Below, piece after piece: positions 1 through 64,000 of a DNA stretch of 64,000 bases. The position numbers were made by a program, and so were the translations under genes. Source of the stretch: a virus. The stretch lies in IMG/VR virus record IMGVR_UViG_3300044712_001255, positions 124,001-188,000 of that record. One strand, 5' to 3'. A model generated the notes under the pieces. That model made no database searches and had not been told where the DNA came from. It worked only from the letters and a program-made list of their open reading frames with translations. The first letter of the stretch is position 1; each line of letters starts with the position of its first letter.

Positions 1-1
1 C

Positions 2-400
2 GTGCCAACGTGGGATGACCTGAACCAATTTCCAGAGTGGCAGGGTATCGCTACTCTTGAACCATTCTTCTCAGGGGACTCGTACAGGGTATTGTTGGTC
101 GGCGAAGACGCATTCGGAATTCGTGTTGCAAATGGGCAAAGCTGGATCAAGAACTCCGTTGGAGCTGATGCATCATTTGATACGCCATGCAATGAAATTG
201 TTGCGCATGCTCGCAAAGTTGCCAATGAGTTTGCGCTCGATGTTGCAGGAGTGGATTACGTTGTAAACCCTCGACACCCAGAAGATTTTCACTTCCTTGA
301 GGTAAATCAGTTCCCTGGTATACCGCTCGACCTGCCAGGTATTGAGCGTGTTGAGCATTTCATAGATTCACGTATGCAGTGGGTAGAAAATGAAATTTGA
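2..400 (+). CDS. ATP-grasp family protein, C-terminal fragment (5' end outside window)
   Basis: The reading frame is open from the first base, so this is the 3' part of a longer gene. The last 60 residues read DVAGVDYVVNP, then FHFLEVNQFPGIP. This resembles the end of an ATP-grasp ligase domain (RimK or glutathione-synthetase type), where a conserved E and N coordinate Mg-ATP. Such enzymes join a carboxylate to an amine or thiol, and the substrate cannot be told from this piece. The stop overlaps the start of the next gene by 11 nt, so both are probably co-transcribed. Family call is moderately sure; the real start is unseen. Confidence 0.6.
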   Translation: MPTWDDLNQFPEWQGIATLEPFFSGDSYRVLLVGEDAFGIRVANGQSWIKNSVGADASFDTPCNEIVAHARKVANEFALDVAGVDYVVNPRHPEDFHFLEVNQFPGIPLDLPGIERVEHFIDSRMQWVENEI

Positions 401-656
401 TATCGTCCCAGGCGATATGATCGAATGGGTATACAATTCAAATAAACGGCGTGTTGACGTAAATGAACAACTTTATTCGACTGTAATGAAACAATGGGTG
501 TCTATCGGACGTCCAGCTTTGTTGATCCACATCGATGAACACACGTATTCGTGGCTTTCCCCGACGGGGTTGTTCCACGCGCGTGTGGATGATACGCAGC
601 CGGTCGGTTGGGGTGGCACCCTCCTCCACCCTGTTGTTCCACACTTGTGCGGATGA
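390..656 (+). CDS. PGDMIEW-family small protein, copy 1
   Basis: 88-residue protein beginning MKFDIVPGDMIEW, with the shared core PALLIHIDEHTYSWL and GLFHARVDDT. Close relatives lie at 6589, 16864, 17170 and 49158, with more distant ones at 39231, 42363 and 43606. The core looks like a small all-beta (SH3-like) domain, but no function is known to me. The 3' part carries a direct repeat flanking a hairpin (see the repeat entry), so the last 20 residues differ in every copy. The start overlaps the preceding gene. Real coding is supported by protein conservation between copies that differ at many silent positions. Confidence 0.75.
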   Translation: MKFDIVPGDMIEWVYNSNKRRVDVNEQLYSTVMKQWVSIGRPALLIHIDEHTYSWLSPTGLFHARVDDTQPVGWGGTLLHPVVPHLCG

Positions 657-659
657 TAC
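559..659 (+). repeat. 3' repeat-hairpin module of PGDMIEW copy 1
   Basis: A short hairpin (CCCC-gac-GGGG, 559-569) is followed by a 28-nt element at 568-595, with a diverged second copy at 632-659 (period 64). Between them is a second hairpin (GGGTGG 611-616, CCACCC 626-631). The same arrangement recurs at 6744-6828 and 17019-17121. It could be an RNA processing or termination signal inside the coding 3' end. Confidence 0.6.
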
Positions 660-813
660 ATACAACACCACAGTGATTAGTGAAGTTCACGCTCGTGTTA
701 TGACGTAAATAAGCTCACCAGTGGTGTAACAAATGCGCGCGCGAGGTAATTTATCTATGGGCAGCAATGCTGCGCCAAGTTTGACAAGTAATTCAAGTTG
801 AAAGGTAGAAAAG
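657..813 (+). other. Intergenic region upstream of the first VWA gene
   Basis: 157 nt with no supported ORF. It contains a short GCAGC-type hairpin near 762-774 and an A/G-rich Shine-Dalgarno stretch (AAAGGTAG, 801-808) just before the next start. A TTGACA at about 781 might be part of a promoter, but I see no convincing -10 at the right spacing. Confidence 0.35.
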
Positions 814-1926
814 ATGACAATTCAGGCTATTGATTTGGCAATTTCGTTCGATACGACTGGTTCAATGTATCCGTGTCTCACCCAGGTACGTCGTAACGTT
901 GCAAACCTCGTCAAGAAGATGATCGCGACTGTACAAGGTATTCGAATCGCAATCATTGCTCACGGTGACTACTGCGACGAGGGACACTCATACGTTACGA
1001 AGATTCTTGACTTCACCTCTGATGAAAAGAAGATCAGCGATTTCATTCAGGGCGTTGAACCCACTGGTGGTGGTGACGCTCCAGAGTGCTATGAGCTTGT
1101 GCTGCATCAGGCTCGTTCGTTGTCGTGGAAGTCAGGCAAGTCCAAGGTGCTTGTCATGATTGGCGACGACGTTCCTCATGCTCCCAACTACCCACTGAAC
1201 AAGGGACGAATCGACTGGCGCAATGAGCTCGGGCTTCTTACCGAGGCAGGCATCAGCGTTCACGGAGTCCACGCTCTTCCGGGATGTCGTCGACACTCAA
1301 AGTCATTCTATGATGAGATTGCACGAAAGACCGGCGGGTTTTATCTCACCCTCGATCAGTTCTCAACCGTCGAGGACCTGTTGATGGCGGTTGCCACAAA
1401 GCAGGATGGAGATGAGACGCTCAACAGCTATGTTGAGACTGTGAAGGCAGCAGGTCGCGCGACTCGTAACTTCATCAATATCGTGGGAACTCTCACTGGC
1501 AAGGCGATTGCTTGGGCAGGTCCAAAGGTCACCACGTCTGACGGCAAGGAACTCGTGCCTGTTCCTACTGGACGTTTCCAGGTGATGAAGGTGGATGAGA
1601 CTACGGTGATTGCAAACTTTGTGCAGGCACAGGGCGCAAGCTTCAAGCCGGGTCGTGGCTTCTATGAGCTGACGAAGTCCGAGAAGGTGCAGGGATACAA
1701 GGAGATCATCCTGCAGGACAAGGTCTCTGGTGATCTCTTCAATGGTTCGCAGGTACGTGATCTGTTGGGACTTCCGCATCATGAAGACGGACGCCTGTCC
1801 AGCAAGTCTTTGCTCGACAAGTACCGCATTTTTGTGCAGAGCACTTCCTACAATCGTAAGCTTGTAGGTGATACATACTTCTTGTACGAAACACCGGATT
1901 GGGAGCGGCTAGACGACGCCGCGTAA
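814..1926 (+). CDS. VWA-domain protein
   Basis: 370 residues. Near the N-terminus is DTTGSM, a variant of the MIDAS metal-binding motif DxSxS of von Willebrand factor A domains, followed by the alternating strand/helix pattern of that fold (VLVMIGDDVPHA around residue 115). VWA domains bind protein partners through a metal ion. In phages they occur near AAA ATPases or as tail and host-interaction proteins, and neither role is shown here. The C-terminal third (TGKAIAWAGPKV onward) is unrecognised. It has its own leader with a Shine-Dalgarno and is followed by a strong terminator, so it is probably a separate transcription unit. Confidence 0.75.
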   Translation: MTIQAIDLAISFDTTGSMYPCLTQVRRNVANLVKKMIATVQGIRIAIIAHGDYCDEGHSYVTKILDFTSDEKKISDFIQGVEPTGGGDAPECYELVLHQARSLSWKSGKSKVLVMIGDDVPHAPNYPLNKGRIDWRNELGLLTEAGISVHGVHALPGCRRHSKSFYDEIARKTGGFYLTLDQFSTVEDLLMAVATKQDGDETLNSYVETVKAAGRATRNFINIVGTLTGKAIAWAGPKVTTSDGKELVPVPTGRFQVMKVDETTVIANFVQAQGASFKPGRGFYELTKSEKVQGYKEIILQDKVSGDLFNGSQVRDLLGLPHHEDGRLSSKSLLDKYRIFVQSTSYNRKLVGDTYFLYETPDWERLDDAA

Positions 1927-1927
1927 T

Positions 1928-1982
1928 CCAAGACGCTTTCTTGGAATTGATCAGGCCTCCTCGCGGGGCCTGATCTGTTTGT
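1928..1982 (+). terminator. Rho-independent terminator after the VWA gene (two hairpins)
   Basis: CCAAGA/TCTTGG (1928-1933, 1939-1944) is followed by a perfect 9-bp stem GATCAGGCC (1949-1957) with GGCCTGATC (1967-1975), then a T-rich run. It lies directly behind the stop codon at 1926. Confidence 0.85.
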
Positions 1983-2001
1983 ACTGCACGTTGTTTTGGA
2001 G

Positions 2002-2007
2002 TATGGT
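2002..2007 (+). promoter_or_regulatory. -10-like hexamer TATGGT, 6 nt before the start codon
   Basis: It sits just downstream of the terminator at the head of a new unit. With a -10 this close, the predicted transcript would begin at or within 1-2 nt of the ATG at 2014. Confidence 0.5.
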
Positions 2008-2013
2008 CATAGC

Positions 2014-2940
2014 ATGCATACTCCAAGAATTTTCGTCCTCGTGCATCCAGCATACGCTGATATGATCTGTTACCCACAAACATTGAATGTGTGGGAGTCA
2101 TTTGAGCGTTGTGGCGCAATTGTCAAGTACGGCGATGATATTCATAGCATCGACCCACGGCCGGGAGACCAATTGGTGGGATATGGTCGCATGGATGATT
2201 GGCGTGTAGTTGCTGATAAGTTTCCACGTAATTGTAAGTGGAGTTACGTTGTAGACGAGTCAAGTTCATCAGTTGGAATCTACGAAAAAGCTCTTGGGTA
2301 TTTGCGTCTACTTGACATTGGCAATATGATTGTCACATATCAAAATCCAGTTCACCTTGAAAAACTGCGTTTCAACGGAATCAATTACATCATAATGCCG
2401 CAAACAATGCCGGCAATTCGTCCAAAGACTGAAAAGAAGCACGGAATTTTGCTCAGCGGTCAAGTTAGCACAAGCATTTATCCAACAAGAACAAGAGCAT
2501 GGTCTGCATTGGAACGTGGGCTAAAACGTCATGTGTATGCCCTTGAAACGCCAGGACAAGACATTTCAACGCGGCGACACAACGTTATTCGAAATGCGTA
2601 CTATGATCTGCTTGATTCGTGCAAGATGGGTATAGTGTGTAAGGCTGGAGTCAAGGATCGATTTGTTGCAAAGTACATTGAAATGGGAGCATGTCACATG
2701 CTTCCTGTTGGTGACTGTCCTTCATACATGCCAGATGAAATGAAGCGAGCTATGGTTGACATTGAAGGAATGTCTGACGTCCAAATCGTAGAAGAGGTTC
2801 GTCGTTTGCTTGAAGATGCACCAGACGAGCTCGAGGCACGTACTGCCACGTTTACGCACCAAGTGGAAAAACATTATCTAGCAACGCCCAATATGACACG
2901 AGTCATGAATGAATTAAGGGCACATGCAATGAAGGTGTAG
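2014..2940 (+). CDS. Glycosyltransferase-like protein (GT-B, CgeB/alpha-GT type)
   Basis: 308 residues. The C-terminal half contains DRFVAKYIEMGACHMLPVGD. This resembles the donor-sugar site of GT-B glycosyltransferases, where a Glu in an ExGAC..P context holds the nucleotide sugar; T4 DNA alpha-glucosyltransferase has a similar LELGAC..P. The acceptor could be phage DNA, a virion protein or host surface. The ATG at 2014 was chosen over an upstream in-frame TTG because a -10-like hexamer lies 6 nt before it. The gene is alone between a terminator and the next promoter. The family is inferred from one motif and the fold pattern. Confidence 0.5.
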   Translation: MHTPRIFVLVHPAYADMICYPQTLNVWESFERCGAIVKYGDDIHSIDPRPGDQLVGYGRMDDWRVVADKFPRNCKWSYVVDESSSSVGIYEKALGYLRLLDIGNMIVTYQNPVHLEKLRFNGINYIIMPQTMPAIRPKTEKKHGILLSGQVSTSIYPTRTRAWSALERGLKRHVYALETPGQDISTRRHNVIRNAYYDLLDSCKMGIVCKAGVKDRFVAKYIEMGACHMLPVGDCPSYMPDEMKRAMVDIEGMSDVQIVEEVRRLLEDAPDELEARTATFTHQVEKHYLATPNMTRVMNELRAHAMKV

Positions 2941-2957
2941 AAGTAAACTTGATGTGT

Positions 2958-2963
2958 TAGAAT
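2958..2963 (+). promoter_or_regulatory. -10-like hexamer TAGAAT (TGTTAGAAT) before the DNA polymerase gene
   Basis: An extended -10 (TG-N-TAGAAT) with a 7-nt gap to the ATG at 2971. It is one of a set of start-proximal -10 elements in this window. Confidence 0.55.
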
Positions 2964-2970
2964 TGGGTCC

Positions 2971-3152
2971 ATGAGTAGTATCAATGATGGGAAAATTGCC
3001 CCGGAGTGTAGGAGGCCGACTCGTTATGTCAGCCTTCACAATCACTCCGGGGCGTCTTAGCTGCGTTCGATGGATTCGGACCAGTTGAGATTCACCTTGA
3101 GTTCTGTGTTAAGAATGGCCTCGATTGTCACGCCATAACAGAACACGGCCAT
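2971..3152 (+). other. dnaE: N-terminal PHP-domain segment of the polymerase, encoded across a -1 frame change
   Basis: The ATG at 2971 opens a 29-codon frame ending RYVSLHNHSGAS at a TAG (3058-3060). This carries the HxH(S/T) metal-site motif that begins the PHP domain of DnaE/PolC polymerases. The continuation, LAAFDGFGPVEIHL and then AITEHGH, is in the -1 frame, which has no usual start codon between its last stop (3009) and 3153. Slipping back one base at TCT-TAG gives a plausible PHP sequence. A perfect 11-bp inverted repeat (2998-3008, 3043-3053) brackets this segment. It is either a programmed frameshift, a real mutation or a sequence error. Confidence 0.6.
2998..3053 (+). repeat. 56-nt inverted repeat/stem-loop at the start of dnaE
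   Basis: GCCCCGGAGTG (2998-3008) pairs perfectly with CACTCCGGGGC (3043-3053). An inner stem AGGCCGAC/GTCAGCCT pairs with one mismatch. The stem overlaps the codons of the PHP metal motif and ends 4 nt before the in-frame stop, so it could influence translation of the frame change. Confidence 0.75.
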
Positions 3153-6100
3153 ATGAATAGCTACCCAGCTGCGCAGCTTCTCTCAGAAGATTGGGCAAAA
3201 AAGGGTAAAACGTTCAAATTCATCCCAGGCGTTGAGGCGTATGTTCATCCTAATCTTGATGAATGGCGTAAGCTAAAGGTCGAATCTGAAGAAGAGAAGG
3301 CGGCTAAGAAGGCGGCTAAGAAACGTGGCGAAGAAGAAGACGGCGTATCTGATGTTGACACAAATAATGCGTTAGTCGTTGAAAATGAAGACGCTACGAA
3401 ACAACGTTATCAGAATCCAGTAAACCGTCGTCACCATCTCGTATTGTTACCCAAGAACGCTCGAGGGCTCAAGAAAATCTTTGAGCTTGTCTCCTTTGGA
3501 TACATCGACGGGTTCTATCGTTTTCCCAGGATTGACCTGAGAGAGATTAAGCGAATTCAAGGTGATCAAGGCGATATCATTGCGTCGACTGCGTGCATTG
3601 GTGGTCCACTGGCGTATGAAGTCTTTGGCAAGGTGGGAGACGTAGAGTGGGACGCCATGAACGCCGATCTGTTGCGAGATGAGTTTCGTGCCAAGCAGAT
3701 CATAAATGCAATCGGTAACACATATGATCAGTACGTAGACGCCCTAGGACTGGGGAATGTGTACCTCGAGTTGCAGTTCAACAGGCTTCCGCAACAGGAC
3801 CTAGTAAACCACGCGATCATCAGGTACGCCAAGGAAAATGGCCTGACAAATCAGCTCATTGTCACCTGTGATGCCCACTATCCTGGACCAGAGATGTGGT
3901 TGTACCGCGAGATGTACAAGAAGCTAGGCCACATGAACTACGAGGAAATGGACCCCTCCAAGCTTCCTAAGTCCAAGGATGACATCAAGGCTGAACTGTA
4001 TCCTAAGAACGCGGAACAGTTGTGGTCAGAGTACCAGGCGACCAAGGGTCGATGTGATCTGTATGCCGACATGGATGATTTGGTGTGTGATGCCATCGAG
4101 CGATCGTATGACGTGGCTCATAATGTCATCGGCGATGTACCCGCAGACAAGACTCCCAAGTTCCCCAAAGCAGTTATCCCTGAAGGCAAGACAGCATTTC
4201 AAGAGCTTGTAGAGCGAGCGAAGCGTGGGCTTATTACAAAGGGCCACGATAAGAAGCCAGAATACGTGTCTCGTCTCAAGGAAGAACTGCTTGTGATGAA
4301 AGAACTTGGCATTGCTGAGTATTTCGTTACTCTTGCAAGAGTTCTTGAACTAGCTCGCACGAAGGTGCTTGTCGGAACATGTCGTGGCTCAGGTGGTGGT
4401 TCGCTTGTTGTGTATTGCCTTGGCATTACCGATGTTGATCCTGTGAAGTACGGGTTGTACTTCTCTCGATTCTTGTCAGTGTATCGTAAGGGTATGCCTG
4501 ACGTTGACATTGATATCGATGATCGCGATACTGTTCTTGATCTTTTGCGAGAGGAGTTTGGTAATACCAACGTCGTTCCCATCTCCAACTATAACTTGTT
4601 GAAGCTCAAGAGCCTCACCAAGGATGTGTGTAAGTTCTTTGGCGTTTCGTTTGAAGATGCAAACGCAGCAACACGTACCGTTGAAGATGATGTGCGTAAG
4701 GCAACATTGAAGGAGGGCGATGACAAGAATTTGTTTGAGCTCAAGTTCGATGATGCCATGAAGCATAGTCCAAGTTATCGAGCATTCATAGAGAAGCTGG
4801 CCGAAGAACACCCAGCAGCGGTAGACGCAATCAAGGCATTGTACAAGGAACAGCGTTCACTTGGGCGTCATGCTGGCGGTGTGCTTGTGGTGGATGACCT
4901 TCGCACAAAGATGCCATTGATCACTTCTGGCGGTGAACCACAGTCACCGTGGGTGGAAGGCATGGCGGTGAAGCACCTTGAGAAGGTTGGCAATTTTGTC
5001 AAGTATGATTTGCTTGGTCTTCTTACGCTTCGATTGATTCGTCGAACTGTTGAGCTTATCCTAGAGCGTAAGACTGGCCGCACGCCATCGTTTGATGAAA
5101 TCAAGGCGTATTACAATGCCCATCTACATCCCGACGTTTTGGATTTTGATGATCCCAAGGTCTATGAGTATGTTTTCCACTCTGGACGGTGGGCAGGTGT
5201 GTTCCAGTTCACCCAACGGCCAACGCAGCGATTCTGCGCTCAGTGTAAGCCAAGCAACGTGACTGACTTGGCGGCCATTACGTCAATCTGGCGTCCTGGC
5301 CCACTCGCAGGTAAGATGCATGAGCTTTACGTCGATGCAAAGTTCAATAAGCCGTATGACTGGGGTCATCCACTGTTGAATGAGACCCTTGCTGACACAT
5401 ATGGTCTGCTGATCTTTCAGGAACAGATCATGTTGCTGGCCAACAAGGTTGCAGGATATGACCTTGCAAAGTGCGATGAAGTCCGTCGAGCAATCTTGAA
5501 GCGTTCTCTTGCAACTGGCGAATCTGCTAAGAAGGAAGCTCGGGAGCTCGAAGACAGCTTTGTGAAGGGTTGCGTTGGAAATGGCGTTCCTGAATCGATT
5601 GCTCGAAAGCTATACGCAAACATCCTTGCGTGGGGTGGTTACGGCTTCAATAAGGCACACGCAACAGGGTACGCAATGATTTCATATCAGTGCGCGTACT
5701 TGATGACATATTTCGAGGAAGAGTGGCTATGTTCTTACCTCGAAAGTATGAGCAGGAGTGAGGACAACAAGGCGAAAGCTTTTAGTGAGATACGGTCATT
5801 GGGTTATCAGATTGTCCCAATTGATATCAATCATGCTTCTTTCGGTTGGACAATCCTTGACGGCAAGCGTTTCATGCCATCGTTCTTGACTTGTAAAGAC
5901 GTTGGATCTGCTGCCGTTGAAGAGATTGTGCGTGAGCGACCGTATGAAAAAATTCAAGATGTGCTGTGGGATGAGCAGGGAGACTGGAAGCACAGCAAGT
6001 TCAACAGCAAGGCTCTTGCTGCGCTCATAAGAATCGGTGCATTCCAAAGTCTAGATTGCATTGGCGATGATGATGAACACTTGTTTGATTCATACGCACA

Positions 6101-6584
6101 CATGTATGAGGTCATCATCAATCACCTGAATGATATCAAAAAGCATCCAGTCAAAGAACCCCTAAAGGGCATGAATGAATTCTACAAGCTGTCTCGTGAG
6201 CTCAAGGGTCAGATTGAGCCGTGGGACCGTCGGCAACTTGCAGAGCACAGCATCAAACACTTTGGCTCAATCGATGTAATGAACCTCATTGATCCAACTG
6301 TACTGCAAGTGTTTCAACAAAAGGGTATTTCGTCAATTGACGAGTACGATGATGCTGGCATCTATTGGTTCTGCATCACAAAGACTACGCCGAAAAAGAC
6401 GAAGAACGGTAAACACTATTTGCTTCTCGAGGCCCAAGGTCCAGGTGGTAAAACACACAAGATTTACATGTGGGGATGGGACGGCCACCGACAATTCGAA
6501 AGTTACGCAGTGTGCTTTGCCGAGTTGAAGCAAAGTGACTTTGGTTTCGGTACACAGATGAGCAAGCTCCGCGAGCTTGAGTGA
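3153..6584 (+). CDS. dnaE: DNA polymerase III alpha subunit (bacterial DnaE type, family C)
   Basis: 1143 residues from the first usable start in this frame; the real protein probably begins at 2971 through a frame change. It is the replicative polymerase. Motifs in order: PHP continuation (ITEHGH just upstream, VTCDAHYP near residue 240), the CRGSGGGSLVVYCLG motif near 410, the catalytic aspartates in PDVDIDIDD near 450, GRHAGG near 570, VFQFTQ and IWRPGPLAGKM in the fingers, IFQEQIM, and YGFNKAHATGYA near 835. The C-terminal 250 residues probably hold the OB fold. It partners plausibly with the DEDDh exonuclease at 41445. Most phages use family A or B polymerases, so a DnaE-type enzyme is characteristic of certain large phages. 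Confidence 0.95.
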   Translation: MNSYPAAQLLSEDWAKKGKTFKFIPGVEAYVHPNLDEWRKLKVESEEEKAAKKAAKKRGEEEDGVSDVDTNNALVVENEDATKQRYQNPVNRRHHLVLLPKNARGLKKIFELVSFGYIDGFYRFPRIDLREIKRIQGDQGDIIASTACIGGPLAYEVFGKVGDVEWDAMNADLLRDEFRAKQIINAIGNTYDQYVDALGLGNVYLELQFNRLPQQDLVNHAIIRYAKENGLTNQLIVTCDAHYPGPEMWLYREMYKKLGHMNYEEMDPSKLPKSKDDIKAELYPKNAEQLWSEYQATKGRCDLYADMDDLVCDAIERSYDVAHNVIGDVPADKTPKFPKAVIPEGKTAFQELVERAKRGLITKGHDKKPEYVSRLKEELLVMKELGIAEYFVTLARVLELARTKVLVGTCRGSGGGSLVVYCLGITDVDPVKYGLYFSRFLSVYRKGMPDVDIDIDDRDTVLDLLREEFGNTNVVPISNYNLLKLKSLTKDVCKFFGVSFEDANAATRTVEDDVRKATLKEGDDKNLFELKFDDAMKHSPSYRAFIEKLAEEHPAAVDAIKALYKEQRSLGRHAGGVLVVDDLRTKMPLITSGGEPQSPWVEGMAVKHLEKVGNFVKYDLLGLLTLRLIRRTVELILERKTGRTPSFDEIKAYYNAHLHPDVLDFDDPKVYEYVFHSGRWAGVFQFTQRPTQRFCAQCKPSNVTDLAAITSIWRPGPLAGKMHELYVDAKFNKPYDWGHPLLNETLADTYGLLIFQEQIMLLANKVAGYDLAKCDEVRRAILKRSLATGESAKKEARELEDSFVKGCVGNGVPESIARKLYANILAWGGYGFNKAHATGYAMISYQCAYLMTYFEEEWLCSYLESMSRSEDNKAKAFSEIRSLGYQIVPIDINHASFGWTILDGKRFMPSFLTCKDVGSAAVEEIVRERPYEKIQDVLWDEQGDWKHSKFNSKALAALIRIGAFQSLDCIGDDDEHLFDSYAHMYEVIINHLNDIKKHPVKEPLKGMNEFYKLSRELKGQIEPWDRRQLAEHSIKHFGSIDVMNLIDPTVLQVFQQKGISSIDEYDDAGIYWFCITKTTPKKTKNGKHYLLLEAQGPGGKTHKIYMWGWDGHRQFESYAVCFAELKQSDFGFGTQMSKLRELE

Positions 6585-6588
6585 AAAA

Positions 6589-6849
6589 ATGTTTCCCGGT
6601 GACATGATTGAATGGGCATACACGGCGAATGACAAAGTAGTTCGTAAAGATGAAGAACTCTGGTCATCAACGATGATACAATGGGTGCCCATTGGGCACC
6701 CTGCACTTCTCGTTCACGTCGATGAACACACGTATTCGTGGTTAACCCCGAAGGGGTTGTTCCACGCGCGTGTGGATGATACTCCTCGATGGCTCGTGCC
6801 TCGAGCGGCGCGCCCTCGGTTGTTCCACGAACTCATAAATCTAGAATGA
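6589..6849 (+). CDS. PGDMIEW-family small protein, copy 2
   Basis: 86 residues beginning MFPGDMIEW, directly behind dnaE. The central part (HVDEHTYSWLTPKGLFHARVDDT) is nearly identical in DNA to copy 1 at 390, so the two duplicated or recombined recently. The last 20 residues are unrelated to copy 1. ATG 6589 was chosen over TTG 6577 because homologues start at the same position. Function unknown; probably a small beta-barrel. Confidence 0.75.
   Translation: MFPGDMIEWAYTANDKVVRKDEELWSSTMIQWVPIGHPALLVHVDEHTYSWLTPKGLFHARVDDTPRWLVPRAARPRLFHELINLE
6744..6828 (+). repeat. 3' repeat-hairpin module of PGDMIEW copy 2
   Basis: Hairpin AACCCC-gaa-GGGGTT (6744-6758), then the 28-nt element at 6755-6782 (identical to that at 568-595) and its partial copy at 6818-6828 (period 63), with a GC-rich hairpin-forming spacer between. 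Confidence 0.6.
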
Positions 6850-6856
6850 TTAGCAC

Positions 6857-7099
6857 ATGACAGAAGAAGAATTTTTGCGACGTTGGGAGATCTACGAGAC
6901 ATATGACCCACGATGTCCAGCGTGTGATCAAGTTCATCCTCGTAAGAAATGCAATGGCGTGTGGGTAGAAGACACATCAAAAATTCGTACCAATGATGGC
7001 ACGAAAGATTGCAAAGTGTGTGAAGTCAAGGGAAAAGGTATTGCAATTCCACTTGAGCTATTCCTTCGAGGTATGAAACGGCGGCAAGACGATGATTGA
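6857..7099 (+). CDS. Small zinc-finger-like protein
   Basis: 80 residues with two CxxC pairs (CPAC near residue 21 and CKVC near 52), the pattern of a single zinc ribbon. It starts MTEEEFLRRWEIY 7 nt after the preceding gene. It is the first of several adjacent short Cys-pair proteins. Function unknown; such proteins may bind nucleic acid or a host protein. Confidence 0.55.
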   Translation: MTEEEFLRRWEIYETYDPRCPACDQVHPRKKCNGVWVEDTSKIRTNDGTKDCKVCEVKGKGIAIPLELFLRGMKRRQDDD

Positions 7100-7175
7100 A
7101 GCTTCTCTCATTTTCTATGTTGTTTGTACACTTGGCGGCATAACGTTACAATTGTGTAAGTTCATGTTCTTTTAG
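7092..7175 (+). CDS. Predicted 27-residue membrane peptide
   Basis: ATG 7092 overlaps the previous gene and gives MIEASLIFYVVCTLGGITLQ plus a short CKFMFF tail, a single hydrophobic segment. The stop at 7173-7175 lies beside the Shine-Dalgarno of the next gene. Support is only its position filling the gap and its composition. Confidence 0.4.
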   Translation: MIEASLIFYVVCTLGGITLQLCKFMFF

Positions 7176-7183
7176 GAGTTACG

Positions 7184-7387
7184 ATGATTGCGTGGTTGAC
7201 TGAATTTGTGATTTGGTATCGACAAATTTTTTGTGATCATATTTGGAAATATGATGAAGCATTACTAAATGACCAGGTTCAGGAATTTTCATCTCATAGG
7301 GGATTTTACATGCGTCCAATTCGCGTAACGTATGTTAGACAGTCATGTAAAGTATGCGGATATCATAAGACATATCCAAAATACTGA
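7184..7387 (+). CDS. Small protein with C-terminal CxxC
   Basis: 67 residues, preceded by TAGGAG 8 nt before ATG. The N-terminus is aromatic and hydrophobic (MIAWLTEFVIWYRQIF), and a CKVCGYHK motif lies near the C-terminus. Unrecognised; position and ribosome site support coding. Confidence 0.5.
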   Translation: MIAWLTEFVIWYRQIFCDHIWKYDEALLNDQVQEFSSHRGFYMRPIRVTYVRQSCKVCGYHKTYPKY

Positions 7388-7405
7388 CGTAAATGAAAGG
7401 GTTGT

Positions 7406-7693
7406 ATGTCATATCAAATTGTTGGTAAGTGTTCGTTGTGTGGTGGCAGGGTGATTTTGCCCACGATATGGTGGGGCGTCGTGCCACCTCGTGCAACGTG
7501 TGAAAAGTGTGGTGCTGTGGAGGATCAAGATCACAATTTACCTGTCATTCCTATGAAGCGTTTGACTACGACGTACACGTCAAAAACAATTGTCATCAAA
7601 CCAATTGTTATTCCTTCTACGCCGTTCATTCCGACGTACGAAATGCCAGAAACTACGTGGACGATTGATGATTGGTGCGATACACAAAAGTGA
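7406..7693 (+). CDS. Zinc-ribbon-like protein
   Basis: 95 residues with CSLCGG near residue 9 and CEKCGA near residue 32, a classic four-Cys zinc ribbon, followed by a Thr/Pro-rich tail. Function unknown. It sits in the same run of small metal-binding proteins. Confidence 0.6.
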   Translation: MSYQIVGKCSLCGGRVILPTIWWGVVPPRATCEKCGAVEDQDHNLPVIPMKRLTTTYTSKTIVIKPIVIPSTPFIPTYEMPETTWTIDDWCDTQK

Positions 7694-7700
7694 GTGAAAC

Positions 7701-7910
7701 ATGACATACGATTATGTTTGTGATGCATGTCAACATGCATGGGAGCTCGAGCAGCGTATTTCTGACGCCCCGATAATTCAATGTCCGGCATGTGGCTCTT
7801 CAAGGGCCCATAGGGTCATCTCAGGTGGTGTAGGTTTTATTTTGAAGGGCGTTGGATGGGGAAAAGATCTATACGCAAGCAAAAAGTCTAGTGTGAAGAA
7901 GGAGGAATGA
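7701..7910 (+). CDS. FmdB-type zinc ribbon protein
   Basis: 69 residues: YDYVCDACQHAWE, then IQCPACGSS, then a hydrophobic Gly-rich end. This matches the FmdB (CxxC_CxxC_SSSS) putative regulatory zinc-ribbon family. Members are widespread in bacteria and phages and their role is not established. The stop overlaps the next start. Confidence 0.75.
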   Translation: MTYDYVCDACQHAWELEQRISDAPIIQCPACGSSRAHRVISGGVGFILKGVGWGKDLYASKKSSVKKEE

Positions 7911-8416
7911 TGACAGTTCAATTGGAACTTTTTTCATCGGCGAGGCCACCACGTCCACAAAGAACTGACGAAGCCGTGTTTCAGCTCATGATTGATCGCA
8001 TGATGCCTCGAGTGATGCATTGGATGGATCAACAACCTGATCTTCCAGGAAGCGAGTTCTATGAAGACGTAAAGCGTGATCTTGTGTCTTGTCTAGAGGA
8101 TCGCGGCCGCCAACTTGATGCATGGGAGGCTGTGATGTATCCCAACGACACGTGTCGTTGGGATATGGATCGTGACTCTCTTGACCTATTCGACGAAGTG
8201 AATGACGTATTGGGAGAATGCCACAATGATCTTATCATGGATTGGGTTGATCGATACAATGTAAAGTGTCGCTTCAATGTTAATGACGTCGTACGTGTAA
8301 ATGGGAGAATTGCTGATACGGTTGAACGCGTTAGCAAAGTCATAACCACACATGCGAGCTATCTGATCAAGGGTTCATTTGTGAATGATGAAGACGTTTA
8401 TGCAGTGGTAGTATGA
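7907..8416 (+). CDS. Unknown 169-residue protein
   Basis: Preceded by GGAGGA and overlapping the FmdB gene (ATG at 7907 or 7910). It is acidic, helical and Trp/Met-rich in the middle (RVMHWMDQQ), with a C-terminal VNDVVRVNGRIADTV stretch like a small beta-barrel. No family recognised. Confidence 0.65.
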   Translation: MMTVQLELFSSARPPRPQRTDEAVFQLMIDRMMPRVMHWMDQQPDLPGSEFYEDVKRDLVSCLEDRGRQLDAWEAVMYPNDTCRWDMDRDSLDLFDEVNDVLGECHNDLIMDWVDRYNVKCRFNVNDVVRVNGRIADTVERVSKVITTHASYLIKGSFVNDEDVYAVVV

Positions 8417-8637
8417 ACATTGAAAATACCAAAAAGATTCGTGCCGCAGTCAAAGAAGCTGGCGAATACTTAAAAGATAAGTTACAACCAACGCCAGATC
8501 ATCCTGTTCGTAATCCTTGGGCTCATCTTTGGCGTGAAATCAAGACAAAGATGGGTAAGTCGTACATTGATTGCGACGACTCTGACGTGGATGCAATTAT
8601 GCAAACAATTGAGTATTATCGGACACATCCATGTTAA
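8413..8637 (+). CDS. Unknown 74-residue protein
   Basis: MNIENTKKIRAAVKEAGEYL start, overlapping its neighbours on both sides in ATGA style. Charged, probably helical. No family recognised. Confidence 0.6.
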   Translation: MNIENTKKIRAAVKEAGEYLKDKLQPTPDHPVRNPWAHLWREIKTKMGKSYIDCDDSDVDAIMQTIEYYRTHPC

Positions 8638-9242
8638 CACTTCCTAAAGTCTGGCTGACGTCAGACACGCACTTTGGCCACGAAAACATCATCAAATATT
8701 GCAACCGACCGTTCAATGACGTGTGGCAAATGAATGTTGCGCTCACCACAATCTGGACGGGTAAGGTTACTGATGATGACATTGTCGTTCATCTTGGTGA
8801 TTTGACCTTGATGAAGGACCCAAAAAAGTACAAATCGACTTGGCAGCTTATCAGGTCTTTACCAGGTAAGAAGATACTAGTGAGAGGTAATCATGATCAC
8901 CCACGTATAGTTCCATACTTACGTGAAATTGGGTGGGTGATTGTCAATGAGATCATCTCGGAAAATGTCACAATGAGGCACATCCCGCCGACTGGAACCA
9001 GTGATGCTGACATCGTTTGTGCGCCTGATGTATTTCTACATGGGCACATCCACGGAAAGTCGCATCACAGAGATCATCCGAGTGGGAATTGCTATGATGT
9101 TGGTGTTGACGCGACGGCAGACTACGGTCCTGTGTTGCTCGATGGATTTCTAGAGGCAAAAGACCTTCCGCGAGTGAAACAAGCGTTGCTTGACATGTAC
9201 AATGCTAATGTCATCAACCCATCGGAGCACGAGAATGTTTAA
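8631..9242 (+). CDS. Calcineurin-like metallophosphoesterase
   Basis: 203 residues with the metallophosphoesterase motifs in order: SDTHFGH (residues ~9-15), GDL with DDIVVHLGD, GNHDH (~85), and a C-terminal HGHIHG. These residues bind a two-metal centre that cleaves phosphoester bonds. Single-domain relatives in bacteria and phages act on nucleotides or cyclic nucleotides, and the substrate here is unknown. If cyclic nucleotides are cleaved it could counter signalling-type defences, but that is speculation. Overlaps the next gene by 8 nt. Confidence 0.85.
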   Translation: MLTLPKVWLTSDTHFGHENIIKYCNRPFNDVWQMNVALTTIWTGKVTDDDIVVHLGDLTLMKDPKKYKSTWQLIRSLPGKKILVRGNHDHPRIVPYLREIGWVIVNEIISENVTMRHIPPTGTSDADIVCAPDVFLHGHIHGKSHHRDHPSGNCYDVGVDATADYGPVLLDGFLEAKDLPRVKQALLDMYNANVINPSEHENV

Positions 9243-9801
9243 ACAACACGTCATCTGCGTTGTAGGCCCAGATCGTATCGGTAAGACAACAATGGTGAAG
9301 TTGTTGTCGCATTGTTTGAACATCCCGTCATACAAGGCATCAAAGGAACAGAGTGATTTTCTAAATTCTCAAGACAAGTTCCTACAGCAACTACGACTTG
9401 CTGATCCGCGTCAGCTTGATTTGCTTGAACAGATCAAGTTTTCAATGATCATGGATCGTGGATGGGTATGCGAGTATCCCTATTCAAAGTTGTATGGTCG
9501 TAGCACTGACTTCAACCAATTGATGCAAAATGACGCGCGATACGCAGCGTTGGGTACAAAGATAGTGTTTTTGTATCGAACTTCGTACGCAGGACTTCAG
9601 GATGACTTGGATCCTACGCTTACTGACAAACGATTGCAGATCATCCATGATGGATACGAAGAATTCTTTCAAATTACGCGGTGTGAAGTTGTCAAACTTT
9701 GCGTAGATCCGCATGTTGGTGAAATGTACTATGATGAACAAGAAAAGCTCAACGAACTTATCAAGGCGTTGTTTCACACGGAGCTGATAAAAGGTGTCTG
9801 A
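9235..9801 (+). CDS. dNMP/thymidylate kinase-like P-loop protein
   Basis: 188 residues from ATG 9235. The Walker A site GPDRIGKTT is at residues ~11-19, and MIMDRGWVCEYPYS near 75 matches the DR(Y/W) motif of thymidylate-kinase-like enzymes. These phosphorylate a deoxynucleoside monophosphate. With TK, dCMP deaminase and the TS homologue at 17.9-20.6 kb it would complete a pyrimidine route. The lid region is unclear, so the substrate is uncertain. Confidence 0.65.
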   Translation: MFKQHVICVVGPDRIGKTTMVKLLSHCLNIPSYKASKEQSDFLNSQDKFLQQLRLADPRQLDLLEQIKFSMIMDRGWVCEYPYSKLYGRSTDFNQLMQNDARYAALGTKIVFLYRTSYAGLQDDLDPTLTDKRLQIIHDGYEEFFQITRCEVVKLCVDPHVGEMYYDEQEKLNELIKALFHTELIKGV

Positions 9802-10006
9802 CATCGTTCCGTTGAAAAAAGTGGACGTTGTCGTCCAGATTGCAAATGGCATAGAAACATTTCAAGCCGCAAAGCAGCTTGAAAAACTTGGTCTCGAAGT
9901 GACTCACGTTCTTGGGAACACGAGTACTGTGATTGGTAAATGCCTCGAAGAAGACGTTCTCAAATTACAATGTCATACTCGTGTTGCGAAGATTGAGATT
10001 GATTAA
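9794..10006 (+). CDS. Unknown 70-residue protein (GTG start)
   Basis: GTG 9794 follows ATAAAAGG and overlaps the kinase gene. The sequence VDVVVQIANGIETFQAAKQL then VTHVLGNTSTVIG suggests a small alpha/beta fold. It ends convergently against the minus-strand gene with a 4-nt overlap. Function unknown. Confidence 0.55.
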   Translation: MSDIVPLKKVDVVVQIANGIETFQAAKQLEKLGLEVTHVLGNTSTVIGKCLEEDVLKLQCHTRVAKIEID

Positions 10007-10257
10007 TCTTCGTTTGCAATCCAATTGCTTGACCCGATGACGTTATCAGGCGCTCTTTCACCAATTGCAATTGTTCTGCTACGATCGTCTTCGTTAATCC
10101 ACAGAATGTTTCCTTCTGTCTCGGCTACCACCATACGACGGTCTGTTTGATCGAATAACGCACGCATTTGTCGACAGATCTCATCAACGTCTGTGCTTTC
10201 TAGCGTGATGCAATCTGGTACGTCCTTTAGTAGGTTGTACTTGACTTTGACTTTCAT
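10003..10257 (-). CDS. Small minus-strand protein
   Basis: 84 residues beginning MKVKVKYNLLKDVPDC with alternating strand/helix character and no low-complexity bias. There is no competing + strand frame here, which supports it as one of only two believable minus-strand genes in the window. The ribosome site is weak. Function unknown. Confidence 0.55.
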   Translation of the reverse strand: MKVKVKYNLLKDVPDCITLESTDVDEICRQMRALFDQTDRRMVVAETEGNILWINEDDRSRTIAIGERAPDNVIGSSNWIANED

Positions 10258-10263
10258 GAGATA

Positions 10264-10369
10264 TCATCTACGTATTTTATAGGCGGTGCCATTAGAATCA
10301 GCTACCCAAAAACATTTTGTAAGCATTACGGCGATGAATTGCCGTAGGGACGACGTGCTTCTCATACAT
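10264..10369 (-). pseudogene. Possible frameshifted small minus-strand ORF
   Basis: On the minus strand an ATG at 10369 reads MYEKHVVPTAIHRRNAYKMF and then, only after skipping one base in a run of five T, WVADSNGTAYKIRR to the stop at 10264. The joined 34-residue sequence looks protein-like, and each frame alone does not. It could be a decayed gene or a homopolymer error. Confidence 0.3.
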
Positions 10370-10443
10370 TGTAAGTATGTGATACGTCTTGTTGATGTTG
10401 TACGAATAACACCAAGAGTTAGAAAAATATGGCAATTATGTTG

Positions 10444-10472
10444 TTGACGCCACATATAACAACTGTGATAAT
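10444..10472 (+). promoter_or_regulatory. Sigma-70-like promoter: TTGACG, 17-nt spacer, GATAAT
   Basis: TTGACG (10444-10449) and GATAAT (10467-10472) are separated by exactly 17 nt. The ATG at 10480 follows 7 nt later, predicting a leaderless or nearly leaderless transcript. Confidence 0.65.
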
Positions 10473-10479
10473 CAGAGAA

Positions 10480-10788
10480 ATGATGCATGAAAATCGCAGC
10501 ACGGCAGAATATGATCGTTACACGATGGAAAATATGAGAGAGTTCGTTGACCTCTTGATGAACGCGCCAGATAATCTTCTTGACGCTTCATTGAAACCAA
10601 AGATTGGTGCGTGGTCAGAACCACCTACGTCGCTCCAAATCTTGGAAGTGTTGGATTTTGCAATTCGCGGCGCGTTGGCAAGCAGCGTCGTGGTATCTGT
10701 GCTGGAGTCTGTCTATTCTCAGCGTCTCGATGAAGAGAAGACGACTCATGAAGAAGTAGTGAAGAATGCAATGTGGAGAAATCAATGA
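10480..10788 (+). CDS. Unknown 102-residue protein
   Basis: It begins MMHENRSTAEYDRYTMENMR. The start at 10480 is set by the promoter ending 7 nt before; an in-frame ATG at 10429 lies upstream of that promoter. Mostly helical and acidic. Overlaps the following VWA gene in ATGA style, so the two are an operon. No family recognised. Confidence 0.6.
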   Translation: MMHENRSTAEYDRYTMENMREFVDLLMNAPDNLLDASLKPKIGAWSEPPTSLQILEVLDFAIRGALASSVVVSVLESVYSQRLDEEKTTHEEVVKNAMWRNQ

Positions 10789-11459
10789 CTGATAAGAATT
10801 TGACTGAGATTGTGGCTATTCTTGATCGATCCGGGTCTATGTTGGACCTGCGTGCCGATACGATTGGCGGATTCAATAGCTTCGTTGCAGAACAGCGCAA
10901 GGCTGCTGGAATTGCCAAGTTGACATTGGTGCAGTTTGATGACAAGTATCAGACTGACTATGAAGGCGTTGACATCACGGCGTCTCCATTGCTTACCGAA
11001 GAGACGTATGTTCCTCGAGGAAATACGGCACTATTTGATGCAGTTGGGTTGACTATTGCGTCTGTGGGAGAACGTCTTGCGAAGCTTGATGAGTCTCAAA
11101 GGCCGGGACAAGTAATTTTTCTGATCATCACTGATGGGCAGGAGAATGCCTCACGACTGTACAGTTCTGAGAAAGTTCAAGAGATGGTGAAGCATCAAAC
11201 GGAAGTCTATAACTGGACGTTCGTTTTCATGGGTGGTGGAGATCTGACCACGCAGACTGCGCAATCTATCGCGATGGGCATCCCTCAGACGAACTCTTAC
11301 AACTACGGTAATAACGCAGTTGGTACAAGAGCCCTGTATACCACGCTCACGAAGGGCGTATCTAAGCGCCGTGAGGAGCTCACCAGGGGTGTCATTCTGG
11401 GCGCGTGCGATGCAATGCTAGATGCAGATGACAAGGCTGAGCTCCTGAAGAGCAAGTGA
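10785..11459 (+). CDS. VWA-domain protein
   Basis: 224 residues. The three MIDAS motifs are complete: DRSGSM near residue 14, the Thr in GNTALFDAV near 82, and IITDGQENAS near 115. It resembles stand-alone VWA proteins of the TerF/YfbK kind, which bind partners through a metal ion. It is distinct in sequence from the VWA gene at 814. Directly followed by a metallo-beta-lactamase-fold gene; no functional link is known. Confidence 0.85.
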   Translation: MTDKNLTEIVAILDRSGSMLDLRADTIGGFNSFVAEQRKAAGIAKLTLVQFDDKYQTDYEGVDITASPLLTEETYVPRGNTALFDAVGLTIASVGERLAKLDESQRPGQVIFLIITDGQENASRLYSSEKVQEMVKHQTEVYNWTFVFMGGGDLTTQTAQSIAMGIPQTNSYNYGNNAVGTRALYTTLTKGVSKRREELTRGVILGACDAMLDADDKAELLKSK

Positions 11460-11467
11460 GGTTGAAT

Positions 11468-12310
11468 ATGAATGTGCGCCTAATTGCATTGGGTACTGGT
11501 TCTGCATTTTCAATGAAGAATTGGCAGACGAATTTCCTGCTCGAGGTGATTGAAGCTGACGGCACTACACGTAGGTTACTGATCGATTGTGGCAGTGACG
11601 TACGATTCTCGCTGCGGGACGTTGGACTGTCATACCTCGATATTGACGCAGTGTATGTTTCTCATGCGCACGCAGACCACGTCGGTGGTATGGAATACAT
11701 CGGTTTCTGCTCTTACTTTGACAGGAGATATGTTGATCGTCGAATTGGCACAAGGGACGCGCAAACGAAGCCCACCTTGTTCTGTGAGCGTAATCTTCTG
11801 CGTACGCTGTGGGATTACTCGCTTCGTGGTGGAATGGAAGGTTTAGAGGGCGTAGACGCTACAATCTCTACGTTCTTCAACCCAAAGCCTGTTGAACGCA
11901 ACAAATCATTCACCTTTGCGGGTGTTGATTTTGACATTGTGCAAAGCGTACACGTCTCAGCGAAATACTGCATTGTGGATTCATTTGGTCTGATGTTCAC
12001 CGATCCAGTGAACACCAAGCGTGTCTACATTACAACTGACGTACAGTTTGCGCCTGAAACCAGCATGATGGCGTATTACAAGGAAGCAAATGTCATCATT
12101 CATGATTGTGAAACAGCAGGATTCAAGAGTGGTGTTCATGCGCACTACGATAACCTGAAGACTCTGAAACCAGAGATCAAGAAGAAGATGCGTCTAATTC
12201 ACTATCAGGATAATGTCATTGACAATTGGGATGAGTGGAGTAAAAAGGCACTCGACGATGAGTTCCATGGGTTTACGCAAAAGGGACTGATTTACTCGAG
12301 CGAGGAATAA
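11468..12310 (+). CDS. Metallo-beta-lactamase-fold hydrolase (RNase Z/phosphodiesterase-like)
   Basis: 280 residues from ATG 11468, preceded by GAGG. It starts VRLIALGTGSAF as in RNase Z-like proteins and carries SHAHADHVGG near residue 65, the HxHxDH zinc site, plus a later TTDVQF and IHDCE supplying further ligands. This subgroup cleaves RNA or cyclic phosphodiesters. The substrate is not determined. No signal peptide, so cytoplasmic. Possible roles are tRNA or mRNA processing, or removal of a defence signal. Confidence 0.8.
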   Translation: MNVRLIALGTGSAFSMKNWQTNFLLEVIEADGTTRRLLIDCGSDVRFSLRDVGLSYLDIDAVYVSHAHADHVGGMEYIGFCSYFDRRYVDRRIGTRDAQTKPTLFCERNLLRTLWDYSLRGGMEGLEGVDATISTFFNPKPVERNKSFTFAGVDFDIVQSVHVSAKYCIVDSFGLMFTDPVNTKRVYITTDVQFAPETSMMAYYKEANVIIHDCETAGFKSGVHAHYDNLKTLKPEIKKKMRLIHYQDNVIDNWDEWSKKALDDEFHGFTQKGLIYSSEE

Positions 12311-12313
12311 AGA

Positions 12314-13603
12314 ATGAAGAGATTGTTGATTGAGACACAGTTGAGCAATTACGATACCAAGGGTAAGTTCATCCTCGAGTGCGACTCAGGCTGGCAAATG
12401 TGTCTTGGACGAGTTCGAGAAATGTTAAAGTTGAATCCACAACTTTACATTGACGTATTGGGTCCCGACCTAACGCAGTGCCGCACATTGCCACATGAAG
12501 TCAATCAAGATATTTTTGGCGATAGGGTACGTTACATACCCATGAATATCATTCCAAATGCGTTGGCAACTCGATATGATTTTGACTTTGAAGGTATTGC
12601 AAAGGTGTTGAACCTTGGGTCTGACAATGATCCCAAGTACACGCATGTCTACATCAATGACCCAATGTTGTTACGGAACTATCGAGCATTGTTCTTGCTG
12701 AAGGCGAAGTACAAGCCGTTCTTTGCCGTTCACTCACACTTCGTGGATGTGCCTGAGTGTCCCAAGTTCCCAACAGAGGCCTCACTGTGGTTGGGCCAAT
12801 GTGAAGCTGCAATTAAGGCAGACTTCAACTTTTGGCAGTGCGAGTCTGCAATGTTGCAGTTCTTTGAGTCCATGAGCAACACGTATCGGTCAGATGTTGT
12901 CAAGGCGGTTAGAGATAAGTCGTTGCCATGGGATGACGGGTATTCAAGTGCAGAGATGCATCAACCTGTGAATTACGCAAATGTTCGCTTTAATGTTGAG
13001 CAACTACGGCGTGACATTAAGGATAAGACACTTGTGTTTGTTCCCAATCGAGTAGGTGGTCGTGGTAGAAGCAGCGATTACACAAATTGTGGTAAATTTC
13101 TTTTTGATGTTGTGCCTGAGATTTGGAAGAAGCGGCGTGACTTTACAATCATCGCAGGCAATCCAAATCAGAAGTTCAACAATGATGAGCTTGTCGAACT
13201 GTGTCCAGCAGTGATGAAGGTTGTACCTGATGCATTGAATCGCGATGAGTACAAGGTAATCGCGAAGATGCACGATATAAGCGTAGGACTCTTCAATGTT
13301 GATACCTTTGGTGGGACATCGTCTAGGGAATTATTGGATATTGGTAGCATCCCATTTTGGGTTGATAACTACGAGTACTCCTCAATCGCCAAGACGGTCA
13401 ATTGGCCGAATGATTTAATGACATTGTCAGATCTCAGCGACATCGCAGTGAAATTTGAAACATTGTTGGATTGGTATCAACAAACTCAACAATTTGATTT
13501 TACGCTTTCACAATGGCATGAAAAATTTCGTGACGTTGTTCGTAAACGATGCTCTTATGAGATTACGACCAAAGAAGCAATGAAAATAATGAATTTACTA
13601 TGA
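12314..13603 (+). CDS. GT-B glycosyltransferase-like protein
   Basis: 429 residues. The second half shows the GT4-like layout: TLVFVPNRVGGRGRSSDY, a Rossmann half with DFTIIAGNPNQ, then DTFGGTSSRELLDIGSIPFW. In this last segment a Glu near a small-residue turn would bind the sugar nucleotide. The first half has the other Rossmann-like half. It could glucosylate modified bases in phage DNA or another target; the hydroxymethylase-like gene at 17897 makes DNA a reasonable guess. Its stop overlaps the homing endonuclease start. Confidence 0.55.
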   Translation: MKRLLIETQLSNYDTKGKFILECDSGWQMCLGRVREMLKLNPQLYIDVLGPDLTQCRTLPHEVNQDIFGDRVRYIPMNIIPNALATRYDFDFEGIAKVLNLGSDNDPKYTHVYINDPMLLRNYRALFLLKAKYKPFFAVHSHFVDVPECPKFPTEASLWLGQCEAAIKADFNFWQCESAMLQFFESMSNTYRSDVVKAVRDKSLPWDDGYSSAEMHQPVNYANVRFNVEQLRRDIKDKTLVFVPNRVGGRGRSSDYTNCGKFLFDVVPEIWKKRRDFTIIAGNPNQKFNNDELVELCPAVMKVVPDALNRDEYKVIAKMHDISVGLFNVDTFGGTSSRELLDIGSIPFWVDNYEYSSIAKTVNWPNDLMTLSDLSDIAVKFETLLDWYQQTQQFDFTLSQWHEKFRDVVRKRCSYEITTKEAMKIMNLL

Positions 13604-14625
13604 TTCTTGAAATCATTGAAAGATGGGTAAAAACGTCTCGCTACAAATACAAAGGCAAACGTATTTTAACGGCCTTGTATAAATGTGATGCGTGTGGAAA
13701 AATTGAAGAATTGCCTTATCGCAAAGGACGTGAAAAACATCTTCGTGTTTGTTCACCTGAGTGTGATTCTCAATTGAGAAGTCGTGGTGGTAAACTTTAC
13801 AATAACATCACATCAACAAATGTTGATAAATACGGTGAAATTTTTGCTTCAAAGACGAATCTCTGTAAAGAGAAACAACGCCAAACAAACATCGAACGAT
13901 ATGGATGTGAATCTACATCGCAAAACATAGAGGTCCAGAAAAAGAGACATTCGACGTGCATGAAACGTTATGGCGGTCCTGCCCCCACTAGTGATCCAAG
14001 GGTAAGAGAAAAGGTTCGTGCAACTTGCATTCGTAAATTTGGTGGAGGTCATTTATTGGATCCTGAACTTCGTAGACGGTTTAATAATACGATGCGATCA
14101 AAGTATGGTTGTGATTGGGCGGTACAAAACAAAGAAATACGTGCAAAACAGTATCTTACAAATATCAAACGTTATGGCGTAATAGATCCTAGACATTCTG
14201 TAGAATCAAAGAGAAAGTGTGCTTCATTAGAAGTTGCTCAAAAACGTCATGAAACTATGAAACGCAATAAATCATACGGCAAATCAAAGCCTGAAGATCG
14301 ACTCTACGAAGTGCTTTGTGAAATCTTTGGTGTGGATGATGTGGAACGTCAGAAGACAGTGGAACGTTGGCCTATCGATTTCTACGTTAAGAGCATTGAT
14401 ACGTACGTGCAATACGACAGTTACTGGCATGGCGTAGGAAGAGACATTAATGAAATCGCAGAATACAAGAACAAACGTGATGTCATGATTCACAAGAAAA
14501 TGTTGACAGACATCAAACAAAACGCGTATTTTCTAGAACATCGTTTGAAACTCGTAAGAGTGTTGGGATTACAAATACGTGAAATTACTGTTGATTCAAT
14601 TAAAACACTGATGGGGTTGCTGTGA
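13600..14625 (+). CDS. Homing-type endonuclease (zinc finger + YG repeats + Vsr-like nuclease)
   Basis: 341 residues in three parts. An N-terminal Cys cluster (CDACGK, later CSPECDS) is followed by about five repeats of a K-x-(R/K)-YG unit that probably read DNA. The C-terminal nuclease-like block reads PIDFYVKSIDTYVQYD followed by YWHG. A homologue with the same order is at 36254. Such free-standing endonucleases move themselves into related phage genomes. Its start is squeezed into the upstream gene's stop codon, as expected for an insertion that keeps neighbours intact. Confidence 0.7.
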   Translation: MILEIIERWVKTSRYKYKGKRILTALYKCDACGKIEELPYRKGREKHLRVCSPECDSQLRSRGGKLYNNITSTNVDKYGEIFASKTNLCKEKQRQTNIERYGCESTSQNIEVQKKRHSTCMKRYGGPAPTSDPRVREKVRATCIRKFGGGHLLDPELRRRFNNTMRSKYGCDWAVQNKEIRAKQYLTNIKRYGVIDPRHSVESKRKCASLEVAQKRHETMKRNKSYGKSKPEDRLYEVLCEIFGVDDVERQKTVERWPIDFYVKSIDTYVQYDSYWHGVGRDINEIAEYKNKRDVMIHKKMLTDIKQNAYFLEHRLKLVRVLGLQIREITVDSIKTLMGLL

Positions 14626-14783
14626 CAGACGAAGAAATACAAGCAGACATCGATTATTTTACCAAGTGTTTGATTGATAACTTGAAGATTCCTAAGGAGT
14701 TTTTAGGCCACATCAAAGAGACACCCAATCCTCTTACAATTGAGGAAGACTTTGTGTTAGAGACCAAGGAGAAAAAAGAATGA
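14622..14783 (+). CDS. Unknown 53-residue protein (GTG start)
   Basis: GTG 14622 overlaps the endonuclease stop, and the TGA at 14781-14783 overlaps the epimerase start. The sequence VTDEEIQADIDYFTKC and an acidic C-terminus ending KEKKE look coding, and it fills the only gap in the operon. Function unknown. Confidence 0.55.
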   Translation: MTDEEIQADIDYFTKCLIDNLKIPKEFLGHIKETPNPLTIEEDFVLETKEKKE

Positions 14784-15736
14784 CAACTCGTGTGCTTATC
14801 ACAGGCGGTGCAGGTTTCATCGGTAGTAATCTCGCAAAGCGATGTGTAGATGAAGGATTTGAAGTCACCATTGTCGATGATATGTCGAATGGTCACGAAG
14901 AGTTTGTGCCAAAGGGCGTCAAACAGTTCTATAAGTGTGATTTCACTGCGCCTGCAGTGATGATAGACATTGCATTACAAAAATTTGATCTTGTGTTTCA
15001 CGTCGCTGCGCTCCCTCGAGTGAGCTACTCAGTTGAGCATCCCATAGAGACAAATGACGTCAATGTGACGAAGTCTCTTAGATTGATCAATGCATGTCGC
15101 GGTAATGTGAAGCGAATTGTTTTTTCAAGTTCATCTTCAGTGTACGGCGGCGCAGATGAGTTGCCTACACATGAGTCTGCCCCATTTCGTCCCAAGTCTC
15201 CCTATGCTCTGCAGAAGGCAATCATTGAGCAGTACCTCAGGCTCTACAACGAGACGTATGAGTTGGAGTCGTGTTGCCTGCGTTACTTCAATGTATTTGG
15301 GAAAAATCAATTAGGATCTTCGCCATACGCAACAGCTGTTTCTGCGTGGCTCACGGCTATCAAGCAAGGCAAGCCTATGCGTTCGGACGGTGATGGCACA
15401 CAGAGCCGAGATATGTGTCATGTAGACAATGTTGTTGAAGCCAATGTCCTAGCTGCAAAGTCGACTAAGGACCTACGAGGTCGTGCGTACAATGTCGCAT
15501 GCGGTGACAGGACAACCAACAATCAGATCCTTGAATATCTGAAGATGAGATATCCAGCAGCCACGAGCTACAACGCGCCTTACAGGGTGGGTGATGTGAT
15601 GCATACCCAGGCCGATATCTCTCGTATCAAAGAAGAATTGGGATACGAGGTACAGGTAAGATTCTTTGATGGCCTTGAGAGGACCATTGAATGGTATGAG
15701 ACGTCTGAGCTTGCGAAGTTAGCGTTGAAGGTGTGA
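14780..15736 (+). CDS. NAD-dependent sugar epimerase/dehydratase (extended SDR)
   Basis: 318 residues. It has the NAD-binding GGAGFIGSNL at residues 7-16, then SSSSVYGG near 117, and the catalytic Y-x3-K in SPYALQK near 141. The RSDGDGTQSRDMCHVDN segment is typical of UDP-glucose/UDP-glucuronate 4-epimerases. It would interconvert nucleotide sugars and could supply the donors for the two glycosyltransferase-like proteins (2014, 12314). The exact sugar is unknown. Confidence 0.9.
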   Translation: MTTRVLITGGAGFIGSNLAKRCVDEGFEVTIVDDMSNGHEEFVPKGVKQFYKCDFTAPAVMIDIALQKFDLVFHVAALPRVSYSVEHPIETNDVNVTKSLRLINACRGNVKRIVFSSSSSVYGGADELPTHESAPFRPKSPYALQKAIIEQYLRLYNETYELESCCLRYFNVFGKNQLGSSPYATAVSAWLTAIKQGKPMRSDGDGTQSRDMCHVDNVVEANVLAAKSTKDLRGRAYNVACGDRTTNNQILEYLKMRYPAATSYNAPYRVGDVMHTQADISRIKEELGYEVQVRFFDGLERTIEWYETSELAKLALKV

Positions 15737-15737
15737 A

Positions 15738-16286
15738 ATGACTTGTATTATCGGAATTGAACACAATGGGCGTTGTTACGTCGGTGGCGATTCAGCAGGA
15801 ATTTCAAATTATGACGTCACCATCAGGCGTGATGAGAAGGTGTTCACGAACGGCGAATTCGTAATAGGATTTACGTCATCGTTCAGAATGGGCCAAATCC
15901 TACGTTACAGGTTTGATCCACCAAAGCATCATCCCGACCAAGACGTTATGGAATACATGGTTGTCAATTTCATAGATGCTGTGAGGGAAACATTCAAGGC
16001 ATCAGGGTGGACTCCACAAGAAGATACATCAAAGGGTATTGAATGTAGCGGTACGTTCATAGTCGGCTATAAAGGGCGCATTTTTGAGATTGAAGGTGAT
16101 CTTCAGGTATCATCTCCTTCATGTGGAATTGCAACTTGTGGATGTGGCTATGCGCTTGCCCTTGGAGCAATGGACGCATTGTCAGAATACGAACATGACG
16201 TTGAAAACCGTATCAAAAAAGCATTGTCAATTGTGGCAAAGCGAAATTGCGGCGTGCATGCGCCGTTCATCGTAAAGAGCGTGTAG
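15738..16286 (+). CDS. Proteasome-like Ntn hydrolase, copy 1
   Basis: 182 residues starting MTCIIGIEHNGRCYVGGDS. After Met removal Thr2 would be the N-terminal nucleophile. The Asp in GGDS corresponds to Asp17, and the Lys in RRDEKVF to Lys33 of proteasome beta subunits and HslV. The length fits a single beta-type subunit. Two paralogues follow at 16315 and 18900. Possible roles are a peptidase ring or autoproteolytic maturation factor; no unfoldase partner is adjacent (an AAA protein lies at 43963). Confidence 0.7.
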   Translation: MTCIIGIEHNGRCYVGGDSAGISNYDVTIRRDEKVFTNGEFVIGFTSSFRMGQILRYRFDPPKHHPDQDVMEYMVVNFIDAVRETFKASGWTPQEDTSKGIECSGTFIVGYKGRIFEIEGDLQVSSPSCGIATCGCGYALALGAMDALSEYEHDVENRIKKALSIVAKRNCGVHAPFIVKSV

Positions 16287-16290
16287 TTGT

Positions 16291-16296
16291 TACAAT
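16291..16296 (+). promoter_or_regulatory. -10-like TGTTACAAT between the first two Ntn genes
   Basis: TACAAT preceded by TG-T lies 18 nt before ATG 16315, with AAGGAG between. If used, this promoter gives a short leader with a Shine-Dalgarno, unlike the start-proximal set. Confidence 0.4.
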
Positions 16297-16314
16297 AGCA
16301 AACAAGGAGAGAAA

Positions 16315-16860
16315 ATGACGTGCATTGTTGGTGTTGTGTATGGAAAGAACGTTTGGCTCGGCGGCGATAGGGCTGCGACGTCTGGTAATCTCAATAGGAC
16401 AATCATCAAAGATCCAAAGGTGTTCGTGAAAGAGAACATTGGATTTGGTGTGTGCGGATTGCCAAAGGTGATGGACACACTGCAATATCACATTGAGATT
16501 CCTGTGTACAATGGCGAAAACGTAAAGACGTATCTTGTGTCATCTGTCATTCCTGCAATTCGCAGTGGGCTCAAGGCGATGGACTGTACGGTTCACCACG
16601 AAGGACAAGATTATTTTGAGGGAGCGATGTTGGTCGCTTTCAATGGTCGTCTCTTTGAACTCGAAGCAAATTTCCAGCTTGTAGAATCAAGCAAGGGGTT
16701 CAATGCAGTTGGATCCGGTGCTGAACCCGCATTGGGGTCGCTAAGGGCAACAAAGGGCAATCCACGAACTCGTCTGCTTCAGGCTTTGCAAACGTCTGCC
16801 GAGAACAATGCAGGCGTGGCTCCACCTTTTGATGTGATTGAGATCAAGCGACAGAAATAA
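16315..16860 (+). CDS. Proteasome-like Ntn hydrolase, copy 2
   Basis: 181 residues starting MTCIVGVVYGKNVWLGGDR, with Thr2, Asp (GGDR) and Lys (KDPKVF) in the positions of the proteasome Thr1/Asp17/Lys33 triad. A later GSGAEPALGS matches the conserved glycine turn of that fold. It is diverged from copies 1 and 3 outside the catalytic parts, so the copies may form mixed complexes or have separate substrates. Confidence 0.7.
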   Translation: MTCIVGVVYGKNVWLGGDRAATSGNLNRTIIKDPKVFVKENIGFGVCGLPKVMDTLQYHIEIPVYNGENVKTYLVSSVIPAIRSGLKAMDCTVHHEGQDYFEGAMLVAFNGRLFELEANFQLVESSKGFNAVGSGAEPALGSLRATKGNPRTRLLQALQTSAENNAGVAPPFDVIEIKRQK

Positions 16861-16863
16861 GCG

Positions 16864-17118
16864 ATGTCGCCGGGTGACATTATTGAGTGGGTGTACAAAT
16901 CGAACAATAAAGTTGTTGACACGAATGAACATCTTTGGTCACATACAATGACACGATGGGTACCCATCGGGTGCCCTGCTCTTCTCATTCATATAGATGA
17001 TTATGTATATACATGGCTCAACCAGAAAGGGTTGTTCCATGCACGCGTAGGTGATACGTGGGTCTTGGAGACGGTGATGAGGCGCACCGTCTCGGTTGTT
17101 CCACACACACGTGGGTGA
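16864..17118 (+). CDS. PGDMIEW-family small protein, copy 3
   Basis: 84 residues starting MSPGDIIEWVYKSNNKVVD with the family core PALLIHIDDYVYTWL and GLFHARVGDT. It lies directly behind an Ntn hydrolase gene. The 3' end carries the repeat-hairpin module, here with a perfect 9-bp stem. Function unknown. Confidence 0.75.
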   Translation: MSPGDIIEWVYKSNNKVVDTNEHLWSHTMTRWVPIGCPALLIHIDDYVYTWLNQKGLFHARVGDTWVLETVMRRTVSVVPHTRG

Positions 17119-17121
17119 CAC
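17019..17121 (+). repeat. 3' repeat-hairpin module of PGDMIEW copy 3
   Basis: Hairpin CAACC-agaaag-GGTTG (17019-17034), then the 28-nt element at 17030-17057 and again at 17094-17121 (period 64). The spacer between them forms a perfect stem GAGACGGTG (17068-17076) with CACCGTCTC (17085-17093). The first hairpin keeps pairing although its bases differ from copies 1 and 2. Confidence 0.65.
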
Positions 17122-17169
17122 CGCCTATTCTCTATCTGAAGCACAACCTGTTATCGTGGAGTTTGAAGT

Positions 17170-17439
17170 ATGTTGCCCGGAGACATGATCGAGTGGGTAT
17201 ACGTAGACACCGGTGATGTTGTTGACATAAATGAAAAGTTGTGGTCATGCACAATGTCTACATGGGCGCCTGTTGGGCGCCCTTCACTTCTCATATCAAT
17301 AGATGAAAAGATATATTCTTGGTTGACATCCATTGGCATATTTCATGCACTTATGAGTGACGTGTACTCAGAAGGTGTATGTACAGAATCTTCGTGTCAC
17401 ATTTACCCACGAAAAATAGAGGCGCGCTTTAATACATAA
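17170..17439 (+). CDS. PGDMIEW-family small protein, copy 4
   Basis: 89 residues starting MLPGDMIEWVYVDTGDVVD with a GGAG ribosome site 12 nt before ATG. It keeps the core PSLLISIDEKIYSWL but lacks the GLFHARVDDT box and the repeat-hairpin module, having instead GIFHALMSD. It is tandem to copy 3. Confidence 0.7.
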   Translation: MLPGDMIEWVYVDTGDVVDINEKLWSCTMSTWAPVGRPSLLISIDEKIYSWLTSIGIFHALMSDVYSEGVCTESSCHIYPRKIEARFNT

Positions 17440-17443
17440 TCAT

Positions 17444-17842
17444 ATGAAAATGTCGCTTGGACAATTACGTCTTTTGATCATGGAGGCGGTCGAAGAAGGA
17501 GACGATGATAATGTTCATCAAGGACGTATTTTACTTGGAGAACCTGAAAAATTGCCTTTCAATATGAAAGACAACGAATTGAAACGATACGTACTTGACA
17601 AGTATGATCAAAAAACGGTAGTAGTAGCTGCGCCAGTTGGTCAAGGATCATCAAAAAAGGTTCGAGCGTGGGTTGATGATGTAGAAATTAGCTACATGCC
17701 AACAGACTTGGACTACGAAACAATGCGACCCAAAAATACTAGGGTTGTTTTTCTATTGTCTAATGGTCTCAATAAGAAAGAGGGCGGCGTCTACCTAGAT
17801 GGGAATTCAACGATTCAAATTTTAGCAAAGAAATCTAAATAA
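17444..17842 (+). CDS. Unknown protein with capsid-targeting-like N-terminus
   Basis: 132 residues (ATG 17444 or 17450). The first 16 residues MKMSLGQLRLLIMEAV form a short amphipathic helix ending IME|A, matching the (I/L)xE rule of T4-type prohead proteases. The remainder is an alpha/beta domain (KTVVVAAPVGQGSSKKVRAW) of unknown function. It may be packaged in the virion. Confidence 0.6.
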   Translation: MKMSLGQLRLLIMEAVEEGDDDNVHQGRILLGEPEKLPFNMKDNELKRYVLDKYDQKTVVVAAPVGQGSSKKVRAWVDDVEISYMPTDLDYETMRPKNTRVVFLLSNGLNKKEGGVYLDGNSTIQILAKKSK

Positions 17843-17883
17843 ATAAGCAAGCTATTACGTTAGTAAAGCCAAGAACTATGTGA

Positions 17884-17889
17884 TAGTAT
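17884..17889 (+). promoter_or_regulatory. -10-like TAGTAT (TGATAGTAT), 7 nt before the start codon
   Basis: An extended -10 (TG-A-TAGTAT) heads the nucleotide-metabolism operon. ATG follows at 17897, predicting a leaderless transcript. Confidence 0.5.
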
Positions 17890-17896
17890 CCTCCAT

Positions 17897-18898
17897 ATGG
17901 AGCACAACTACCAATCGTTTACGACAGCATACGCAGGACTGATTAAGGATGTTTACGAGAATCCTGATTTTGTATGTGCTCCACGCGGGCAGAAGATCAA
18001 GGAGAAGTTGGGTGTCAAGTTTGTCATCCAGAATCCACGAGCTCGATTGCCATTCATCAAGGAACGTAAGTTCTCTGTTGCGTATGTGATAGCTGAGGCG
18101 TTGTGGTATCTCAGCGGTAACAACAGCACTGAATGGATCTCTTACTATTCGAAGTTCTGGCGTGACATCAGCGACGATGGCGTAACTGCAAATTCAGCGT
18201 ATGGCGCTAGAATTTTCAAGCCACATTCTCGATCTGGCGCGTTGTCCCATGATGATGGGTGGACGCAGTGGAACTGGCTGATTGATGAGCTAGCGGCAGA
18301 CAACGACTCTCGTAGGGCCGTCGTGCACATCAGGAGCCCTCTCGATTCTCGATTGGCCAAGAAGGATGTACCCTGCACGCTGACCCTTCAATTTTTTCTG
18401 AGGGATGACAAGGTGCATCAGGTCGTCTCTATGAGGTCTTCTGACCTCGTCTTGGGCATCGCTAACGACATTCCGGCGTTTACGATTTTCCAAGAGCTCT
18501 TGGCGTTGGACCTCACTGAACGTTTGAAGCGTCCCATCGGATTGGGAACATATACACACGTCAGTAACTCTTTGCACATTTACGAGAGGAACTTTACGTT
18601 GGTGGAGTCTATCATCAATACGACTGAAGATCTGACGAAATACGATGATGAGTCATACGCCATGCCCGCCATGCCAAGCAAGCCTCCGTTGGTAGATCTC
18701 AATTGTCATGAATCAATGATTCGAGTTGCGACAGCAGGTGTACGATTGACGCACGCCAACTATCGTACTTCAGATCCATACTGGCGAGATTGGCAGACGA
18801 TCTTAGCACGTCATCGTTGTCAGAAGTGGGATATTGACTGTAATTTTGACGTTCTTGGTGGGATCAATTGGCCACACTACGGATTCTTTGAGGAGTGA
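17897..18898 (+). CDS. Thymidylate synthase/dCMP hydroxymethylase family enzyme
   Basis: 333 residues. The catalytic Cys is Cys160 in DVPCTLTLQFF. The phosphate and substrate motif is RSSDLVLG at 180-187, and LGTYTHVSNSLHIY at 216-229 matches the Y/H dUMP site. Thymidylate synthases carry an Asn 11 residues after the RS arginine (Asn177 in E. coli). Here that position is Asp191, the change known in dCMP hydroxymethylases such as T4 gp42. The enzyme may therefore make 5-hydroxymethyl-dCMP rather than dTMP. The following genes (third Ntn hydrolase, TK, dCMP deaminase) share its operon. Confidence 0.85.
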   Translation: MEHNYQSFTTAYAGLIKDVYENPDFVCAPRGQKIKEKLGVKFVIQNPRARLPFIKERKFSVAYVIAEALWYLSGNNSTEWISYYSKFWRDISDDGVTANSAYGARIFKPHSRSGALSHDDGWTQWNWLIDELAADNDSRRAVVHIRSPLDSRLAKKDVPCTLTLQFFLRDDKVHQVVSMRSSDLVLGIANDIPAFTIFQELLALDLTERLKRPIGLGTYTHVSNSLHIYERNFTLVESIINTTEDLTKYDDESYAMPAMPSKPPLVDLNCHESMIRVATAGVRLTHANYRTSDPYWRDWQTILARHRCQKWDIDCNFDVLGGINWPHYGFFEE

Positions 18899-18899
18899 T

Positions 18900-19502
18900 A
18901 TGACATGTGTAGTTGGCTACAAAGATGGCGATGCCATCTATCTTGGGTCTGACAGCTACGTGGGTAGCGTCGAAAATGGCATTCAACATGTCCTGGCAAA
19001 TCCAGAGAAGATCTTTCAAACGGGACAGTTCTTGATTGGTGTCGCGGGTAGCATGCGCATCGGTCAACTTCTTCACCACGGTCTACGCGTCGCAAAGCAG
19101 AGACGTGGTGATTCAGATCAAAAGTACTTAGTGATCAATGTGATGAGTGCCATCAGGTCTTTGTTACAGGAACACTGTCAGTGGGGCTCCGCAGAAGATG
19201 ATTCCGAAGTGGGCATGATGTATGACACTGATTTGATCCTAGCCTACAAGAATCAAATCTACATGATCGACGTAGACCTGCAAGTACAGCAGATCGTAGG
19301 AAACTATGTCTGCATCGGCTCCGGCCGCGAGGTGGCCAATGGTGCTATGTTCGCTTTTGAAAATGGCGATGTTGCAGAAGTAGCTGTATCAGCTCCCGAC
19401 CGCATAAAACTTGCGCTTCAGGCGGCAACGCACCATCAATCTGGTATTTTGCCGCCTTACCATATCATGCAGCTCAAGAACGGTATAGTTTCTAAGGTAT
19501 GA
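18900..19502 (+). CDS. Proteasome-like Ntn hydrolase, copy 3
   Basis: 200 residues from ATG 18900: MTCVVGYKDGDAIYLGSDS, then ANPEKIF. Thr2, Asp and Lys are at the catalytic positions. SMRIGQLL matches copy 1 (SFRMGQIL), so these two are closer to each other than to copy 2. It sits between the TS homologue and thymidine kinase, and its stop overlaps the TK start in ATGA style. Confidence 0.7.
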   Translation: MTCVVGYKDGDAIYLGSDSYVGSVENGIQHVLANPEKIFQTGQFLIGVAGSMRIGQLLHHGLRVAKQRRGDSDQKYLVINVMSAIRSLLQEHCQWGSAEDDSEVGMMYDTDLILAYKNQIYMIDVDLQVQQIVGNYVCIGSGREVANGAMFAFENGDVAEVAVSAPDRIKLALQAATHHQSGILPPYHIMQLKNGIVSKV

Positions 19503-20080
19503 AGTTGCCGATGCAAAATCCTCAATTTATTGTCTATTGTGGTCCAATGTGGTCGGCAAAGACAACGTCTATGTTGCTTCGCCTTGAACGTTTTGAGTTA
19601 CAAGGACGAAAAGTTAAGCTGTTCAAACCAAATATCGATGAACGATATGATGCAAAGTTTGAAGTTGTAACTCACTCTGGGTGGAAACGTGCCGCAGTGC
19701 CTATCAAGAATGCGGTTGATATCCTCAAAGAGATTGAGAATGATCCACCCGAAGTGATTGCGCTCGACGAAGCGTTCATGGTGAAGGATAGCCATAAGGT
19801 ATTGGTGTGGTTATTCAAGACAGGAGTGACTATTGTAGTCTCGAGCCTTGATTTGAGTTTTAAGGGAGTACCTTTCAAAGAAGTTGAAAAGATGCTGTCA
19901 TGGGCGACGGAGGTGCATAAGTGCGCTGCCGTTTGCAAGGCATGTGGTTCTGACGCATTCTACACATATCGTAAGAATGATGACAACGAAGATATCATAG
20001 TGGGTGGTGCTGAGCTCTATGAGAGTAGGTGTTTCAGGTGTCATCCCATCATTGACGAGAGACCTGGTGACTATGAGTGA
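19499..20080 (+). CDS. tdk: Thymidine kinase (TK1 type)
   Basis: 193 residues. The P-loop is GPMWSAKTTSMLLRL near residues 13-27, where the usual GPMFSGKTT has Gly to Ala. Then come IALDEAFM (Walker B) and the zinc-binding pairs CKACGS and CFRCH at the C-terminus. It phosphorylates thymidine (and deoxyuridine) for dTTP synthesis. The Gly-to-Ala change in the P-loop is unusual and may alter activity. Confidence 0.9.
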   Translation: MKLPMQNPQFIVYCGPMWSAKTTSMLLRLERFELQGRKVKLFKPNIDERYDAKFEVVTHSGWKRAAVPIKNAVDILKEIENDPPEVIALDEAFMVKDSHKVLVWLFKTGVTIVVSSLDLSFKGVPFKEVEKMLSWATEVHKCAAVCKACGSDAFYTYRKNDDNEDIIVGGAELYESRCFRCHPIIDERPGDYE

Positions 20081-20576
20081 GATACAACGTCCTACTTGGC
20101 CACAAAAGTGGATGAACATCGCCAGAGAAATTTCTGAGATGTCTTATGATTCGCGCTTGAAAGTTGGCGCAATTATCGTCCCAGTTGACAATACTGGCAT
20201 ACTTTCATTGGGATTCAACGGCAATGCTCACGGCCTTCCCAACAAACGTGACAGCGAAGAAGAGGGCAAGGCGGGTTTCATTCACGCAGAGCAAAATTGT
20301 TTCTATAAACTTGATTATCGACACCCATCACAGAAGGTTCTATACGTTCTCTATTCGCCTTGTCCTGAATGCGCAAAAGGCGCAATACAGTGTAAGATAA
20401 ACAGAGTTGTTTATGATAAACCTTTTCGAGATACGCGTGGTATAGACATTCTGAATATGGGCGGAATCGAAGTGTACACGCTCGATGAAGCGATATTCCT
20501 GGCGCAACAAGGCATCTGGGGAGATGAACATTGTAAGGTAGATCGCAAGGTCGCGCTGACAAGTTTACGTCCATAG
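20073..20576 (+). CDS. dCMP deaminase-like zinc deaminase
   Basis: 167 residues from ATG 20073, overlapping TK by 8 nt. HAEQN near residue 72 and SPCPECA near 96 supply the His, catalytic Glu and two Cys of the cytidine/deoxycytidylate deaminase zinc site. It would convert dCMP to dUMP. Together with the upstream TS/hydroxymethylase homologue it may set the balance between cytosine and thymine nucleotides. Confidence 0.9.
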   Translation: MSEIQRPTWPQKWMNIAREISEMSYDSRLKVGAIIVPVDNTGILSLGFNGNAHGLPNKRDSEEEGKAGFIHAEQNCFYKLDYRHPSQKVLYVLYSPCPECAKGAIQCKINRVVYDKPFRDTRGIDILNMGGIEVYTLDEAIFLAQQGIWGDEHCKVDRKVALTSLRP

Positions 20577-20584
20577 TTAACTTC

Positions 20585-21103
20585 ATGGAAACTAACGAGC
20601 GACGGGTCATTCGTATTTTGCGAGAGGAGTATCATAAAAGAACTTCTCGCGCATTGCAAATGATTTACGAAGGCGAAGAGAAAGAATCTAACATCAAGTT
20701 TGATCTAAAGAACGTTGTTAAACCAGGCTTGTCAGTACGCTTACGTAAAGACTACCAGAAATGGAAGAAGGGCGCAGCATTTACTATCAAGTCTGTCGGT
20801 GGAACACACGTTGAACTTGACCCTCCTTCTGAAGAAGCTGTTGAAGCGCCTGGCGCAACAAGCGATCCGATAGGCGTCCCTGTGGCAGCGACGCAATCGT
20901 CTGCGGCGCCGCAAGCCACCAGTAACGCTAGTGATTCTGAAAAGACGACTGAAATGCCACGCAAAGAATCATTGCGCATGTCTTGGCAAGAATTCGATAA
21001 TGACGGTGGTGTTTTTGAGCTTCATGGTGGAGAAGAAGACAAGGACGCTAAAAAACAAGCTGGCTCAGACAAGCAGAAGACCAAGGACGACAAGAATAGT
21101 TAA
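20585..21103 (+). CDS. Probable virion-associated protein, unknown
   Basis: 172 residues: a charged N-terminal helix (METNERRVIRILREEY), a small beta-rich part (VKPGLSVRLRKDYQKWKKG), then a long Ala/Thr/Ser and acidic disordered tail. It opens the block of proteins with (L/I)xE-type N-termini. A structural or internal head role is inferred from composition and context only. Confidence 0.5.
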   Translation: METNERRVIRILREEYHKRTSRALQMIYEGEEKESNIKFDLKNVVKPGLSVRLRKDYQKWKKGAAFTIKSVGGTHVELDPPSEEAVEAPGATSDPIGVPVAATQSSAAPQATSNASDSEKTTEMPRKESLRMSWQEFDNDGGVFELHGGEEDKDAKKQAGSDKQKTKDDKNS

Positions 21104-21112
21104 GGACACGCC

Positions 21113-21838
21113 ATGTCTAACATCGATCTATCAGAAACCGATCTTCAAAAGATTGTAAGCGAGTCACTATCAAAAAGTCTCAGCAAGCATGGCGTTGCGC
21201 CGGCTGAATCAACGAAGTTGTCTGAGGCTTATGTCGTCGATACGAAAACGTATAAGTTGACCACTGACAACTTATCGCAGAAGACTAAGGACGGACACGT
21301 CCAGTTGTATCAGGATTATGTTCGTGTCGCGAACACAGTATCCGCTGAACTTGATTCCACGAATAAAAGTGATGCAAACTCGAGTCACTCGCAGTTCAGG
21401 TCATTGAAGCTGGATGAATCGTACAATCTCAATGCGAAGTGGCTGCACGAGCTGTACTTTTCGAATTGCTTTGATCCAAATAGCGAAATCTTCATGGATT
21501 CGCAAGCGTACATACGCCTTCAGCGCGACTTCGGTACGTTTGAGAACTGGCAGAAAGATTTCATGGCATGTGCAATGTCTGCCGGCGAAGGGTGGGCAGT
21601 CACTGGATGGCATCATTATCTGAAGCGCTACGTCAACACAATTGTCAGTCACCACAGCGGCGACGTGATGATGGGTTTGTATCCTGTGATTGTGCTAGAC
21701 GTTTGGTCACATGCGTATCACAGAGATTACGTTGTAGATCGTAAGAGCTACATTGTTGCAATGATGCGAGAGCTTAATTGGAACACCATTGAAAATCGTT
21801 TCAAGATGTGCGAACGCATGGCAGAGGTGATGAAGTGA
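21113..21838 (+). CDS. Fe/Mn superoxide dismutase-like protein with N-terminal targeting extension
   Basis: 241 residues. From about residue 105 it follows the Fe/Mn-SOD fold: WLHELYF (ligand His112), FGTFENW, GEGWAVTGW, DVWSHAYHRDY (Asp196, His200) and NWNTIENRF. The fourth ligand is unclear; His62 in GHVQLYQDYV is a candidate, one place off the usual position. The dimer-bridging Glu before the last His is Ser. The first 38 residues are an added helical segment ending KLSE|A, like a T4 capsid-targeting peptide. It may be a packaged dismutase or a structural protein reusing the fold. Confidence 0.75.
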   Translation: MSNIDLSETDLQKIVSESLSKSLSKHGVAPAESTKLSEAYVVDTKTYKLTTDNLSQKTKDGHVQLYQDYVRVANTVSAELDSTNKSDANSSHSQFRSLKLDESYNLNAKWLHELYFSNCFDPNSEIFMDSQAYIRLQRDFGTFENWQKDFMACAMSAGEGWAVTGWHHYLKRYVNTIVSHHSGDVMMGLYPVIVLDVWSHAYHRDYVVDRKSYIVAMMRELNWNTIENRFKMCERMAEVMK

Positions 21839-22404
21839 GTAACGCAAAACGTCAGCTTAAGAAGCTCATAGAAGAAATGCGTCACAAGGCGCTCATCTCT
21901 GAGGCAGATGACCCAGCAGCAGAAGATGCGCAGCCAGTTGATGGTAATGATTCTCTTGACGTGCAGGTGGACTCTTACATCGCGTCATATGAAAAAGAAG
22001 CCAGCAATGCAGTGAAAGAAGGCAAGGACTTCAGAGCATTGACACGTCGTCTGATGACAGAAGCAGACGATGAAGAAAAGGACGCAGATGCAGGAGAAGA
22101 CGCTGCAGATGATGCTGCCCCACCACAACCTGCAAAGAAAACAGGCGCTGACTTAGAGGTCCGCACATTTGCAAGTTCTGTTGCACGCTTGATTGAAAAT
22201 GTTGATTCTTTGATTGAATTTCGTAGTACAATCATGCGAAGAGCCAGCAATTTCTTGACGAAGAACTACGATGCGCAGGTGCTACGACAATTTGAGATCA
22301 TCATGGAAGATGAACATGGTATTGCTGCTGGAAAGTCAGCAAAAGATATCGAAGATGATTTCCAAGCGCCTTGGGCAGCACAGTCAGGACCTGGCGGAGG
22401 TTGA
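21835..22404 (+). CDS. Probable virion-internal protein (GTG start)
   Basis: 189 residues from GTG 21835, overlapping the SOD-like gene. The N-terminus NAKRQLKKLIEEMRHKALI ends ISE|A and a second LMTEA occurs near residue 73, both fitting (I/L)xE cleavage. The middle is an acidic, Ala/Pro-rich linker. The C-terminal helical domain (FASSVARLIENVDSL) and Gly-rich end look structural. Confidence 0.55.
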   Translation: MSNAKRQLKKLIEEMRHKALISEADDPAAEDAQPVDGNDSLDVQVDSYIASYEKEASNAVKEGKDFRALTRRLMTEADDEEKDADAGEDAADDAAPPQPAKKTGADLEVRTFASSVARLIENVDSLIEFRSTIMRRASNFLTKNYDAQVLRQFEIIMEDEHGIAAGKSAKDIEDDFQAPWAAQSGPGGG

Positions 22405-22410
22405 CATGCC

Positions 22411-22749
22411 ATGCGCACTGATTTGCTAGCTGACCACAAGTGTATCCACGTCAAACTAAAGAAAGACGTCTACTCAAGCCTCAAGATTGCCCTTTTTAAG
22501 CATGGGTTATCAATGCAAGAGGTGTTTGGCGAATTTGCTCGCCTGCTTGTGATGGGCGAATCACGATCATCAAAAATCGTGCAAGAATTGATCGTCAAAA
22601 AGACAGAGGAACTGTTGGAGGGTAAGATTGTGCGTAAAACGCGCAAACGTACCAAGCCCATAGAGGAACAGGACCGTGATGTGTTGTACAGTTTGATCGA
22701 AGGTACACACAATGACGACGGAACGTCCCAAGACCCCACCGGAACCTGA
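22411..22749 (+). CDS. Ribbon-helix-helix-like DNA-binding protein
   Basis: 112 residues, with GGAGG before the start. CIHVKLKKDVYSSLKIALFK followed by GLSMQEVFGEFARLLV has the strand-helix-helix pattern of Arc/MetJ-type repressors. The basic stretch KIVRKTRKRTKP may also touch nucleic acid. Overlaps the next gene by 38 nt. A regulator role is inferred. Confidence 0.45.
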   Translation: MRTDLLADHKCIHVKLKKDVYSSLKIALFKHGLSMQEVFGEFARLLVMGESRSSKIVQELIVKKTEELLEGKIVRKTRKRTKPIEEQDRDVLYSLIEGTHNDDGTSQDPTGT

Positions 22750-23038
22750 GCAAAAATTTAGAGACCCAACATCGTTGGAAAAAGCAGCGTTTTACGTGTT
22801 TCGAAACGTGCCCCCGTGGAGCACGTTGTACGCGAACATTAATTGGCTGGCTCATTGCGTGGGATCAACTGCTAAAAGCATTGATGCCATTGTCAAAGCA
22901 ATTTCTTTGTTATCTCTTCAGGTTGAAGTGTTAGCAATGGAACATGATGACCTCGTTGACAAGCTAGTTAAAGCATCGGTGCTCAAAGAAGACCCGCGTC
23001 CAAAGCGAGACGATACTGCGAGCAAAGATCTGAATTGA
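22712..23038 (+). CDS. Unknown 108-residue protein
   Basis: Pro-rich start (MTTERPKTPPEPEQ), then helical segments with heptad character (IDAIVKAISLLSLQVEVLAM). It precedes membrane protein genes. No family recognised. Confidence 0.55.
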   Translation: MTTERPKTPPEPEQKFRDPTSLEKAAFYVFRNVPPWSTLYANINWLAHCVGSTAKSIDAIVKAISLLSLQVEVLAMEHDDLVDKLVKASVLKEDPRPKRDDTASKDLN

Positions 23039-23046
23039 GAGGTCAT

Positions 23047-23463
23047 ATGATTCTTCCTACTTGGCTACAACTTACGTGGGCGTTCATCAAGAAGTACTGG
23101 CAGGTCTTTGCTACTATTGCCGTGTTTGCGTTCATCTACTTTTGGACAAAGTCAAGTTCAACAAGCTTGGCTGAAAAGTTGGCAGCGTTGAACGCGACTC
23201 ATGACGAAGAGATCAAGAAAATCATAGCAGCTCGAGACGAAGAGATAAAGAAGCGTCTTGAAAATGAGGCTCGTTATCAGCAGCAGATAAAGCAAATTCA
23301 AGATCAATACGAAAAGGCCAAGATTGAACTTGATGCTCGCACGAAAAAGCAGGTTGAGACAATCGTCAAAGACTATGGCGATGATGAAGTGAAACTTGCA
23401 GAGCAGATTGCAAAGGTCACTGGGTTCACTCTTGTGATGCCTAATTCTGGAGATAAGAAATGA
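23047..23463 (+). CDS. Membrane-anchored coiled-coil protein (i-spanin-like)
   Basis: 138 residues from ATG 23047. One transmembrane segment (VFATIAVFAFIYFW, residues ~16-32) is followed by a long charged coiled coil and a short globular end. This N-in, C-out layout is that of inner-membrane spanins or other phage membrane coiled coils. The next gene has a signal peptide, so a two-component envelope system is possible. It is far from the endolysin at 40022, which weakens the spanin reading. Confidence 0.5.
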   Translation: MILPTWLQLTWAFIKKYWQVFATIAVFAFIYFWTKSSSTSLAEKLAALNATHDEEIKKIIAARDEEIKKRLENEARYQQQIKQIQDQYEKAKIELDARTKKQVETIVKDYGDDEVKLAEQIAKVTGFTLVMPNSGDKK

Positions 23464-23954
23464 AGAAATTCATAGCATACTGTTTGATTGCGTCAATGCT
23501 GGCGACGTCTTTGCCAACGTACGCGCAAGAACCCGCTGCGAAGTTGCCAACGCCTGCAACGCCTATGTCGCAGGGACGTATCTCTCCCATGACAAAGGGC
23601 GATAAGGCAATCTTTGACGGAATCTTGTTTGATTCTTACGCTGCTGCGTGGCTAATCGTTCAGAAGAAAGACGTTGAAGATCGCATCAAGATAGAGCGAG
23701 ATAACGCAACGGCTATCGAAAAAGCAAAAAGCGTCAAAGATCTTGCTGATGCGAAAGCTTCGTCTACTGCGACGCAAAAAGTGATGCAAGCATCGCTAGA
23801 TGAACGTCAAAAGCGAATTGAGTTGTTGACAAAACAAATCAATGATGATGCAAAAAAGTCTGACCCGCCACTCGTGTTATGGGTTGGGCTTGGCGCAATC
23901 GCAGGAACTCTATTGACATTAGGTACTGTTGCCGTTGTTGGCGCAGTAAAGTAG
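23460..23954 (+). CDS. Secreted/membrane protein with signal peptide
   Basis: 164 residues: signal peptide MKKFIAYCLIASMLATSLPT followed by YAQ, a Pro/Ala linker, a charged helical centre (KAKSVKDLADAKASSTATQK) and a C-terminal transmembrane helix (LVLWVGLGAIAGTLLTLG). This places the body in the periplasm. It overlaps the upstream coiled-coil membrane gene by 4 nt, so they may act together. Confidence 0.6.
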   Translation: MKKFIAYCLIASMLATSLPTYAQEPAAKLPTPATPMSQGRISPMTKGDKAIFDGILFDSYAAAWLIVQKKDVEDRIKIERDNATAIEKAKSVKDLADAKASSTATQKVMQASLDERQKRIELLTKQINDDAKKSDPPLVLWVGLGAIAGTLLTLGTVAVVGAVK

Positions 23955-23962
23955 GAGCACAT

Positions 23963-24295
23963 ATGGATACGAATACAACACCAGAAACACCACCCTCGCC
24001 AGAAGCTACCGTGGCTGCTGAAGTTCAAGAGACGCCAGTTCCGCATGACGCAACGGTTGCGCCGCGTTGGTATTGGATAAAAGACACAAAAGGGTATGGA
24101 TCAGTGACTGTCACGTTGGTCACGATTGCATTTTGGGTGACAACACTGGCATACATCTTGTCCGTATTCCAGAAGATCGGGCCGCTTGAGATACGTCCGT
24201 TTGACACAGCTGCGACGTCAGTTTACTTGATTCCCATCTTGAGTTTATATTTTGGAAGAAAGTTGACTGACGCAAAGTTCAAGCCAGACAAATGA
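23963..24295 (+). CDS. Two-TM membrane protein, holin-like topology
   Basis: 110 residues from ATG 23963 (TAGGAG before it). A Pro/Thr-rich soluble N-terminus of about 45 residues is followed by two hydrophobic segments (VTLVTIAFWVTTLAYILSVF and AATSVYLIPILSLYFG). The size and topology fit a holin, but other small membrane roles are equally possible. Confidence 0.45.
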   Translation: MDTNTTPETPPSPEATVAAEVQETPVPHDATVAPRWYWIKDTKGYGSVTVTLVTIAFWVTTLAYILSVFQKIGPLEIRPFDTAATSVYLIPILSLYFGRKLTDAKFKPDK

Positions 24296-24339
24296 TCGTG
24301 GCTGAAAGCCATGAACAGATGACATGAATACCTATTGCC

Positions 24340-25908
24340 ATGCTGCGCGCCGATCCTGATGCCACATTGAGGGAAATGGTAAGAAAAGCCCTAGATGGCA
24401 CGTTGGTCACTGAGCTCTTTGAGCCCGAGGATCCCGTGCATGTCAATGCTGTTATTGACCCACAAGCAGCGCAGACAGACAGACACGACACAAAGTTTTT
24501 GCCTACCAACGGAGTCGAGTTCCAGGTAGCGATTCAGCAGCTAGTTAAAGCATACCCGTCAGCCGACTTCGGAGAGGTGCTCAAGGTGATCAAAGCAACC
24601 TTGGAGAAGGCTCAGGAACAAAACACCGACCGAGGAGACCCAAAAATGAACAAGCAACAGGCAGCAGAAGCACTTATTCGTAAGCGAGTACGTCAAATCA
24701 TTCGCGAGGCGATGGCAGCAAACGATCCCCGCCGCAGGGCAGGATCAAAGAAGTTGCCGCCGGGTTACGCAGAGCATCTGCCCGATGCAGTACGTTCAGC
24801 GGGACTTGAAGCTCCTGGATCAATTGCTGCACATCTTCCTGATGATGTCAAGCATGATCTTGCGATGGTTCGTAAGGGCCTCGAAGGCATGGGAGACGAA
24901 GACGCAGATGCACTCAAGAGGGTCGCAGCTGCCGGTAAGAATGTTCGTGGTAGCAAGGTGAACGATGAGCAAGCGCAGCAAATTATTGCCGCTCTTGGCG
25001 ATGAAGACCTTGGAATGAGCCAGTTCATGAACCTTGATAAGGCAACGAAGATGCGTTTCTTTGTCATCATGTACCTTACAAACAAGGACCGTAGCTTCTT
25101 CCAGCGCTGCGTTGATGATTATATTGCCGAGCTCGAAGATCAGTGGACAACTGCAAATCAGCAAGAGGCAGGCGACGACAAGGCTCTGCTGGCGCAGCTG
25201 AATCAGGAAATGATGGATGGCATCGATGAAATCGAAGCTGCGATTTCTGCAGACCCGTCTGTTTCTGAAGGGTTCAGCGACTTTGTTCAGAAGGAAGTCA
25301 CAGACACAATCAATGAGATGAGTCCTGAACAGTGGAAGGATCTCGTTGATAGGGCAAAGAAGGGATTCGAAGGCGTTCCTGGTGGTGTATCACCTGAGAA
25401 CATTGAGAATCTCCGCACGTGGATCTCTCGACGTGGTAACTGGCTCAAGCCAGGTGGGTCGCTCGATCGTTCCCGTCCACTGCCCCCTGCCGCGATTGCT
25501 GACCCTGCGCCCCCAAGCACAAGAGGCCCGGCTTCCACACCCACTCCTTCGGCGGCTACCGGCGCGGAACCTGATGACATGATGTCTGACGATGACTTCA
25601 AGGCATTTGCAAATGATCTTGCGTGGGACAAGCGTCGTAATGCGGTGATGAACGCTCGACCAAAGTCGTTAGCTAAGAAAACTGGTGACACGTCTGTGCC
25701 TGATTGGTCACCAACATCTAAATTAAAATCTGAACCGAATGTAAATTTAGACGATTCAAGCGATCCTATAGTGAGAAAAGCTATGTCTATGATGTTTGCG
25801 CATGATAGTTCAATAGAAGATATAGCGAAACAAACGAAGTTGTCACCTTCGCAAATTCGTCAAATAGCAGTGAAAAACGGGATTGATCCCGATGGGCTTG
25901 ACTTTTAA
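24340..25908 (+). CDS. Large probable virion-internal protein with possible internal start
   Basis: 522 residues. At 24646, in frame, an ATG preceded by GAGGAG begins MNKQQAAEALIRKRVRQII followed by REA, a targeting-type N-terminus ending (I)RE|A. The true or a second start may therefore be there (420 residues). The body is helical and Met/Asp-rich with a Pro-rich linker (residues ~375-410). The last 45 residues (SSIEDIAKQTKLSPSQIRQI) look like a helix-turn-helix. The first 102 residues may be an independent domain. Function unknown. Confidence 0.55.
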   Translation: MLRADPDATLREMVRKALDGTLVTELFEPEDPVHVNAVIDPQAAQTDRHDTKFLPTNGVEFQVAIQQLVKAYPSADFGEVLKVIKATLEKAQEQNTDRGDPKMNKQQAAEALIRKRVRQIIREAMAANDPRRRAGSKKLPPGYAEHLPDAVRSAGLEAPGSIAAHLPDDVKHDLAMVRKGLEGMGDEDADALKRVAAAGKNVRGSKVNDEQAQQIIAALGDEDLGMSQFMNLDKATKMRFFVIMYLTNKDRSFFQRCVDDYIAELEDQWTTANQQEAGDDKALLAQLNQEMMDGIDEIEAAISADPSVSEGFSDFVQKEVTDTINEMSPEQWKDLVDRAKKGFEGVPGGVSPENIENLRTWISRRGNWLKPGGSLDRSRPLPPAAIADPAPPSTRGPASTPTPSAATGAEPDDMMSDDDFKAFANDLAWDKRRNAVMNARPKSLAKKTGDTSVPDWSPTSKLKSEPNVNLDDSSDPIVRKAMSMMFAHDSSIEDIAKQTKLSPSQIRQIAVKNGIDPDGLDF

Positions 25909-26311
25909 GCTGCGTGATCTAATGTATAAATCTTTGGTCTCCGAGGCGCGAATCACAGTACCATCTAGGTACCCGATCGTGCCTCGTGACCAAGACGCCC
26001 CCATAACAACGTCAAATCGTTGGACGTTGCTTGACACGGGTGCTGCTCAACATCTACAAAAGACGTACGAGTTTCATGATGCATTTGCTCGTAATCGTTT
26101 TGTAGATGAGCTGTTTGCGTATGAAGAAAAGAAGGGTCACAGATCGCAGATAACGACGCAGTATCGTCAAGAGACGCCCAACTACATTGTGAAAGTTGAA
26201 GTATTCACGCCTGGAGTTGACGTCACCACAAATCTTGATAAAGAATATGCTCGTTACGCCGATGTACTGTGGCGTGACCTATGTTATGATATCCTGCATG
26301 TCGCAGGATGA
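25892..26311 (+). CDS. Pterin-4a-carbinolamine dehydratase-like protein with targeting-type N-terminus
   Basis: 139 residues from ATG 25892. The first 20 residues (MGLTFKLRDLMYKSLVSEAR) are helical and end VSE|A. The rest follows the PCD/DCoH pattern: WTLL, an aromatic strand (KTYEFHDAFARNRFVDEL), GHRSQIT in place of HHP, and YIVKVEVFTPGVDVTT, then D..YARYAD. The catalytic HH pair is reduced to one His, so dehydratase activity is doubtful and the fold may serve another role. Confidence 0.5.
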   Translation: MGLTFKLRDLMYKSLVSEARITVPSRYPIVPRDQDAPITTSNRWTLLDTGAAQHLQKTYEFHDAFARNRFVDELFAYEEKKGHRSQITTQYRQETPNYIVKVEVFTPGVDVTTNLDKEYARYADVLWRDLCYDILHVAG

Positions 26312-26720
26312 TGTAGGTGGCTCACTCCTCATGAGTGAGGGCCTTGACGCTGAGCTTGATCTTGACTCAGAAACATCTGACGTTTTTAAAGATCGAGCTA
26401 AGATATTGATTGTCAAGACTCGCGAGAACAACGAGCCTAACGTAATTGTAGCAGCTCTTCGTGCAATGGGTACAAAGGGGTCTACGTTTACGATTGAAAT
26501 GATTGTGCAACAAATGGTTGGCATTGAAACAGTGCTAGCATTTCGAGATAAAAAAATCACGTTTCACGGAATTGATATGCATCACAAGGATAAGGTGACA
26601 ACCGTACTCGCGGAGCATGTAGATACACCTTACGATATTGAATCTTGTAATGCGTATGATATAGTCGTTGAAAATGAAGAGTGCTCACTGGTGATTGTCT
26701 TCGCTCAACCTCCTATTTAG
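26298..26720 (+). CDS. Unknown 140-residue protein
   Basis: ATG 26298 (alternative 26286) overlaps the previous gene. An acidic N-terminus (MSEGLDAELDLDSE) is followed by an alpha/beta domain with AKILIVKTRENNEPNVIVAA and a second beta-rich half (CSLVIVFAQPPI). No family recognised. Confidence 0.55.
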   Translation: MSQDDVGGSLLMSEGLDAELDLDSETSDVFKDRAKILIVKTRENNEPNVIVAALRAMGTKGSTFTIEMIVQQMVGIETVLAFRDKKITFHGIDMHHKDKVTTVLAEHVDTPYDIESCNAYDIVVENEECSLVIVFAQPPI

Positions 26721-26742
26721 GAGTCTGGAAGGAACGGTATAC

Positions 26743-26916
26743 ATGGAAGACGGCGTCAATTTTGACAAGTTCATGGATAGCATCCTGGTAAAGGAAGCAC
26801 AGGCCGAGCGCCGCGATGCTGGTGATGAAGAATTGCCACCCATGCAGCGATTGGCGAAACAACGTCGCGAGAAACCCGCGCAGTTGGTTAGATTCACACC
26901 TCAAGGGAACAAGTAA
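26743..26916 (+). CDS. Small basic protein with targeting-type N-terminus
   Basis: 57 residues, with GGAAGGAA before ATG 26743. NFDKFMDSILVKEAQAERRD gives a helix ending VKE|A, after which the protein is basic (RLAKQRREKPAQLVRF), as in phage internal DNA-binding head proteins. The role is inferred. Confidence 0.5.
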   Translation: MEDGVNFDKFMDSILVKEAQAERRDAGDEELPPMQRLAKQRREKPAQLVRFTPQGNK

Positions 26917-27509
26917 TGAAGACGTTGGGTGAAAAGCTCGATGACGTCTTTGCAAGCGCAAAGCGTGGGCTTACTGAAACAACGACTCCACGTAGAAGTC
27001 GTCTTGTTGAGGAAGAAGAGTTTCAGGCGAATGTCAAGAAGGATCCCAACACAGCAAATGTGAGTGGGCAGAAACCCGTAGCTCCTGGCGACCTTGAAGA
27101 CGATGAGGCTATGAAACAAGGTGATGTCGGGGTCTCTGACATCATTGACAAACTGAATGCTATTCGAGCAGGAAGAAGTGTGAAGGACGATGAGATCGCG
27201 AAGGCGCTCGAGGCGTATTTCATGGACCTTGATCCAGCAGAACGCGTTGCATTGTTTGCGTATCTGAAGGGAATTTCTGAGGTTGTTAGTGGACAGACGG
27301 CGGGAGAAGCCGCTGTTGAACCAGCCGATCCAGCTCCTGGCATCAAAATGCAAAAGAAAAATTCAGCAGGCGGCGAAAGCAATAAAGCTTCGCCAGCTCC
27401 ACACTCCTTGGCGTCTAGAGGCACAAAGTCTAACGTCACTGTGACCGTCAACAAGAGCCACGCTGGTGGCGGCCAAGAATCGGCTCCCATCACACCAAAA
27501 ACTCGTTGA
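26916..27509 (+). CDS. Probable virion-internal protein, low complexity
   Basis: 197 residues. The start (MKTLGEKLDDVFASAKRG) leads to LTE|T and LVE|E sites. A central helical domain (GDVGVSDIIDKLNAIRAGR, AEALEAYFMDLDPAER-like) follows, and the last 70 residues are Ala/Pro/Ser-rich and basic. It overlaps its neighbour by one base. Head or core association is inferred. Confidence 0.5.
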   Translation: MKTLGEKLDDVFASAKRGLTETTTPRRSRLVEEEEFQANVKKDPNTANVSGQKPVAPGDLEDDEAMKQGDVGVSDIIDKLNAIRAGRSVKDDEIAKALEAYFMDLDPAERVALFAYLKGISEVVSGQTAGEAAVEPADPAPGIKMQKKNSAGGESNKASPAPHSLASRGTKSNVTVTVNKSHAGGGQESAPITPKTR

Positions 27510-27532
27510 GCAGAAGATAAGGGTTACACTGT

Positions 27533-27739
27533 ATGATGACTCGAATAATCACGTTGCCTCGAGGCGGAAAGTTGGAAATCGAAATGGATCCAACGTTCTT
27601 AGATCATGTTTGTCGTCACTTCGGGCTGTCTGCTCATTCTGAGGTGACAGATGCGCACCTTAGGATGTTCATTTGGGGAGCTACGAAAAATGCAATCGAC
27701 AATGTGGAAACAATGGCCCCAGTGGCAGTTGCAGGGTGA
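27533..27739 (+). CDS. Unknown 68-residue protein
   Basis: ATG 27533 or 27536; a TACACT lies 5 nt before the latter. MTRIITLPRGGKLEIEMDPT then a short helical half (HLRMFIWGATKNAID). Its 3' end overlaps the next gene by 50 nt. No family recognised. Confidence 0.5.
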   Translation: MMTRIITLPRGGKLEIEMDPTFLDHVCRHFGLSAHSEVTDAHLRMFIWGATKNAIDNVETMAPVAVAG

Positions 27740-30050
27740 ATCACAAGCACAAAAGTTTCAACCGTGGCCATCAGGTCGGGTGTTCGAAGGCAAGACAAAA
27801 GGCTCAAGCATTCAACACCCGATTGATCTAAAATCATCATTGACAATAGGTGATCTAAAAGAGATCACTTTGCAAGCTACTCAAGGTAAGCTTGAAAAAG
27901 TCAATGTAAAGATCGACGGCGGTCCGTTGTTTTTTACGTGTGATGCACAAACAGGCGAAGTGTTTGTCGCAAAAGAAGACAAAGATCTGCTATCTGGAGG
28001 CGTTCCTGCTTCTGGAATGAGGGAACGCTACCCGGCGGGTTCTCCTGTTGAACATGTAGGTGAGGCATTCGCGGGCGCAGCAGAGATATTGCAAAAAGCA
28101 GTGTCAGGGTTTGATGTTGGAACGCTTGAAGAGATTTTTGGTCCAACGAAAAACAACTTCTACTCCATTGAAGTGGTTTATCCAAATGACCAGCGCGTCT
28201 TTGGATACGACGGTAAGCACGTCGTCTTCCATCCAAATCCTTACAAATACGTTGACTACAGTACCGGTGAGGTCATTACAGAATATGATGACATTCCAGG
28301 CCTTGATAAGTTAATGCAAAACATCATCCAAAAAGACGCAGCTACGCGTCAAAGTGAGTGGAAGATTCATGCCCCGATGGTGATGCAGCTTCGAGACATT
28401 TCTTCCGGTGGTCTTGGACAGGAAATCATCTCAGAACTGGAACAGCTGCAAGCAGATGCAGGCGTAGGTGATGACGCAACGATACCTGAGTTCATTGCTG
28501 GCTTAGCACAGGTCCGTATTGACGAACTCGGTATTCAGGAGCCCACTGGTGCACTCGCAAAAAATCTCGCGGGTGTCAAGGGTGCACCCACCATAGTACA
28601 GTTGAAAAAACTTGTACCATCCGAGCAGCTGCCTCAGGTTGAGGCGCTTGTCGCAGATAGAGATAACATCAGGCTTGAGTTGTTGGCGTCGTTGGATGAA
28701 GTTTTCAACCGTCTCGCAATTGGGATAATGAAAGCGATTGAGAACCTTCCATTGCCTGCAAGAGTGCAACATCCTGAAAAGATCAAATCAGCAGTGGCGC
28801 TTGCGAACTCATCTGCGTTAGAGGGTAATCCGCTGCAGGCGAGGATGAAGCGACAGGCGAACAGACTTGGAAATCCTGAGGACATGGTTCCCATGGAAGG
28901 AATTGTCTTCTTTTACAAAGGGCAAGCCTATAAATTCACAGGACAATTTGGACCCGCCAATCAGCTGATTGGAATGTTGCGTAAGCTCGGACTAGGGTCT
29001 GACGCTGCTCTTGCCGAAGCTCGCCGTCGCATCAATGAAGGCGGGTCGGCGTTCACTAACGACCGCGCGGCAGAGAAGCGTAATGTTCAACGTTTTCGTA
29101 GAGAGACGTGGTTGAAGGAAAAAGAATACATCTTCGACATTCTTGAAGAAGTGGGCTGCGAACGACAGACGGCGCATCCACCGTGGATGAGCAAGTCTGC
29201 AGAAGAAGTGCAACGATTCTACGTAGCCGGCAGCACTGGTAAGAAAGATGATTCTGGTGATGCTGACATCGTAGCAGTGTATCGTGGCACACGAGATGAG
29301 TTGATGCCGAAACTTGTGAATGTTCTCGCGGCAGCTGCGAAACACGAAGGCGCAGAACCACCTGCAGTTGCAAAGATCGGTGAAGACGTTTCGTTTGCGT
29401 ATCCTGTGAAATCAATGCCAGGTGTGTACATCCAAGTCGACATAAATTGTGCATCTGGAGAAGAGCAATACAACTGGAAGACGTGGACGCATTGGGGTGC
29501 AACGCCTGGATCGAAAGAGCAATCAATCCCAGGTAGTGGCATATCGCGCTTCAAGGGCGCACTTAGGGCGTTCTTGTTGGAATCAGTGTTAGAGTTTTTG
29601 TCAAAGGAGCACTTCCCAGGTCAGCAAAACGATATAGACAAGACTGGGTATTCTTTGAATGTGGGCAAGGGACTTTTCAAGTCAACAAAGACTCGCAAGG
29701 GAAAGAAACCAGGCGCAATCAATAAAACGTGGTCAGAACTTTATCGTGGCAATGAATTTGGCGATGAAGGTGAACCCATAACGTTAGATCCAGACGCAGC
29801 GATTGAGAGAATGTTTGGACCGGGCCATGGCGCATATGATGCACGATCGTTAGAAGATGTTGTAGAACTTTTGAAGACAAGCGAACGTTTTACGCCAGCT
29901 GAAAAGCATGAAATCGTTGAGATCTTCTTGAATAAGATGCGCAGCAAAGTAGCTGATTCTTCAAAATGGTCTCGAGTGGCACCGTCTCAAGAAGTCGCAG
30001 CGTCAATTTACAATGATGTTGAAGAGTACATAAGAGAGCAAATTCCATGA
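27690..30050 (+). CDS. Large phage protein: KxDG ligase-like domain plus nucleotidyltransferase-like domain
   Basis: 786 residues from ATG 27690 (GGGGAG 9 nt before). Around Lys74, NVKIDGGPLFFTCDAQTGEV has the KxDG adenylation signature and the following FF...V(A/F)K. It resembles a large uncharacterised protein of T4-like phages that has KWDGAP..F. At about residues 510-530, AGSTGKKDDSGDADIV has the GS...DxD pattern of nucleotidyltransferases, followed by a conserved-looking WGATPGSKE and PGAINKTW. One polypeptide thus seems to join two nucleotidyl-transfer folds. RNA/DNA repair or head-associated roles are possible. Confidence 0.6.
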   Translation: MQSTMWKQWPQWQLQGESQAQKFQPWPSGRVFEGKTKGSSIQHPIDLKSSLTIGDLKEITLQATQGKLEKVNVKIDGGPLFFTCDAQTGEVFVAKEDKDLLSGGVPASGMRERYPAGSPVEHVGEAFAGAAEILQKAVSGFDVGTLEEIFGPTKNNFYSIEVVYPNDQRVFGYDGKHVVFHPNPYKYVDYSTGEVITEYDDIPGLDKLMQNIIQKDAATRQSEWKIHAPMVMQLRDISSGGLGQEIISELEQLQADAGVGDDATIPEFIAGLAQVRIDELGIQEPTGALAKNLAGVKGAPTIVQLKKLVPSEQLPQVEALVADRDNIRLELLASLDEVFNRLAIGIMKAIENLPLPARVQHPEKIKSAVALANSSALEGNPLQARMKRQANRLGNPEDMVPMEGIVFFYKGQAYKFTGQFGPANQLIGMLRKLGLGSDAALAEARRRINEGGSAFTNDRAAEKRNVQRFRRETWLKEKEYIFDILEEVGCERQTAHPPWMSKSAEEVQRFYVAGSTGKKDDSGDADIVAVYRGTRDELMPKLVNVLAAAAKHEGAEPPAVAKIGEDVSFAYPVKSMPGVYIQVDINCASGEEQYNWKTWTHWGATPGSKEQSIPGSGISRFKGALRAFLLESVLEFLSKEHFPGQQNDIDKTGYSLNVGKGLFKSTKTRKGKKPGAINKTWSELYRGNEFGDEGEPITLDPDAAIERMFGPGHGAYDARSLEDVVELLKTSERFTPAEKHEIVEIFLNKMRSKVADSSKWSRVAPSQEVAASIYNDVEEYIREQIP

Positions 30051-31675
30051 TTGTTGTTCCTACACAAAACGTACTGCTAGAGGCCGTGTATGATCCCGAC
30101 GCTCACTATGAGCAACTGTTAGGAAAGGTCGCGTCCGCTGAGAAGAATGTGGCGATGTGGTCGCCAGTAGCTTCGTCATTGAAGAAACTTTTTGGTATCA
30201 TTTCAAATGCAGTGGGTAAGGACTCCACTAAACGCATTGAACAAAAGTGGTCAGATGATCCTGAAGTGATTATGAATCTCGCAAGTCTAGCGCGGTTTAG
30301 CTCTGCCACCGGCGGCGATTCCTTGAATGACGTTGTCAATGAAATTCATGCAAATTGGCCGTCAGGTAAAGAAGGGTTCAATGTTGACCTTGAAAAGTTT
30401 AAAGATTTTCCTGACGTAATCACAACAGTACCTGGAGCAAAACCCAAGCGCAAGGGCGAGGCTGTCGTCAATAAGCGTCGTGCAAACTTAGAAAAAGTCA
30501 ATGAATTTTTGGCGCCATTTCGTAAGCCGTTCGACCTCGCGCAACGTTCATTGCGCAAGGCTGAGCATGAATTGGCAACTGCGCAAGAGCGCGTTGATAA
30601 TTTTGACACTTCTGATGGATCGTTCGTTTCTCATCTGTCACAGGAAAAAGTTACAGAACCCGAATACGAACATACGTCAAAGCTGGTATCGATCAGTGAA
30701 TTGCCGGCTTTGCAGTGGTATTTGTGGCCCGATGATATTGACGTAGCTTCAAATTCAAAGTTTAAGTCTGGTAAACAGGGCGAAGGTGGCGGCGAGTCGT
30801 GGTCTGCATATGTTTTTGGTGGCAAGGTGCAAGGACAAAGTTCACTATTCGACCTTGCCGTTCCAGCAGACAACGGATATGAAAAGTGGGAAGTAAAAGA
30901 GTATGATACTTCCTCGAAAGAACCTGTCATTCGTTTGGGCAGTCATGGTACGTCCGTAACAGCTGACATCCTTGAAAGATTATCGGGCGTATTTCGTCAA
31001 TTGAAGTCATTCATGAACATCTACAAAGAGATGAAGCTTGACCAACTCACCGGAGAGTACCCATTTGCGTCAAAGTTTGTCAAGTCTCTTGAGGAGTACA
31101 TTCCCAGGGCACAGTCAAAAATGATCGTGCATGGACAGATCACGAATATTGACCTTGAGTATCTCGGCAAAGCAATTCGTGCTGCGAACAAGGTGTACAA
31201 TGACGTTACGTCTAAGGTAAAGACGCCAAGTCTTGAACTTATGGTGAATGGTAAAAAGCTGACATTAGACGGAGACGATTATGTCAAATTGCTATATAAA
31301 TTACATAGCATGAAGATGCTCCCAGACGAGCTTGGTAACCAAGAGATACTCTGCGCCGCAGTGGCAGAGCTTGATGATCCTGTTTTACGCGGCGCAGAAT
31401 CGTATAGAGATATGTTGAAATCGTTGTTTAATGCCTTGTCACCGCAAGCGGCGTTTAATAATGTTGATGGTCTATTGCTCGTCAGTCCACGAGCATTTGT
31501 GAAGATTCCTAGGGCGTCGTTGAATGACGTTCTAGAATACGTAAGTTTGTCAGAGAATCGTCGACCAAACTTCAAGATATCAGCAGACTTTCCACGTCCG
31601 GAATCAGCGCAGCAAATTCCCGTGGCAGCGCCCGCGACGGCATTGCCACCGTTTGATGCCGAGGTTACGCAATAA
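30047..31675 (+). CDS. Unknown 542-residue protein, possible nuclease-like core
   Basis: It begins MIVVPTQNVLLEAVYD, where LLE|A fits the targeting-cleavage pattern. Coiled-coil segments around residues 140-180 precede FDLAVPADNGYEKWEVKEYD, a D...(E)xK arrangement as in PD-(D/E)xK nucleases. The C-terminal 200 residues are mixed alpha/beta. It overlaps the upstream giant gene in ATGA style and may be its partner. The nuclease idea is tentative. Confidence 0.5.
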   Translation: MIVVPTQNVLLEAVYDPDAHYEQLLGKVASAEKNVAMWSPVASSLKKLFGIISNAVGKDSTKRIEQKWSDDPEVIMNLASLARFSSATGGDSLNDVVNEIHANWPSGKEGFNVDLEKFKDFPDVITTVPGAKPKRKGEAVVNKRRANLEKVNEFLAPFRKPFDLAQRSLRKAEHELATAQERVDNFDTSDGSFVSHLSQEKVTEPEYEHTSKLVSISELPALQWYLWPDDIDVASNSKFKSGKQGEGGGESWSAYVFGGKVQGQSSLFDLAVPADNGYEKWEVKEYDTSSKEPVIRLGSHGTSVTADILERLSGVFRQLKSFMNIYKEMKLDQLTGEYPFASKFVKSLEEYIPRAQSKMIVHGQITNIDLEYLGKAIRAANKVYNDVTSKVKTPSLELMVNGKKLTLDGDDYVKLLYKLHSMKMLPDELGNQEILCAAVAELDDPVLRGAESYRDMLKSLFNALSPQAAFNNVDGLLLVSPRAFVKIPRASLNDVLEYVSLSENRRPNFKISADFPRPESAQQIPVAAPATALPPFDAEVTQ

Positions 31676-32444
31676 TCTTTGCTGATCCGTCGATCAACAT
31701 ACGCTCAAGAATCTTGATAACGAATCCTTCGTTCTTGGGTGAAACGAGCAATTGCTCGGGTTCAGGTTGTTTGTTGCTGGAAATGAGTTGCGACAGGATT
31801 TTTTCTCTTGATTGTGGAGATAGAAACCCTGGTAGGTTGTCTTTGAATTCTTCTGCGGCAGCTTCATCACCAGCAGCAGCTTTTGCAAGCAACCGTCTCA
31901 TTCGAGTTGCGCTGATCTCACCCGCTTGACGTCCCACGGCGCCTGCTTGACCCACTGCTGCTCGTACCTTGATTTCAATTTGATCTTTGTACCTCCAGAT
32001 TAACTTCTCTTGCGCAGTCTTGGGCGCAGCGCCTCCCTTGATCTTATCGACAGTGGCGTAACGTTGTCTTTCGCTTGGGTCACCAATCATGATCGTGATG
32101 AATGTAGTAGGACGTACGCCTGATTCTTGTTCCTTCAACAGCTGCATCATTCTTGCGAATACACCACGTGCAGGTTGACGAGACGGGAAGATTTCAATTC
32201 TATCGCCGAATTGCTGCTTCAACTGCGGGATTAGCTCATCGTTCCACAACTGAAACATTGAATTTCCACTGACTGGGTATTCATCACCTGTATCACCACG
32301 CATTGTGTCTTCGCCAGTCCCAGCAAATACTGAAACTTCATCGTTGCTTTCCAACGCTTGACGAATTAGCTCGAAATGCATCTTGTGAAATGGTTTCGCA
32401 GACATTACCATCAGCGCATGACGCTCGGTATCAAATTGATCCAT
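31665..32444 (-). CDS. Nucleotidylyltransferase (HIGH superfamily; NMNAT/cytidylyltransferase-like)
   Basis: 259 residues on the minus strand. SAKPFHKMHFELIRQAL near the N-terminus is the (P)FHxxH motif, and ISATRMRRLL near residue 178 is the ISxTxxR motif. Together they define adenylyl/cytidylyl-transferases that build NAD, CoA or CDP-compounds. The C-terminal 80 residues are an added domain. It is transcribed divergently from a Nudix gene across a 39-bp gap, reminiscent of NMNAT-Nudix pairs in NAD metabolism. The substrate is not proven. Confidence 0.75.
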   Translation of the reverse strand: MDQFDTERHALMVMSAKPFHKMHFELIRQALESNDEVSVFAGTGEDTMRGDTGDEYPVSGNSMFQLWNDELIPQLKQQFGDRIEIFPSRQPARGVFARMMQLLKEQESGVRPTTFITIMIGDPSERQRYATVDKIKGGAAPKTAQEKLIWRYKDQIEIKVRAAVGQAGAVGRQAGEISATRMRRLLAKAAAGDEAAAEEFKDNLPGFLSPQSREKILSQLISSNKQPEPEQLLVSPKNEGFVIKILERMLIDGSAKIIA

Positions 32445-32452
32445 ACGTCATA

Positions 32453-32458
32453 ACTATA
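32453..32458 (-). promoter_or_regulatory. -10-like TATAGT for the minus-strand nucleotidylyltransferase
   Basis: Read on the minus strand, TATAGT lies 8 nt before the ATG at 32444. It faces the promoter of the Nudix gene inside a 39-bp divergent region. Confidence 0.4.
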
Positions 32459-32471
32459 ACCCGGTGTTTGA

Positions 32472-32477
32472 TACGAT
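32472..32477 (+). promoter_or_regulatory. -10-like TACGAT (TGATACGAT), 6 nt before the start codon
   Basis: An extended -10 with TG two bases upstream. The ATG at 32484 follows after 6 nt, again predicting a leaderless transcript. Confidence 0.5.
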
Positions 32478-32483
32478 GGTCAC

Positions 32484-32930
32484 ATGCTACCAGAAGTAAT
32501 TTCGTGCGGTGCGTTGCCGTACAGAATTGTTGACAACAATATTGAAATTTTGTTGGTTCAACATGTTCGGTCCGCAGACAAGAGCTGGGGTATCCCAAAG
32601 GGAAAACAAGAGAAGAACGAAATCATTCAAGATTGTATCTTGCGTGAAGTGAAGGAAGAAACAGGTCTCTCTGTTGTTCGCCTTGAGGATCCACTTGCAA
32701 ATGTGTCATATGTGAAAAATGCCATTGTGAAGCGCTTGATTGCGTGTTTAGCCGTTGTTGAAAATGGAGTGCCAACGCCAATCGATCGCAAAGAGATATC
32801 GCAAGCGCAATTTTTCAAAGTCACAGACCTTCCGCTAATTCACAGATATCAACTATCGCTAGTGAAAGAGGCGATTCGTCTAATCAGGGCTAAGAAGTTG
32901 ACGATCGATGATAGTTCATCCAAGAATTAA
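32484..32930 (+). CDS. Nudix hydrolase
   Basis: 148 residues. The full Nudix box GKQEKNEIIQDC...REVKEETGL (residues ~34-56) fits Gx5Ex7REUxEExGU and binds the metal that cleaves nucleoside diphosphate-X compounds. The start follows a -10 element by 6 nt. Its divergent neighbour is a nucleotidylyltransferase, so NAD, ADP-ribose or capped-RNA substrates are reasonable guesses. Confidence 0.9.
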   Translation: MLPEVISCGALPYRIVDNNIEILLVQHVRSADKSWGIPKGKQEKNEIIQDCILREVKEETGLSVVRLEDPLANVSYVKNAIVKRLIACLAVVENGVPTPIDRKEISQAQFFKVTDLPLIHRYQLSLVKEAIRLIRAKKLTIDDSSSKN

Positions 32931-33174
32931 CGCAGCTCTGGAGACATTTTATGTGTATGCGTCAAATGTCAACAACTGGCTCATAGTCAAGAAGAACATT
33001 TTGTTGATGTTGCCGTCACGACTTCGTGCAAGATTCTCTCGCAGGGATGAAAAAACAAAGTTGCAACGTCCCAATGAGCTCGAATATGAGCTGATGCAGC
33101 GATGGGCGAACATGACTGGGCGAGACGTCCTATTTACCAACGATGGAATCGAAGGAAAAGTTTCTCCTACGTGA
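32908..33174 (+). CDS. Unknown 88-residue protein
   Basis: MIVHPRINAALETFYVYASN start, overlapping the Nudix gene by 23 nt and the next gene by 32 nt. A hydrophobic segment (WLIVKKNILLML) is followed by a very basic stretch (RLRARFSRRDEKTK). No family recognised. Confidence 0.5.
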   Translation: MIVHPRINAALETFYVYASNVNNWLIVKKNILLMLPSRLRARFSRRDEKTKLQRPNELEYELMQRWANMTGRDVLFTNDGIEGKVSPT

Positions 33175-34534
33175 GTACGTACGACGTCTCTTGCGTGAGG
33201 ACGGTGAAGGCGGCGGTGGTGGTGGAGCTGTCGGCGATGGCTGGGATTTCTCTGGCATGGCTGGCCCATGGGGTGGCGGCGGAGGTGGCGGGGGAGGTTC
33301 TGGTGGCGAAGCTTACCAAGCCGCGTCAGAGCTTTTTGCCGGATTCATCAACACTTGGGAAACAGGCAAGATGGCGATAAAGTCTATCGCCAGCAGCGTC
33401 GGCCACGTGTTGAAGTTGTCAACGCGAGTTGTCATACAATCTGTGTTTCCAAACGCCCAGAATCGCTATGCTGAGCTTGCGATGAAAGAAAAGCAGCGTC
33501 AGGAAAAGATCAATCATGAATATGCTGCTGTGTATAGCAAAATTATTGATGAGATGCGTCGCAATGATGACTTTCAGGTCTCTGCGTTCTTTTTCGATCC
33601 AAGCAAGTGGTTTGATACAGTAATTCAAAATCCAACTGCATACATCACAGTTGCGTTTGCGAAGAACGCAAAACCATCGTTTCTTGGTATCTTGAATCAT
33701 TTCACTGGCGGTCACTTTGAGGAACGTCTACGTAATGAACACCCTGAACTACGGGATGATCGCAACTGGCGTCGGTATCGCCAACACATGGAACACGGTA
33801 GACAAGACAATGAACGTGTCGTAAAGCCCAACGCAAAGCAGCGTCGTGGCATTGAACAAGCAATGGCGCAAGAATCGTTCGTGCCAGGAGGACGTCTTGT
33901 TATCGAAGAGGCGCAGGAAGAGCAACTAGATTTTGCAAAGCTTGATAAGTCAGCAAAGAAAATCTTGGAAGAGTACGTGCAATCACAACCCAAGAAGGTG
34001 GAAGCAGCTAAGGCGAATGTTCAAAAGCTAGTGCCAGAATCATCACAAATAGAGGAAGCTTCAGCAGAACAACAAAAGTCGCTTGTGCTGTCTCAGATGT
34101 TCAAGGACGCAATGGCAGTCAATGCTGCTGAATCTTTAGAAGACATCGTAAAGACAGGCCTTCTTACATCAAACGATGCCGCGAAGATCAAACAAGATTT
34201 ACAAAAAGCGGCGAGCAAGACAAACGAAGATGTCGCTACAAAACAACAGCCACCAGCGCAAGAGCAAAAGCCTCAAACTTCACAAAATCCCCAAAAGCCG
34301 CAGCAAGATTCATCACAGGTAATTCAAGATGCAGAAAAGATGGTGGTTGTTGAGGCAAAGCTTGCAATAATCGGTGGGCTCTCTGAGTTGGTGTCTCGAT
34401 ACAAGAAATTTCTTGAATCTAACAATGATATGGCCACTGATCTTCGTTCGGCACGTCTGAAGCATGCCGACGCAGTGCTCAAAAAATTTGATGGAATCAT
34501 CAAGAATCTTGAGTCTTTGGCTAAAGGACACTAA
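33143..34534 (+). CDS. Probable structural protein, Gly-rich N-terminus
   Basis: 463 residues. The N-terminal helix KEKFLLREYVRRLLREDGEG (LRE|D) is targeting-like and is followed by two poly-Gly runs (residues ~24-32 and 47-58). The middle is mixed, with FFFDPSKWFDTVIQNP, and the C-terminal half is a Gln/Lys/Ala-rich helical region with a PQKPQQ linker near residue 385. This looks like a virion-internal or scaffold-type protein. No family recognised. Confidence 0.5.
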   Translation: MESKEKFLLREYVRRLLREDGEGGGGGGAVGDGWDFSGMAGPWGGGGGGGGGSGGEAYQAASELFAGFINTWETGKMAIKSIASSVGHVLKLSTRVVIQSVFPNAQNRYAELAMKEKQRQEKINHEYAAVYSKIIDEMRRNDDFQVSAFFFDPSKWFDTVIQNPTAYITVAFAKNAKPSFLGILNHFTGGHFEERLRNEHPELRDDRNWRRYRQHMEHGRQDNERVVKPNAKQRRGIEQAMAQESFVPGGRLVIEEAQEEQLDFAKLDKSAKKILEEYVQSQPKKVEAAKANVQKLVPESSQIEEASAEQQKSLVLSQMFKDAMAVNAAESLEDIVKTGLLTSNDAAKIKQDLQKAASKTNEDVATKQQPPAQEQKPQTSQNPQKPQQDSSQVIQDAEKMVVVEAKLAIIGGLSELVSRYKKFLESNNDMATDLRSARLKHADAVLKKFDGIIKNLESLAKGH

Positions 34535-34560
34535 CACTGAAACAGAAGCCCGACAGGCGA

Positions 34561-34566
34561 TACAAT
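34561..34566 (+). promoter_or_regulatory. -10-like TACAAT, 7 nt before the start codon
   Basis: TACAAT precedes ATG 34574 by 7 nt with no Shine-Dalgarno between, at the head of a three-gene group. Confidence 0.5.
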
Positions 34567-34573
34567 CCTGTCC

Positions 34574-34870
34574 ATGGCAAGAGTCAAAAAGTCTGTTCCC
34601 GCTCCGAAGAATTACAATTTGGCTGCAATGCAACCTGATGAACTCAATGAGCTCAAGAAGGTTGTAGTTGAGTACGTTGAACGTCGAGGACGCATTGAAA
34701 ATGAAATTGAAACCTTGAAGGGCGACATCAAGACGCTCGAAGAGGAATATGCATCAAAGCTTGACCTGAAGACACTGAAGCAGGTCGAGCGTTATTTCCG
34801 TATTCGACAGGGAATTGCTCACAAAGATACGTTTGACCTTTTCTGCGAGGTGCTGGAGAATAATGTATGA
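34574..34870 (+). CDS. Coiled-coil protein, GapR-like
   Basis: 98 residues. ELKKVVVEYVERRGRIENEI followed by LKGDIKTLEEEYASKLDLKTLKQV resembles the GapR/DUF2312 helical pattern (a coiled coil then a KALR-type helix). GapR proteins encircle over-twisted DNA. Similar short proteins occur in many phages. The assignment is suggestive, not firm. Confidence 0.45.
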   Translation: MARVKKSVPAPKNYNLAAMQPDELNELKKVVVEYVERRGRIENEIETLKGDIKTLEEEYASKLDLKTLKQVERYFRIRQGIAHKDTFDLFCEVLENNV

Positions 34871-35424
34871 CAATTTCAAAGAAGAAACCTGCTAAGAAAA
34901 TGGCGCTTCCCGAAAAGAAGACAGACGTTGTTGACAAGAAGGTTGAACAGCTCGATGTCCCAGCGACGGCAGAACTGCTAAAGGTGCTTGAAGCGCTGCG
35001 TAGCGCTATTCCAAAGGTTGAGGAGGAAGTTGATACCTCTGATGAAGAAAAGGAGCGTCCGCCACGTGAGACTTTCACTGTAAAGTTCACGAAGTTTGAA
35101 CTCATTCACCTTCGCGACTTGTTTGGTATCAAGTTCCCTCCCACGTTTGACAAGACTGTGTCTTCTGTGCTCGCCCAGCGAGCGGGACGTCCTATCATCG
35201 AGTCAGTGTTGTGGGCGAAGTTAGCTGCAGCTTGTGAGACCGCAAAGATTCCGATTGGTGAGGATGCGCCTGATTTCATGGTTGGCGTCGTCAGCATGCC
35301 AGAGATGAGTGTCTTTGAGATCGCGTCAGAACCTGATGAGGATTATGGCGAAGAAGAGGAAGATGATTCTGAAAACATCAATCCCTTCGCAAAGGACAAA
35401 GAAGATAAGCCAGAGGATAAGTAA
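34867..35424 (+). CDS. Unknown 185-residue acidic/basic protein
   Basis: It overlaps the previous stop in ATGA style. A Lys-rich start (MTISKKKPAKKMALPEKK), a central domain around FTVKFTKFELIHLRDLFGI, and a strongly acidic C-terminus (DEDYGEEEEDDSE). A polar tail of this kind is common in phage DNA-metabolism accessory proteins. Function unknown. Confidence 0.55.
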   Translation: MTISKKKPAKKMALPEKKTDVVDKKVEQLDVPATAELLKVLEALRSAIPKVEEEVDTSDEEKERPPRETFTVKFTKFELIHLRDLFGIKFPPTFDKTVSSVLAQRAGRPIIESVLWAKLAAACETAKIPIGEDAPDFMVGVVSMPEMSVFEIASEPDEDYGEEEEDDSENINPFAKDKEDKPEDK

Positions 35425-35427
35425 CAC

Positions 35428-35889
35428 ATGATGCGGATGAAGGTCGGCCAGGTAATTTACATTCTCAATGCAAAAACGCGAGAGGTGTTACCTGGTCGCG
35501 TCATCACCGAAAACAAACAAAAGACACTGACTGGTACCGTTGTGACGTACGAGGTAGAAGTACGTGAGCTTGCAAAGCAAGGTGTCAATGTCATAACAGT
35601 TGGTGAAGCAGACAAAGACACAATCTTTGATTCTACGCGTAAGGTCAAAGAGTACTTGATGGCGCAAGTTGCAAGATCATTTGACGTGCTGATCGCAAAG
35701 GCAGAGAAGATCGCCGCAGAACACTTTTCTGATGAGAAGAAGGTATCTGATGATGACGATGATGATGACGATCAAGTACCGAAGCCCGCAACTGCGTTCA
35801 AGAAGCCACCGTCTCCAAGCGGAATGCAGGTTCAGCTAGAAAATGGCATGATCGCCAACGTTCACATCGGTGAACCTCGTGTAGGTTGA
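35428..35889 (+). CDS. Unknown 153-residue protein with Asp-run
   Basis: ATG 35428 or 35431. The N-terminal beta-rich part (MKVGQVIYILNAKTREVLPG) resembles a small barrel, then a helix, a run of eight Asp (residues ~109-116) and a Pro-rich C-terminus. No family recognised. Confidence 0.55.
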   Translation: MMRMKVGQVIYILNAKTREVLPGRVITENKQKTLTGTVVTYEVEVRELAKQGVNVITVGEADKDTIFDSTRKVKEYLMAQVARSFDVLIAKAEKIAAEHFSDEKKVSDDDDDDDDQVPKPATAFKKPPSPSGMQVQLENGMIANVHIGEPRVG

Positions 35890-35912
35890 GTGTAGATTGA
35901 CGTCCTGCGTGG

Positions 35913-35918
35913 TATGAT
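35913..35918 (+). promoter_or_regulatory. -10-like TATGAT (TGGTATGAT), 6 nt before the start codon
   Basis: An extended -10 (TG-G-TATGAT), with ATG 35925 after 6 nt. It is one of the clearest examples of the start-proximal promoter type. Confidence 0.55.
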
Positions 35919-35924
35919 CGTACC

Positions 35925-36257
35925 ATGTCAGAGAAACCAACGTTGAATGATCATATCGACAACGTACGACGTCAATTGGAGAATAGCGTCGCGCTTGTTA
36001 GCATGTATTTGTTTATAGCATTGCTTACGTCGCTCGCTGCACTTGGGATGTATTGTTTGTACAATGTCGCTACGCATGATCACAAGCATGACTATTGCTT
36101 TTTGGAAGTGAGTGATTACAATAGCAATATCATAGTTCTATATGCTCACAGGCCATGGCAAGCGTCTTCACGTATTGGAACGTTCGTGAATGTGGATGAG
36201 GCTCTTGTGGCTGCCAAGAAGATCAACTGCCAAATCAGCACAGCGGAGGTAAAGTGA
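35925..36257 (+). CDS. Single-TM membrane protein
   Basis: 110 residues: a soluble N-terminus, a transmembrane helix (SMYLFIALLTSLAALGMYCL, residues ~26-45) and a C-terminal domain of about 60 residues probably outside the cytoplasm, with two Cys. The homing endonuclease gene begins inside its stop. Function unknown. Confidence 0.6.
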   Translation: MSEKPTLNDHIDNVRRQLENSVALVSMYLFIALLTSLAALGMYCLYNVATHDHKHDYCFLEVSDYNSNIIVLYAHRPWQASSRIGTFVNVDEALVAAKKINCQISTAEVK

Positions 36258-37114
36258 TAATCTGTTCTGAAAAGAATGGAAGTAGAAAGTATTGGCGTTG
36301 GCTTGTGAAATGTGAAAATTGCGCAAAGGAACGTTGGGTTGCTCAGGGAGCGCGCCCAGAAACAAAAACGCAGCATTGGTGTAAATCTTGCGCGTTTAAG
36401 AAATCGACACAAACACCTCAAGCAATTGAAAAACGTAAACAAACATGTCTTAAGAAATTTGGGTTTGTAAACGCATTTCAATCACCAAAAACAAAACGTA
36501 CCGTGAAAGAGCGATTTGGTGTTGATAACGTGTTTCAACATGAGTCTGTAAAAGAGAAAATTAAACAGACGACATTTGCGCATTATGGCGTAACTTGCTC
36601 TTTACAATCACCTGTTGTTTATGAAAAGAAACGACAAACTATGATTGAACGTTACGGCGTTGAGTTTGCGTTACAGTCAGACGCGATTAAGAAGAAGATA
36701 GATTTTAAGGCGGCATGGCAAAAACGTCATGAAACGCTAAAAAGACTTGGCAGTTATGGATCACGTACATCGAAAATTGAAGGATTATTTTACGTTGAGC
36801 TTATGACGCTGTTTGGTGCAGCTAACGTAGAACGTTTTGTATTAGTAAATGATTGGTCTATTGATTTCTACGTCAAGTCAATAGACGCGTATATCCAATT
36901 TGATGGAGTGTACTGGCATGGTCATAACAAAACGCTTGATGAGCTAAGACAATCAACGTCAAAAAGATCTCATACAATTGCGTGTCATCGTGAAAATGAT
37001 GAAAGACAAAATCTTTGGTTTAGAGACAATAATTTACGCTTAATTCGAGTCACAGACGAAGAGTTCAAGAATGGTAAACATTTGGAGAAATTGAATGTCA
37101 ATAATGATCATTGA
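36254..37114 (+). CDS. Homing-type endonuclease, second copy
   Basis: 286 residues from GTG 36254. It has the same order as the gene at 13600: an N-terminal Cys cluster (CENCAK, CKSCAF), repeated units ending in FG or YG (KKFGFVNAFQS, ERFGVDNVFQH, AHYGVTCSLQS, ERYGVEFALQS), then SIDFYVKSIDAYIQFDG with YWHG. The repeats and nuclease block show common origin with moderate divergence. It lies directly before the FEN exonuclease gene, overlapping it by 20 nt. Confidence 0.7.
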   Translation: MIICSEKNGSRKYWRWLVKCENCAKERWVAQGARPETKTQHWCKSCAFKKSTQTPQAIEKRKQTCLKKFGFVNAFQSPKTKRTVKERFGVDNVFQHESVKEKIKQTTFAHYGVTCSLQSPVVYEKKRQTMIERYGVEFALQSDAIKKKIDFKAAWQKRHETLKRLGSYGSRTSKIEGLFYVELMTLFGAANVERFVLVNDWSIDFYVKSIDAYIQFDGVYWHGHNKTLDELRQSTSKRSHTIACHRENDERQNLWFRDNNLRLIRVTDEEFKNGKHLEKLNVNNDH

Positions 37115-37919
37115 TGGAGCTAACTTTTTACATCGTGCTCGTGCCGGATTTGCACATGGCGAACATGCCCTGGTGTTTACGTTCTTTCGCAATCTGCGTG
37201 CCCTGGTCGGTCAGATGCAGCCTGAACGCGTCATCTTTTGTCGCGAAGGTCATCCAAAGCATCGCTACGCCGCACTTCCAGAATACAAGGCTAATCGCAT
37301 AGTTGAAGCAGATTCTCCAAAGGCTCGAGAGATGGAGGATTTTCATCGTCAATGCAAGATTGTCATTGACTTGATGAGTGAGTGCTTCCCAATCTCCGTG
37401 ATGAAGCACCCCGACTTTGAGTGTGATGACTTGATCTACAACATCATTGCTAATGGCGCATCAAGCACTGAATACGTCGTGGTGTCAAATGATTCAGACT
37501 TCACGCAGCTGCCTCAGCAGTTTGGTAATGCCAAGGTGTACAATCCAATGAAGAAGCAGTACGTCGTTCCACCCACGTATGATTACGTGACATGGAAGGC
37601 GCTTCGTGGAGATGGGTCTGATAACATTCCTGGCATTCCCGGGTGTGGTGATAAGACTGCGACGATGCTTGCCGAGAACGAAGACAAGCTCAAGGCTTAC
37701 TTCACCGAAGATCCAGAACGAGCTCGCATCTTTTCTCGCAATCACGATCTCATTTCCTTCCATCGCTTCAATGACGAGGAATTGATGCAAGTAACCTGTT
37801 CAGCACCATCTCGAGACTGGGACGTTGTCAAGACGGCATTTGAAGGTTGGAACTTCCAATCGTTGCTCGTCGAAAAAACGTGGGCCAAATTCATTGGCAC
37901 TTTTGATGCGTTGTGGTGA
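37095..37919 (+). CDS. 5'-3' exonuclease / flap endonuclease (FEN, T4 RNase H/T5 exonuclease type)
   Basis: 274 residues. MIIDGANFLHRA at the N-terminus, ECDDLIYNII near 115, SNDSDFTQLPQQ near 136 and RGDGSDNIPGIPGCGDKTA near 174 provide the acidic metal ligands and the helix-hairpin-helix of the FEN family. It removes RNA primers and 5' flaps during lagging-strand synthesis, alongside the DnaE polymerase. The start was chosen at the first Met before IIDGAN. Confidence 0.9.
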   Translation: MSIMIIDGANFLHRARAGFAHGEHALVFTFFRNLRALVGQMQPERVIFCREGHPKHRYAALPEYKANRIVEADSPKAREMEDFHRQCKIVIDLMSECFPISVMKHPDFECDDLIYNIIANGASSTEYVVVSNDSDFTQLPQQFGNAKVYNPMKKQYVVPPTYDYVTWKALRGDGSDNIPGIPGCGDKTATMLAENEDKLKAYFTEDPERARIFSRNHDLISFHRFNDEELMQVTCSAPSRDWDVVKTAFEGWNFQSLLVEKTWAKFIGTFDALW

Positions 37920-37924
37920 CAACA

Positions 37925-38188
37925 ATGAAGCGTAAGCGTAAGAAGGCAGCTGATTACAACGTAGACATCAAATTTGATGAACTCAACTTGATCAATGACC
38001 CAGTCGCGGCAGAAGGCGCCCGATTCGGAGCGCTGTGTGAACCCAAAAGCGTTGAACAGGTGGTGAATCCGCGTTGTGATGTGTGTCTTGATACGGGTGT
38101 CATCGCTGTTCCTGTGTTTGGCATCGAAAGATCATTGGTTTACTACAACATTTGTATATGTGAAGCACGCAAAGACGTTTTGCATTGA
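37925..38188 (+). CDS. Small Cys-containing protein
   Basis: 87 residues from ATG 37925. A basic start (MKRKRKKAADYN) and a CDVCLDTG motif near residue 58, followed by ICICEA, form a possible zinc site. It sits between FEN and RNA ligase genes. Function unknown. Confidence 0.5.
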   Translation: MKRKRKKAADYNVDIKFDELNLINDPVAAEGARFGALCEPKSVEQVVNPRCDVCLDTGVIAVPVFGIERSLVYYNICICEARKDVLH

Positions 38189-38201
38189 ATAGGAAACGAA
38201 T

Positions 38202-39227
38202 ATGAAGCACATTTCATGGTGTGATATCGAGAATTTTCATACGCTACGTAAGACGCTCGACAAGTACCCTGAGCTGCTGCGCGGCCGCAAGAAGGTTACG
38301 TATCGTGGTAAGGTGAAGCTGCATGGTACCAACGCTGCAATTCAGTACGTGGGTGGTAAGGTGATTGCGCAGTCTCGTACTCAGATCATCAGCCCTGGAA
38401 ATGACAACTGTGGATTTGCGGCGTGGGTTGAAACATTTCGTGAAGAGCTTGAAAAGAAGTTGAACTCAAGCAGCTGTTCTTCGTTTGTGATTTATGGTGA
38501 ATGGTGTGGTCCTGGCATCATGAAGGGCGTCGCCGTCAATCAAATCCCTGAAAAGCAATTCGCAGTATTTGGTGCTCGACTTGTAGATCATAAAGGCGCA
38601 CCGTTCAATGAAATGGGATTTTTGTATCTTCCCACGACATTGCAAATCGTTATTGATAAAACATGGAATGTTCCATGCAAGATTCTGCCGTGGTACGGTG
38701 ATGAAATAACGATCGACTTTTCATCGAGTTCTGAAGAGCTCAATGAACAGCTCGTCGCAGTAAATGAAGCTGTGGCAGCAGTTGAAGCGTGCGATCCGTG
38801 GGTTGAAGAGAATTTCGGCGTCAAGGGAATTGGCGAGGGAATCGTCTATTACCCGGTGTCTCTTGGCGATGATACCACAAATTACAAGATCGCTACTGAT
38901 TTGATGTTTAAAGCTAAGGGCGAGCAGCACAAGGTTGTCACAAAGTCTAAGGCAGCACAGGCTGATCCTGCCGTAGCAGAGTCAGCTGCCGAGTTTGCTC
39001 GCATGGTGTTGCCGCTACCACGCCTCGAGCAGGGCGCTCGAGCTGTGAATCGTGGCGAGTTCAAGTGCGACATGAAGTTGATTGGTCCGTTTTTGAAGTG
39101 GGTCAATGAAGACATTGCAAAGGAATGCGATGCTGAGCTCGAGGCCAGCGGTATCGATCGAAAGGTAGCAATGAAGGCATGTTCTGACTTTGCGAGAACG
39201 TGGTACATGACAGAATCACGAAAGTGA
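38202..39227 (+). CDS. RNA ligase (Rnl2-like)
   Basis: 341 residues. The nucleotidyl-transferase motifs are complete: motif I KLHGTNAAI with Lys ~39 as AMP-accepting residue, motif III VIYGEWCG, motif IV EGIVYY, and motif V FKAKGEQHKV. The C-terminal 110 residues form the accessory domain. It seals 3'-OH/5'-phosphate RNA ends. In phages this usually repairs tRNAs cut by host defence nucleases, though no kinase/phosphatase partner is seen nearby. Confidence 0.9.
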   Translation: MKHISWCDIENFHTLRKTLDKYPELLRGRKKVTYRGKVKLHGTNAAIQYVGGKVIAQSRTQIISPGNDNCGFAAWVETFREELEKKLNSSSCSSFVIYGEWCGPGIMKGVAVNQIPEKQFAVFGARLVDHKGAPFNEMGFLYLPTTLQIVIDKTWNVPCKILPWYGDEITIDFSSSSEELNEQLVAVNEAVAAVEACDPWVEENFGVKGIGEGIVYYPVSLGDDTTNYKIATDLMFKAKGEQHKVVTKSKAAQADPAVAESAAEFARMVLPLPRLEQGARAVNRGEFKCDMKLIGPFLKWVNEDIAKECDAELEASGIDRKVAMKACSDFARTWYMTESRK

Positions 39228-39230
39228 TTG

Positions 39231-39566
39231 ATGATCATCACAAACCCTCTTCCAACACACCCGTTGATTTGGGACTCAATAAACCCAGGCGATAGTTTTT
39301 ACTGGGTTTATTGGGAAGGTGCCCTTGCGAAAAAGTCTGTCACAAAAGACGAATTGTTGTTTTCGTCAGAAGAGAATTCGTGGGTTGGTCCAATTGATGG
39401 CATGTGTCTGTTGATTGCAAAGACGCCAACGCATGTTAGATTTTTGAACAGCGAAGGACGTCTCATTCGTGTATTGGCGGCTGACACAATGGTGCCTATG
39501 CGAAATGGAGAATCACCGTCAGCTGTGCCAGTTCTGCTGAGCGTTGACTCATTGAACCATACCTAA
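39231..39566 (+). CDS. PGDMIEW-family relative, diverged
   Basis: 111 residues from ATG 39231. INPGDSFYWVYW, then SWVGPIDGMCLLIAKT and VRFLNSEGRLIRV, align with the family core at low identity. It follows the RNA ligase, just as other copies follow enzyme genes. Function unknown. Confidence 0.5.
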   Translation: MIITNPLPTHPLIWDSINPGDSFYWVYWEGALAKKSVTKDELLFSSEENSWVGPIDGMCLLIAKTPTHVRFLNSEGRLIRVLAADTMVPMRNGESPSAVPVLLSVDSLNHT

Positions 39567-39570
39567 TTCC

Positions 39571-40002
39571 ATGAGGGCGTTAGACATCGTAGGATACGCA
39601 TGGGCAGCGCCTCTGACAATGCCTGCGTTGTCATATGTGTTATTATTTCAGGCACTTGGATGGTACGTGTATGTAGGCCGCCGTGGACATGCGTTTGTGT
39701 GGGTCACAGTGCCACGTAAGATGCCTCTGTTACTACGACGTTGGTGGCAAGGGCCGCCCAATGTTTATGGGCATTCGATTGGAAACGTTGTTGTAATTTC
39801 TGACAGCGAAAACAATGAGTTTTTCAACTACGTGCTTGCGCACGAGCAGGTTCATGTTCAACAAGCAATGCGTCTTGGAATCTGGATGCCGCTATTTTAC
39901 TGCATATTTTACTTGACGTGTTTGGCGCTTGACAATGTTGATTCTTATCGGGATAATCCCCTTGAAATTGACGCGCGCTTGGGGTCTAACCAAAAGCGCT
40001 AG
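39571..40002 (+). CDS. Membrane protein with HExxH zinc-peptidase motif
   Basis: 143 residues. Hydrophobic at the start and again after residue 105 (MPLFYCIFYLTCLAL). LAHEQVHVQQ near residue 90 is an HExxH motif, and the DNPLEIDA further on supplies a possible third ligand. It could be a membrane-associated metalloprotease, or a structural relic of one. It lies immediately before the endolysin promoter, so a role in lysis or envelope attack is worth considering. Confidence 0.5.
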   Translation: MRALDIVGYAWAAPLTMPALSYVLLFQALGWYVYVGRRGHAFVWVTVPRKMPLLLRRWWQGPPNVYGHSIGNVVVISDSENNEFFNYVLAHEQVHVQQAMRLGIWMPLFYCIFYLTCLALDNVDSYRDNPLEIDARLGSNQKR

Positions 40003-40006
40003 CGCT
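39995..40006. promoter_or_regulatory. Perfect 12-bp palindrome just upstream of the endolysin -10
   Basis: AGCGCTAGCGCT is fully self-complementary and lies 4 nt before the TACAAT hexamer (40010-40015), in the position of an operator. A timing repressor or activator for the lysis gene is a plausible reading. Confidence 0.4.
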
Positions 40007-40009
40007 GAT

Positions 40010-40015
40010 TACAAT
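40010..40015 (+). promoter_or_regulatory. -10-like TACAAT, 6 nt before the endolysin start
   Basis: ATG 40022 follows after 6 nt. A palindrome overlaps the region upstream. Confidence 0.55.
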
Positions 40016-40021
40016 TGACGT

Positions 40022-40834
40022 ATGGAAATTGCAGACAAGCTCACGCCTATCCCTGAGAAAGACTTCATACTGCTTGTTGCTCGATGTTGGGCAAAGTATT
40101 ACAATTTTCCGCCCAAAGTGGATCAGTTGGCGTGTTGTCTGTCGCAGATGGTACTTGAGTCTGGACGCGAAAATCGCAATGGCGTCATGATGTGGGGCAA
40201 GAGCGCCCACAATTACAACTGGGGAAACATCAAGTACTCTGGAGGAGAGCACTGGCAGTTCTACCCGGCAGGAGAATGGATCAAGGTTGATGGAAAACCG
40301 CAGTGGCAGATGTTTTACCCGCCGCACATACAGTGCAAGTTCCGCGCATTCCTCACGGCTGAGGACGGCACGATGGACTACATCGGGTTCCTAGAAAAGC
40401 GCGAGAATTATCGGGAGGCTTGGAATGATGGTGTCCTGGCTGGTGATCCTGTAAAATTCTCGTATGGCCTGAAGAAGGGCGGGTATTATACAGAACCTGT
40501 TGACAATTACACACGCACTGTCGTGAAACTGTTCAAGGAATTCCGTGGCAAAGTAGCTGACGTCTTGGGATCACCAGAAGCGTTAGACATATACGCGTCA
40601 GATTTCGAACGACGGGCTGCTATCATTGAAGCGCTCACTGCAAAACAGACTTGGGAAGAGTTACAGGCTTATGATGGTCCAACAAACGAAGATGTAATAG
40701 ATCGTCTGCCACCTCCACCTGCGCTGCCGAGTGAAGCAAACGCGGTGATTGAATACCGTAAGGGCTGGTCCATTGTGGACTTCATCATGTTCATCTTCAA
40801 GTTGATCATGGATGTCATGTCACGTCCTAAGTAA
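40022..40834 (+). CDS. Endolysin, glucosaminidase-type lysozyme fold
   Basis: 270 residues. SQMVLESGRE near residue 42 gives the catalytic Glu, and NYNWGNIKYSG, FRAFLTAEDGTMDYIGFL and YYTEPVDNYTRTVV follow the FlgJ/glucosaminidase-like pattern. The substrate is peptidoglycan glycan chains. The C-terminus has a Pro-rich linker and a hydrophobic end (SIVDFIMFIFKLIMDVM) that could anchor it in the membrane. There is no signal peptide, so release would need a holin. Confidence 0.8.
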   Translation: MEIADKLTPIPEKDFILLVARCWAKYYNFPPKVDQLACCLSQMVLESGRENRNGVMMWGKSAHNYNWGNIKYSGGEHWQFYPAGEWIKVDGKPQWQMFYPPHIQCKFRAFLTAEDGTMDYIGFLEKRENYREAWNDGVLAGDPVKFSYGLKKGGYYTEPVDNYTRTVVKLFKEFRGKVADVLGSPEALDIYASDFERRAAIIEALTAKQTWEELQAYDGPTNEDVIDRLPPPPALPSEANAVIEYRKGWSIVDFIMFIFKLIMDVMSRPK

Positions 40835-41403
40835 TGGCTATGATTCATCGCGCAAATAAACTGTTCGAACAAGTCGTCAGACACATTCTTGCAGAAGAAA
40901 CACCAGCCTGGCCGGCTGTAACGCCCAAACCTGCTGGAGGAAGAGACCAAGTGTCACCCGCACGCACAAACTACGATAATCTCGTATCAAATACGCCGCT
41001 TTCACCCGGCGAAGGACATCTCAACCTTGATGAGCCCACTCGTCGGGCAGCATGTTGTTTGATCATTCGTAGCGATGGCAAGGTTCTTGCTGTATCGAGA
41101 AAGTACGACAAGAACGCAATGGGTTTACCTGGTGGAAAAGTGGACCCCGGCGAGACTCCCGAACTCGCTGCCGCTCGAGAACTCGAGGAAGAGACCGGCC
41201 TCACTGCAACTCGGCTGAATCCCGTATTCTCTCGCGTCGATGACGACGGTTATGAGACGACCACGTTCGAATGTGATGTTGATGATGTAGACGATATTCA
41301 CACTGACGAAGCAGGTCGAGTTGCATGGGTCACTTGGGAGAAGCTCCTCGATGGACCATTTGGCGATTACAACCTTGCTTTGAAGAACACAGTGGGTGCA
41401 TAA
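40834..41403 (+). CDS. Nudix hydrolase with targeting-type N-terminus
   Basis: 189 residues. GGKVDPGETPELAA and RELEEETGL (residues ~108-130) form the Nudix box. The first 70 residues are an extension starting IHRANKLFEQVVRHILAEE, where LAE|E fits the (I/L)xE rule, then a Pro-rich linker. The enzyme may be packaged and cleaved free, like the SOD-like and PCD-like proteins. Its substrate is unknown. It starts in the endolysin stop (TAATG). Confidence 0.85.
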   Translation: MAMIHRANKLFEQVVRHILAEETPAWPAVTPKPAGGRDQVSPARTNYDNLVSNTPLSPGEGHLNLDEPTRRAACCLIIRSDGKVLAVSRKYDKNAMGLPGGKVDPGETPELAAARELEEETGLTATRLNPVFSRVDDDGYETTTFECDVDDVDDIHTDEAGRVAWVTWEKLLDGPFGDYNLALKNTVGA

Positions 41404-41432
41404 TTGTACTGTAAAAATCAACACTTTGTGCG

Positions 41433-41438
41433 TATGAT
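41433..41438 (+). promoter_or_regulatory. -10-like TATGAT, 6 nt before the start codon
   Basis: TATGAT precedes ATG 41445 by 6 nt; an in-frame GTG at 41439 falls within the gap. Again no leader is left for a Shine-Dalgarno. Confidence 0.5.
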
Positions 41439-41444
41439 GTGTCA

Positions 41445-41993
41445 ATGGCTGACAAAAAGTACATTTGTGTGATTGATACTGAGACGACTGGCCTTGATCC
41501 CAAGGTACATGAGATCATAGACCTTTGCTTCGTGCGTCTATCATTTGAACCCGGTCCGCGGTGGAAGGAGACCATTGAGGAAGAGGGTCGTGTTGCTTGC
41601 AAAACGTTTCCAACAAATCCTAATGTTGATCCAACTGTTGCCGCAATCAACGGGTATGACGCCGCTCTGTGGGCTAAGGAGGCTGTGACTCTCCCAACTG
41701 CTCTTTACAACGCGCTTCCTCTAATGAAGGACGCATATCACATCGGTAGCAAGCCTTCATTTGATATTTCATTCATTGAAGCTGCGCTCGAGCGCCTTCA
41801 CTGGCAGCTTCCTCGCCTCGCAGGACACCACGCAATTGACATGGTATCGTCATTTGCATCTCTGTGGTTTGAGGGAAAGATCAAGAAGATTGGTCAGTCA
41901 TACGTGATGTCAACGCTCATTCCAGATGAGAAACAGCGTCATACTGCAGAAGAAGACGTCAACAACCTGATTGAAATGTTGAAGTTCCTGTGA
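41445..41993 (+). CDS. DEDDh 3'-5' exonuclease (DNA polymerase III epsilon-like)
   Basis: 182 residues. YICVIDTETTGLDP (exo I), the Asp in SKPSFDISFIEAAL (exo II) and RHTAEEDVNNLIE (exo III, with His and Asp) define the DEDDh family. It removes 3' nucleotides and is the natural proofreading partner for the DnaE polymerase, which has no exonuclease domain of its own. It overlaps the DNA glycosylase gene by one base. Confidence 0.9.
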   Translation: MADKKYICVIDTETTGLDPKVHEIIDLCFVRLSFEPGPRWKETIEEEGRVACKTFPTNPNVDPTVAAINGYDAALWAKEAVTLPTALYNALPLMKDAYHIGSKPSFDISFIEAALERLHWQLPRLAGHHAIDMVSSFASLWFEGKIKKIGQSYVMSTLIPDEKQRHTAEEDVNNLIEMLKFL

Positions 41994-42430
41994 TGAAACG
42001 TGGGTGGATTCCATCAAGAAGCCCGTATAGTCTTATACAAGAAGACGTTTGGTCACCAACGAACGGTGGATGGTTGGTGCTTGTGTCTTGCGTGCTGTTG
42101 AATTGCACGACTCGCAAGCAAGTCCAGAAAGTGATGCCACGATTTCATCACGATTGGAATTCACCCGCAAAGTTTCTCCTTGCTGATGTTGATGATGTGC
42201 AGAATACGATCAAGTGTCTTGGATTTGGGTCTCGGCGGACACTTAGACTTCGAGACCTTGCACAAGACATGCTCGCTGGTTTCACTGATCCTCGAGAACT
42301 GCGCGGTATTGGAGAATACTCTGCACGTTCGTATGAGATATTTTGCTTAGGAAAGTTGGGAGATGAAGAACCCAGTGACGGCTCACTTGGGCGATATTGG
42401 CGATGGGCGAAGAGAAATCTTTCCAGGTGA
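41993..42430 (+). CDS. HhH-GPD DNA glycosylase, MBD4-like
   Basis: 145 residues. GWLVLVSCVLLNCTTRKQV, ELRGIGEYSARSYEIFCLG (helix-hairpin-helix, ~102-120) and EEPSDGSLGRYWRW match the C-terminal glycosylase domain of MBD4. MBD4 has LLIATIFLNRTSGK, LHGIGKYGNDSYRIFC and HPEDHKLNKYHDW at the same places. Asp129 is the likely catalytic residue. MBD4 removes T or U opposite G after cytosine deamination. It is shorter than bacterial MutY or Nth and lacks their Fe-S cluster cysteines. Confidence 0.8.
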   Translation: MKRGWIPSRSPYSLIQEDVWSPTNGGWLVLVSCVLLNCTTRKQVQKVMPRFHHDWNSPAKFLLADVDDVQNTIKCLGFGSRRTLRLRDLAQDMLAGFTDPRELRGIGEYSARSYEIFCLGKLGDEEPSDGSLGRYWRWAKRNLSR

Positions 42431-42620
42431 TATGTGCATTGTCGCCGACAGAGTTCCATTTTTTGACGTAGAATTTACATCAATTATACCTGTGAGTTAC
42501 CCATTGCCACCCATGCTTGTTATTTCAACGCGTGCAAAAGTAGTTGATGGTTGCGTAACGGTATTGTTGAATGGACGATTACTGCTAGTGATCGCAAGAG
42601 CTTTGTCAAGGATTTTCTAA
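42363..42620 (+). CDS. PGDMIEW-family relative, diverged
   Basis: 85 residues from ATG 42363, overlapping the glycosylase by 68 nt because no later in-frame ATG precedes the core IFPGDMCIVADR. PPMLVISTRAK and LLNGRLLLVIAR correspond to the family strands. It is the first of three short consecutive genes of similar build. Function unknown. Confidence 0.45.
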   Translation: MKNPVTAHLGDIGDGRREIFPGDMCIVADRVPFFDVEFTSIIPVSYPLPPMLVISTRAKVVDGCVTVLLNGRLLLVIARALSRIF

Positions 42621-42862
42621 TGAACGAGTTGAAAGATGGTGATGCCGTCGTCACAGTTCGTGTTCTTCGTATAAGAGCAGAAAATGGTGAAATAGTTACA
42701 ATTCCTGAGAACACGTTGTGCATCGTTTTAGAAGCTGATAGCGAACAACGTGTTCTAGCTGATAACGTAATGTCAATTACGTCAGCCTGTTACGTGTTGC
42801 CGAACAACTATCACAGTCCATTCTTCGTAAGTTCACATTTTTTACGATTGGCATTCACATGA
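42620..42862 (+). CDS. Unknown 80-residue beta-rich protein
   Basis: ATG 42620 overlaps the previous stop (TAATG). MNELKDGDAVVTVRVLRIRA and IPENTLCIVLEADSEQRVLA suggest a small barrel. Weakly similar in layout to the PGDMIEW proteins around it. Confidence 0.5.
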   Translation: MNELKDGDAVVTVRVLRIRAENGEIVTIPENTLCIVLEADSEQRVLADNVMSITSACYVLPNNYHSPFFVSSHFLRLAFT

Positions 42863-43164
42863 GCAAGTGCTATATCAACCCAGGCGATATCGTGATTGCT
42901 AAACATGATTCGCAAATCGTGCCAGTGGATAGTGGTCCAATATGGATAGTCCAACAGCAAACTCACTTTTTGCTCATTGCACTAAATTGTGATACCATTG
43001 TTAAACAGCATGATTTTACAACACCAACGTACCCCGCTGCTCGTGATCTTGCAGATCCCTGTGTCGTGTTGTATGAAGGCAGACTGTGTATTATGTCACG
43101 TAATAATCTGTGCAGAGTAGATTTTTCAAGTCGCAAGAGATTTGAACGTACAAGAAGGCGGTAA
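42859..43164 (+). CDS. Small protein with PGD motif, PGDMIEW-like
   Basis: 101 residues: MSKCYINPGDIVIAKHDSQI, then GPIWIVQQQTHFLLIAL and VVLYEGRLCIMSRNNLCRV. The INPGD start and three-strand pattern link it to the scattered family. It overlaps its neighbour in ATGA style and has a basic C-terminus. Confidence 0.5.
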   Translation: MSKCYINPGDIVIAKHDSQIVPVDSGPIWIVQQQTHFLLIALNCDTIVKQHDFTTPTYPAARDLADPCVVLYEGRLCIMSRNNLCRVDFSSRKRFERTRRR

Positions 43165-43166
43165 CC

Positions 43167-43631
43167 ATGAACGATACTCTACGTAAGCGTCCTGAACGCA
43201 AGAAGAAAGAGAAGAGCAAAGTAGCAAAGACGTCCTTTGGTACAATGAAGAGCTTTGACCCAAGGACCGCGTCAGCTGATGACATGTGTTTCAAGGTCAA
43301 TGAGGCGGGAGAGCGTGTATTTGATGCAAAAGTTGGTGAACGTGTCATAGTGCAACGCTTCAATTCATGCGCCGAGGGAAAATATGACTTTGATGTTGGA
43401 ATCATCAAAGCAATTGAAGACGACGGCACCGTAAAGTTTTGGGACGAAACAAAGGAACAATGGTTCTATTTCGATTGGTGCCATGAAAACATTCCGCTTG
43501 TGTTCAAGGTGGATGAAGCCAGTATCAGGAAGTTCAGCAAGCGCAAGCGACGTTCCAAGGTAGAAGAGCAGCGCGAAGAGGGTATCGCAGCAGTAGAGGC
43601 CCTAATTGAACAAAGCGAAGAAGACGAGTGA
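43167..43631 (+). CDS. Unknown 154-residue basic/acidic protein
   Basis: A Lys/Arg-rich start (MNDTLRKRPERKKKEKSKV), then a Tudor/SH3-like beta part (DAKVGERVIVQRFNSC, TVKFWDETKEQWFYFDW) and a helical charged end. The middle looks like a chromatin-type small barrel. Function unknown. Confidence 0.5.
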   Translation: MNDTLRKRPERKKKEKSKVAKTSFGTMKSFDPRTASADDMCFKVNEAGERVFDAKVGERVIVQRFNSCAEGKYDFDVGIIKAIEDDGTVKFWDETKEQWFYFDWCHENIPLVFKVDEASIRKFSKRKRRSKVEEQREEGIAAVEALIEQSEEDE

Positions 43632-43926
43632 TGAGGCAAGCGCTTGGTACAACATAGATCCTGGCGATCTTTTTGAGTGGCGATTTGCCTATGTTTACAA
43701 CAGGGGTGGTCGCACATTGGCGCCAAAAAATATCGAAATATGGATAAGCGCTAATGATGATAGTCCAATTGGTGAATGGTATCCTGCGTCTCGTCCGTGT
43801 CTGCTGATTTCAAAGACGTCGCGTTCTGTATCGTACGTTAGTAACGGCAAATTTGCTAACATTGACGCCACAATTTGCGAATTTGCGTCAACAGCGGGAC
43901 CAGTCGTACCTGTTCCGTGTTGGTAA
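43606..43926 (+). CDS. PGDMIEW-family relative (TTG start)
   Basis: 106 residues. No ATG precedes the core, and TTG 43606 has AGAGG 7 nt upstream. NIDPGDLFEWRFAYVY, then RPCLLISKTSRSVSYVSNGK matches the family. It overlaps the previous gene by 26 nt. Function unknown. Confidence 0.5.
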   Translation: MNKAKKTSDEASAWYNIDPGDLFEWRFAYVYNRGGRTLAPKNIEIWISANDDSPIGEWYPASRPCLLISKTSRSVSYVSNGKFANIDATICEFASTAGPVVPVPCW

Positions 43927-43962
43927 GTTAGTGTGTAAATAAGACACCGAGTAGGTAGATTC

Positions 43963-45471
43963 ATGCCATCAAGGAAAAAACGTTTGCTCTACAGAAGCAC
44001 GTCAATTTTCGGCAGAGCACCACGACCAACAAAAGAAATGAACCCACCCATGAAAATGAAGCGCAAGAAGTTTGATCCTGACATCAACCAAATGGATTCG
44101 CTTGTCAATGGCGCGACCGTGTCCAACATTCGTTGGCTTGCCAACAAGTACTATGCGTCTGGAATCCCGGAAGCCCTTGAGACTTGTGGCGCAGTGCTCG
44201 ATAAGATTGCGCCCTTTGCTGAAAAGCCTGGCATTTTCACCGCAGGTCGATCGATGTTGGGTCTCCTTGAGCTCTTTGGTGATAACAACGCCGTGTGGTC
44301 TGATTGTTACTTTGACGACAAGTCAGAGTGGGTTGAGCCATTCAGCTCTGCGTTGTTGCGTATGATTGTCAATGTTGCGTCCGAGTTTCCTTATGAGGTC
44401 ATTCGCCCAAAGGATAATTCCAAGACGTCGGCAATCAAGGTCGTTGACTTTGATGGTGTAAAGGTTGGGTGGAATGTCGTTGCGTCGTCTCCTGATTTGA
44501 TGCCATTCTCCATCTACGTTGAGGTGGGCGGAGTCGATCATGTCAAGGCAATCTTGAAGGACAAGATGTGGCACCAATACGGCGACAAGTCATTGGTGTT
44601 GAACCAGACGCACAATGTTATGAATGACTCCACAAAGGTGGAGATCAAGGTTGACGACCTTGTTGATGCACTTCCGAGCGGGCCCGCCGCTCGCCACGCT
44701 CGAAACTTTGAGAAGGCGTTTGCAGTCAATGAGCATCGATCATTGTTCCTGTATGGGCCTCCCGGGTCTGGTAAGAGCACCATGGCTCGACAAATTGCCA
44801 AGGAGCTCAACCTGCGAAGCATCAGGTTCAAGGTACAGTGCATCAATGACAACGTCGGCACGCTGCAGGACATTGTTGAAATCTTTCAACCAGGGTGCAT
44901 CATCATTGATGACTTTGATCGTGCAGCAGACCCAGCAGTGCAGCTCGACCTGATCTCTCACATCAGGAAGACTGTGCCGCTTATCATTGCCACTGCGAAC
45001 GATCGCAATGCGCTCGATGAGGCGCTGCTGCGGCCTGAGCGCTTTGATGAGCTTGAGTTCGTCAAGCAACTCGATGAGGGCGTGATTCGCAACATGCTTG
45101 GGCAGTATGCCGATGAAGCATATGACCAGGTAAAGGATTGGCCGATTGTCTTCATCAATGACTATGTGCGTCGGCGCAAGTGGTTGTCTGCCGAGGAGGC
45201 CGTTGAGGCTATGCGCGAGCTCTCTCGGCGTGTTGCTCGACTGTCGTCTTATGATGATGACGATGCGTTCAATAGTGCTGAATCCATCAGGCGCCTCTTG
45301 AAGACTTCTGGCGGCAAGCGTCGGTTGAAGATGTCGACCGCTGCTTCGAATCGAGTGCCAGCGCCACCCGGGCTCAGTGACCCTGCGTTGCAAGCTCTGC
45401 TTGAGCAGATTAACGACGGCGATAGCGAAGATGAATCTTACGCCGAGGAAGAATGCAACTTTGTGAAATAA
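43963..45471 (+). CDS. AAA-family ATPase
   Basis: 502 residues. Walker A is LFLYGPPGSGKSTMARQI near residue 264 and Walker B is CIIIDDFDRA near 312. IATANDRNALDEALLRPERFDELEF gives sensor 1 and the arginine-finger region typical of classical AAA domains. The N-terminal 250 residues are an unrecognised substrate or adaptor domain. The protein probably forms a ring that unfolds or remodels a partner. Distant VWA proteins (814, 10785) and Ntn hydrolases (15738, 16315, 18900) are conceivable partners but not linked by position. Confidence 0.85.
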   Translation: MPSRKKRLLYRSTSIFGRAPRPTKEMNPPMKMKRKKFDPDINQMDSLVNGATVSNIRWLANKYYASGIPEALETCGAVLDKIAPFAEKPGIFTAGRSMLGLLELFGDNNAVWSDCYFDDKSEWVEPFSSALLRMIVNVASEFPYEVIRPKDNSKTSAIKVVDFDGVKVGWNVVASSPDLMPFSIYVEVGGVDHVKAILKDKMWHQYGDKSLVLNQTHNVMNDSTKVEIKVDDLVDALPSGPAARHARNFEKAFAVNEHRSLFLYGPPGSGKSTMARQIAKELNLRSIRFKVQCINDNVGTLQDIVEIFQPGCIIIDDFDRAADPAVQLDLISHIRKTVPLIIATANDRNALDEALLRPERFDELEFVKQLDEGVIRNMLGQYADEAYDQVKDWPIVFINDYVRRRKWLSAEEAVEAMRELSRRVARLSSYDDDDAFNSAESIRRLLKTSGGKRRLKMSTAASNRVPAPPGLSDPALQALLEQINDGDSEDESYAEEECNFVK

Positions 45472-46346
45472 TCGCTGAACGGTTCAGAGCAAACAAATCA
45501 ACACAAGTGCATGTGTTGAATGCGGAATTAAAGCTTCCGCTTGGCACTCGAATCATCTCTGACATTGGATACGTTGTTGGGTTGGATGTTGGGTTGGATG
45601 TGTTAGATGATTTCACGCTCCGGCGCGTAGACGTTGGATCTACGCGTGGAAGACTTATCGCGACATACCAAGTTCAAATGCCCGTAACGCGAGTACGACA
45701 AAACTGGCAATGGGGTCCTGAAGTCATCGAAGGAACTGAAACCATACGTTGCGATGAACACGAGCTAGAACTAGTTGAGAATCAAGACATGGCAATGCCA
45801 CAAAATGCATACTATCCGCAATATAATGCAGGAACGACAATCCAGGCGTCAGTGGTGATGCCAATAAAAACAATACAGCACGAAGACAACGTATCTGTCG
45901 TGACTTCCGAAAAAGAAACACAACCCAAACAACAAAAGAAAGAAGAGAAACAAACAATGGCAACTACAACTGTAACACCCGCTTCCCTGTTCGACATGGC
46001 CAAGTCTGACGTCAATGACGCACTGTATCGTACGGCAGCCACGCAGCTGACCAACGTCGTTGCTGGACTCGTTGCCGAGTTCCTGAAGGCTGAGGGCGCT
46101 GACGATGGCGTGCTGAAGTTCTTTGCGAATCAGGCAGAGAAGCCTCTTGGCAAGGCGCTAACGTCAGCCGTCATTGGCTACGGCCTGACCGCGCTGCCGC
46201 AGTACTCCAGCGATGCTCGAGTCACCAAGCTGTCGAAGGAGTTCCGCGTGGGTGGATTTGCCGGTGGGCTGAATGAGGTCGCAAACAAGATTGCACCCAA
46301 GCTGTTGCCTGCTGTCATGACGATCATCGAGGGATTGCCGGAGTGA
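45453..46346 (+). CDS. Two-part unknown protein with possible internal start
   Basis: 297 residues overlapping the AAA gene by 19 nt. Residues 1-105 are beta-rich (IISDIGYVVGLDVGLDV repeat), then comes a Gln/Lys linker. An in-frame ATG at 45957, preceded by AGAAGAG, begins MATTTVTPASLFDMAKSDVN, a separate helical domain of 129 residues with more GC-rich codons. It may be two products or a fusion. No family recognised. Confidence 0.5.
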   Translation: MQLCEIIAERFRANKSTQVHVLNAELKLPLGTRIISDIGYVVGLDVGLDVLDDFTLRRVDVGSTRGRLIATYQVQMPVTRVRQNWQWGPEVIEGTETIRCDEHELELVENQDMAMPQNAYYPQYNAGTTIQASVVMPIKTIQHEDNVSVVTSEKETQPKQQKKEEKQTMATTTVTPASLFDMAKSDVNDALYRTAATQLTNVVAGLVAEFLKAEGADDGVLKFFANQAEKPLGKALTSAVIGYGLTALPQYSSDARVTKLSKEFRVGGFAGGLNEVANKIAPKLLPAVMTIIEGLPE

Positions 46347-46347
46347 C

Positions 46348-46533
46348 ATGACTATTACTAAGCACGTCGTTGGGATGCTGATCATTTTTGCGTTTATTGG
46401 ACTGTGCGCCTGGAGCTTGTACTTCATATTTGAGAACGCAACGTGGTGCAGGAAGGTATGCGATCCATACGCACTCAAGATGTGTGGTGACAACCTCGCT
46501 GTGTGTGCTGATGATTCTGTGAGGAAACGATAA
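46348..46533 (+). CDS. Single-TM small protein with Cys-rich tail
   Basis: 61 residues: a transmembrane segment (MLIIFAFIGLCAWSLYFIF) followed by a short outer part with four Cys (CRKVCDPYALKMCG, CAD). In layout it resembles the CP-x2-M miniproteins at 51.2-52.0 and 56.8 kb, but the spacing of Cys differs. Confidence 0.55.
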   Translation: MTITKHVVGMLIIFAFIGLCAWSLYFIFENATWCRKVCDPYALKMCGDNLAVCADDSVRKR

Positions 46534-46534
46534 C

Positions 46535-46705
46535 GTGATCAGCCAACAACAGATCGACGACATGAAGCGTCGAATGAGTGACATTCAGTTCGATCTTACT
46601 GCACGTCAAGCGTTGCAGATTGGTCGCAAGTTGGCCAGTGATGTGAAGCTGTTGCTCAATCAACTTGAACGCTTGCGACAGGAAAACAATAATGACACTC
46701 GATGA
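46535..46705 (+). CDS. Unknown 56-residue coiled-coil protein (GTG start)
   Basis: GTG 46535 follows directly on the previous stop. ISQQQIDDMKRRMSDIQFDL and VKLLLNQLERLRQENN are helical with heptads. It fills the gap and overlaps the next start by 14 nt. Confidence 0.5.
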   Translation: MISQQQIDDMKRRMSDIQFDLTARQALQIGRKLASDVKLLLNQLERLRQENNNDTR

Positions 46706-47084
46706 AGCCATCACACACTACACTCACCTCGGCACTGGTTCTTCGCAGCTAGCGCATGAGGCGCTTCAACTGTCAGAATGGTTACAGGAACTGCGTGTTC
46801 GTCGTAAGCAAACTGATTCTGTTGATGGACCTGACGCCCTTGTTGAGAGTACACGATGCCTACGCAGGTTGGCACAGCAATCACACGATGATCATCTCTT
46901 CAGGAAGATCTGTGATTACGTGGTGCAGTTGACATGTCAGGGTCATCCCAATAAGGTGGGTGTTCCCTACACCGAAAAGTGGCCCTCGCCTGATGTGATG
47001 ACACGGTTGAATGACGTAGGCATCTATATCAACAGACGTCAAGTGGGCAGCAGGACTTACACAGAGATCACATGGGACAGGTGA
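46692..47084 (+). CDS. Unknown 130-residue protein
   Basis: From ATG 46692: MTLDEAITHYTHLGTGSSQL, helical, with VRRKQTDSVDGP in the middle and a beta end (IYINRRQVGSRTYTEITW). No family recognised. Confidence 0.55.
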   Translation: MTLDEAITHYTHLGTGSSQLAHEALQLSEWLQELRVRRKQTDSVDGPDALVESTRCLRRLAQQSHDDHLFRKICDYVVQLTCQGHPNKVGVPYTEKWPSPDVMTRLNDVGIYINRRQVGSRTYTEITWDR

Positions 47085-47085
47085 A

Positions 47086-47544
47086 ATGATGAGTAATGCA
47101 GACAAATCAACAAAGCAATTGATGGCAGCTCTTGACACGCCCACTTTGGACAAGGTGGTGGAACTCATCGTTGGCGACTGGAGCGGTGACGGGCACGATA
47201 AGAAAGAATCGTGCGTCATCAAGTCCACACACGATGGCAAGGACATCGAGAAGTTCTACCAGGCAGGCGTGAAAAAGCTCAAGTGCGACCCAGCACAGGA
47301 AGTCGCCGAGTATGAAGCATCGACGCTGTGTGCTGATACCGTCAAGAAGCTGGTTGCAGCCGGGTTTGAGTGCCGGTCAGGCGATGAGGTCAACAAAGAC
47401 GGCACTCTGGACCTCTGGACGACGGCGTACGAGGACGTCTACATGTTCGTCGCCGTCAAGGGATCCAAGGGGAAGCTCGTGTGGGAACGCAATGATTCTG
47501 CGGGCTCACACGTCAACATCGGTGGTTATGGCTTGTTCGAGTGA
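47086..47544 (+). CDS. Unknown 152-residue protein
   Basis: Start ATG 47086 or 47089. Helical N-terminus (STKQLMAALDTPTLDKVVEL), a charged centre and a C-terminal beta region ending SHVNIGGYGLFE. Codons are noticeably more GC-rich than the genes before 46 kb. No family recognised. Confidence 0.55.
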   Translation: MMSNADKSTKQLMAALDTPTLDKVVELIVGDWSGDGHDKKESCVIKSTHDGKDIEKFYQAGVKKLKCDPAQEVAEYEASTLCADTVKKLVAAGFECRSGDEVNKDGTLDLWTTAYEDVYMFVAVKGSKGKLVWERNDSAGSHVNIGGYGLFE

Positions 47545-47550
47545 GGCACT

Positions 47551-47811
47551 GTGATCTACGTCACACCAGACCCAGCGCTTCCTGTCACCTTCGATTCGTT
47601 CGTCGAGCAGTACATGCCCCGTGCCCTTGAGATGTGTCACGAGCAGGGACGTCCTGAGTTCCATGCTCGTCTCATGGCTGAATCGATGGCACACCTCGAC
47701 ATTGAGGTCATCAGGGATGTGATGACACTGCAGAACTGCTCGGCGCAAGAGGCGCTACAACTAATGCTCAAACCACAGGAGACAACACATGACACCAAAC
47801 CCACTCTGTAA
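47551..47811 (+). CDS. Unknown 86-residue protein (GTG start)
   Basis: GTG 47551; IYVTPDPALPVTFDSFVEQY then helical segments (HARLMAESMAHLDIEVIRD). Overlaps the next gene by 23 nt. No family recognised. Confidence 0.5.
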   Translation: MIYVTPDPALPVTFDSFVEQYMPRALEMCHEQGRPEFHARLMAESMAHLDIEVIRDVMTLQNCSAQEALQLMLKPQETTHDTKPTL

Positions 47812-48379
47812 CACACCGTCACATCCCATTGTGCCTACGCTCACCATCGCTGGGCAGTGCGTCAGGGGGACGTATACCAAGGGCGCAACATACGATGGCA
47901 AATATCCATCATCACCGTCATACATGCGATGGATATTTGATTCATTTCCGTTCAGTGTCATGATCACAGCGTTTTCTGACAAGATTAACGTTGTGTATCG
48001 TGAGCCGACACTTGGTCACTTTGACTATGAAGCGTGCTCAGATCTGCAGCAAGTCGCCGATGACATCACCAGGAAACTCGACCTATACGCAGCCAACATG
48101 CGTGACTGGATGACTCGTGTGGAACAGAAACCCGTCTCTGGCACCACGCCTGACCAACGAGCTCGTGAGTTCCTGAAGCGTATCCGTGACGAGGCAGCGG
48201 GCATGGGACTCAACATCTTCGCTGTGGTGGGTGGGCCTGCGTACTCAGGGTGTTCGATCTATCACAATTGTGGATCAGAACGCAGCAACAACGCTGTCTG
48301 GTCAGCACGGATACATCACAACGGGTGGGAACGTGATCATGGGTTTGATCCTGACCACGATTGGGAGAAGGACGAATGA
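47789..48379 (+). CDS. Unknown 196-residue protein
   Basis: MTPNPLCNTPSHPIVPTLTI start. Beta-rich middle (MRWIFDSFPFSVMITAFSDK), a helical section, and a C-terminal half with CSIYHNCGSE and many His/Trp (GWERDHGFDPDHDWEK). Possible metal binding at the C-terminus. No family recognised. Confidence 0.5.
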   Translation: MTPNPLCNTPSHPIVPTLTIAGQCVRGTYTKGATYDGKYPSSPSYMRWIFDSFPFSVMITAFSDKINVVYREPTLGHFDYEACSDLQQVADDITRKLDLYAANMRDWMTRVEQKPVSGTTPDQRAREFLKRIRDEAAGMGLNIFAVVGGPAYSGCSIYHNCGSERSNNAVWSARIHHNGWERDHGFDPDHDWEKDE

Positions 48380-48630
48380 GCGACGATCCTCTACGACAAC
48401 GAGAATCACAGGCACGCTTGGACTTCGTGCACACATATCTCGCTATGCAACCACGACAACGTCTTGAGATGATGAGGCAATTGCTCATTGATCTACTTGA
48501 CGTTGAGGAACAAGGTTACTATGAAGATTTTATCCTTGATATGTTGCAAATCGTTGAGGGTCAATGGGAAGCTAAGATCAAGGTAGCAGAGGAACGTGTA
48601 CAACGCATTATGAATGATGCGCCGAGGTAA
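48376..48630 (+). CDS. Unknown 84-residue helical protein
   Basis: ATG 48376 overlaps the previous stop. MSDDPLRQRESQARLDFVHT and further amphipathic helices, with an acidic centre. No family recognised. Confidence 0.5.
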   Translation: MSDDPLRQRESQARLDFVHTYLAMQPRQRLEMMRQLLIDLLDVEEQGYYEDFILDMLQIVEGQWEAKIKVAEERVQRIMNDAPR

Positions 48631-48631
48631 A

Positions 48632-48811
48632 ATGGACGAAGATCTTAAGGAAACCGCAAAAGAACTAAGTGAAATTGTCGTTCAACAAGCGAAGACTGTC
48701 ACTCGTGTGGTCGCAGCATCAACGTTCAAACCCGTTGTTACGCTTGTCAAATCGCTCATAAGTGATGACGACGACGATGATGACTTTGATGATGAGGACT
48801 CGTGGTGGTGA
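48632..48811 (+). CDS. Small protein with poly-Asp tail
   Basis: 59 residues from ATG 48632 (GAGG before it). An N-terminal helix (LKETAKELSEIVVQQAKTVT), a hydrophobic patch (FKPVVTLVKSLI) and an acidic tail ending DEDSWW. No family recognised. Confidence 0.45.
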   Translation: MDEDLKETAKELSEIVVQQAKTVTRVVAASTFKPVVTLVKSLISDDDDDDDFDDEDSWW

Positions 48812-48852
48812 GTTGACGTGTAGATAATTCGTGTCCATGGTGCCATGAGTCC

Positions 48853-49158
48853 ATGGTCAAAGCAATTCAATATATTCGAGAGTTCTTCCGTGAGCCCGTG
48901 AGATGGTTGTCATTTAGTCTACCCAAACGCCACCCTCGGTGGGCTTTTATTATAGACGGCCAGGGACATGAGTGGGTGATTACCGAGAATGATTTTGCTG
49001 GTATCAATGCTACATGTGAAGAACTTGAATTGCAAATGTGGATTGATACTGACACTGGTGAGTATGAGGTATGCGACATTGTGACCGCGAATAGCGGCGG
49101 TGATTGCATGCCTGACGTTGCGAATCTTGCAATTGACGCGTGGAGATCGAAGTACTAA
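48853..49158 (+). CDS. Unknown 101-residue protein
   Basis: Three ATGs (48836, 48844, 48853) in different frames follow a GATAAT hexamer (48823-48828); only 48853 gives a long frame. PRWAFIIDGQGHEWVITEND and TDTGEYEVCDIVTANSGG suggest a beta-rich domain. The stop overlaps the next start (TAATG). Confidence 0.5.
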   Translation: MVKAIQYIREFFREPVRWLSFSLPKRHPRWAFIIDGQGHEWVITENDFAGINATCEELELQMWIDTDTGEYEVCDIVTANSGGDCMPDVANLAIDAWRSKY

Positions 49159-49433
49159 TGTTTCCTGGCGACATGATCGAGTGGGAGTATACACTTGACC
49201 ACCGACTTGTGCATAAGGGAGAACAATTGTGGTCAACGACGATGTGCCAGTGGTGTCCAATCGATGAAAAATCTTTGCTGATTCATGTAGATACTGACAC
49301 ATATACGTGGCTCAATTCAAGGGGATTGTTTCGCGCGCGAATAGACGATACGCTCGACCAACCTCCACGAGGTGGTCGTCATCTTGCCGTTACCCCGCGT
49401 CAGTGCAACATGCTCCACACTAAGGTATATTGA
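49158..49433 (+). CDS. PGDMIEW-family small protein, copy 5
   Basis: 91 residues starting MFPGDMIEWEYTLDHRLVHK, with KSLLIHVDTDTYTWL and GLFRARIDDT. The DNA is more diverged than copies 1-3, yet a hairpin still occurs at the same place (CAAT 49313-49316, ATTG 49325-49328). A second hairpin, GACC(A)ACCTC/GAGGTGGTC with a one-base bulge (49356-49377), follows the core. Function unknown. Confidence 0.7.
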   Translation: MFPGDMIEWEYTLDHRLVHKGEQLWSTTMCQWCPIDEKSLLIHVDTDTYTWLNSRGLFRARIDDTLDQPPRGGRHLAVTPRQCNMLHTKVY

Positions 49434-49436
49434 ACC

Positions 49437-50033
49437 ATGAGCAAACTCTCGACCAAGGACGTCAAGGCACTCATCACCACGTGGTTCGCAACACCCGAGG
49501 CTCGCACGTTCTGGGAGTGCGCGTACGGAGAGAACCATTTCTATCGATCATTCGATGAATGGAAGAAACATTACGTCGATGATCCGAGTTACCTCGGCCT
49601 CACTGCGAAACAGTTTGAGGCGATGATGACGCGAGAAGATTTCTCGCGTCATCTTGTTGCCTGCGCCACGAACGGCAACATGTGGAATAGGGGCGAGAAG
49701 ATGAAAGTGGGCGCTGAGAATGGGTGGCAGTGTTACTTCGAGTACGAGTGTAAATGGACGCCTGAACCCATTAATGAATCGAGTCGATTCAACAAAAATC
49801 GCAATGTATATATCACCGATGTTGTCGGGTCTACCTTCAAGGCAGATGACCTCGGGTGGAGCGATGAAGTCCTTGTCAAGGAACTGTGCGCTGCAGGCAC
49901 AAAAGAACTCGACAGGTGCATCGAACGTATCTTCTATCCGAAGGTGGGACATATCGCCAACAATTACAGACTTCATGTCGTCACTGACCCCACTGACACT
50001 CGAGTCGTTGGGTGGTCGCTAAACGTGGACTGA
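49437..50033 (+). CDS. Unknown 198-residue protein
   Basis: MSKLSTKDVKALITTWFATP start, aromatic-rich (FWECAYGENHFYRSFDEW) with a beta C-terminal half (YRLHVVTDPTDTRVVGWSL). No family recognised. Confidence 0.55.
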   Translation: MSKLSTKDVKALITTWFATPEARTFWECAYGENHFYRSFDEWKKHYVDDPSYLGLTAKQFEAMMTREDFSRHLVACATNGNMWNRGEKMKVGAENGWQCYFEYECKWTPEPINESSRFNKNRNVYITDVVGSTFKADDLGWSDEVLVKELCAAGTKELDRCIERIFYPKVGHIANNYRLHVVTDPTDTRVVGWSLNVD

Positions 50034-50043
50034 GGGAAACACT

Positions 50044-50295
50044 ATGATCTACACAAAAGAACAAATCGACGCCATGCTTGTCCTTGATTCGTCATCGACG
50101 CCCATCAATACACCTGTAGTGCTAAACTCACATGATTTAGCGAGTGTACTTCCGCTCATGCGCGGCAGTCGCTGCATTTACTTGGGCGAAGTCGCCGGCA
50201 TGACAGGTCATGTCGTCATCGCTGATACACACGGAGGAGTGTGGTGGGGGTACCACGATGACAACTTTTCGATCATACCGGAGCACTTGCTATGA
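50044..50295 (+). CDS. Unknown 83-residue beta-rich protein
   Basis: MIYTKEQIDAMLVLDSSSTP, then CIYLGEVAGMTGHVVIADTH and WWGYHDDNF, the layout of a small barrel. Overlaps the next start in ATGA style. Confidence 0.5.
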   Translation: MIYTKEQIDAMLVLDSSSTPINTPVVLNSHDLASVLPLMRGSRCIYLGEVAGMTGHVVIADTHGGVWWGYHDDNFSIIPEHLL

Positions 50296-51230
50296 AACTG
50301 TTCATACCCGCCTGTGGAAACCGCATCAAGCTGACGTCTGACTGGACGTTCACGCTGTACTTCGAGTCTCGTAATTTCACCCTCCTCAAACTCATCAAGG
50401 GCGTGAAGGAGTTCGCTGTCTACGGCGTGGATGGCAAGCTCGAGAGTGTCACGATGCCCGCTGGCACTACACTCGAGGTCGACAGGGTGTACATCCGTCA
50501 GTTCAGCAAGACCGCTGAGAATGTCGAGAGTGATTACGACAGCCTGACATTTAAGGTCCTCGATGGCAAGTACGCCAAGACTCGCTTCTGGGCAAAGCTC
50601 TCTGATGTCAATAACATCGAATGCGAGCTACCACCTGATGTTGCAGGTTCAAAGTGTCCACCCACGTCGCCAAAGAAGATGAAGATCGAGAAGGTGCGGG
50701 ATGAAATCAAGAGGGCAACGTGGTATGTCACTCGCGATGCCGGTAACGACCGGTGGGATTACATGCACCGACAGGCATGGCGCACCCTCGAGTTCGTGAC
50801 AATGCTGCGCAAGATTCTCACCGCCCACGCCAACAGACGTCGAGCTGTCATTGAAGCTGAGTTGCTCCTTTTGAAGGACGTCAAGGACTATAATGAGACG
50901 CGCATGGCCTTCTGCAAGATAACGCCAGAGTCAGACGTTGAACGCAAACGTGCGCTCACGTATGAGCTTCGAAACATGTGTGAATCGTTTCTACATGATC
51001 TTCCCAGCCTTCTTGATGAACATGCTGTGAAGCCTGTCCGAGATGATCAGGGTCGTCTCATCAGGAAGTGGGTGGGCAACACGGCACGTACGAAGTGCAC
51101 GTGGCGTAGTACTGGATATGTCACTGACGAACAGGTCTGCCTCGTCAAGGACGTGGCGCTGACGATCACCATGACGCCAGACGAGTCTGCGATCGAGAGC
51201 GTGATGCTGACGTGTGGGGAGGAACTGTGA
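50292..51230 (+). CDS. Unknown 312-residue protein
   Basis: The N-terminal half is beta-rich (WTFTLYFESRNFTLLKLIKG, TTLEVDRVYIRQFSK). The middle is helical and basic, and the end is beta-rich again (DVALTITMTPDESAIESVML). The codons are GC-richer than average. No family recognised. Confidence 0.55.
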   Translation: MKLFIPACGNRIKLTSDWTFTLYFESRNFTLLKLIKGVKEFAVYGVDGKLESVTMPAGTTLEVDRVYIRQFSKTAENVESDYDSLTFKVLDGKYAKTRFWAKLSDVNNIECELPPDVAGSKCPPTSPKKMKIEKVRDEIKRATWYVTRDAGNDRWDYMHRQAWRTLEFVTMLRKILTAHANRRRAVIEAELLLLKDVKDYNETRMAFCKITPESDVERKRALTYELRNMCESFLHDLPSLLDEHAVKPVRDDQGRLIRKWVGNTARTKCTWRSTGYVTDEQVCLVKDVALTITMTPDESAIESVMLTCGEEL

Positions 51231-51232
51231 AG

Positions 51233-51421
51233 ATGAACTTTGATACGGTAATTGTAGTGTTTCTCATCGTAGGTACGTTGATATGGTGCGGTTCCCTTAT
51301 GCGATGGACTGCAATCGAAATCGCAGAGTGTGAGACGTCAACGTGTCCAGGTGACATGAAACCTGTGTTTGATCGCGGGATCTGCAGGTGTCACATCGCG
51401 CCTGTTCGCAAGAGAGAATGA
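51233..51421 (+). CDS. Membrane Cys-rich miniprotein, copy 1 (C-x4-CP-x2-M family)
   Basis: 62 residues (GTG 51227 also possible), with GGGAGG upstream. A transmembrane helix (VIVVFLIVGTLIWCGSLM) is followed by CETSTCPGDMKPVFDRGICR and a further C. Homologues at 51455, 51747 and 56813 share C-x4-C-P-x2-M and a terminal C-x-C. The four Cys could form two disulphides outside the cytoplasm. Function unknown. Confidence 0.65.
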   Translation: MNFDTVIVVFLIVGTLIWCGSLMRWTAIEIAECETSTCPGDMKPVFDRGICRCHIAPVRKRE

Positions 51422-51454
51422 ACATACGCATTGGTTGTTGAGTGTGGAGGAATT

Positions 51455-51745
51455 ATGAAATTGTCTCGCGTTACAAATGCTGTGAAGCACCTAGTTGAAG
51501 AACACGATCCCCTTGATTACGTCATGTCTGCGCCTAGCATTGTGGTGATTGTGTTTCTGCTATTCTCATTCTTCATGCTCTTGTCCTACCTTGATATTGA
51601 TCACCTAGACGCCGTCCGACAACGACAACGCGAGTGTGAAGAATCACAGTGTCCACTCGATATGAAGCCCTACTTTGACCGCGAGATGAACACGGGAACT
51701 TGTAGGTGTTATGTGGCGCCGGTGAGAAACGTGGAGAGACGATAA
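51455..51745 (+). CDS. Membrane Cys-rich miniprotein, copy 2
   Basis: 96 residues from ATG 51455 (GTGGAGG before). An extra 30-residue cytoplasmic part precedes the transmembrane helix (SIVVIVFLLFSFFMLLSYL). The ectodomain CEESQCPLDMKPYFDREMNT ends CRCYVAPVR, nearly the same as copy 1 (CRCHIAPVR). Confidence 0.65.
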   Translation: MKLSRVTNAVKHLVEEHDPLDYVMSAPSIVVIVFLLFSFFMLLSYLDIDHLDAVRQRQRECEESQCPLDMKPYFDREMNTGTCRCYVAPVRNVERR

Positions 51746-51746
51746 C

Positions 51747-52028
51747 ATGGCGGCACCGGGCAGTGGACATTACGTTCGAGTACCTTTGCGTGATGAAGCT
51801 CCTGTGAGCTACGCGGGCGATTGGGTAATACTCATCTTCATCATCTGGATCGCAGCGTGTGTATTTGCGCTCTTCCGCCACAGTTTTTTGAATGACGTCG
51901 ATCGTCCAATGTCACCCGTCAGCAGGTGTCAGGAATCGAGTTGCCCGACTGGGATGAGCTCCTACTACGACTACTACAACAACGTGTGTCACTGTCGCAT
52001 AACACCAGTGTACAAGGGAGAAAGATGA
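51747..52028 (+). CDS. Membrane Cys-rich miniprotein, copy 3
   Basis: 93 residues. A transmembrane helix (VILIFIIWIAACVFALF) is followed by CQESSCPTGMSSYYDYYNNV and CHCRITPVY. It follows copy 2 with one base between, so the three are a tandem array. Confidence 0.65.
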   Translation: MAAPGSGHYVRVPLRDEAPVSYAGDWVILIFIIWIAACVFALFRHSFLNDVDRPMSPVSRCQESSCPTGMSSYYDYYNNVCHCRITPVYKGER

Positions 52029-52210
52029 CTAACGAGAGATTGCAAGCCGTGATTGAGGTGTTACAAGGCGCTGCGTACGATGGCCCGCCTAGACACAAGC
52101 AATACCACATCATGCAAGCGTTGCTCGGGCTGATGGGTCGCAAGAAATACGACGCCTTCATCAATGCTGCTCGAACAAACGGTTATCATATCGATGAAGG
52201 TGAGCTGTGA
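52025..52210 (+). CDS. Unknown 61-residue protein
   Basis: ATG 52025 overlaps the previous stop. MTNERLQAVIEVLQGAAYDG and RKKYDAFINAARTNGY, helical. No family recognised. Confidence 0.5.
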   Translation: MTNERLQAVIEVLQGAAYDGPPRHKQYHIMQALLGLMGRKKYDAFINAARTNGYHIDEGEL

Positions 52211-52443
52211 AGCGCATGCGTTGGTTGATGCTCTTGGGTTTGTTGTGTATCGGGTGTTCTCCCACCCCGTGCGACTGTGTCTACGATTGCCTCCGATGGG
52301 GAACAACCATTTCGATGGTGCCAGTCGTCAACGGTAAGGTGACAACGATGATACCGATCACCAACCACTACTGTGTAGAGCGATCTGCGTACAGGATTCG
52401 TGATCCACAGCAGTGTCCCAACATGATGTGTGTAGAGAGGTGA
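52207..52443 (+). CDS. Small lipoprotein-like Cys-rich protein (GTG start)
   Basis: 78 residues. The signal sequence MKRMRWLMLLGLLCIGCSPT ends in a lipobox-like LCIGC, so the Cys near residue 17 could be lipidated. Six further Cys follow (CDCVYDC, CVE, CPNMMC). As a small outer-membrane lipoprotein it might be an o-spanin or a superinfection-exclusion factor. Neither is shown. Confidence 0.55.
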   Translation: MKRMRWLMLLGLLCIGCSPTPCDCVYDCLRWGTTISMVPVVNGKVTTMIPITNHYCVERSAYRIRDPQQCPNMMCVER

Positions 52444-52446
52444 GTG

Positions 52447-52815
52447 ATGAATGACACGCTAGACAAGCTGCGATACGTTGAGTGTTGGGCTGACCCGTAC
52501 GGCAACAACTGGCAGGTGATGGACGGGTCCAACGTATTGGTGTTGCGATCTACGTTTGCAAACGAACCTGATAAAGACGCAATGCTCATCATGAGGATGC
52601 ACAAAGGCGTCCCACACTACATTCAGGCTGCGTACAACGTAATTGATGGCAAGATGAACTACGACGCTCAGCACAATGTGCAAATCGAGTTCGGCGTTTT
52701 GAACTACATGATGCTGCGTTATCGCATCAAGCGTTTGTTGCCTGATGCGCTGTACAAGGCGTTATACAGGATGTTCTCTACCATAGTGCCGATAAAGGAG
52801 ACACATGAAGATTAG
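52447..52815 (+). CDS. Unknown 122-residue protein
   Basis: From ATG 52447. VECWADPYGNNWQVMDGSNV, then MRMHKGVPHYIQAAYNVIDG. The KxGxPHYIQ motif recurs in the protein at 63257 (KHGKPHYIQ), suggesting a shared domain. No family recognised. Confidence 0.5.
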   Translation: MNDTLDKLRYVECWADPYGNNWQVMDGSNVLVLRSTFANEPDKDAMLIMRMHKGVPHYIQAAYNVIDGKMNYDAQHNVQIEFGVLNYMMLRYRIKRLLPDALYKALYRMFSTIVPIKETHED

Positions 52816-52987
52816 ATTGTCGATTGACGCTGGGTTAGATTGGTGGACTGGATGGGTGGTCAATCGAGATCACGAAAAAGGTATTGCCAAACTAATCATG
52901 AAGCTCATCTTTATTGAACTTTCATTTGAATGGAAAACTTGGAAGTATGCGCCAAAGCCACCTCCCCCGCCACCAGCAAAGAAGTAG
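52805..52987 (+). CDS. Small protein with Pro-rich tail
   Basis: 60 residues: WWTGWVVNRD, a hydrophobic helix (IAKLIMKLIFIELSF) and a YAPKPPPPPPAKK end. Overlaps the previous gene by 11 nt. Perhaps peripheral membrane. Function unknown. Confidence 0.5.
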   Translation: MKIRLSIDAGLDWWTGWVVNRDHEKGIAKLIMKLIFIELSFEWKTWKYAPKPPPPPPAKK

Positions 52988-52993
52988 GAACAT

Positions 52994-53644
52994 ATGGGAA
53001 TATTGACTTGGGTTGACAAGCTTCGTACGCATTCGGGACGTCTCGGTTCACGATATGGCAATGGCGTCGTGGTGTCCACGAACACTGAAGCTGACAGACG
53101 ACAGTGGCAAGCTTGCTTGAAGCATGAAAACACTGACTATCCTGTTGTAGAAATCAGGCATGACACTGTTCACATTACGCTTTCGCTGAACGGGTATGCC
53201 ACAAACGGCGGTACTCGACAGACGCCTGAGTTCATTGAGCACATGGGAGAGCTATGCACTGATAAGTTCACACTCGAGGACGCCAAGAAGGTTGTTCTCA
53301 TAAAATCAACTCTCCCGATTCAGTTCACGATGCAGGAATTCAGAGACTTTCGCCTTGCGCTCGACGAGGGTATGTCAAAGTTGTACCTCGTTCGTCTGCA
53401 GAGTCGCATGAAGGCGAAGGGTGAGGCCAAGAAATTCATCGTGTGCTACTGTTGTTACGGTTCTCAGCCTGACATCCAATTGTTGTGTGACCAGTCGTGG
53501 ACCACGCCCAGCTACGACGCTTCAAACGAAACTCCCATTATACCCAATGTGTACAAGGCGGCAAATGAGCGGTACTATTCATTCGAAAAGCACAACGTCA
53601 CATGCGAAGCGTGCTTGAAGGCTATTGAAGGAATAAAATCATGA
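52994..53644 (+). CDS. Unknown 216-residue protein with Cys pairs
   Basis: Mixed alpha/beta. CYCCYG near residue 149 and CEACLK near 206 could bind zinc. It begins MGILTWVDKLRTHSGRLGSR and its stop overlaps the next start. No family recognised. Confidence 0.5.
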   Translation: MGILTWVDKLRTHSGRLGSRYGNGVVVSTNTEADRRQWQACLKHENTDYPVVEIRHDTVHITLSLNGYATNGGTRQTPEFIEHMGELCTDKFTLEDAKKVVLIKSTLPIQFTMQEFRDFRLALDEGMSKLYLVRLQSRMKAKGEAKKFIVCYCCYGSQPDIQLLCDQSWTTPSYDASNETPIIPNVYKAANERYYSFEKHNVTCEACLKAIEGIKS

Positions 53645-54129
53645 AGGTAAAAATCAATACAACGGTCGATAGTACGCTCGTAGTCCTCGAAGGCCCAAGC
53701 GCAGACGTCATTTCTGTGCTCGACTGGCTCTATCAGGAAGCTGAAGAAACTGCGCAAGAGGCGCCACCAACCACGCAGACAAATGCCCCAAATGACAAGC
53801 CCAGCAATCCATACGCACGTTACAAGTTCCTTACCGATAAGGTACGTGCAGCTCTTGAGCAACTTGACATTAGAAATCGTGGACAAGTTTTCACTGTAGA
53901 CGATGTGTATTTCGAATTGCTGCAAGATTATCTTAACGGTGTAGTTGTCTACGATAATCGTTTAGAATTCTACAACAAAGTGCAAGACACGTTGAAGGCG
54001 CTTGATCGTCAAGGACATGTTTACGAAACTACAGGCTATGACGGTAACGATGAACCATTCTTGGAGTATGAACTTTCTGAGTTTGGCAAAGATTACCTAC
54101 ACAAGAAGGCAAAGTTGATTGACGCATGA
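53641..54129 (+). CDS. Unknown 162-residue protein, winged-helix-like C-terminal half
   Basis: A ferredoxin-like start (MKVKINTTVDSTLVVLEGPS), a Pro/Thr linker (residues ~40-55), then KVRAALEQLDIRNRGQVFTV and VQDTLKALDRQGHVYETTG, the helix-helix-wing pattern of winged-helix domains. It may bind DNA. Tentative. Confidence 0.45.
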   Translation: MKVKINTTVDSTLVVLEGPSADVISVLDWLYQEAEETAQEAPPTTQTNAPNDKPSNPYARYKFLTDKVRAALEQLDIRNRGQVFTVDDVYFELLQDYLNGVVVYDNRLEFYNKVQDTLKALDRQGHVYETTGYDGNDEPFLEYELSEFGKDYLHKKAKLIDA

Positions 54130-54317
54130 CAAAAGTTGAACTTGCGAAGTTTCTGCTCGAGTATGAGCAGATGGTTGAAAATTCCATCAAGGGCGTAAGC
54201 GGTCAGGTGGAATGGGCTCAGCGAGTGCGTGTCGCAGGAGCCAAGGTTGTGTTGCAAAATGCCTTGAAGGAAGCGAGTGCTGCAACGATTTTGGGAACTG
54301 AAAATGTACCAGAATGA
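54126..54317 (+). CDS. Unknown 63-residue helical protein
   Basis: MTKVELAKFLLEYEQMVENS start, overlapping the previous stop in ATGA style, with a helical Ala-rich end. No family recognised. Confidence 0.5.
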   Translation: MTKVELAKFLLEYEQMVENSIKGVSGQVEWAQRVRVAGAKVVLQNALKEASAATILGTENVPE

Positions 54318-54393
54318 TTACTTTGACCTTCGTGAGCGTCTGCTTGGTATCACATACGTAGTGCACAGTGTCAAGAAAGTCATAAGTCAGTAA
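54304..54393 (+). CDS. Possible 29-residue peptide
   Basis: ATG 54304 overlaps the previous gene: MYQNDYFDLRERLLGITYVV and a basic end (HSVKKVISQ). It fills most of the gap before the next gene. Weak support. Confidence 0.35.
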   Translation: MYQNDYFDLRERLLGITYVVHSVKKVISQ

Positions 54394-54397
54394 AGCA

Positions 54398-54484
54398 TTG
54401 CATCGAAGCGTAAGTGCACTAGCGCAACGTGTTGAATATCTTGAGGAAGCATTGAATGCCAAGGAAAAAGATAGCATTTTGTGA
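54398..54484 (+). CDS. Possible 28-residue coiled-coil peptide (TTG start)
   Basis: TTG 54398, 4 nt after the previous stop: HRSVSALAQRVEYLEEALNA then KEKDSIL, an amphipathic heptad helix. It overlaps the zinc-finger gene by 29 nt. It may be a remnant of a longer coiled coil. Weak support. Confidence 0.3.
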   Translation: MHRSVSALAQRVEYLEEALNAKEKDSIL

Positions 54485-54707
54485 CTTTTGCAAGTGCGTC
54501 AACTGTCGCGATGGAGCTTCGTGGCTGTCACATGCAAAGACGTCTGACGGTCGATGGATCTGTGATGTGTGTTACACGTACGATGTATGCGTTCGTGCAA
54601 AGCGCAAGGCAGGTGGCCGACAAGACGGACCGTGTGATGACATGAATTGTGAACATCGCCCACGTCTTGTGTCAGCGTGGGAACGTTTTGAAGAGGAGAA
54701 AAGATAA
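54456..54707 (+). CDS. Cys-rich zinc-binding-like protein
   Basis: 83 residues with CDFCKCVNC near the start, CDVCYTYDVC in the middle and CDDMNC later, enough for two zinc sites. Basic stretch VRAKRKAGGR. Function unknown. Confidence 0.55.
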   Translation: MPRKKIAFCDFCKCVNCRDGASWLSHAKTSDGRWICDVCYTYDVCVRAKRKAGGRQDGPCDDMNCEHRPRLVSAWERFEEEKR

Positions 54708-55051
54708 TGAAGATCGTTGAAGGAAAAGAGCAGACGTACAAGGATTGGTTCGATAAGAACGATGATCCGTACGGTCGTTGTTGCTTTGAGTACGCTGAAG
54801 CTTGGGCCAATGAAATGGAACGAGTAATATCGACAGGCGCAAAGCTCGTTGATATTGCAGATTCAACGTCACATGACGTAGATTTACGCAGTGGATTTGG
54901 AATCACTGGTTTCATGTACGGATGCGCAGTATCGATCCTGTCTGAGTGTTGGATTCATGGTGAAGAGCTGCGAAAGTGGCACAATGGTCAATATTCCAAG
55001 ACCGAAGTCACTGGCGCCATCAACCCTGCGATCCTTTCGGTGTCTGTATGA
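54707..55051 (+). CDS. Unknown 114-residue protein
   Basis: Starts in the previous stop (TAATG). MKIVEGKEQTYKDWFDKNDD, then GFGITGFMYGCAVSILSECW. Mixed alpha/beta. No family recognised. Confidence 0.5.
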   Translation: MKIVEGKEQTYKDWFDKNDDPYGRCCFEYAEAWANEMERVISTGAKLVDIADSTSHDVDLRSGFGITGFMYGCAVSILSECWIHGEELRKWHNGQYSKTEVTGAINPAILSVSV

Positions 55052-55566
55052 ATTCGGGAGACGAGCTGTCAGAATGGCGCAATGCCTTTTGGGAGCTTCT
55101 AGGGATTGAAAGCGATGACGGGACGCCTGATGAGATGCGTTGTCACGTCAGCAAGTTTCGTAAAAGGATCAACGAGCTTCAACAGTATGAACGCGATCTC
55201 TCAGTTGCCGTGATGGAGCGCAACGAGGCTCAGTGTCATTTGCTTGAGGCAGAAGACATCATTCATACGTTGGTTGATGAACGCGTAATTACGCGAACCG
55301 TGCAACGATACATGTGCATGTCAGAGAACGGATTACAGAAGACTTTGCAAATGCAAGTTGAATTTGCTAATCAAGATCGCGTTGAACTGCTAAAATTGCG
55401 GAAAATGAAAGATGCATTGTTACGTTACGCCACTGCGCGCAAGAAGTGTAATGAAGCAGTAGAACGATGGGCAAGCGGTGATGCTCCTGATAACATCATC
55501 ACTGAAACTGATAATGAAGCATTGGCGCTTGAGGAAGCACTTCGAGCTGCATTGGAGGAACGATAA
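55048..55566 (+). CDS. Coiled-coil protein, unknown
   Basis: 172 residues from ATG 55048. Almost wholly helical (ELQQYERDLSVAVMERNEAQ). The motif DIIHTLVDERVITR is repeated in the next gene as SIIHALCDERARLR, so the two share a module. Codons are still AT-type here. Confidence 0.55.
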   Translation: MNSGDELSEWRNAFWELLGIESDDGTPDEMRCHVSKFRKRINELQQYERDLSVAVMERNEAQCHLLEAEDIIHTLVDERVITRTVQRYMCMSENGLQKTLQMQVEFANQDRVELLKLRKMKDALLRYATARKKCNEAVERWASGDAPDNIITETDNEALALEEALRAALEER

Positions 55567-56408
55567 TGGGACGAAATGTTGACTTTCAGAAATTGTACGA
55601 GCTACCCAAAATGTGTACTTGCCCAGTGTGCGGTAAGCTATCGCCTGCTCGATACGATGATTACGATATTGATTTTTTCGGACACCCGATGAAGGGGGAT
55701 GGTCTGCTGGAGTTTTCGCTCATCTGCTATGCGTGTGAGCATGTGTGGACGGAACGTTTTTGTGTCACCGTGAAACCTACAGTCGCCCCTGACGACCTCG
55801 CCGCCCTGCGCGCCAAGCTGTCGGCGGCGGAGAGCAGGGTTTACGGGCTGCAGATGTCCCTCAAGCTACTCGGGGAAGCAGCACATCAGGAGGCAGTGGA
55901 GGTCGAGTCCATCATCCACGCCCTCTGCGACGAGCGGGCGAGGCTCAGGGCTAGCGTGAGGTGGGGGCATGAATCTGTTGCCGCTATCCGGGCGTCCACC
56001 CCGCACCGCATAGTCCTTCCTATCGGCTACGTGCCTGGCCTCTCTGGGATGCGCGCTGGCATGCTGCTGGAATATCAGGAAACTGGTGAACGAGTGCGAG
56101 TGTGTTCCGCGCCTGAATACTGGAAGCCACACTGGGCGAGTTGGCACCTAGCCGAACCTTACATCATGTTGGTGGAAGAGGCCGCCGAGCCCCCCAAGCC
56201 CTCCCCCCGCATCCTCCCCGCTGGCCACGTGCCGGGGCGGTTGATGGTGGGGATGGTGGTACACAGTGTGTGGGATTGGGAGGTAACCAACGTGACTTCG
56301 ACAGAGGCTAGGATCTACTGTCCACAAACTGGGAGTTCTAGGTGGGTGAGCGTTGGCAACGACCTTCGCGCTTGCCTCGCCGCCCCCTTCGAGGTGCCCA
56401 ATGAGTGA
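55566..56408 (+). CDS. Chimeric protein: zinc-ribbon-like start, coiled coil and beta modules
   Basis: 280 residues. The first ~70 have CTCPVCGKL and CYACEH and normal base composition. From about base 55780 the DNA becomes very GC-rich and the protein continues as a coiled coil (LRAKLSAAESRVYGLQ), then two similar beta blocks (IGYVPGLSGMRAGM and LPAGHVPGRLMVGMVVHSV). The composition break inside one gene points to recombination. Function unknown. Confidence 0.55.
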   Translation: MGRNVDFQKLYELPKMCTCPVCGKLSPARYDDYDIDFFGHPMKGDGLLEFSLICYACEHVWTERFCVTVKPTVAPDDLAALRAKLSAAESRVYGLQMSLKLLGEAAHQEAVEVESIIHALCDERARLRASVRWGHESVAAIRASTPHRIVLPIGYVPGLSGMRAGMLLEYQETGERVRVCSAPEYWKPHWASWHLAEPYIMLVEEAAEPPKPSPRILPAGHVPGRLMVGMVVHSVWDWEVTNVTSTEARIYCPQTGSSRWVSVGNDLRACLAAPFEVPNE

Positions 56409-56820
56409 CCCGGCAAGGTGGGGCGCGCTAAATGAGAGTGAGCGCGAGGTGTTGAGGGCTGCGCATGTGCTACGCGTCGCCGGTTTGACGCCCGCCCCGT
56501 CAGTGGCCGCTGAACCTGCCTATCGCCGCCATATGCTGGAGTTGTTGGAGAGAGTTGGCAAATGCTGCGCCTTCCTCACCGATACCGACCCGCCCGAGGC
56601 GGTGATCGCGATGCCGGAGGGGTGGGAGGTGGTCGATGCCATCATCCCCGCGGGTGCGGTATTCCTGCTCCACCAGGGCTCCAACGTGATGGGGTTCTGG
56701 CGAGGTCACGTCCACATGGGTGACAATTATCTGGATGATGATTTCCGAGTTCCGGAGTCGGCGGTTCGCGCCCTGATGCTTCGTGCCGCCGGCTTGCGGG
56801 TGGAGGGGCCGCATGACTAA
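56401..56820 (+). CDS. PEGW-module protein
   Basis: 139 residues from ATG 56401, overlapping the previous gene by 8 nt. A helical first half (LNESEREVLRAAHVLRVAGL) is followed by MPEGWEVVDAIIPAGAVFLL, a beta module recurring at 57631 (VPEGWEIGCTM) and 58808 (LPDGWSYD). GC-rich codons. Function unknown. Confidence 0.5.
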   Translation: MSDPARWGALNESEREVLRAAHVLRVAGLTPAPSVAAEPAYRRHMLELLERVGKCCAFLTDTDPPEAVIAMPEGWEVVDAIIPAGAVFLLHQGSNVMGFWRGHVHMGDNYLDDDFRVPESAVRALMLRAAGLRVEGPHD

Positions 56821-57013
56821 CCGTTGGGGCGCAGGTGAGTGGTTGTTGGGTTTTGCGTGTGCCTTGTTCATAGGAGCCGTCATGCTGATGTTGCTTTACT
56901 CGTGCGCTCGTGAGCGGCGTTGTTATGACTCCAAGTGCCCCGCCGGCATGGTGCCGGTGTGGGCTAGCAGCGCGGGATGCATTTGCGTAGTGAGGCCCGC
57001 TGACCATGCCTAA
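56813..57013 (+). CDS. Membrane Cys-rich miniprotein, copy 4
   Basis: 66 residues. A transmembrane helix (LLGFACALFIGAVMLMLLYS) is followed by CYDSKCPAGMVPVWASSAGC and CVV, the C-x4-CP-x2-M and C-x-C pattern of the tandem copies at 51.2-52.0 kb. It lies inside the GC-rich island and uses GC-rich codons, so this copy adapted or arrived with it. Confidence 0.65.
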   Translation: MTNRWGAGEWLLGFACALFIGAVMLMLLYSCARERRCYDSKCPAGMVPVWASSAGCICVVRPADHA

Positions 57014-57329
57014 CCGCCACCTACTCCTGCCCGCGCCGCCGGATGAGAGGACGTGCGATGGATGTGACTTCCCGAGTAGTGACCACCGCTGGTGTACTCT
57101 ACACGGTGGCAAACTTAACGACGATGGTAGGTCGCTACTGCGCAACGCAAGATGCCTTACCGCCGAACAGTCCGCCCGCGAGCAGGCTGCCGAGCTTGCC
57201 AAGCTACGGCGGATTGAGGACGCCACAAGGGCGTTCTACGCCATCTACGAGCAGAATCCTTACGCCCCCTCATCGCCCGAGGAGAGCGAGGCGTCTGGTA
57301 AGCTTTGCGCCGCATTGGAGGAGAAGTGA
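57006..57329 (+). CDS. Unknown 107-residue protein
   Basis: CDGCDF near residue 17 and a later HGG, then a helix (EQSAREQAAELAKLRRIEDA). GCDF is similar to GCEF in the gene at 58374 (CEGCEFSC). GC-rich codons. Function unknown. Confidence 0.5.
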   Translation: MPNRHLLLPAPPDERTCDGCDFPSSDHRWCTLHGGKLNDDGRSLLRNARCLTAEQSAREQAAELAKLRRIEDATRAFYAIYEQNPYAPSSPEESEASGKLCAALEEK

Positions 57330-57619
57330 TGGACCTATCAGATGATGGATTGTACGCTGTCGCAGAAGACAAAGATGAGGAAATACAACGACTCCACGCA
57401 ACGTCAACCATTATCCAAGCTTGGGCAATGGTACTTCGTGCAGTCCGCGACGCTTCGCGCGCTGAGAGTTCCGCAGAGTTGTTTGGGCTGAGGGCACAGC
57501 TAGCTGAATGCACGCGCGAGAACGAGGCGCTCAGGAAGGCTTTGCGTGCGCACGTGTCGGATGTCGCCTCAGATGGCGTGATGGGATGGTCCGATTCTGC
57601 TAGGGACGAGTTAGGATAA
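57329..57619 (+). CDS. Coiled-coil protein (RDA(S/A)RAES module)
   Basis: 96 residues from ATG 57329. VRDASRAESSAELFGLRAQL followed by a heptad helix; the next gene has VRDAARAESAGEVERLRARV. The pair arose by duplication of this segment. Confidence 0.5.
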   Translation: MDLSDDGLYAVAEDKDEEIQRLHATSTIIQAWAMVLRAVRDASRAESSAELFGLRAQLAECTRENEALRKALRAHVSDVASDGVMGWSDSARDELG

Positions 57620-57630
57620 TTGGAGGAACG

Positions 57631-58377
57631 ATGAAACTGGACGATGAGTCACTATGCAAACGCGCCATCAAGTGCGCGAACATCAACGCTGAAGACCTTA
57701 CAGGCATACTGCAAGACGTCCGCGACGCCGCCCGCGCCGAGAGCGCTGGGGAGGTGGAGAGGCTGCGGGCACGGGTGGCGGAGTTGGAGCAGAAGCTCGA
57801 CCTTGCGCACGACGACGCTGTTGCGGAGGCTCTGGCCGATGCGGCGCAGTTGCGCAGGAGCAACGAAACGCTGGAGGAAGAACTCCGCCGCAAGTCAGAG
57901 CGGCTGGCGGAGTTGGACGCACCGGTGGACTCGCGCGTGCGGAATGCGTGTGGGGAGTACGTGCCTGTGTCCAATGACGGGGTGTACTGGAAGTCACGGT
58001 ATGACTCATGTGAAGAGCGCCACCTGAGCCGGTTTCATGACTTGGAGGATGAGTACCACGACCTCCGCGTCCTCCTCGCCGCCCTCGAAGCGCCGCCGGT
58101 TGTGCCGGAGGGGTGGGAGATAGGGTGTACTATGGGTGCCTGGGTTTTCTGGGAGACCAACGTGGACGTGCCGGGCCAGAACCGTCGTGTTGCCCGCGCA
58201 CAGACTGCCCGCGCACTAGCCTGGGCCATCGAGCACGACGCCAGGCCACCACATGCCGCGGACGCGAAGGGAGGCGAGCTTCCGCCTGGCTACTGGGCCG
58301 GTGCGCAAGCTGCCCTCAATGCCGCGCCAGAGATCGAAGACTCCGAGCCGTCGGAAGAACCGGAGCCACTGCTATGA
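57631..58377 (+). CDS. Coiled-coil plus PEGW-module protein
   Basis: 248 residues. An N-terminal RDAARAES coiled coil (to about residue 100), a link with YWKSRYDSCEERHLSR, then VPEGWEIGCTMGAWVFWETN, an Ala/Arg-rich helix and an acidic end. It combines modules found separately in its neighbours. Function unknown. Confidence 0.5.
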   Translation: MKLDDESLCKRAIKCANINAEDLTGILQDVRDAARAESAGEVERLRARVAELEQKLDLAHDDAVAEALADAAQLRRSNETLEEELRRKSERLAELDAPVDSRVRNACGEYVPVSNDGVYWKSRYDSCEERHLSRFHDLEDEYHDLRVLLAALEAPPVVPEGWEIGCTMGAWVFWETNVDVPGQNRRVARAQTARALAWAIEHDARPPHAADAKGGELPPGYWAGAQAALNAAPEIEDSEPSEEPEPLL

Positions 58378-58808
58378 CCATCCCGAAGCGCCTGATAGTC
58401 ATCGAAGCCACAATCCCGACGGGGGAGAGCTGCGAGGGGTGCGAGTTTTCGTGCGGTATAATGGAGTGCTCACCTACTGAGTTTCGTATCGAGCGCGACA
58501 AGGTTGGATGTAAGGACACCGCATTCGGGGAGGTGTTGCGGACCGACGGCCTCCGCCTCCCCGCCTGCCGCACCCGCGACGGCTACGTGGTGCTGAAGCC
58601 TGGGAGCGCTGGGGCGAGGCTGCTAGAGACTATCATGCGACACGGCAGCGACCTGCGGGACTTTGAACCCGCCGCTAGGTATGCCGTCGTCGAGGCAGCG
58701 GCTGCGTACTACCATGCGGAGCAACTTCAGAAGGCTCTTGATGCTGAAAGGCTCGCCACCTCCACTGAAGCCCGCAAGGTCGCGGGGGAGGGGGAGGCAG
58801 GTGGGTGA
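58374..58808 (+). CDS. Unknown 144-residue Cys-containing protein
   Basis: From ATG 58374, overlapping the previous stop. CEGCEFSCGIMEC gives four close Cys. The C-terminal AAYYHAEQLQKALDAERLAT resembles NYYAEQLQKARG in the gene at 59245, also at DNA level. GC-rich until near the end. Confidence 0.5.
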   Translation: MTIPKRLIVIEATIPTGESCEGCEFSCGIMECSPTEFRIERDKVGCKDTAFGEVLRTDGLRLPACRTRDGYVVLKPGSAGARLLETIMRHGSDLRDFEPAARYAVVEAAAAYYHAEQLQKALDAERLATSTEARKVAGEGEAGG

Positions 58809-59068
58809 TGGATATGAAAGTCATCAATGACGAAGTATCAGCTATACTACAAGAAGAGCGTCGACGTGACTCTACACGCCAACACTTCGCACCGAAGTTG
58901 CCGGACGGGTGGTCATACGACAAACAAGCAGAGTGCTTAGATGGACCCGCTATTCGCATTTACGTTGGGACCAGTGATGTGCAGGTGTTTGCTGGTCTTG
59001 ATGGAGGTGGTAGGATCCCCTGGCTCGTCCTACGCTGGCTTGCGTTTCATGGAGGTTGTGATGAGTGA
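58808..59068 (+). CDS. PDGW-module small protein
   Basis: 86 residues (ATG 58808). A helical start (MDMKVINDEVSAILQEERRR), then LPDGWSYDKQAECLDGPAIR and IYVGTSDVQVFAGLDGGGR. The DNA returns to normal base composition here, marking the island's edge. Confidence 0.5.
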   Translation: MDMKVINDEVSAILQEERRRDSTRQHFAPKLPDGWSYDKQAECLDGPAIRIYVGTSDVQVFAGLDGGGRIPWLVLRWLAFHGGCDE

Positions 59069-59252
59069 TAAATCATTAGTATGGCAAATAGTCTATGCCA
59101 CCACATTCTCGGCATTGGTGGAAGACTTACGAAAGGCGGATTTTCGTATATGGGGCGAACGTAGTCAACTACTTGAAGACAATCTTGATGCGGTTATCGA
59201 GGAAGCTACGCGCATCGCAGATGCTTCATTGAAAGGAGATACTCATGGATGA
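59061..59252 (+). CDS. Unknown 63-residue protein
   Basis: ATG 59061 overlaps the previous gene. MSDKSLVWQIVYATTFSALV and an acidic helix (QLLEDNLDAVIEEATRI). No family recognised. Confidence 0.5.
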   Translation: MSDKSLVWQIVYATTFSALVEDLRKADFRIWGERSQLLEDNLDAVIEEATRIADASLKGDTHG

Positions 59253-59547
59253 GTTCTGGCCGTTGGTCGCCCTTGTGACCATGCTTATGTGCGGATACGC
59301 AATTGGTATCGTTGAACGTTGGTTGTTGCGAGCTTCATATCGGGAGTTGGCAGATGATCTTCAATATTGGAAGACACGATATTGCGATATGTTTACGATC
59401 TCTGACGCAGAGATACACATGGCTAGAAGAGCGCAAGAAGAAGCAAAGACGCTACGAAGCGAAAGAAATTACTATGCAGAGCAACTTCAGAAAGCTCGAG
59501 GCTGTCGACATACGTGGAGTCGTCATGATCTCGATGGGAGACGATGA
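59245..59547 (+). CDS. Membrane-anchored coiled-coil protein
   Basis: 100 residues: an N-terminal transmembrane helix (LVALVTMLMCGYAIGIVE), then charged helix (ARRAQEEAKTLRSERNYYAE). The AEQLQKA stretch is shared with the gene at 58374. Function unknown. Confidence 0.5.
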   Translation: MDEFWPLVALVTMLMCGYAIGIVERWLLRASYRELADDLQYWKTRYCDMFTISDAEIHMARRAQEEAKTLRSERNYYAEQLQKARGCRHTWSRHDLDGRR

Positions 59548-59804
59548 TGAGTAATCCATTCATTATTGACGTAACAGAAACTGGCGATCGTAGACCGGGA
59601 CTCCCGTATCCAGTCACAGTTTTACTTACACCTGAATACATTGCTGATTTGCTGCGTTCTCGAGGCTACCTCGTGGCAGAACCGGGATCAGCCATGGCGG
59701 AATTAGTGTCGGCGGCCCGTCACATCGATGAGGGGTGGTATCCAGATCGGTGTTCAGAGCTGGGCGAGTTAGCACGCAAGGTCACCAAAGAACCCACCAA
59801 ATGA
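59544..59804 (+). CDS. Unknown 86-residue protein
   Basis: ATG 59544 or 59547. SNPFIIDVTETGDRRPGLPY, then PEYIADLLRSRGYLVAEPGS and a helical end. No family recognised. Confidence 0.5.
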   Translation: MMSNPFIIDVTETGDRRPGLPYPVTVLLTPEYIADLLRSRGYLVAEPGSAMAELVSAARHIDEGWYPDRCSELGELARKVTKEPTK

Positions 59805-59824
59805 CACGAGTATACATTGTGAGC

Positions 59825-59850
59825 TTGACAGTATATCCTGTTTCTTGACA
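59825..59850 (+). promoter_or_regulatory. Two TTGACA boxes exactly 20 bp apart
   Basis: TTGACA at 59825-59830 and 59845-59850 in the 94-nt gap before the gene at 59899. Neither has a strong -10 at 17 nt (the second has TGACAT at 59868), so this is a possible promoter or a tandem binding site. Confidence 0.35.
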
Positions 59851-59898
59851 CAAAGAATTGTTTAGAGTGACATAGAGAACCAACAGAAGGAAAAAGAA

Positions 59899-60135
59899 AT
59901 GACAATTGACCAACACAATGAACTTCATATGATCCTGACGATCCTATGGTTGCTTTCGACTGCGGCGGCGATCTGGTGGTGGCGTCTGTCGATATTTGTG
60001 TTTCGTATCAATGATGAGCTGCTAGAACTCACGAGCAAGATGAATCAGCATACGCTTGATTCAGCGACAAAGATGCTTGAGATAGCAGCGCAGGCCAAGG
60101 CTAGGTACGAAGCCTCGCAGGAAGATGAGCGATGA
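59899..60135 (+). CDS. Single-TM membrane protein
   Basis: 78 residues with AGGAAA upstream. A transmembrane helix (MILTILWLLSTAAAIWWW) followed by a helical cytoplasmic or periplasmic part (ELTSKMNQHTLDSATKMLEI). Function unknown. Confidence 0.55.
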   Translation: MTIDQHNELHMILTILWLLSTAAAIWWWRLSIFVFRINDELLELTSKMNQHTLDSATKMLEIAAQAKARYEASQEDER

Positions 60136-60533
60136 GGCCAGTCAGTGCCAGCGTAATGGGATGGTTGCTTGGCTCCGATTATTGCATACGCAACATCGGA
60201 AGCAAGTTCATGATTGGTGTGATTCCGCTCCTTCCAGGCGTTGAGCGTTACGTATTGCGTGATAGGTTTCGTGATTCTTCTAGTGATCCTGATACGTGGT
60301 ATGCAACCATGTGGCGAAATGAGAGCGGTTCAATAATCATGTTGACGCTTTCTAACGAAGACGAAGATAATCTGACGACGCTGACGACCTATCGCGTTCC
60401 AGTTTTAGGATACGGCAGGTTGTTTGCCGAGGGTGGTTGCATTCCACCCGGGCTTGTTGGCTATGCATACGAGCTGCTGGACGCGTACCTGACAGTTGGG
60501 ACAACGCAAGATTGGATAAGAGTGAAGAGATGA
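60132..60533 (+). CDS. Unknown 133-residue protein
   Basis: MRPVSASVMGWLLGSDYCIR, beta-rich (SKFMIGVIPLLPGVERYVLR), ending YLTVGTTQDWIRVKR. Overlaps neighbours by 4 nt on each side. No family recognised. Confidence 0.5.
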   Translation: MRPVSASVMGWLLGSDYCIRNIGSKFMIGVIPLLPGVERYVLRDRFRDSSSDPDTWYATMWRNESGSIIMLTLSNEDEDNLTTLTTYRVPVLGYGRLFAEGGCIPPGLVGYAYELLDAYLTVGTTQDWIRVKR

Positions 60534-60802
60534 TGCAATCGCTTGACATAGCAATCAGATGGCTGGTGTTTATCGGGATCCTTCTTGTGAGCCCTGCGAT
60601 CATAATAGCGGTGCTTACACATGAGTCATCACACGCTGCAACGTCTTGCTGGGAACAGTGCGCAATTGACCGCAAGGTTTGTGAAATTGCGCTGAAGAAA
60701 CACAACTATCGACACTACAAGTTGGTGTGTGGCGTGGCACAATGCAACTGTGAGAAGTTGTGCAATGTTGAAGATGAAGCGATGGCATCGGTGGTAAAAT
60801 GA
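60530..60802 (+). CDS. Single-TM Cys-rich protein
   Basis: 90 residues. A transmembrane helix (WLVFIGILLVSPAIIIAVL) followed by an outer part with seven Cys (CWEQCAIDRKVC, CGVAQCNCEKLC). Same general design as the C-x4-CP-x2-M miniproteins but with different Cys spacing. Function unknown. Confidence 0.55.
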   Translation: MMQSLDIAIRWLVFIGILLVSPAIIIAVLTHESSHAATSCWEQCAIDRKVCEIALKKHNYRHYKLVCGVAQCNCEKLCNVEDEAMASVVK

Positions 60803-60957
60803 GTGATGATAGGTGTGATTGCCCACGTTGTCAGACAAGGCGCGCAAGATTTGGGTATATCGTAGCCGCTGCGACTGTGGTCTTTTACGTCGCTGTGATC
60901 GGTGTTTACGTTTGGAACCTCATAGAGGAAAGGAAACAGGACAATGGAGACGTTTGA
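60799..60957 (+). CDS. Small zinc-knuckle plus TM protein
   Basis: 52 residues from ATG 60799, overlapping the previous stop in ATGA style. CDCPRCQTRR at the N-terminus is followed by a transmembrane helix (YIVAAATVVFYVAVIGVYVW). The stop overlaps the Tad2-like gene by 14 nt. Function unknown. Confidence 0.5.
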   Translation: MSDDRCDCPRCQTRRARFGYIVAAATVVFYVAVIGVYVWNLIEERKQDNGDV

Positions 60958-61234
60958 TTTCGGCGTTGCACTCGTGAAGATGTCTCAGGGATATGCCGTT
61001 CGACGCGTTGGGTGGAACGGAAAGGGCATGTACATATTCATTACGACTCCAGCTTCTTTTTCGCCCGTTTTTGGAACGACAATGCACGCAGCTGAAAAGT
61101 TTGGCGATGATCAAATCTGTCAGGCAGATTTGCTACCATGTGTTGCAATGCGAACGGCAGACAAGAAAATCTTGCTTGGATGGCTCGCAAGTCAGACTGA
61201 CATGTTGACAAGCGATTGGGAGATCGCATCGTAA
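60944..61234 (+). CDS. tad2: Tad2-like anti-Thoeris protein (DUF2829)
   Basis: 96 residues. FDFGVALVKMSQGYAVRRVG with WNGKGMYIFI, then a loop, LLPCVAMRTADKKILLGWLA and SQTDMLTSDWEI match the DUF2829 family end to end. This family includes Tad2, which sequesters the NAD-derived signal of the Thoeris defence system. The protein would act in the host cytoplasm as a small-molecule sponge. It is embedded among tiny membrane and SH3-like genes, a likely accessory or anti-defence cluster. Binding of a signal is inferred from family. Confidence 0.85.
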   Translation: METFDFGVALVKMSQGYAVRRVGWNGKGMYIFITTPASFSPVFGTTMHAAEKFGDDQICQADLLPCVAMRTADKKILLGWLASQTDMLTSDWEIAS

Positions 61235-61668
61235 TGCAAAAGTACAGCATTCATTCGATCTCGTGTATTGATGGTGACGAGATCGTTCCGGGTGCAATGG
61301 TATGTCATTACATTGATCCGCTTTCTCGTGGCATGGTGGTATGGGTTGTTGATAACGATTGTGGTGTTGTCTGGAGCAAAGAACCCGTCAATCCTCTAGA
61401 CGGCATTTTCACAAAAATAAAGCCCGTTGGTATGTCAACAATCGCACAGCAGCTATGTTCTGTGCAACCTATGTCATTGCCCAGCGGATTGATATTCTAC
61501 ATTGATTACCAGTATGGCAAGAAAGTTGCAGATGGAAAGAATGACAAGCGCAGCAAATGCGCTCATTGGGGTAGAAGATCCTACATGCGAGATCGTACCC
61601 GGGATGCTCGTGAGTTCCCGTGCAGACGCAGGAAGTCTCGGCTTAGTAATCTCAGTATGCGAAAATAA
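61234..61668 (+). CDS. PGxxV...VLW small protein, tandem copy 1
   Basis: 144 residues from ATG 61234 (TAATG with the previous stop). DGDEIVPGAMVCHYIDPLSR then GVVWSKEP is the shared core of four tandem genes. The last 50 residues are Arg-rich and overlap copy 2 in another frame by about 155 nt. That tail is probably accidental readthrough after loss of an earlier stop. Function unknown. Confidence 0.55.
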   Translation: MQKYSIHSISCIDGDEIVPGAMVCHYIDPLSRGMVVWVVDNDCGVVWSKEPVNPLDGIFTKIKPVGMSTIAQQLCSVQPMSLPSGLIFYIDYQYGKKVADGKNDKRSKCAHWGRRSYMRDRTRDAREFPCRRRKSRLSNLSMRK

Positions 61669-61774
61669 GTGCGACGTGTTGTGGAGCGTTTTCCCACGTT
61701 TGATCATTGAAGCGCTTGATTTCACGTCAGAGAAGTTGTCAGTGAATTATTATATGGATTTTTCATGTCGTTAG
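61514..61774 (+). CDS. PGxxV...VLW small protein, tandem copy 2
   Basis: 86 residues (ATG 61514, alternatives 61532, 61541). TCEIVPGMLVSSRADAGSLG, then LVISVCENKCDVLWSVFP. It lies mostly in the overlap with copy 1 at its start. Small beta-barrel likely. Confidence 0.55.
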   Translation: MARKLQMERMTSAANALIGVEDPTCEIVPGMLVSSRADAGSLGLVISVCENKCDVLWSVFPRLIIEALDFTSEKLSVNYYMDFSCR

Positions 61775-62004
61775 TTGAATACACAAGTACAGCGCTTTCG
61801 CCAATTGACGAAGGCGATGAATTGAATCCTGGTGTGGCTATCACACATGATAAAGATAAAAGCGCTTATGGTATAATCGTTTCTGTTGACAAAGAAACTC
61901 GTGTGTGTTCAGTATTGTGGTCTCGCAAACCATTTACTGACATGTACCAAGACATTGATACTGGCACAATGCGTGATTTGATACATGCTGCGTTACGAAG
62001 ATGA
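61765..62004 (+). CDS. PGxxV...VLW small protein, tandem copy 3
   Basis: 79 residues. EGDELNPGVAITHDKDKSAY, then GIIVSVDKETRVCSVLWSRK. Overlaps copies 2 and 4 at both ends. Function unknown. Confidence 0.6.
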   Translation: MSLVEYTSTALSPIDEGDELNPGVAITHDKDKSAYGIIVSVDKETRVCSVLWSRKPFTDMYQDIDTGTMRDLIHAALRR

Positions 62005-62242
62005 ATCAATGTTTCTTGAACGTACAAGAATATGGGATCAATTTTTGTTTCCGTGGAATGGAAACGATCAATATGAACCCGGAGATCTTGTTTATCGACG
62101 AGGCGATAGAAGATTGCTAGGACTTGTCATCTCGGTTGTCAATGAAGACATGACAATTTTGTGGAACAAACATAAACGCGGCGTAGGATTGCCTGTGCCT
62201 GGCGTGTATGTAAATATCTTTTCCAACATAGTGCAATCGTGA
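61985..62242 (+). CDS. PGxxV...VLW small protein, tandem copy 4
   Basis: 85 residues. NDQYEPGDLVYRRGDRRLLG, then LVISVVNEDMTILWNK. The PGDLV start recalls the PGDMIEW proteins, so both groups may be one barrel fold. Function unknown. Confidence 0.6.
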   Translation: MLRYEDESMFLERTRIWDQFLFPWNGNDQYEPGDLVYRRGDRRLLGLVISVVNEDMTILWNKHKRGVGLPVPGVYVNIFSNIVQS

Positions 62243-62253
62243 TCACCAAATGA

Positions 62254-62259
62254 TACGGT
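62254..62259 (+). promoter_or_regulatory. -10-like TACGGT (TGATACGGT), 5 nt before the start codon
   Basis: An extended -10 with TG-A, and ATG 62265 after 5 nt. Same arrangement as the other start-proximal promoters, with a weaker hexamer. Confidence 0.4.
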
Positions 62260-62264
62260 GAATC

Positions 62265-63215
62265 ATGAGTTTAGGACTTTGTTGCCACTACCTGTCAGAG
62301 GTTCCAAATAAACGTGGGACATATCAAAACATCCTCAAACAACGTGTGTTGCAATTGGGTCGGTGGCAGGCTGGCGCGTATAGCGAAAAGTACGTGCGAC
62401 AGTTATACATCGACAATGTCAATACGTTGATTACGCAGTTGCCTGACATCTTCGAGCGTTACAAGGTATTTCGCTTTCCAAGTGGTATCTTTCCGCTTTA
62501 CGATGTCGTGCCACGCGAGTGGTGGGACAATGGCGTTATTACCACGATGCTCAGCGTATTGGGTAACATTGTCAAAGCGCATGGTGTCCGCGCGACATTT
62601 CATCCTGGACAATTTTGCTCTTTGACTTCTGACGATTCGCGTATCATTGCAAATTCTGTGCGCGAAATTAACCACCACGCGTGGATCTTTGATGAAATGA
62701 AGTTGCCTGCCACGCCGTTTCACGCTATCAATGTGCATGGTGGAAAAAGTGATAGGCAGGAACGCCTTGCGTTCATGTTAGACACGCATTCTGTCGGTCT
62801 TGATGAACATGAGTTATCATCCTCAGCGCGTGCTCGCATTACACTCGAAAATGATGAGTCATGTTACTCGGTTATTGATCTTCTTGAGATACACAAATTG
62901 ACCGGCGTCCCAATTGTCTTTGACTCTCACCATCACACATTCAATGATGATGGAATTGACATGGATCTTGCTTCCAAAGCATGCAAGGCGACGTGGTTGC
63001 CAAGCGGTTGCAAGCCGCTTCAGCACATCAGTAACAGCGATCAATTGCTTTCTGAATCAGCGTCGTTTATCAAGCGTCGAGCCCACAGTGATTACATCTG
63101 GCACATTCCTGAATGCCAGAGAATTGACGTAGTTAATGATATGATTAGCCTCGACGTAGAATGCAAGATGAAGAATTTGGCTGTAGACGCCCTCCAGAGG
63201 CTGTTGACTGGATGA
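62265..63215 (+). CDS. uvsE: UV-damage endonuclease (UVDE/UvsE)
   Basis: 316 residues. LGLCCHYLSEVPN at the start, FRFPSGIFPLYD near 69, RATFHPGQFCSL near 109, NVHGGKSDRQERL, ITLENDESCYSV near 191 and FDSHHHTFND near 216 are the metal ligands and conserved blocks of the UVDE TIM-barrel family. It nicks DNA 5' of UV photoproducts and other lesions, starting an excision pathway independent of UvrABC. It stands behind its own start-proximal promoter. Confidence 0.9.
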   Translation: MSLGLCCHYLSEVPNKRGTYQNILKQRVLQLGRWQAGAYSEKYVRQLYIDNVNTLITQLPDIFERYKVFRFPSGIFPLYDVVPREWWDNGVITTMLSVLGNIVKAHGVRATFHPGQFCSLTSDDSRIIANSVREINHHAWIFDEMKLPATPFHAINVHGGKSDRQERLAFMLDTHSVGLDEHELSSSARARITLENDESCYSVIDLLEIHKLTGVPIVFDSHHHTFNDDGIDMDLASKACKATWLPSGCKPLQHISNSDQLLSESASFIKRRAHSDYIWHIPECQRIDVVNDMISLDVECKMKNLAVDALQRLLTG

Positions 63216-63246
63216 ACACAACGCTCTAAAGATAGGAAAGAAAAGG

Positions 63247-63252
63247 TACAAT
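63247..63252 (+). promoter_or_regulatory. -10-like TACAAT upstream of the gene at 63257
   Basis: The gap to ATG 63257 is 4 nt and to ATG 63266 it is 13 nt. If this is a promoter, one of the two starts must be leaderless or nearly so. Confidence 0.4.
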
Positions 63253-63256
63253 ACTT

Positions 63257-63544
63257 ATGAATGCGATGTCAGCGACCCGCAACCCCGACGCAGCTTCTCT
63301 TGGTCCCAATCAGACGGAGTTTCAGATCTACGTTGGCAGTAGGTCGCTCTTGAAAGATGGGCTTCACAAGCTTCTAGACTTCACAGAACACAAGCTTCTT
63401 AGATATGCAGAGAATGTTTTTGGTACCGAGAAGTTGAACGTAATGGTCTTGATCACAGAATATCGCAAGGGAAATGTGGCAGTGTGTTGGAAGCACGGCA
63501 AGCCACACTACATCCAGGTGAAACGAGAGTCTACTGGTCGTTGA
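63257..63544 (+). CDS. Unknown 95-residue protein with KxGxPHYIQ motif
   Basis: ATG 63257 or 63266. EFQIYVGSRSLLKDGLHKLL, helical centre, then NVMVLITEYRKGNVAVCWKH and GKPHYIQVKRE. The end matches the protein at 52447 (HKGVPHYIQ). Function unknown. Confidence 0.5.
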   Translation: MNAMSATRNPDAASLGPNQTEFQIYVGSRSLLKDGLHKLLDFTEHKLLRYAENVFGTEKLNVMVLITEYRKGNVAVCWKHGKPHYIQVKRESTGR

Positions 63545-63564
63545 GTACATTGATCTCAATGCGG

Positions 63565-63570
63565 TATAAG
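63565..63570 (+). promoter_or_regulatory. -10-like TATAAG inside a short inverted repeat before groEL
   Basis: GCGG-tataagattg-CCGC (63561-63578) brackets the hexamer, and ATG 63579 follows directly. There is no CIRCE operator, so regulation is phage-specific if real. Confidence 0.35.
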
Positions 63571-63578
63571 ATTGCCGC

Positions 63579-64000
63579 ATGCTTGATGATTCAAAGTCAG
63601 ATAAGTCAACGCACGTCTTGTTTGGAGACGATGCAAAGAAAGCACTTTTAGCAGGCGCAGAGATTGTCGCCGAGGCTGTGGGTTGCACGATGGGTCCCCG
63701 CGGCAAGACAGTGTTGATTCAGCAACAGGGAAAGGCACCCGTCCTAACGAAGGACGGCGTCACCGTTGCACGATCCCTGCGTCTCAAAGATCCGGTGAAG
63801 CGCATGGGTGGCGACTTGCTTCGAGACGCAGCAACGCGCACCAATGAAGTCGCTGGTGATGGCACCACAACCGCCACAGTAATTTCGTATGCATTGATGC
63901 GCGAAAGTTACAAGCTGATCGCCGCTGGCGTTGATCCCATTGTGTTAGCAGATGACATCAAGAACGCATCAGAAGTTGCCCTGCGAACGTTGAAGGACGT
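63579..64000 (+). CDS. groEL: GroEL-type chaperonin, N-terminal part (runs off the window)
   Basis: 140 complete codons are present. AVGCTMGPRGKTVLIQQQGK (nucleotide-binding loop), VLTKDGVTVARSL, and NEVAGDGTTTATVISYAL (the Asp of GDGTT is catalytic for ATP hydrolysis) are unmistakable. A phage GroEL would help fold phage proteins, as in some large phages that replace the host chaperonin. A GroES partner was not seen in the window. Confidence 0.95.
   Translation, partial: MLDDSKSDKSTHVLFGDDAKKALLAGAEIVAEAVGCTMGPRGKTVLIQQQGKAPVLTKDGVTVARSLRLKDPVKRMGGDLLRDAATRTNEVAGDGTTTATVISYALMRESYKLIAAGVDPIVLADDIKNASEVALRTLKD

Follow-up and report, generated by a model that had tools for sequence, protein, structure and literature searches.

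What an SOD-like protein does in a phage of the T4 type, and whether its enzymatic activity is the reason that it is kept, is the question raised by one gene of the DNA analyzed here. This DNA (hereafter the window) is 64,000 nt long and corresponds to positions 124001-188000 of a 324,468-base virus record, IMGVR_UViG_3300044712_001255. An earlier note, made from the sequence alone, described a superoxide dismutase (SOD) homologue within a block of virion-protein-like genes. It proposed either a packaged SOD, protecting DNA or blunting an oxidative host response on entry, or a fold that has become structural.

The gene and its genome setting

A single 241-aa ORF was read from the sequence at exactly 21113-21838 on the + strand, as the earlier note had placed it. 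Its start has a Shine-Dalgarno-like element, and its stop overlaps the start of the next gene by 4 nt. By profile search, the genome was found to encode a prohead protease of the T4 gp21 type (PF03420, E = 3.7e-26). The genome also encodes a gp23-type capsid protein, and a head cluster around C1:34-47 kb contains terminase- and scaffold-like genes, both named by eye. Based on these three features of its gene content, the virus was assigned to the T4-related giant tailed phages.

The ORF encodes an Fe/Mn-SOD homologue

The C-terminal part of the protein matched Pfam Sod_Fe_C (E = 1.2e-19; 70.7 bits against a cut-off of 20.9), and the N-terminal hairpin domain, Sod_Fe_N, scored 15.6 bits (cut-off 27). 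The NCBIfam model for halobacterial Mn-SOD covered residues 62-234 with an E-value of 2e-26, well under its equivalog cut-off. In phmmer, the best solved relative was the Aquifex pyrophilus Fe-SOD (PDB 1coj; E = 5.8e-24, residues 55-240). The phage protein resembles this enzyme in full-domain sequence, in fold (TM 0.87), in the four metal ligands and in an outer-sphere His. Residues 55-118 align with the Aquifex SOD, and both helices of the N-terminal domain were present in the AlphaFold model of the window protein. That model, for which 52 aligned homologues were used as input, had a pLDDT of 92.4 and a pTM of 0.81, and was grouped by Foldseek with Fe/Mn-SODs (target TM up to 0.88). Both an SOD profile match and a two-domain SOD fold were thus found for the presumed mature protein (residues 39-241; 21227-21835, +), and ORF 21113-21838 is a true Fe/Mn-SOD homologue. 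The likeness had been described earlier for the 135 C-terminal residues. The Sod_Fe_C match agrees with this, but the likeness is wider, covering residues 55-240 in comparison with the Aquifex enzyme. Structure prediction, which had been proposed as a check, returned a complete SOD fold and not a fold unlike SOD.

The metal site is intact in the window protein, and the bridging Glu is replaced

Active-site residues were counted in an alignment of the first 60 phage homologues. The metal ligands His, His, Asp and His correspond by alignment to His62 (codon 21296-21298, +), His112 (21446-21448, +), Asp196 (21698-21700, +) and His200 (21710-21712, +). They were present in 59, 59, 60 and 59 of the 60 sequences, respectively, and all four were intact in 59/60. 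His112, Asp196 and His200 had already been recognized as ligands, and the alignment with SODs agreed. The same note took the fourth ligand to be displaced, and this was rejected as a misreading. His62 is in place: in the alignment it takes the position of the first SOD ligand (His26 type), and one residue is deleted after it, leaving the distance between His62 and the gateway Tyr one residue short.

The same spacing (H-xx-LY-xx-YV) also occurs in bacterial SODs that retain the bridging Glu. In a bacterial SOD clade found via a MAG, some members have H-Y-E-(I/V)-L-Y-x-G-Y-V and others H-Y-K-L-Y-x-G-Y-V; the latter carry the same one-residue deletion. Because the SOD residues of these members are otherwise ordinary, the first ligand was considered present in the window protein, and its conservation among the phage homologues is in line with this. 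The phage protein is like the bacterial LHELYF/YEHAYF SOD clade (L109-L125, phylum of MAG G029) in the loss of the gateway His30 and, for part of that clade, in the one-residue deletion. The His30 position is deleted or Leu in the window protein. Since this His is also absent from the bacterial sister clade, its loss, judged from the sequences, probably predates uptake of the gene by phages. At the outer-sphere position, in place of Gln143/146, stands His181 (codon 21653-21655, +), the counterpart by alignment of a His in the Aquifex and archaeal enzymes; it is His in 53/60 and Asn in 6/60 of the homologues.

The dimer-bridging Glu, on the other hand, is Ser199 in the window protein (codon 21707-21709, +), as had been noticed before. 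Across the aligned family Ser199 is not a general trait: the position is E in 28, Q in 16, H in 8, S in 5 and A in 3 of the 60 homologues, and about seven E/non-E changes were counted on the tree. Given Ser199, the window protein was filed as an SOD homologue and not as a proven SOD enzyme. In E. coli MnSOD, replacing the bridging Glu with Ala abolished activity, and substitutions in human MnSOD left 5-25% activity (PMC9208312). Since such mutants lose most or all of their activity, slow dismutation is what may fairly be expected of the window protein. The missing gateway His30 is likewise a change that lowers or eliminates activity in other SODs. With its metal site intact, dismutation is possible, but doubtful at full rate.

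Conserved ligands beside interface residues for tuning dismutation that are lost or variable (His30, the bridging Glu, the second Tyr) could also describe a metalloprotein that is packaged but acts otherwise than by dismutation, for instance in metal delivery, in peroxide chemistry or in handling DNA-bound iron. However, no positive sign of another chemistry was seen in the sequence, and the other SOD residues are retained in bacterial relatives that have lost His30 as well, so that we regard this explanation as very improbable.

The protein belongs to a family of uncultured giant phages

The search of IMG/VR gave 69 viral loci, with further ones added later, many of them on contigs of 100-370 kb. 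The homologue set comprised about 69 distinct phage proteins, 68 of them with a complete N-terminus. Two weak, unannotated matches and nothing more were obtained from the named phage records searched, and no cultured phage homologue with proteomics was found. All four ligands were kept in 63/69 distinct homologues, at a divergence down to about 38% identity. In the tree, the phage sequences together with the untagged viral L084 were set apart from bacterial SODs with a support of 0.999; for the tagged phages without L084, node support was low (0.24). A single acquisition of the SOD gene by phages is the simplest reading of this tree. C-terminal extensions of some 40-90 residues were observed on L045, L052, L064, L072, L077, L081 and other homologues.

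An N-terminal tag ends in a presumed prohead-protease site

Residues 1-38 (MSNIDLSETDLQKIVSESLSKSLSKHGVAPAESTKLSE; 21113-21226, +), with a predicted helix at residues 8-25, form the 38-residue tag recognized in the earlier note. It ends in LSE/A (residues 36-39; codons 36-41 at 21218-21235, +), presumably cut after Glu38. The T4 consensus cleavage site is (L/I)xE/(A/G/S)-like. A junction of the form [LIV]xE/[ASG] ended the tag in all 68 distinct phage homologues with a complete N-terminus, against a background of 0.33% per position for [LIV]xE[ASG] in the rest of the proteins. The tag itself varied in length (21-61 residues) and in sequence, with a mean majority-residue frequency of 0.27 over residues 1-33 vs 0.65 in the SOD domain. 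No tag is present in the bacterial sister clade, in the viral outgroup L084 or in the Aquifex SOD; the Aquifex and bacterial proteins further differ from the phage protein in keeping the bridging Glu.

The gp21-type protease was found in 13/13 records of SOD-bearing relatives of at least 137 kb, and the SOD-bearing records without it were all of at most 129 kb and probably incomplete. In the window phage, sites of fitting place were also found in the gp23-type capsid protein (LLE/S) and in gp21 (LNE/S). A presumed propeptide site of the gp21-processed type and a cognate protease are thus encoded in one genome.

In T4, the internal proteins (IPs) and Alt have N-terminal capsid-targeting propeptides that gp21 cleaves off within the prohead, and foreign proteins can be brought into heads by means of the capsid-targeting sequence (PMC7411985, PMC3012670, PMC9958956). 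According to PMC5694885, the cut is made after Glu. The phage protein is like IPI-III and Alt in its short presumed N-terminal propeptide, Glu-ending cleavage-type motif and accompanying gp21-type protease. It differs from them in its cargo, an SOD fold, and in its tag of 21-61 vs about 10-20 residues. Motif and context fit a capsid-targeting propeptide, and by analogy with T4 we infer that the prohead takes up the SOD-fold protein and that cleavage follows after Glu38. The tag motif was also counted in the rest of the window block, where its enrichment (7/19 other N-termini vs 4/19 internally) was too weak to be used as evidence; the capsid-targeting argument consequently rests on the SOD-fold family.

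A cytosolic SOD that guards the host cell during infection, encoded by an ordinary auxiliary metabolic gene and with an N-terminus unrelated to packaging, would agree with the intact metal site, and phage SODs have been reported as auxiliary genes (e.g., PMC12542629). Such a protein would hardly be expected to have an invariant junction Glu (68/68) at the end of a variable tag. The untagged bacterial relatives, the co-occurrence of gp21 and the tag retained by members without metal ligands also speak against it, and we consider it improbable. Of the packaged SOD proposed in the earlier note, packaging is well supported by inference from the junction, the gp21-type protease, the capsid-protein site and a tagged partner gene; dismutation at full rate is the part in doubt. 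The analysis turned up nothing that bears on an oxidative response of the host at entry.

A lineage without metal ligands keeps the tagged fold

Metal ligands were lost in six sequences of one lineage, five of which lack all three His. L066 has Arg62, Gln112, Gly200, Ala181 and Tyr161. A search with L066 gave L139, L140 and L141, which show the same losses at 74-85% identity. All three His are replaced in L145, and His200 and His181 are lost in L143. L148 keeps all ligands and has lost two gateway-helix Tyr. The ligand-less sequences and L148 formed one clade with a support of 0.998, or 0.951 when active-site columns were left out.

Every member of the lineage has the tag and a cleavage-type site. 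The ligand-less genes lie at the same locus, with one SOD-fold gene per record, and no second SOD gene that might compensate was found in these records, including one of 284 kb. The gp21-type protease was present in the three longest records of the lineage. The dN values were 0.11-0.21 with synonymous change saturated, similar to those of metal-site-bearing members. A model of L140 kept the SOD fold (pLDDT 89, TM 0.88 to 1coj). Because fold, tag, single-copy locus and constraint are all kept, the sequences and the model indicate that selection holds the tagged fold without a metal site in this lineage, a new finding beyond the earlier note. The same four features make it probable that dismutation is not the only role of the protein in the head; the further role either adds to the ancestral SOD activity or replaces it. 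The ancestral activity of the family was probably slow.

This lineage also argues for a purely structural protein, that is, an SOD fold taken over for an internal core or scaffold-binding function, whose metal site is a structural relic in most members. The repeated loss of the bridging Glu and the new conserved positions Trp146 and Gln147 point in the same direction. However, four ligands in 63/69 and His181 in 53/60 are more than would be expected of a relic, which makes this account unlikely. The earlier suggestion that the fold has become structural therefore suits the ligand-less side branch but not the window protein itself.

Proposed function

The reading that we prefer, with a probability of roughly 0.6, is an internal head protein of SOD fold that in most phages binds metal and perhaps works as a slow dismutase, and that has in addition a non-catalytic role which suffices in one lineage. 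The gene product would be the precursor of this head protein. Its N-terminal tag would dock it in the prohead core, where the gp21-type protease would cut it after Glu38. The mature protein would remain in the head with the DNA and from there could reach the next host by ejection. For the window phage and the majority of its relatives, the complete Fe/Mn site would probably bind metal and perhaps support slow SOD activity, and the metal-bound protein may protect packaged or incoming DNA. A non-catalytic job in the head, through contacts with the core, the DNA or a partner, would be the only one left in the ligand-less lineage after loss of the metal site. To our knowledge, no SOD is among the T4 internal proteins.

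A more far-reaching proposal, which we put forward tentatively and would not bet on, is that giant tailed phages captured the SOD fold once, gave it a capsid-targeting propeptide and made it an internal head protein whose main conserved function lies elsewhere than in dismutation. In that case the metal site would be optional. It would have decayed stepwise in one lineage: L148 would mark the loss of the gateway Tyr residues, L143 the subsequent loss of His200 and His181, and L145 and the L066/L139/L140/L141 group the final loss of all three His, with strong selection acting on the packaged fold throughout.

Comparison with known viral SODs

Two proteins of uncultured Caudovirales in BFVD, A0A6J5L953 and A0A6J5L7W0, have an Fe/Mn-SOD fold and the automatically assigned name 'superoxide dismutase', with 18-19% identity. 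Poxvirus SOD homologues have a different (Cu/Zn) fold. A viral SOD homologue of this kind, such as that of lumpy skin disease virus, is reported to have been studied by deletion (PMC7712962). The chlorovirus protein PBCV-1 A245R, a Cu/Zn SOD, is packaged in the virion, and its activity was shown (PMC7019647). A245R and the Megavirus Cu/Zn SOD are virus-encoded SODs as well, but their Cu/Zn fold is unrelated and they belong to eukaryotic viruses.

No description of the present family was found in the open-access literature searched, where phage SODs appeared as auxiliary genes only and packaged SODs were those of eukaryotic viruses only. Coverage was partial, and the novelty of a packaged phage SOD-fold family is therefore provisional. 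If the preferred reading is true, tailed phages have a packaged SOD-fold family that is widespread in uncultured giant phages and went unseen because it is nearly absent from cultured phage records. Since metal-site and ligand-less versions share a locus in related phages, they offer a natural comparison for asking which role the SOD fold plays in the phage head, and whether phages carry antioxidant protection with their DNA.

Neighboring genes and other observations in the window

The downstream partner (189 aa; 21835-22404, +) has an N-terminus ending in LISE/A, and a homologue lies directly downstream in 51 contigs of relatives. These homologues often have an N-terminal site of the (L/F)xE type, along with the motif D-S-(L/V/I)-D-x-Q-(I/V)-D. 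The upstream partner (172 aa; 20585-21103, +) has an N-terminal helix, RILREEYHKR, followed by a short region like the upstream gene of relatives ((V/I)RHK...EYT). A gene in the same place was seen in many relatives, with a weak likeness by eye and a single BLAST match. Family searches with the downstream and upstream partners matched nothing.

At 25892-26311 (+), a 139-aa protein with an N-terminal LVSE/A site matched Pterin_4a (PCD/DCoH fold, 7e-6). Its relatives are located close to the SOD gene on about 21 contigs, with the first His of HHP conserved and the second variable. From its sequence, this may be another case of an enzyme fold put to use in the head. A 38-residue piece of a gp23-type major capsid protein (CSVQPMSLPSGLIFYIDYQYGKK; PF07068, 1.2e-7) was found at 61435-61548 (+) within an unrelated 150-aa ORF.

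Three related ORFs at 15738-16286, 16315-16860 and 18900-19502 (all +) start with MTC(I/V)(I/V)G and may encode Ntn-hydrolase-like proteins; one of them gave a weak proteasome-subunit match (0.0066, below the cut-off). Next to them lie genes resembling thymidylate synthase and thymidine kinase, the latter identified by eye. Proteins with a von Willebrand factor A domain are encoded at two places, 814-1926 (+; 3.7e-8) and 10785-11459 (+; 0.0016, below the cut-off). Three small membrane or secreted proteins are encoded at 23047-24295 (+), in the same place in 22-28 relatives, and the first of them resembles Rz-like spanins (PHROG, 6e-4).
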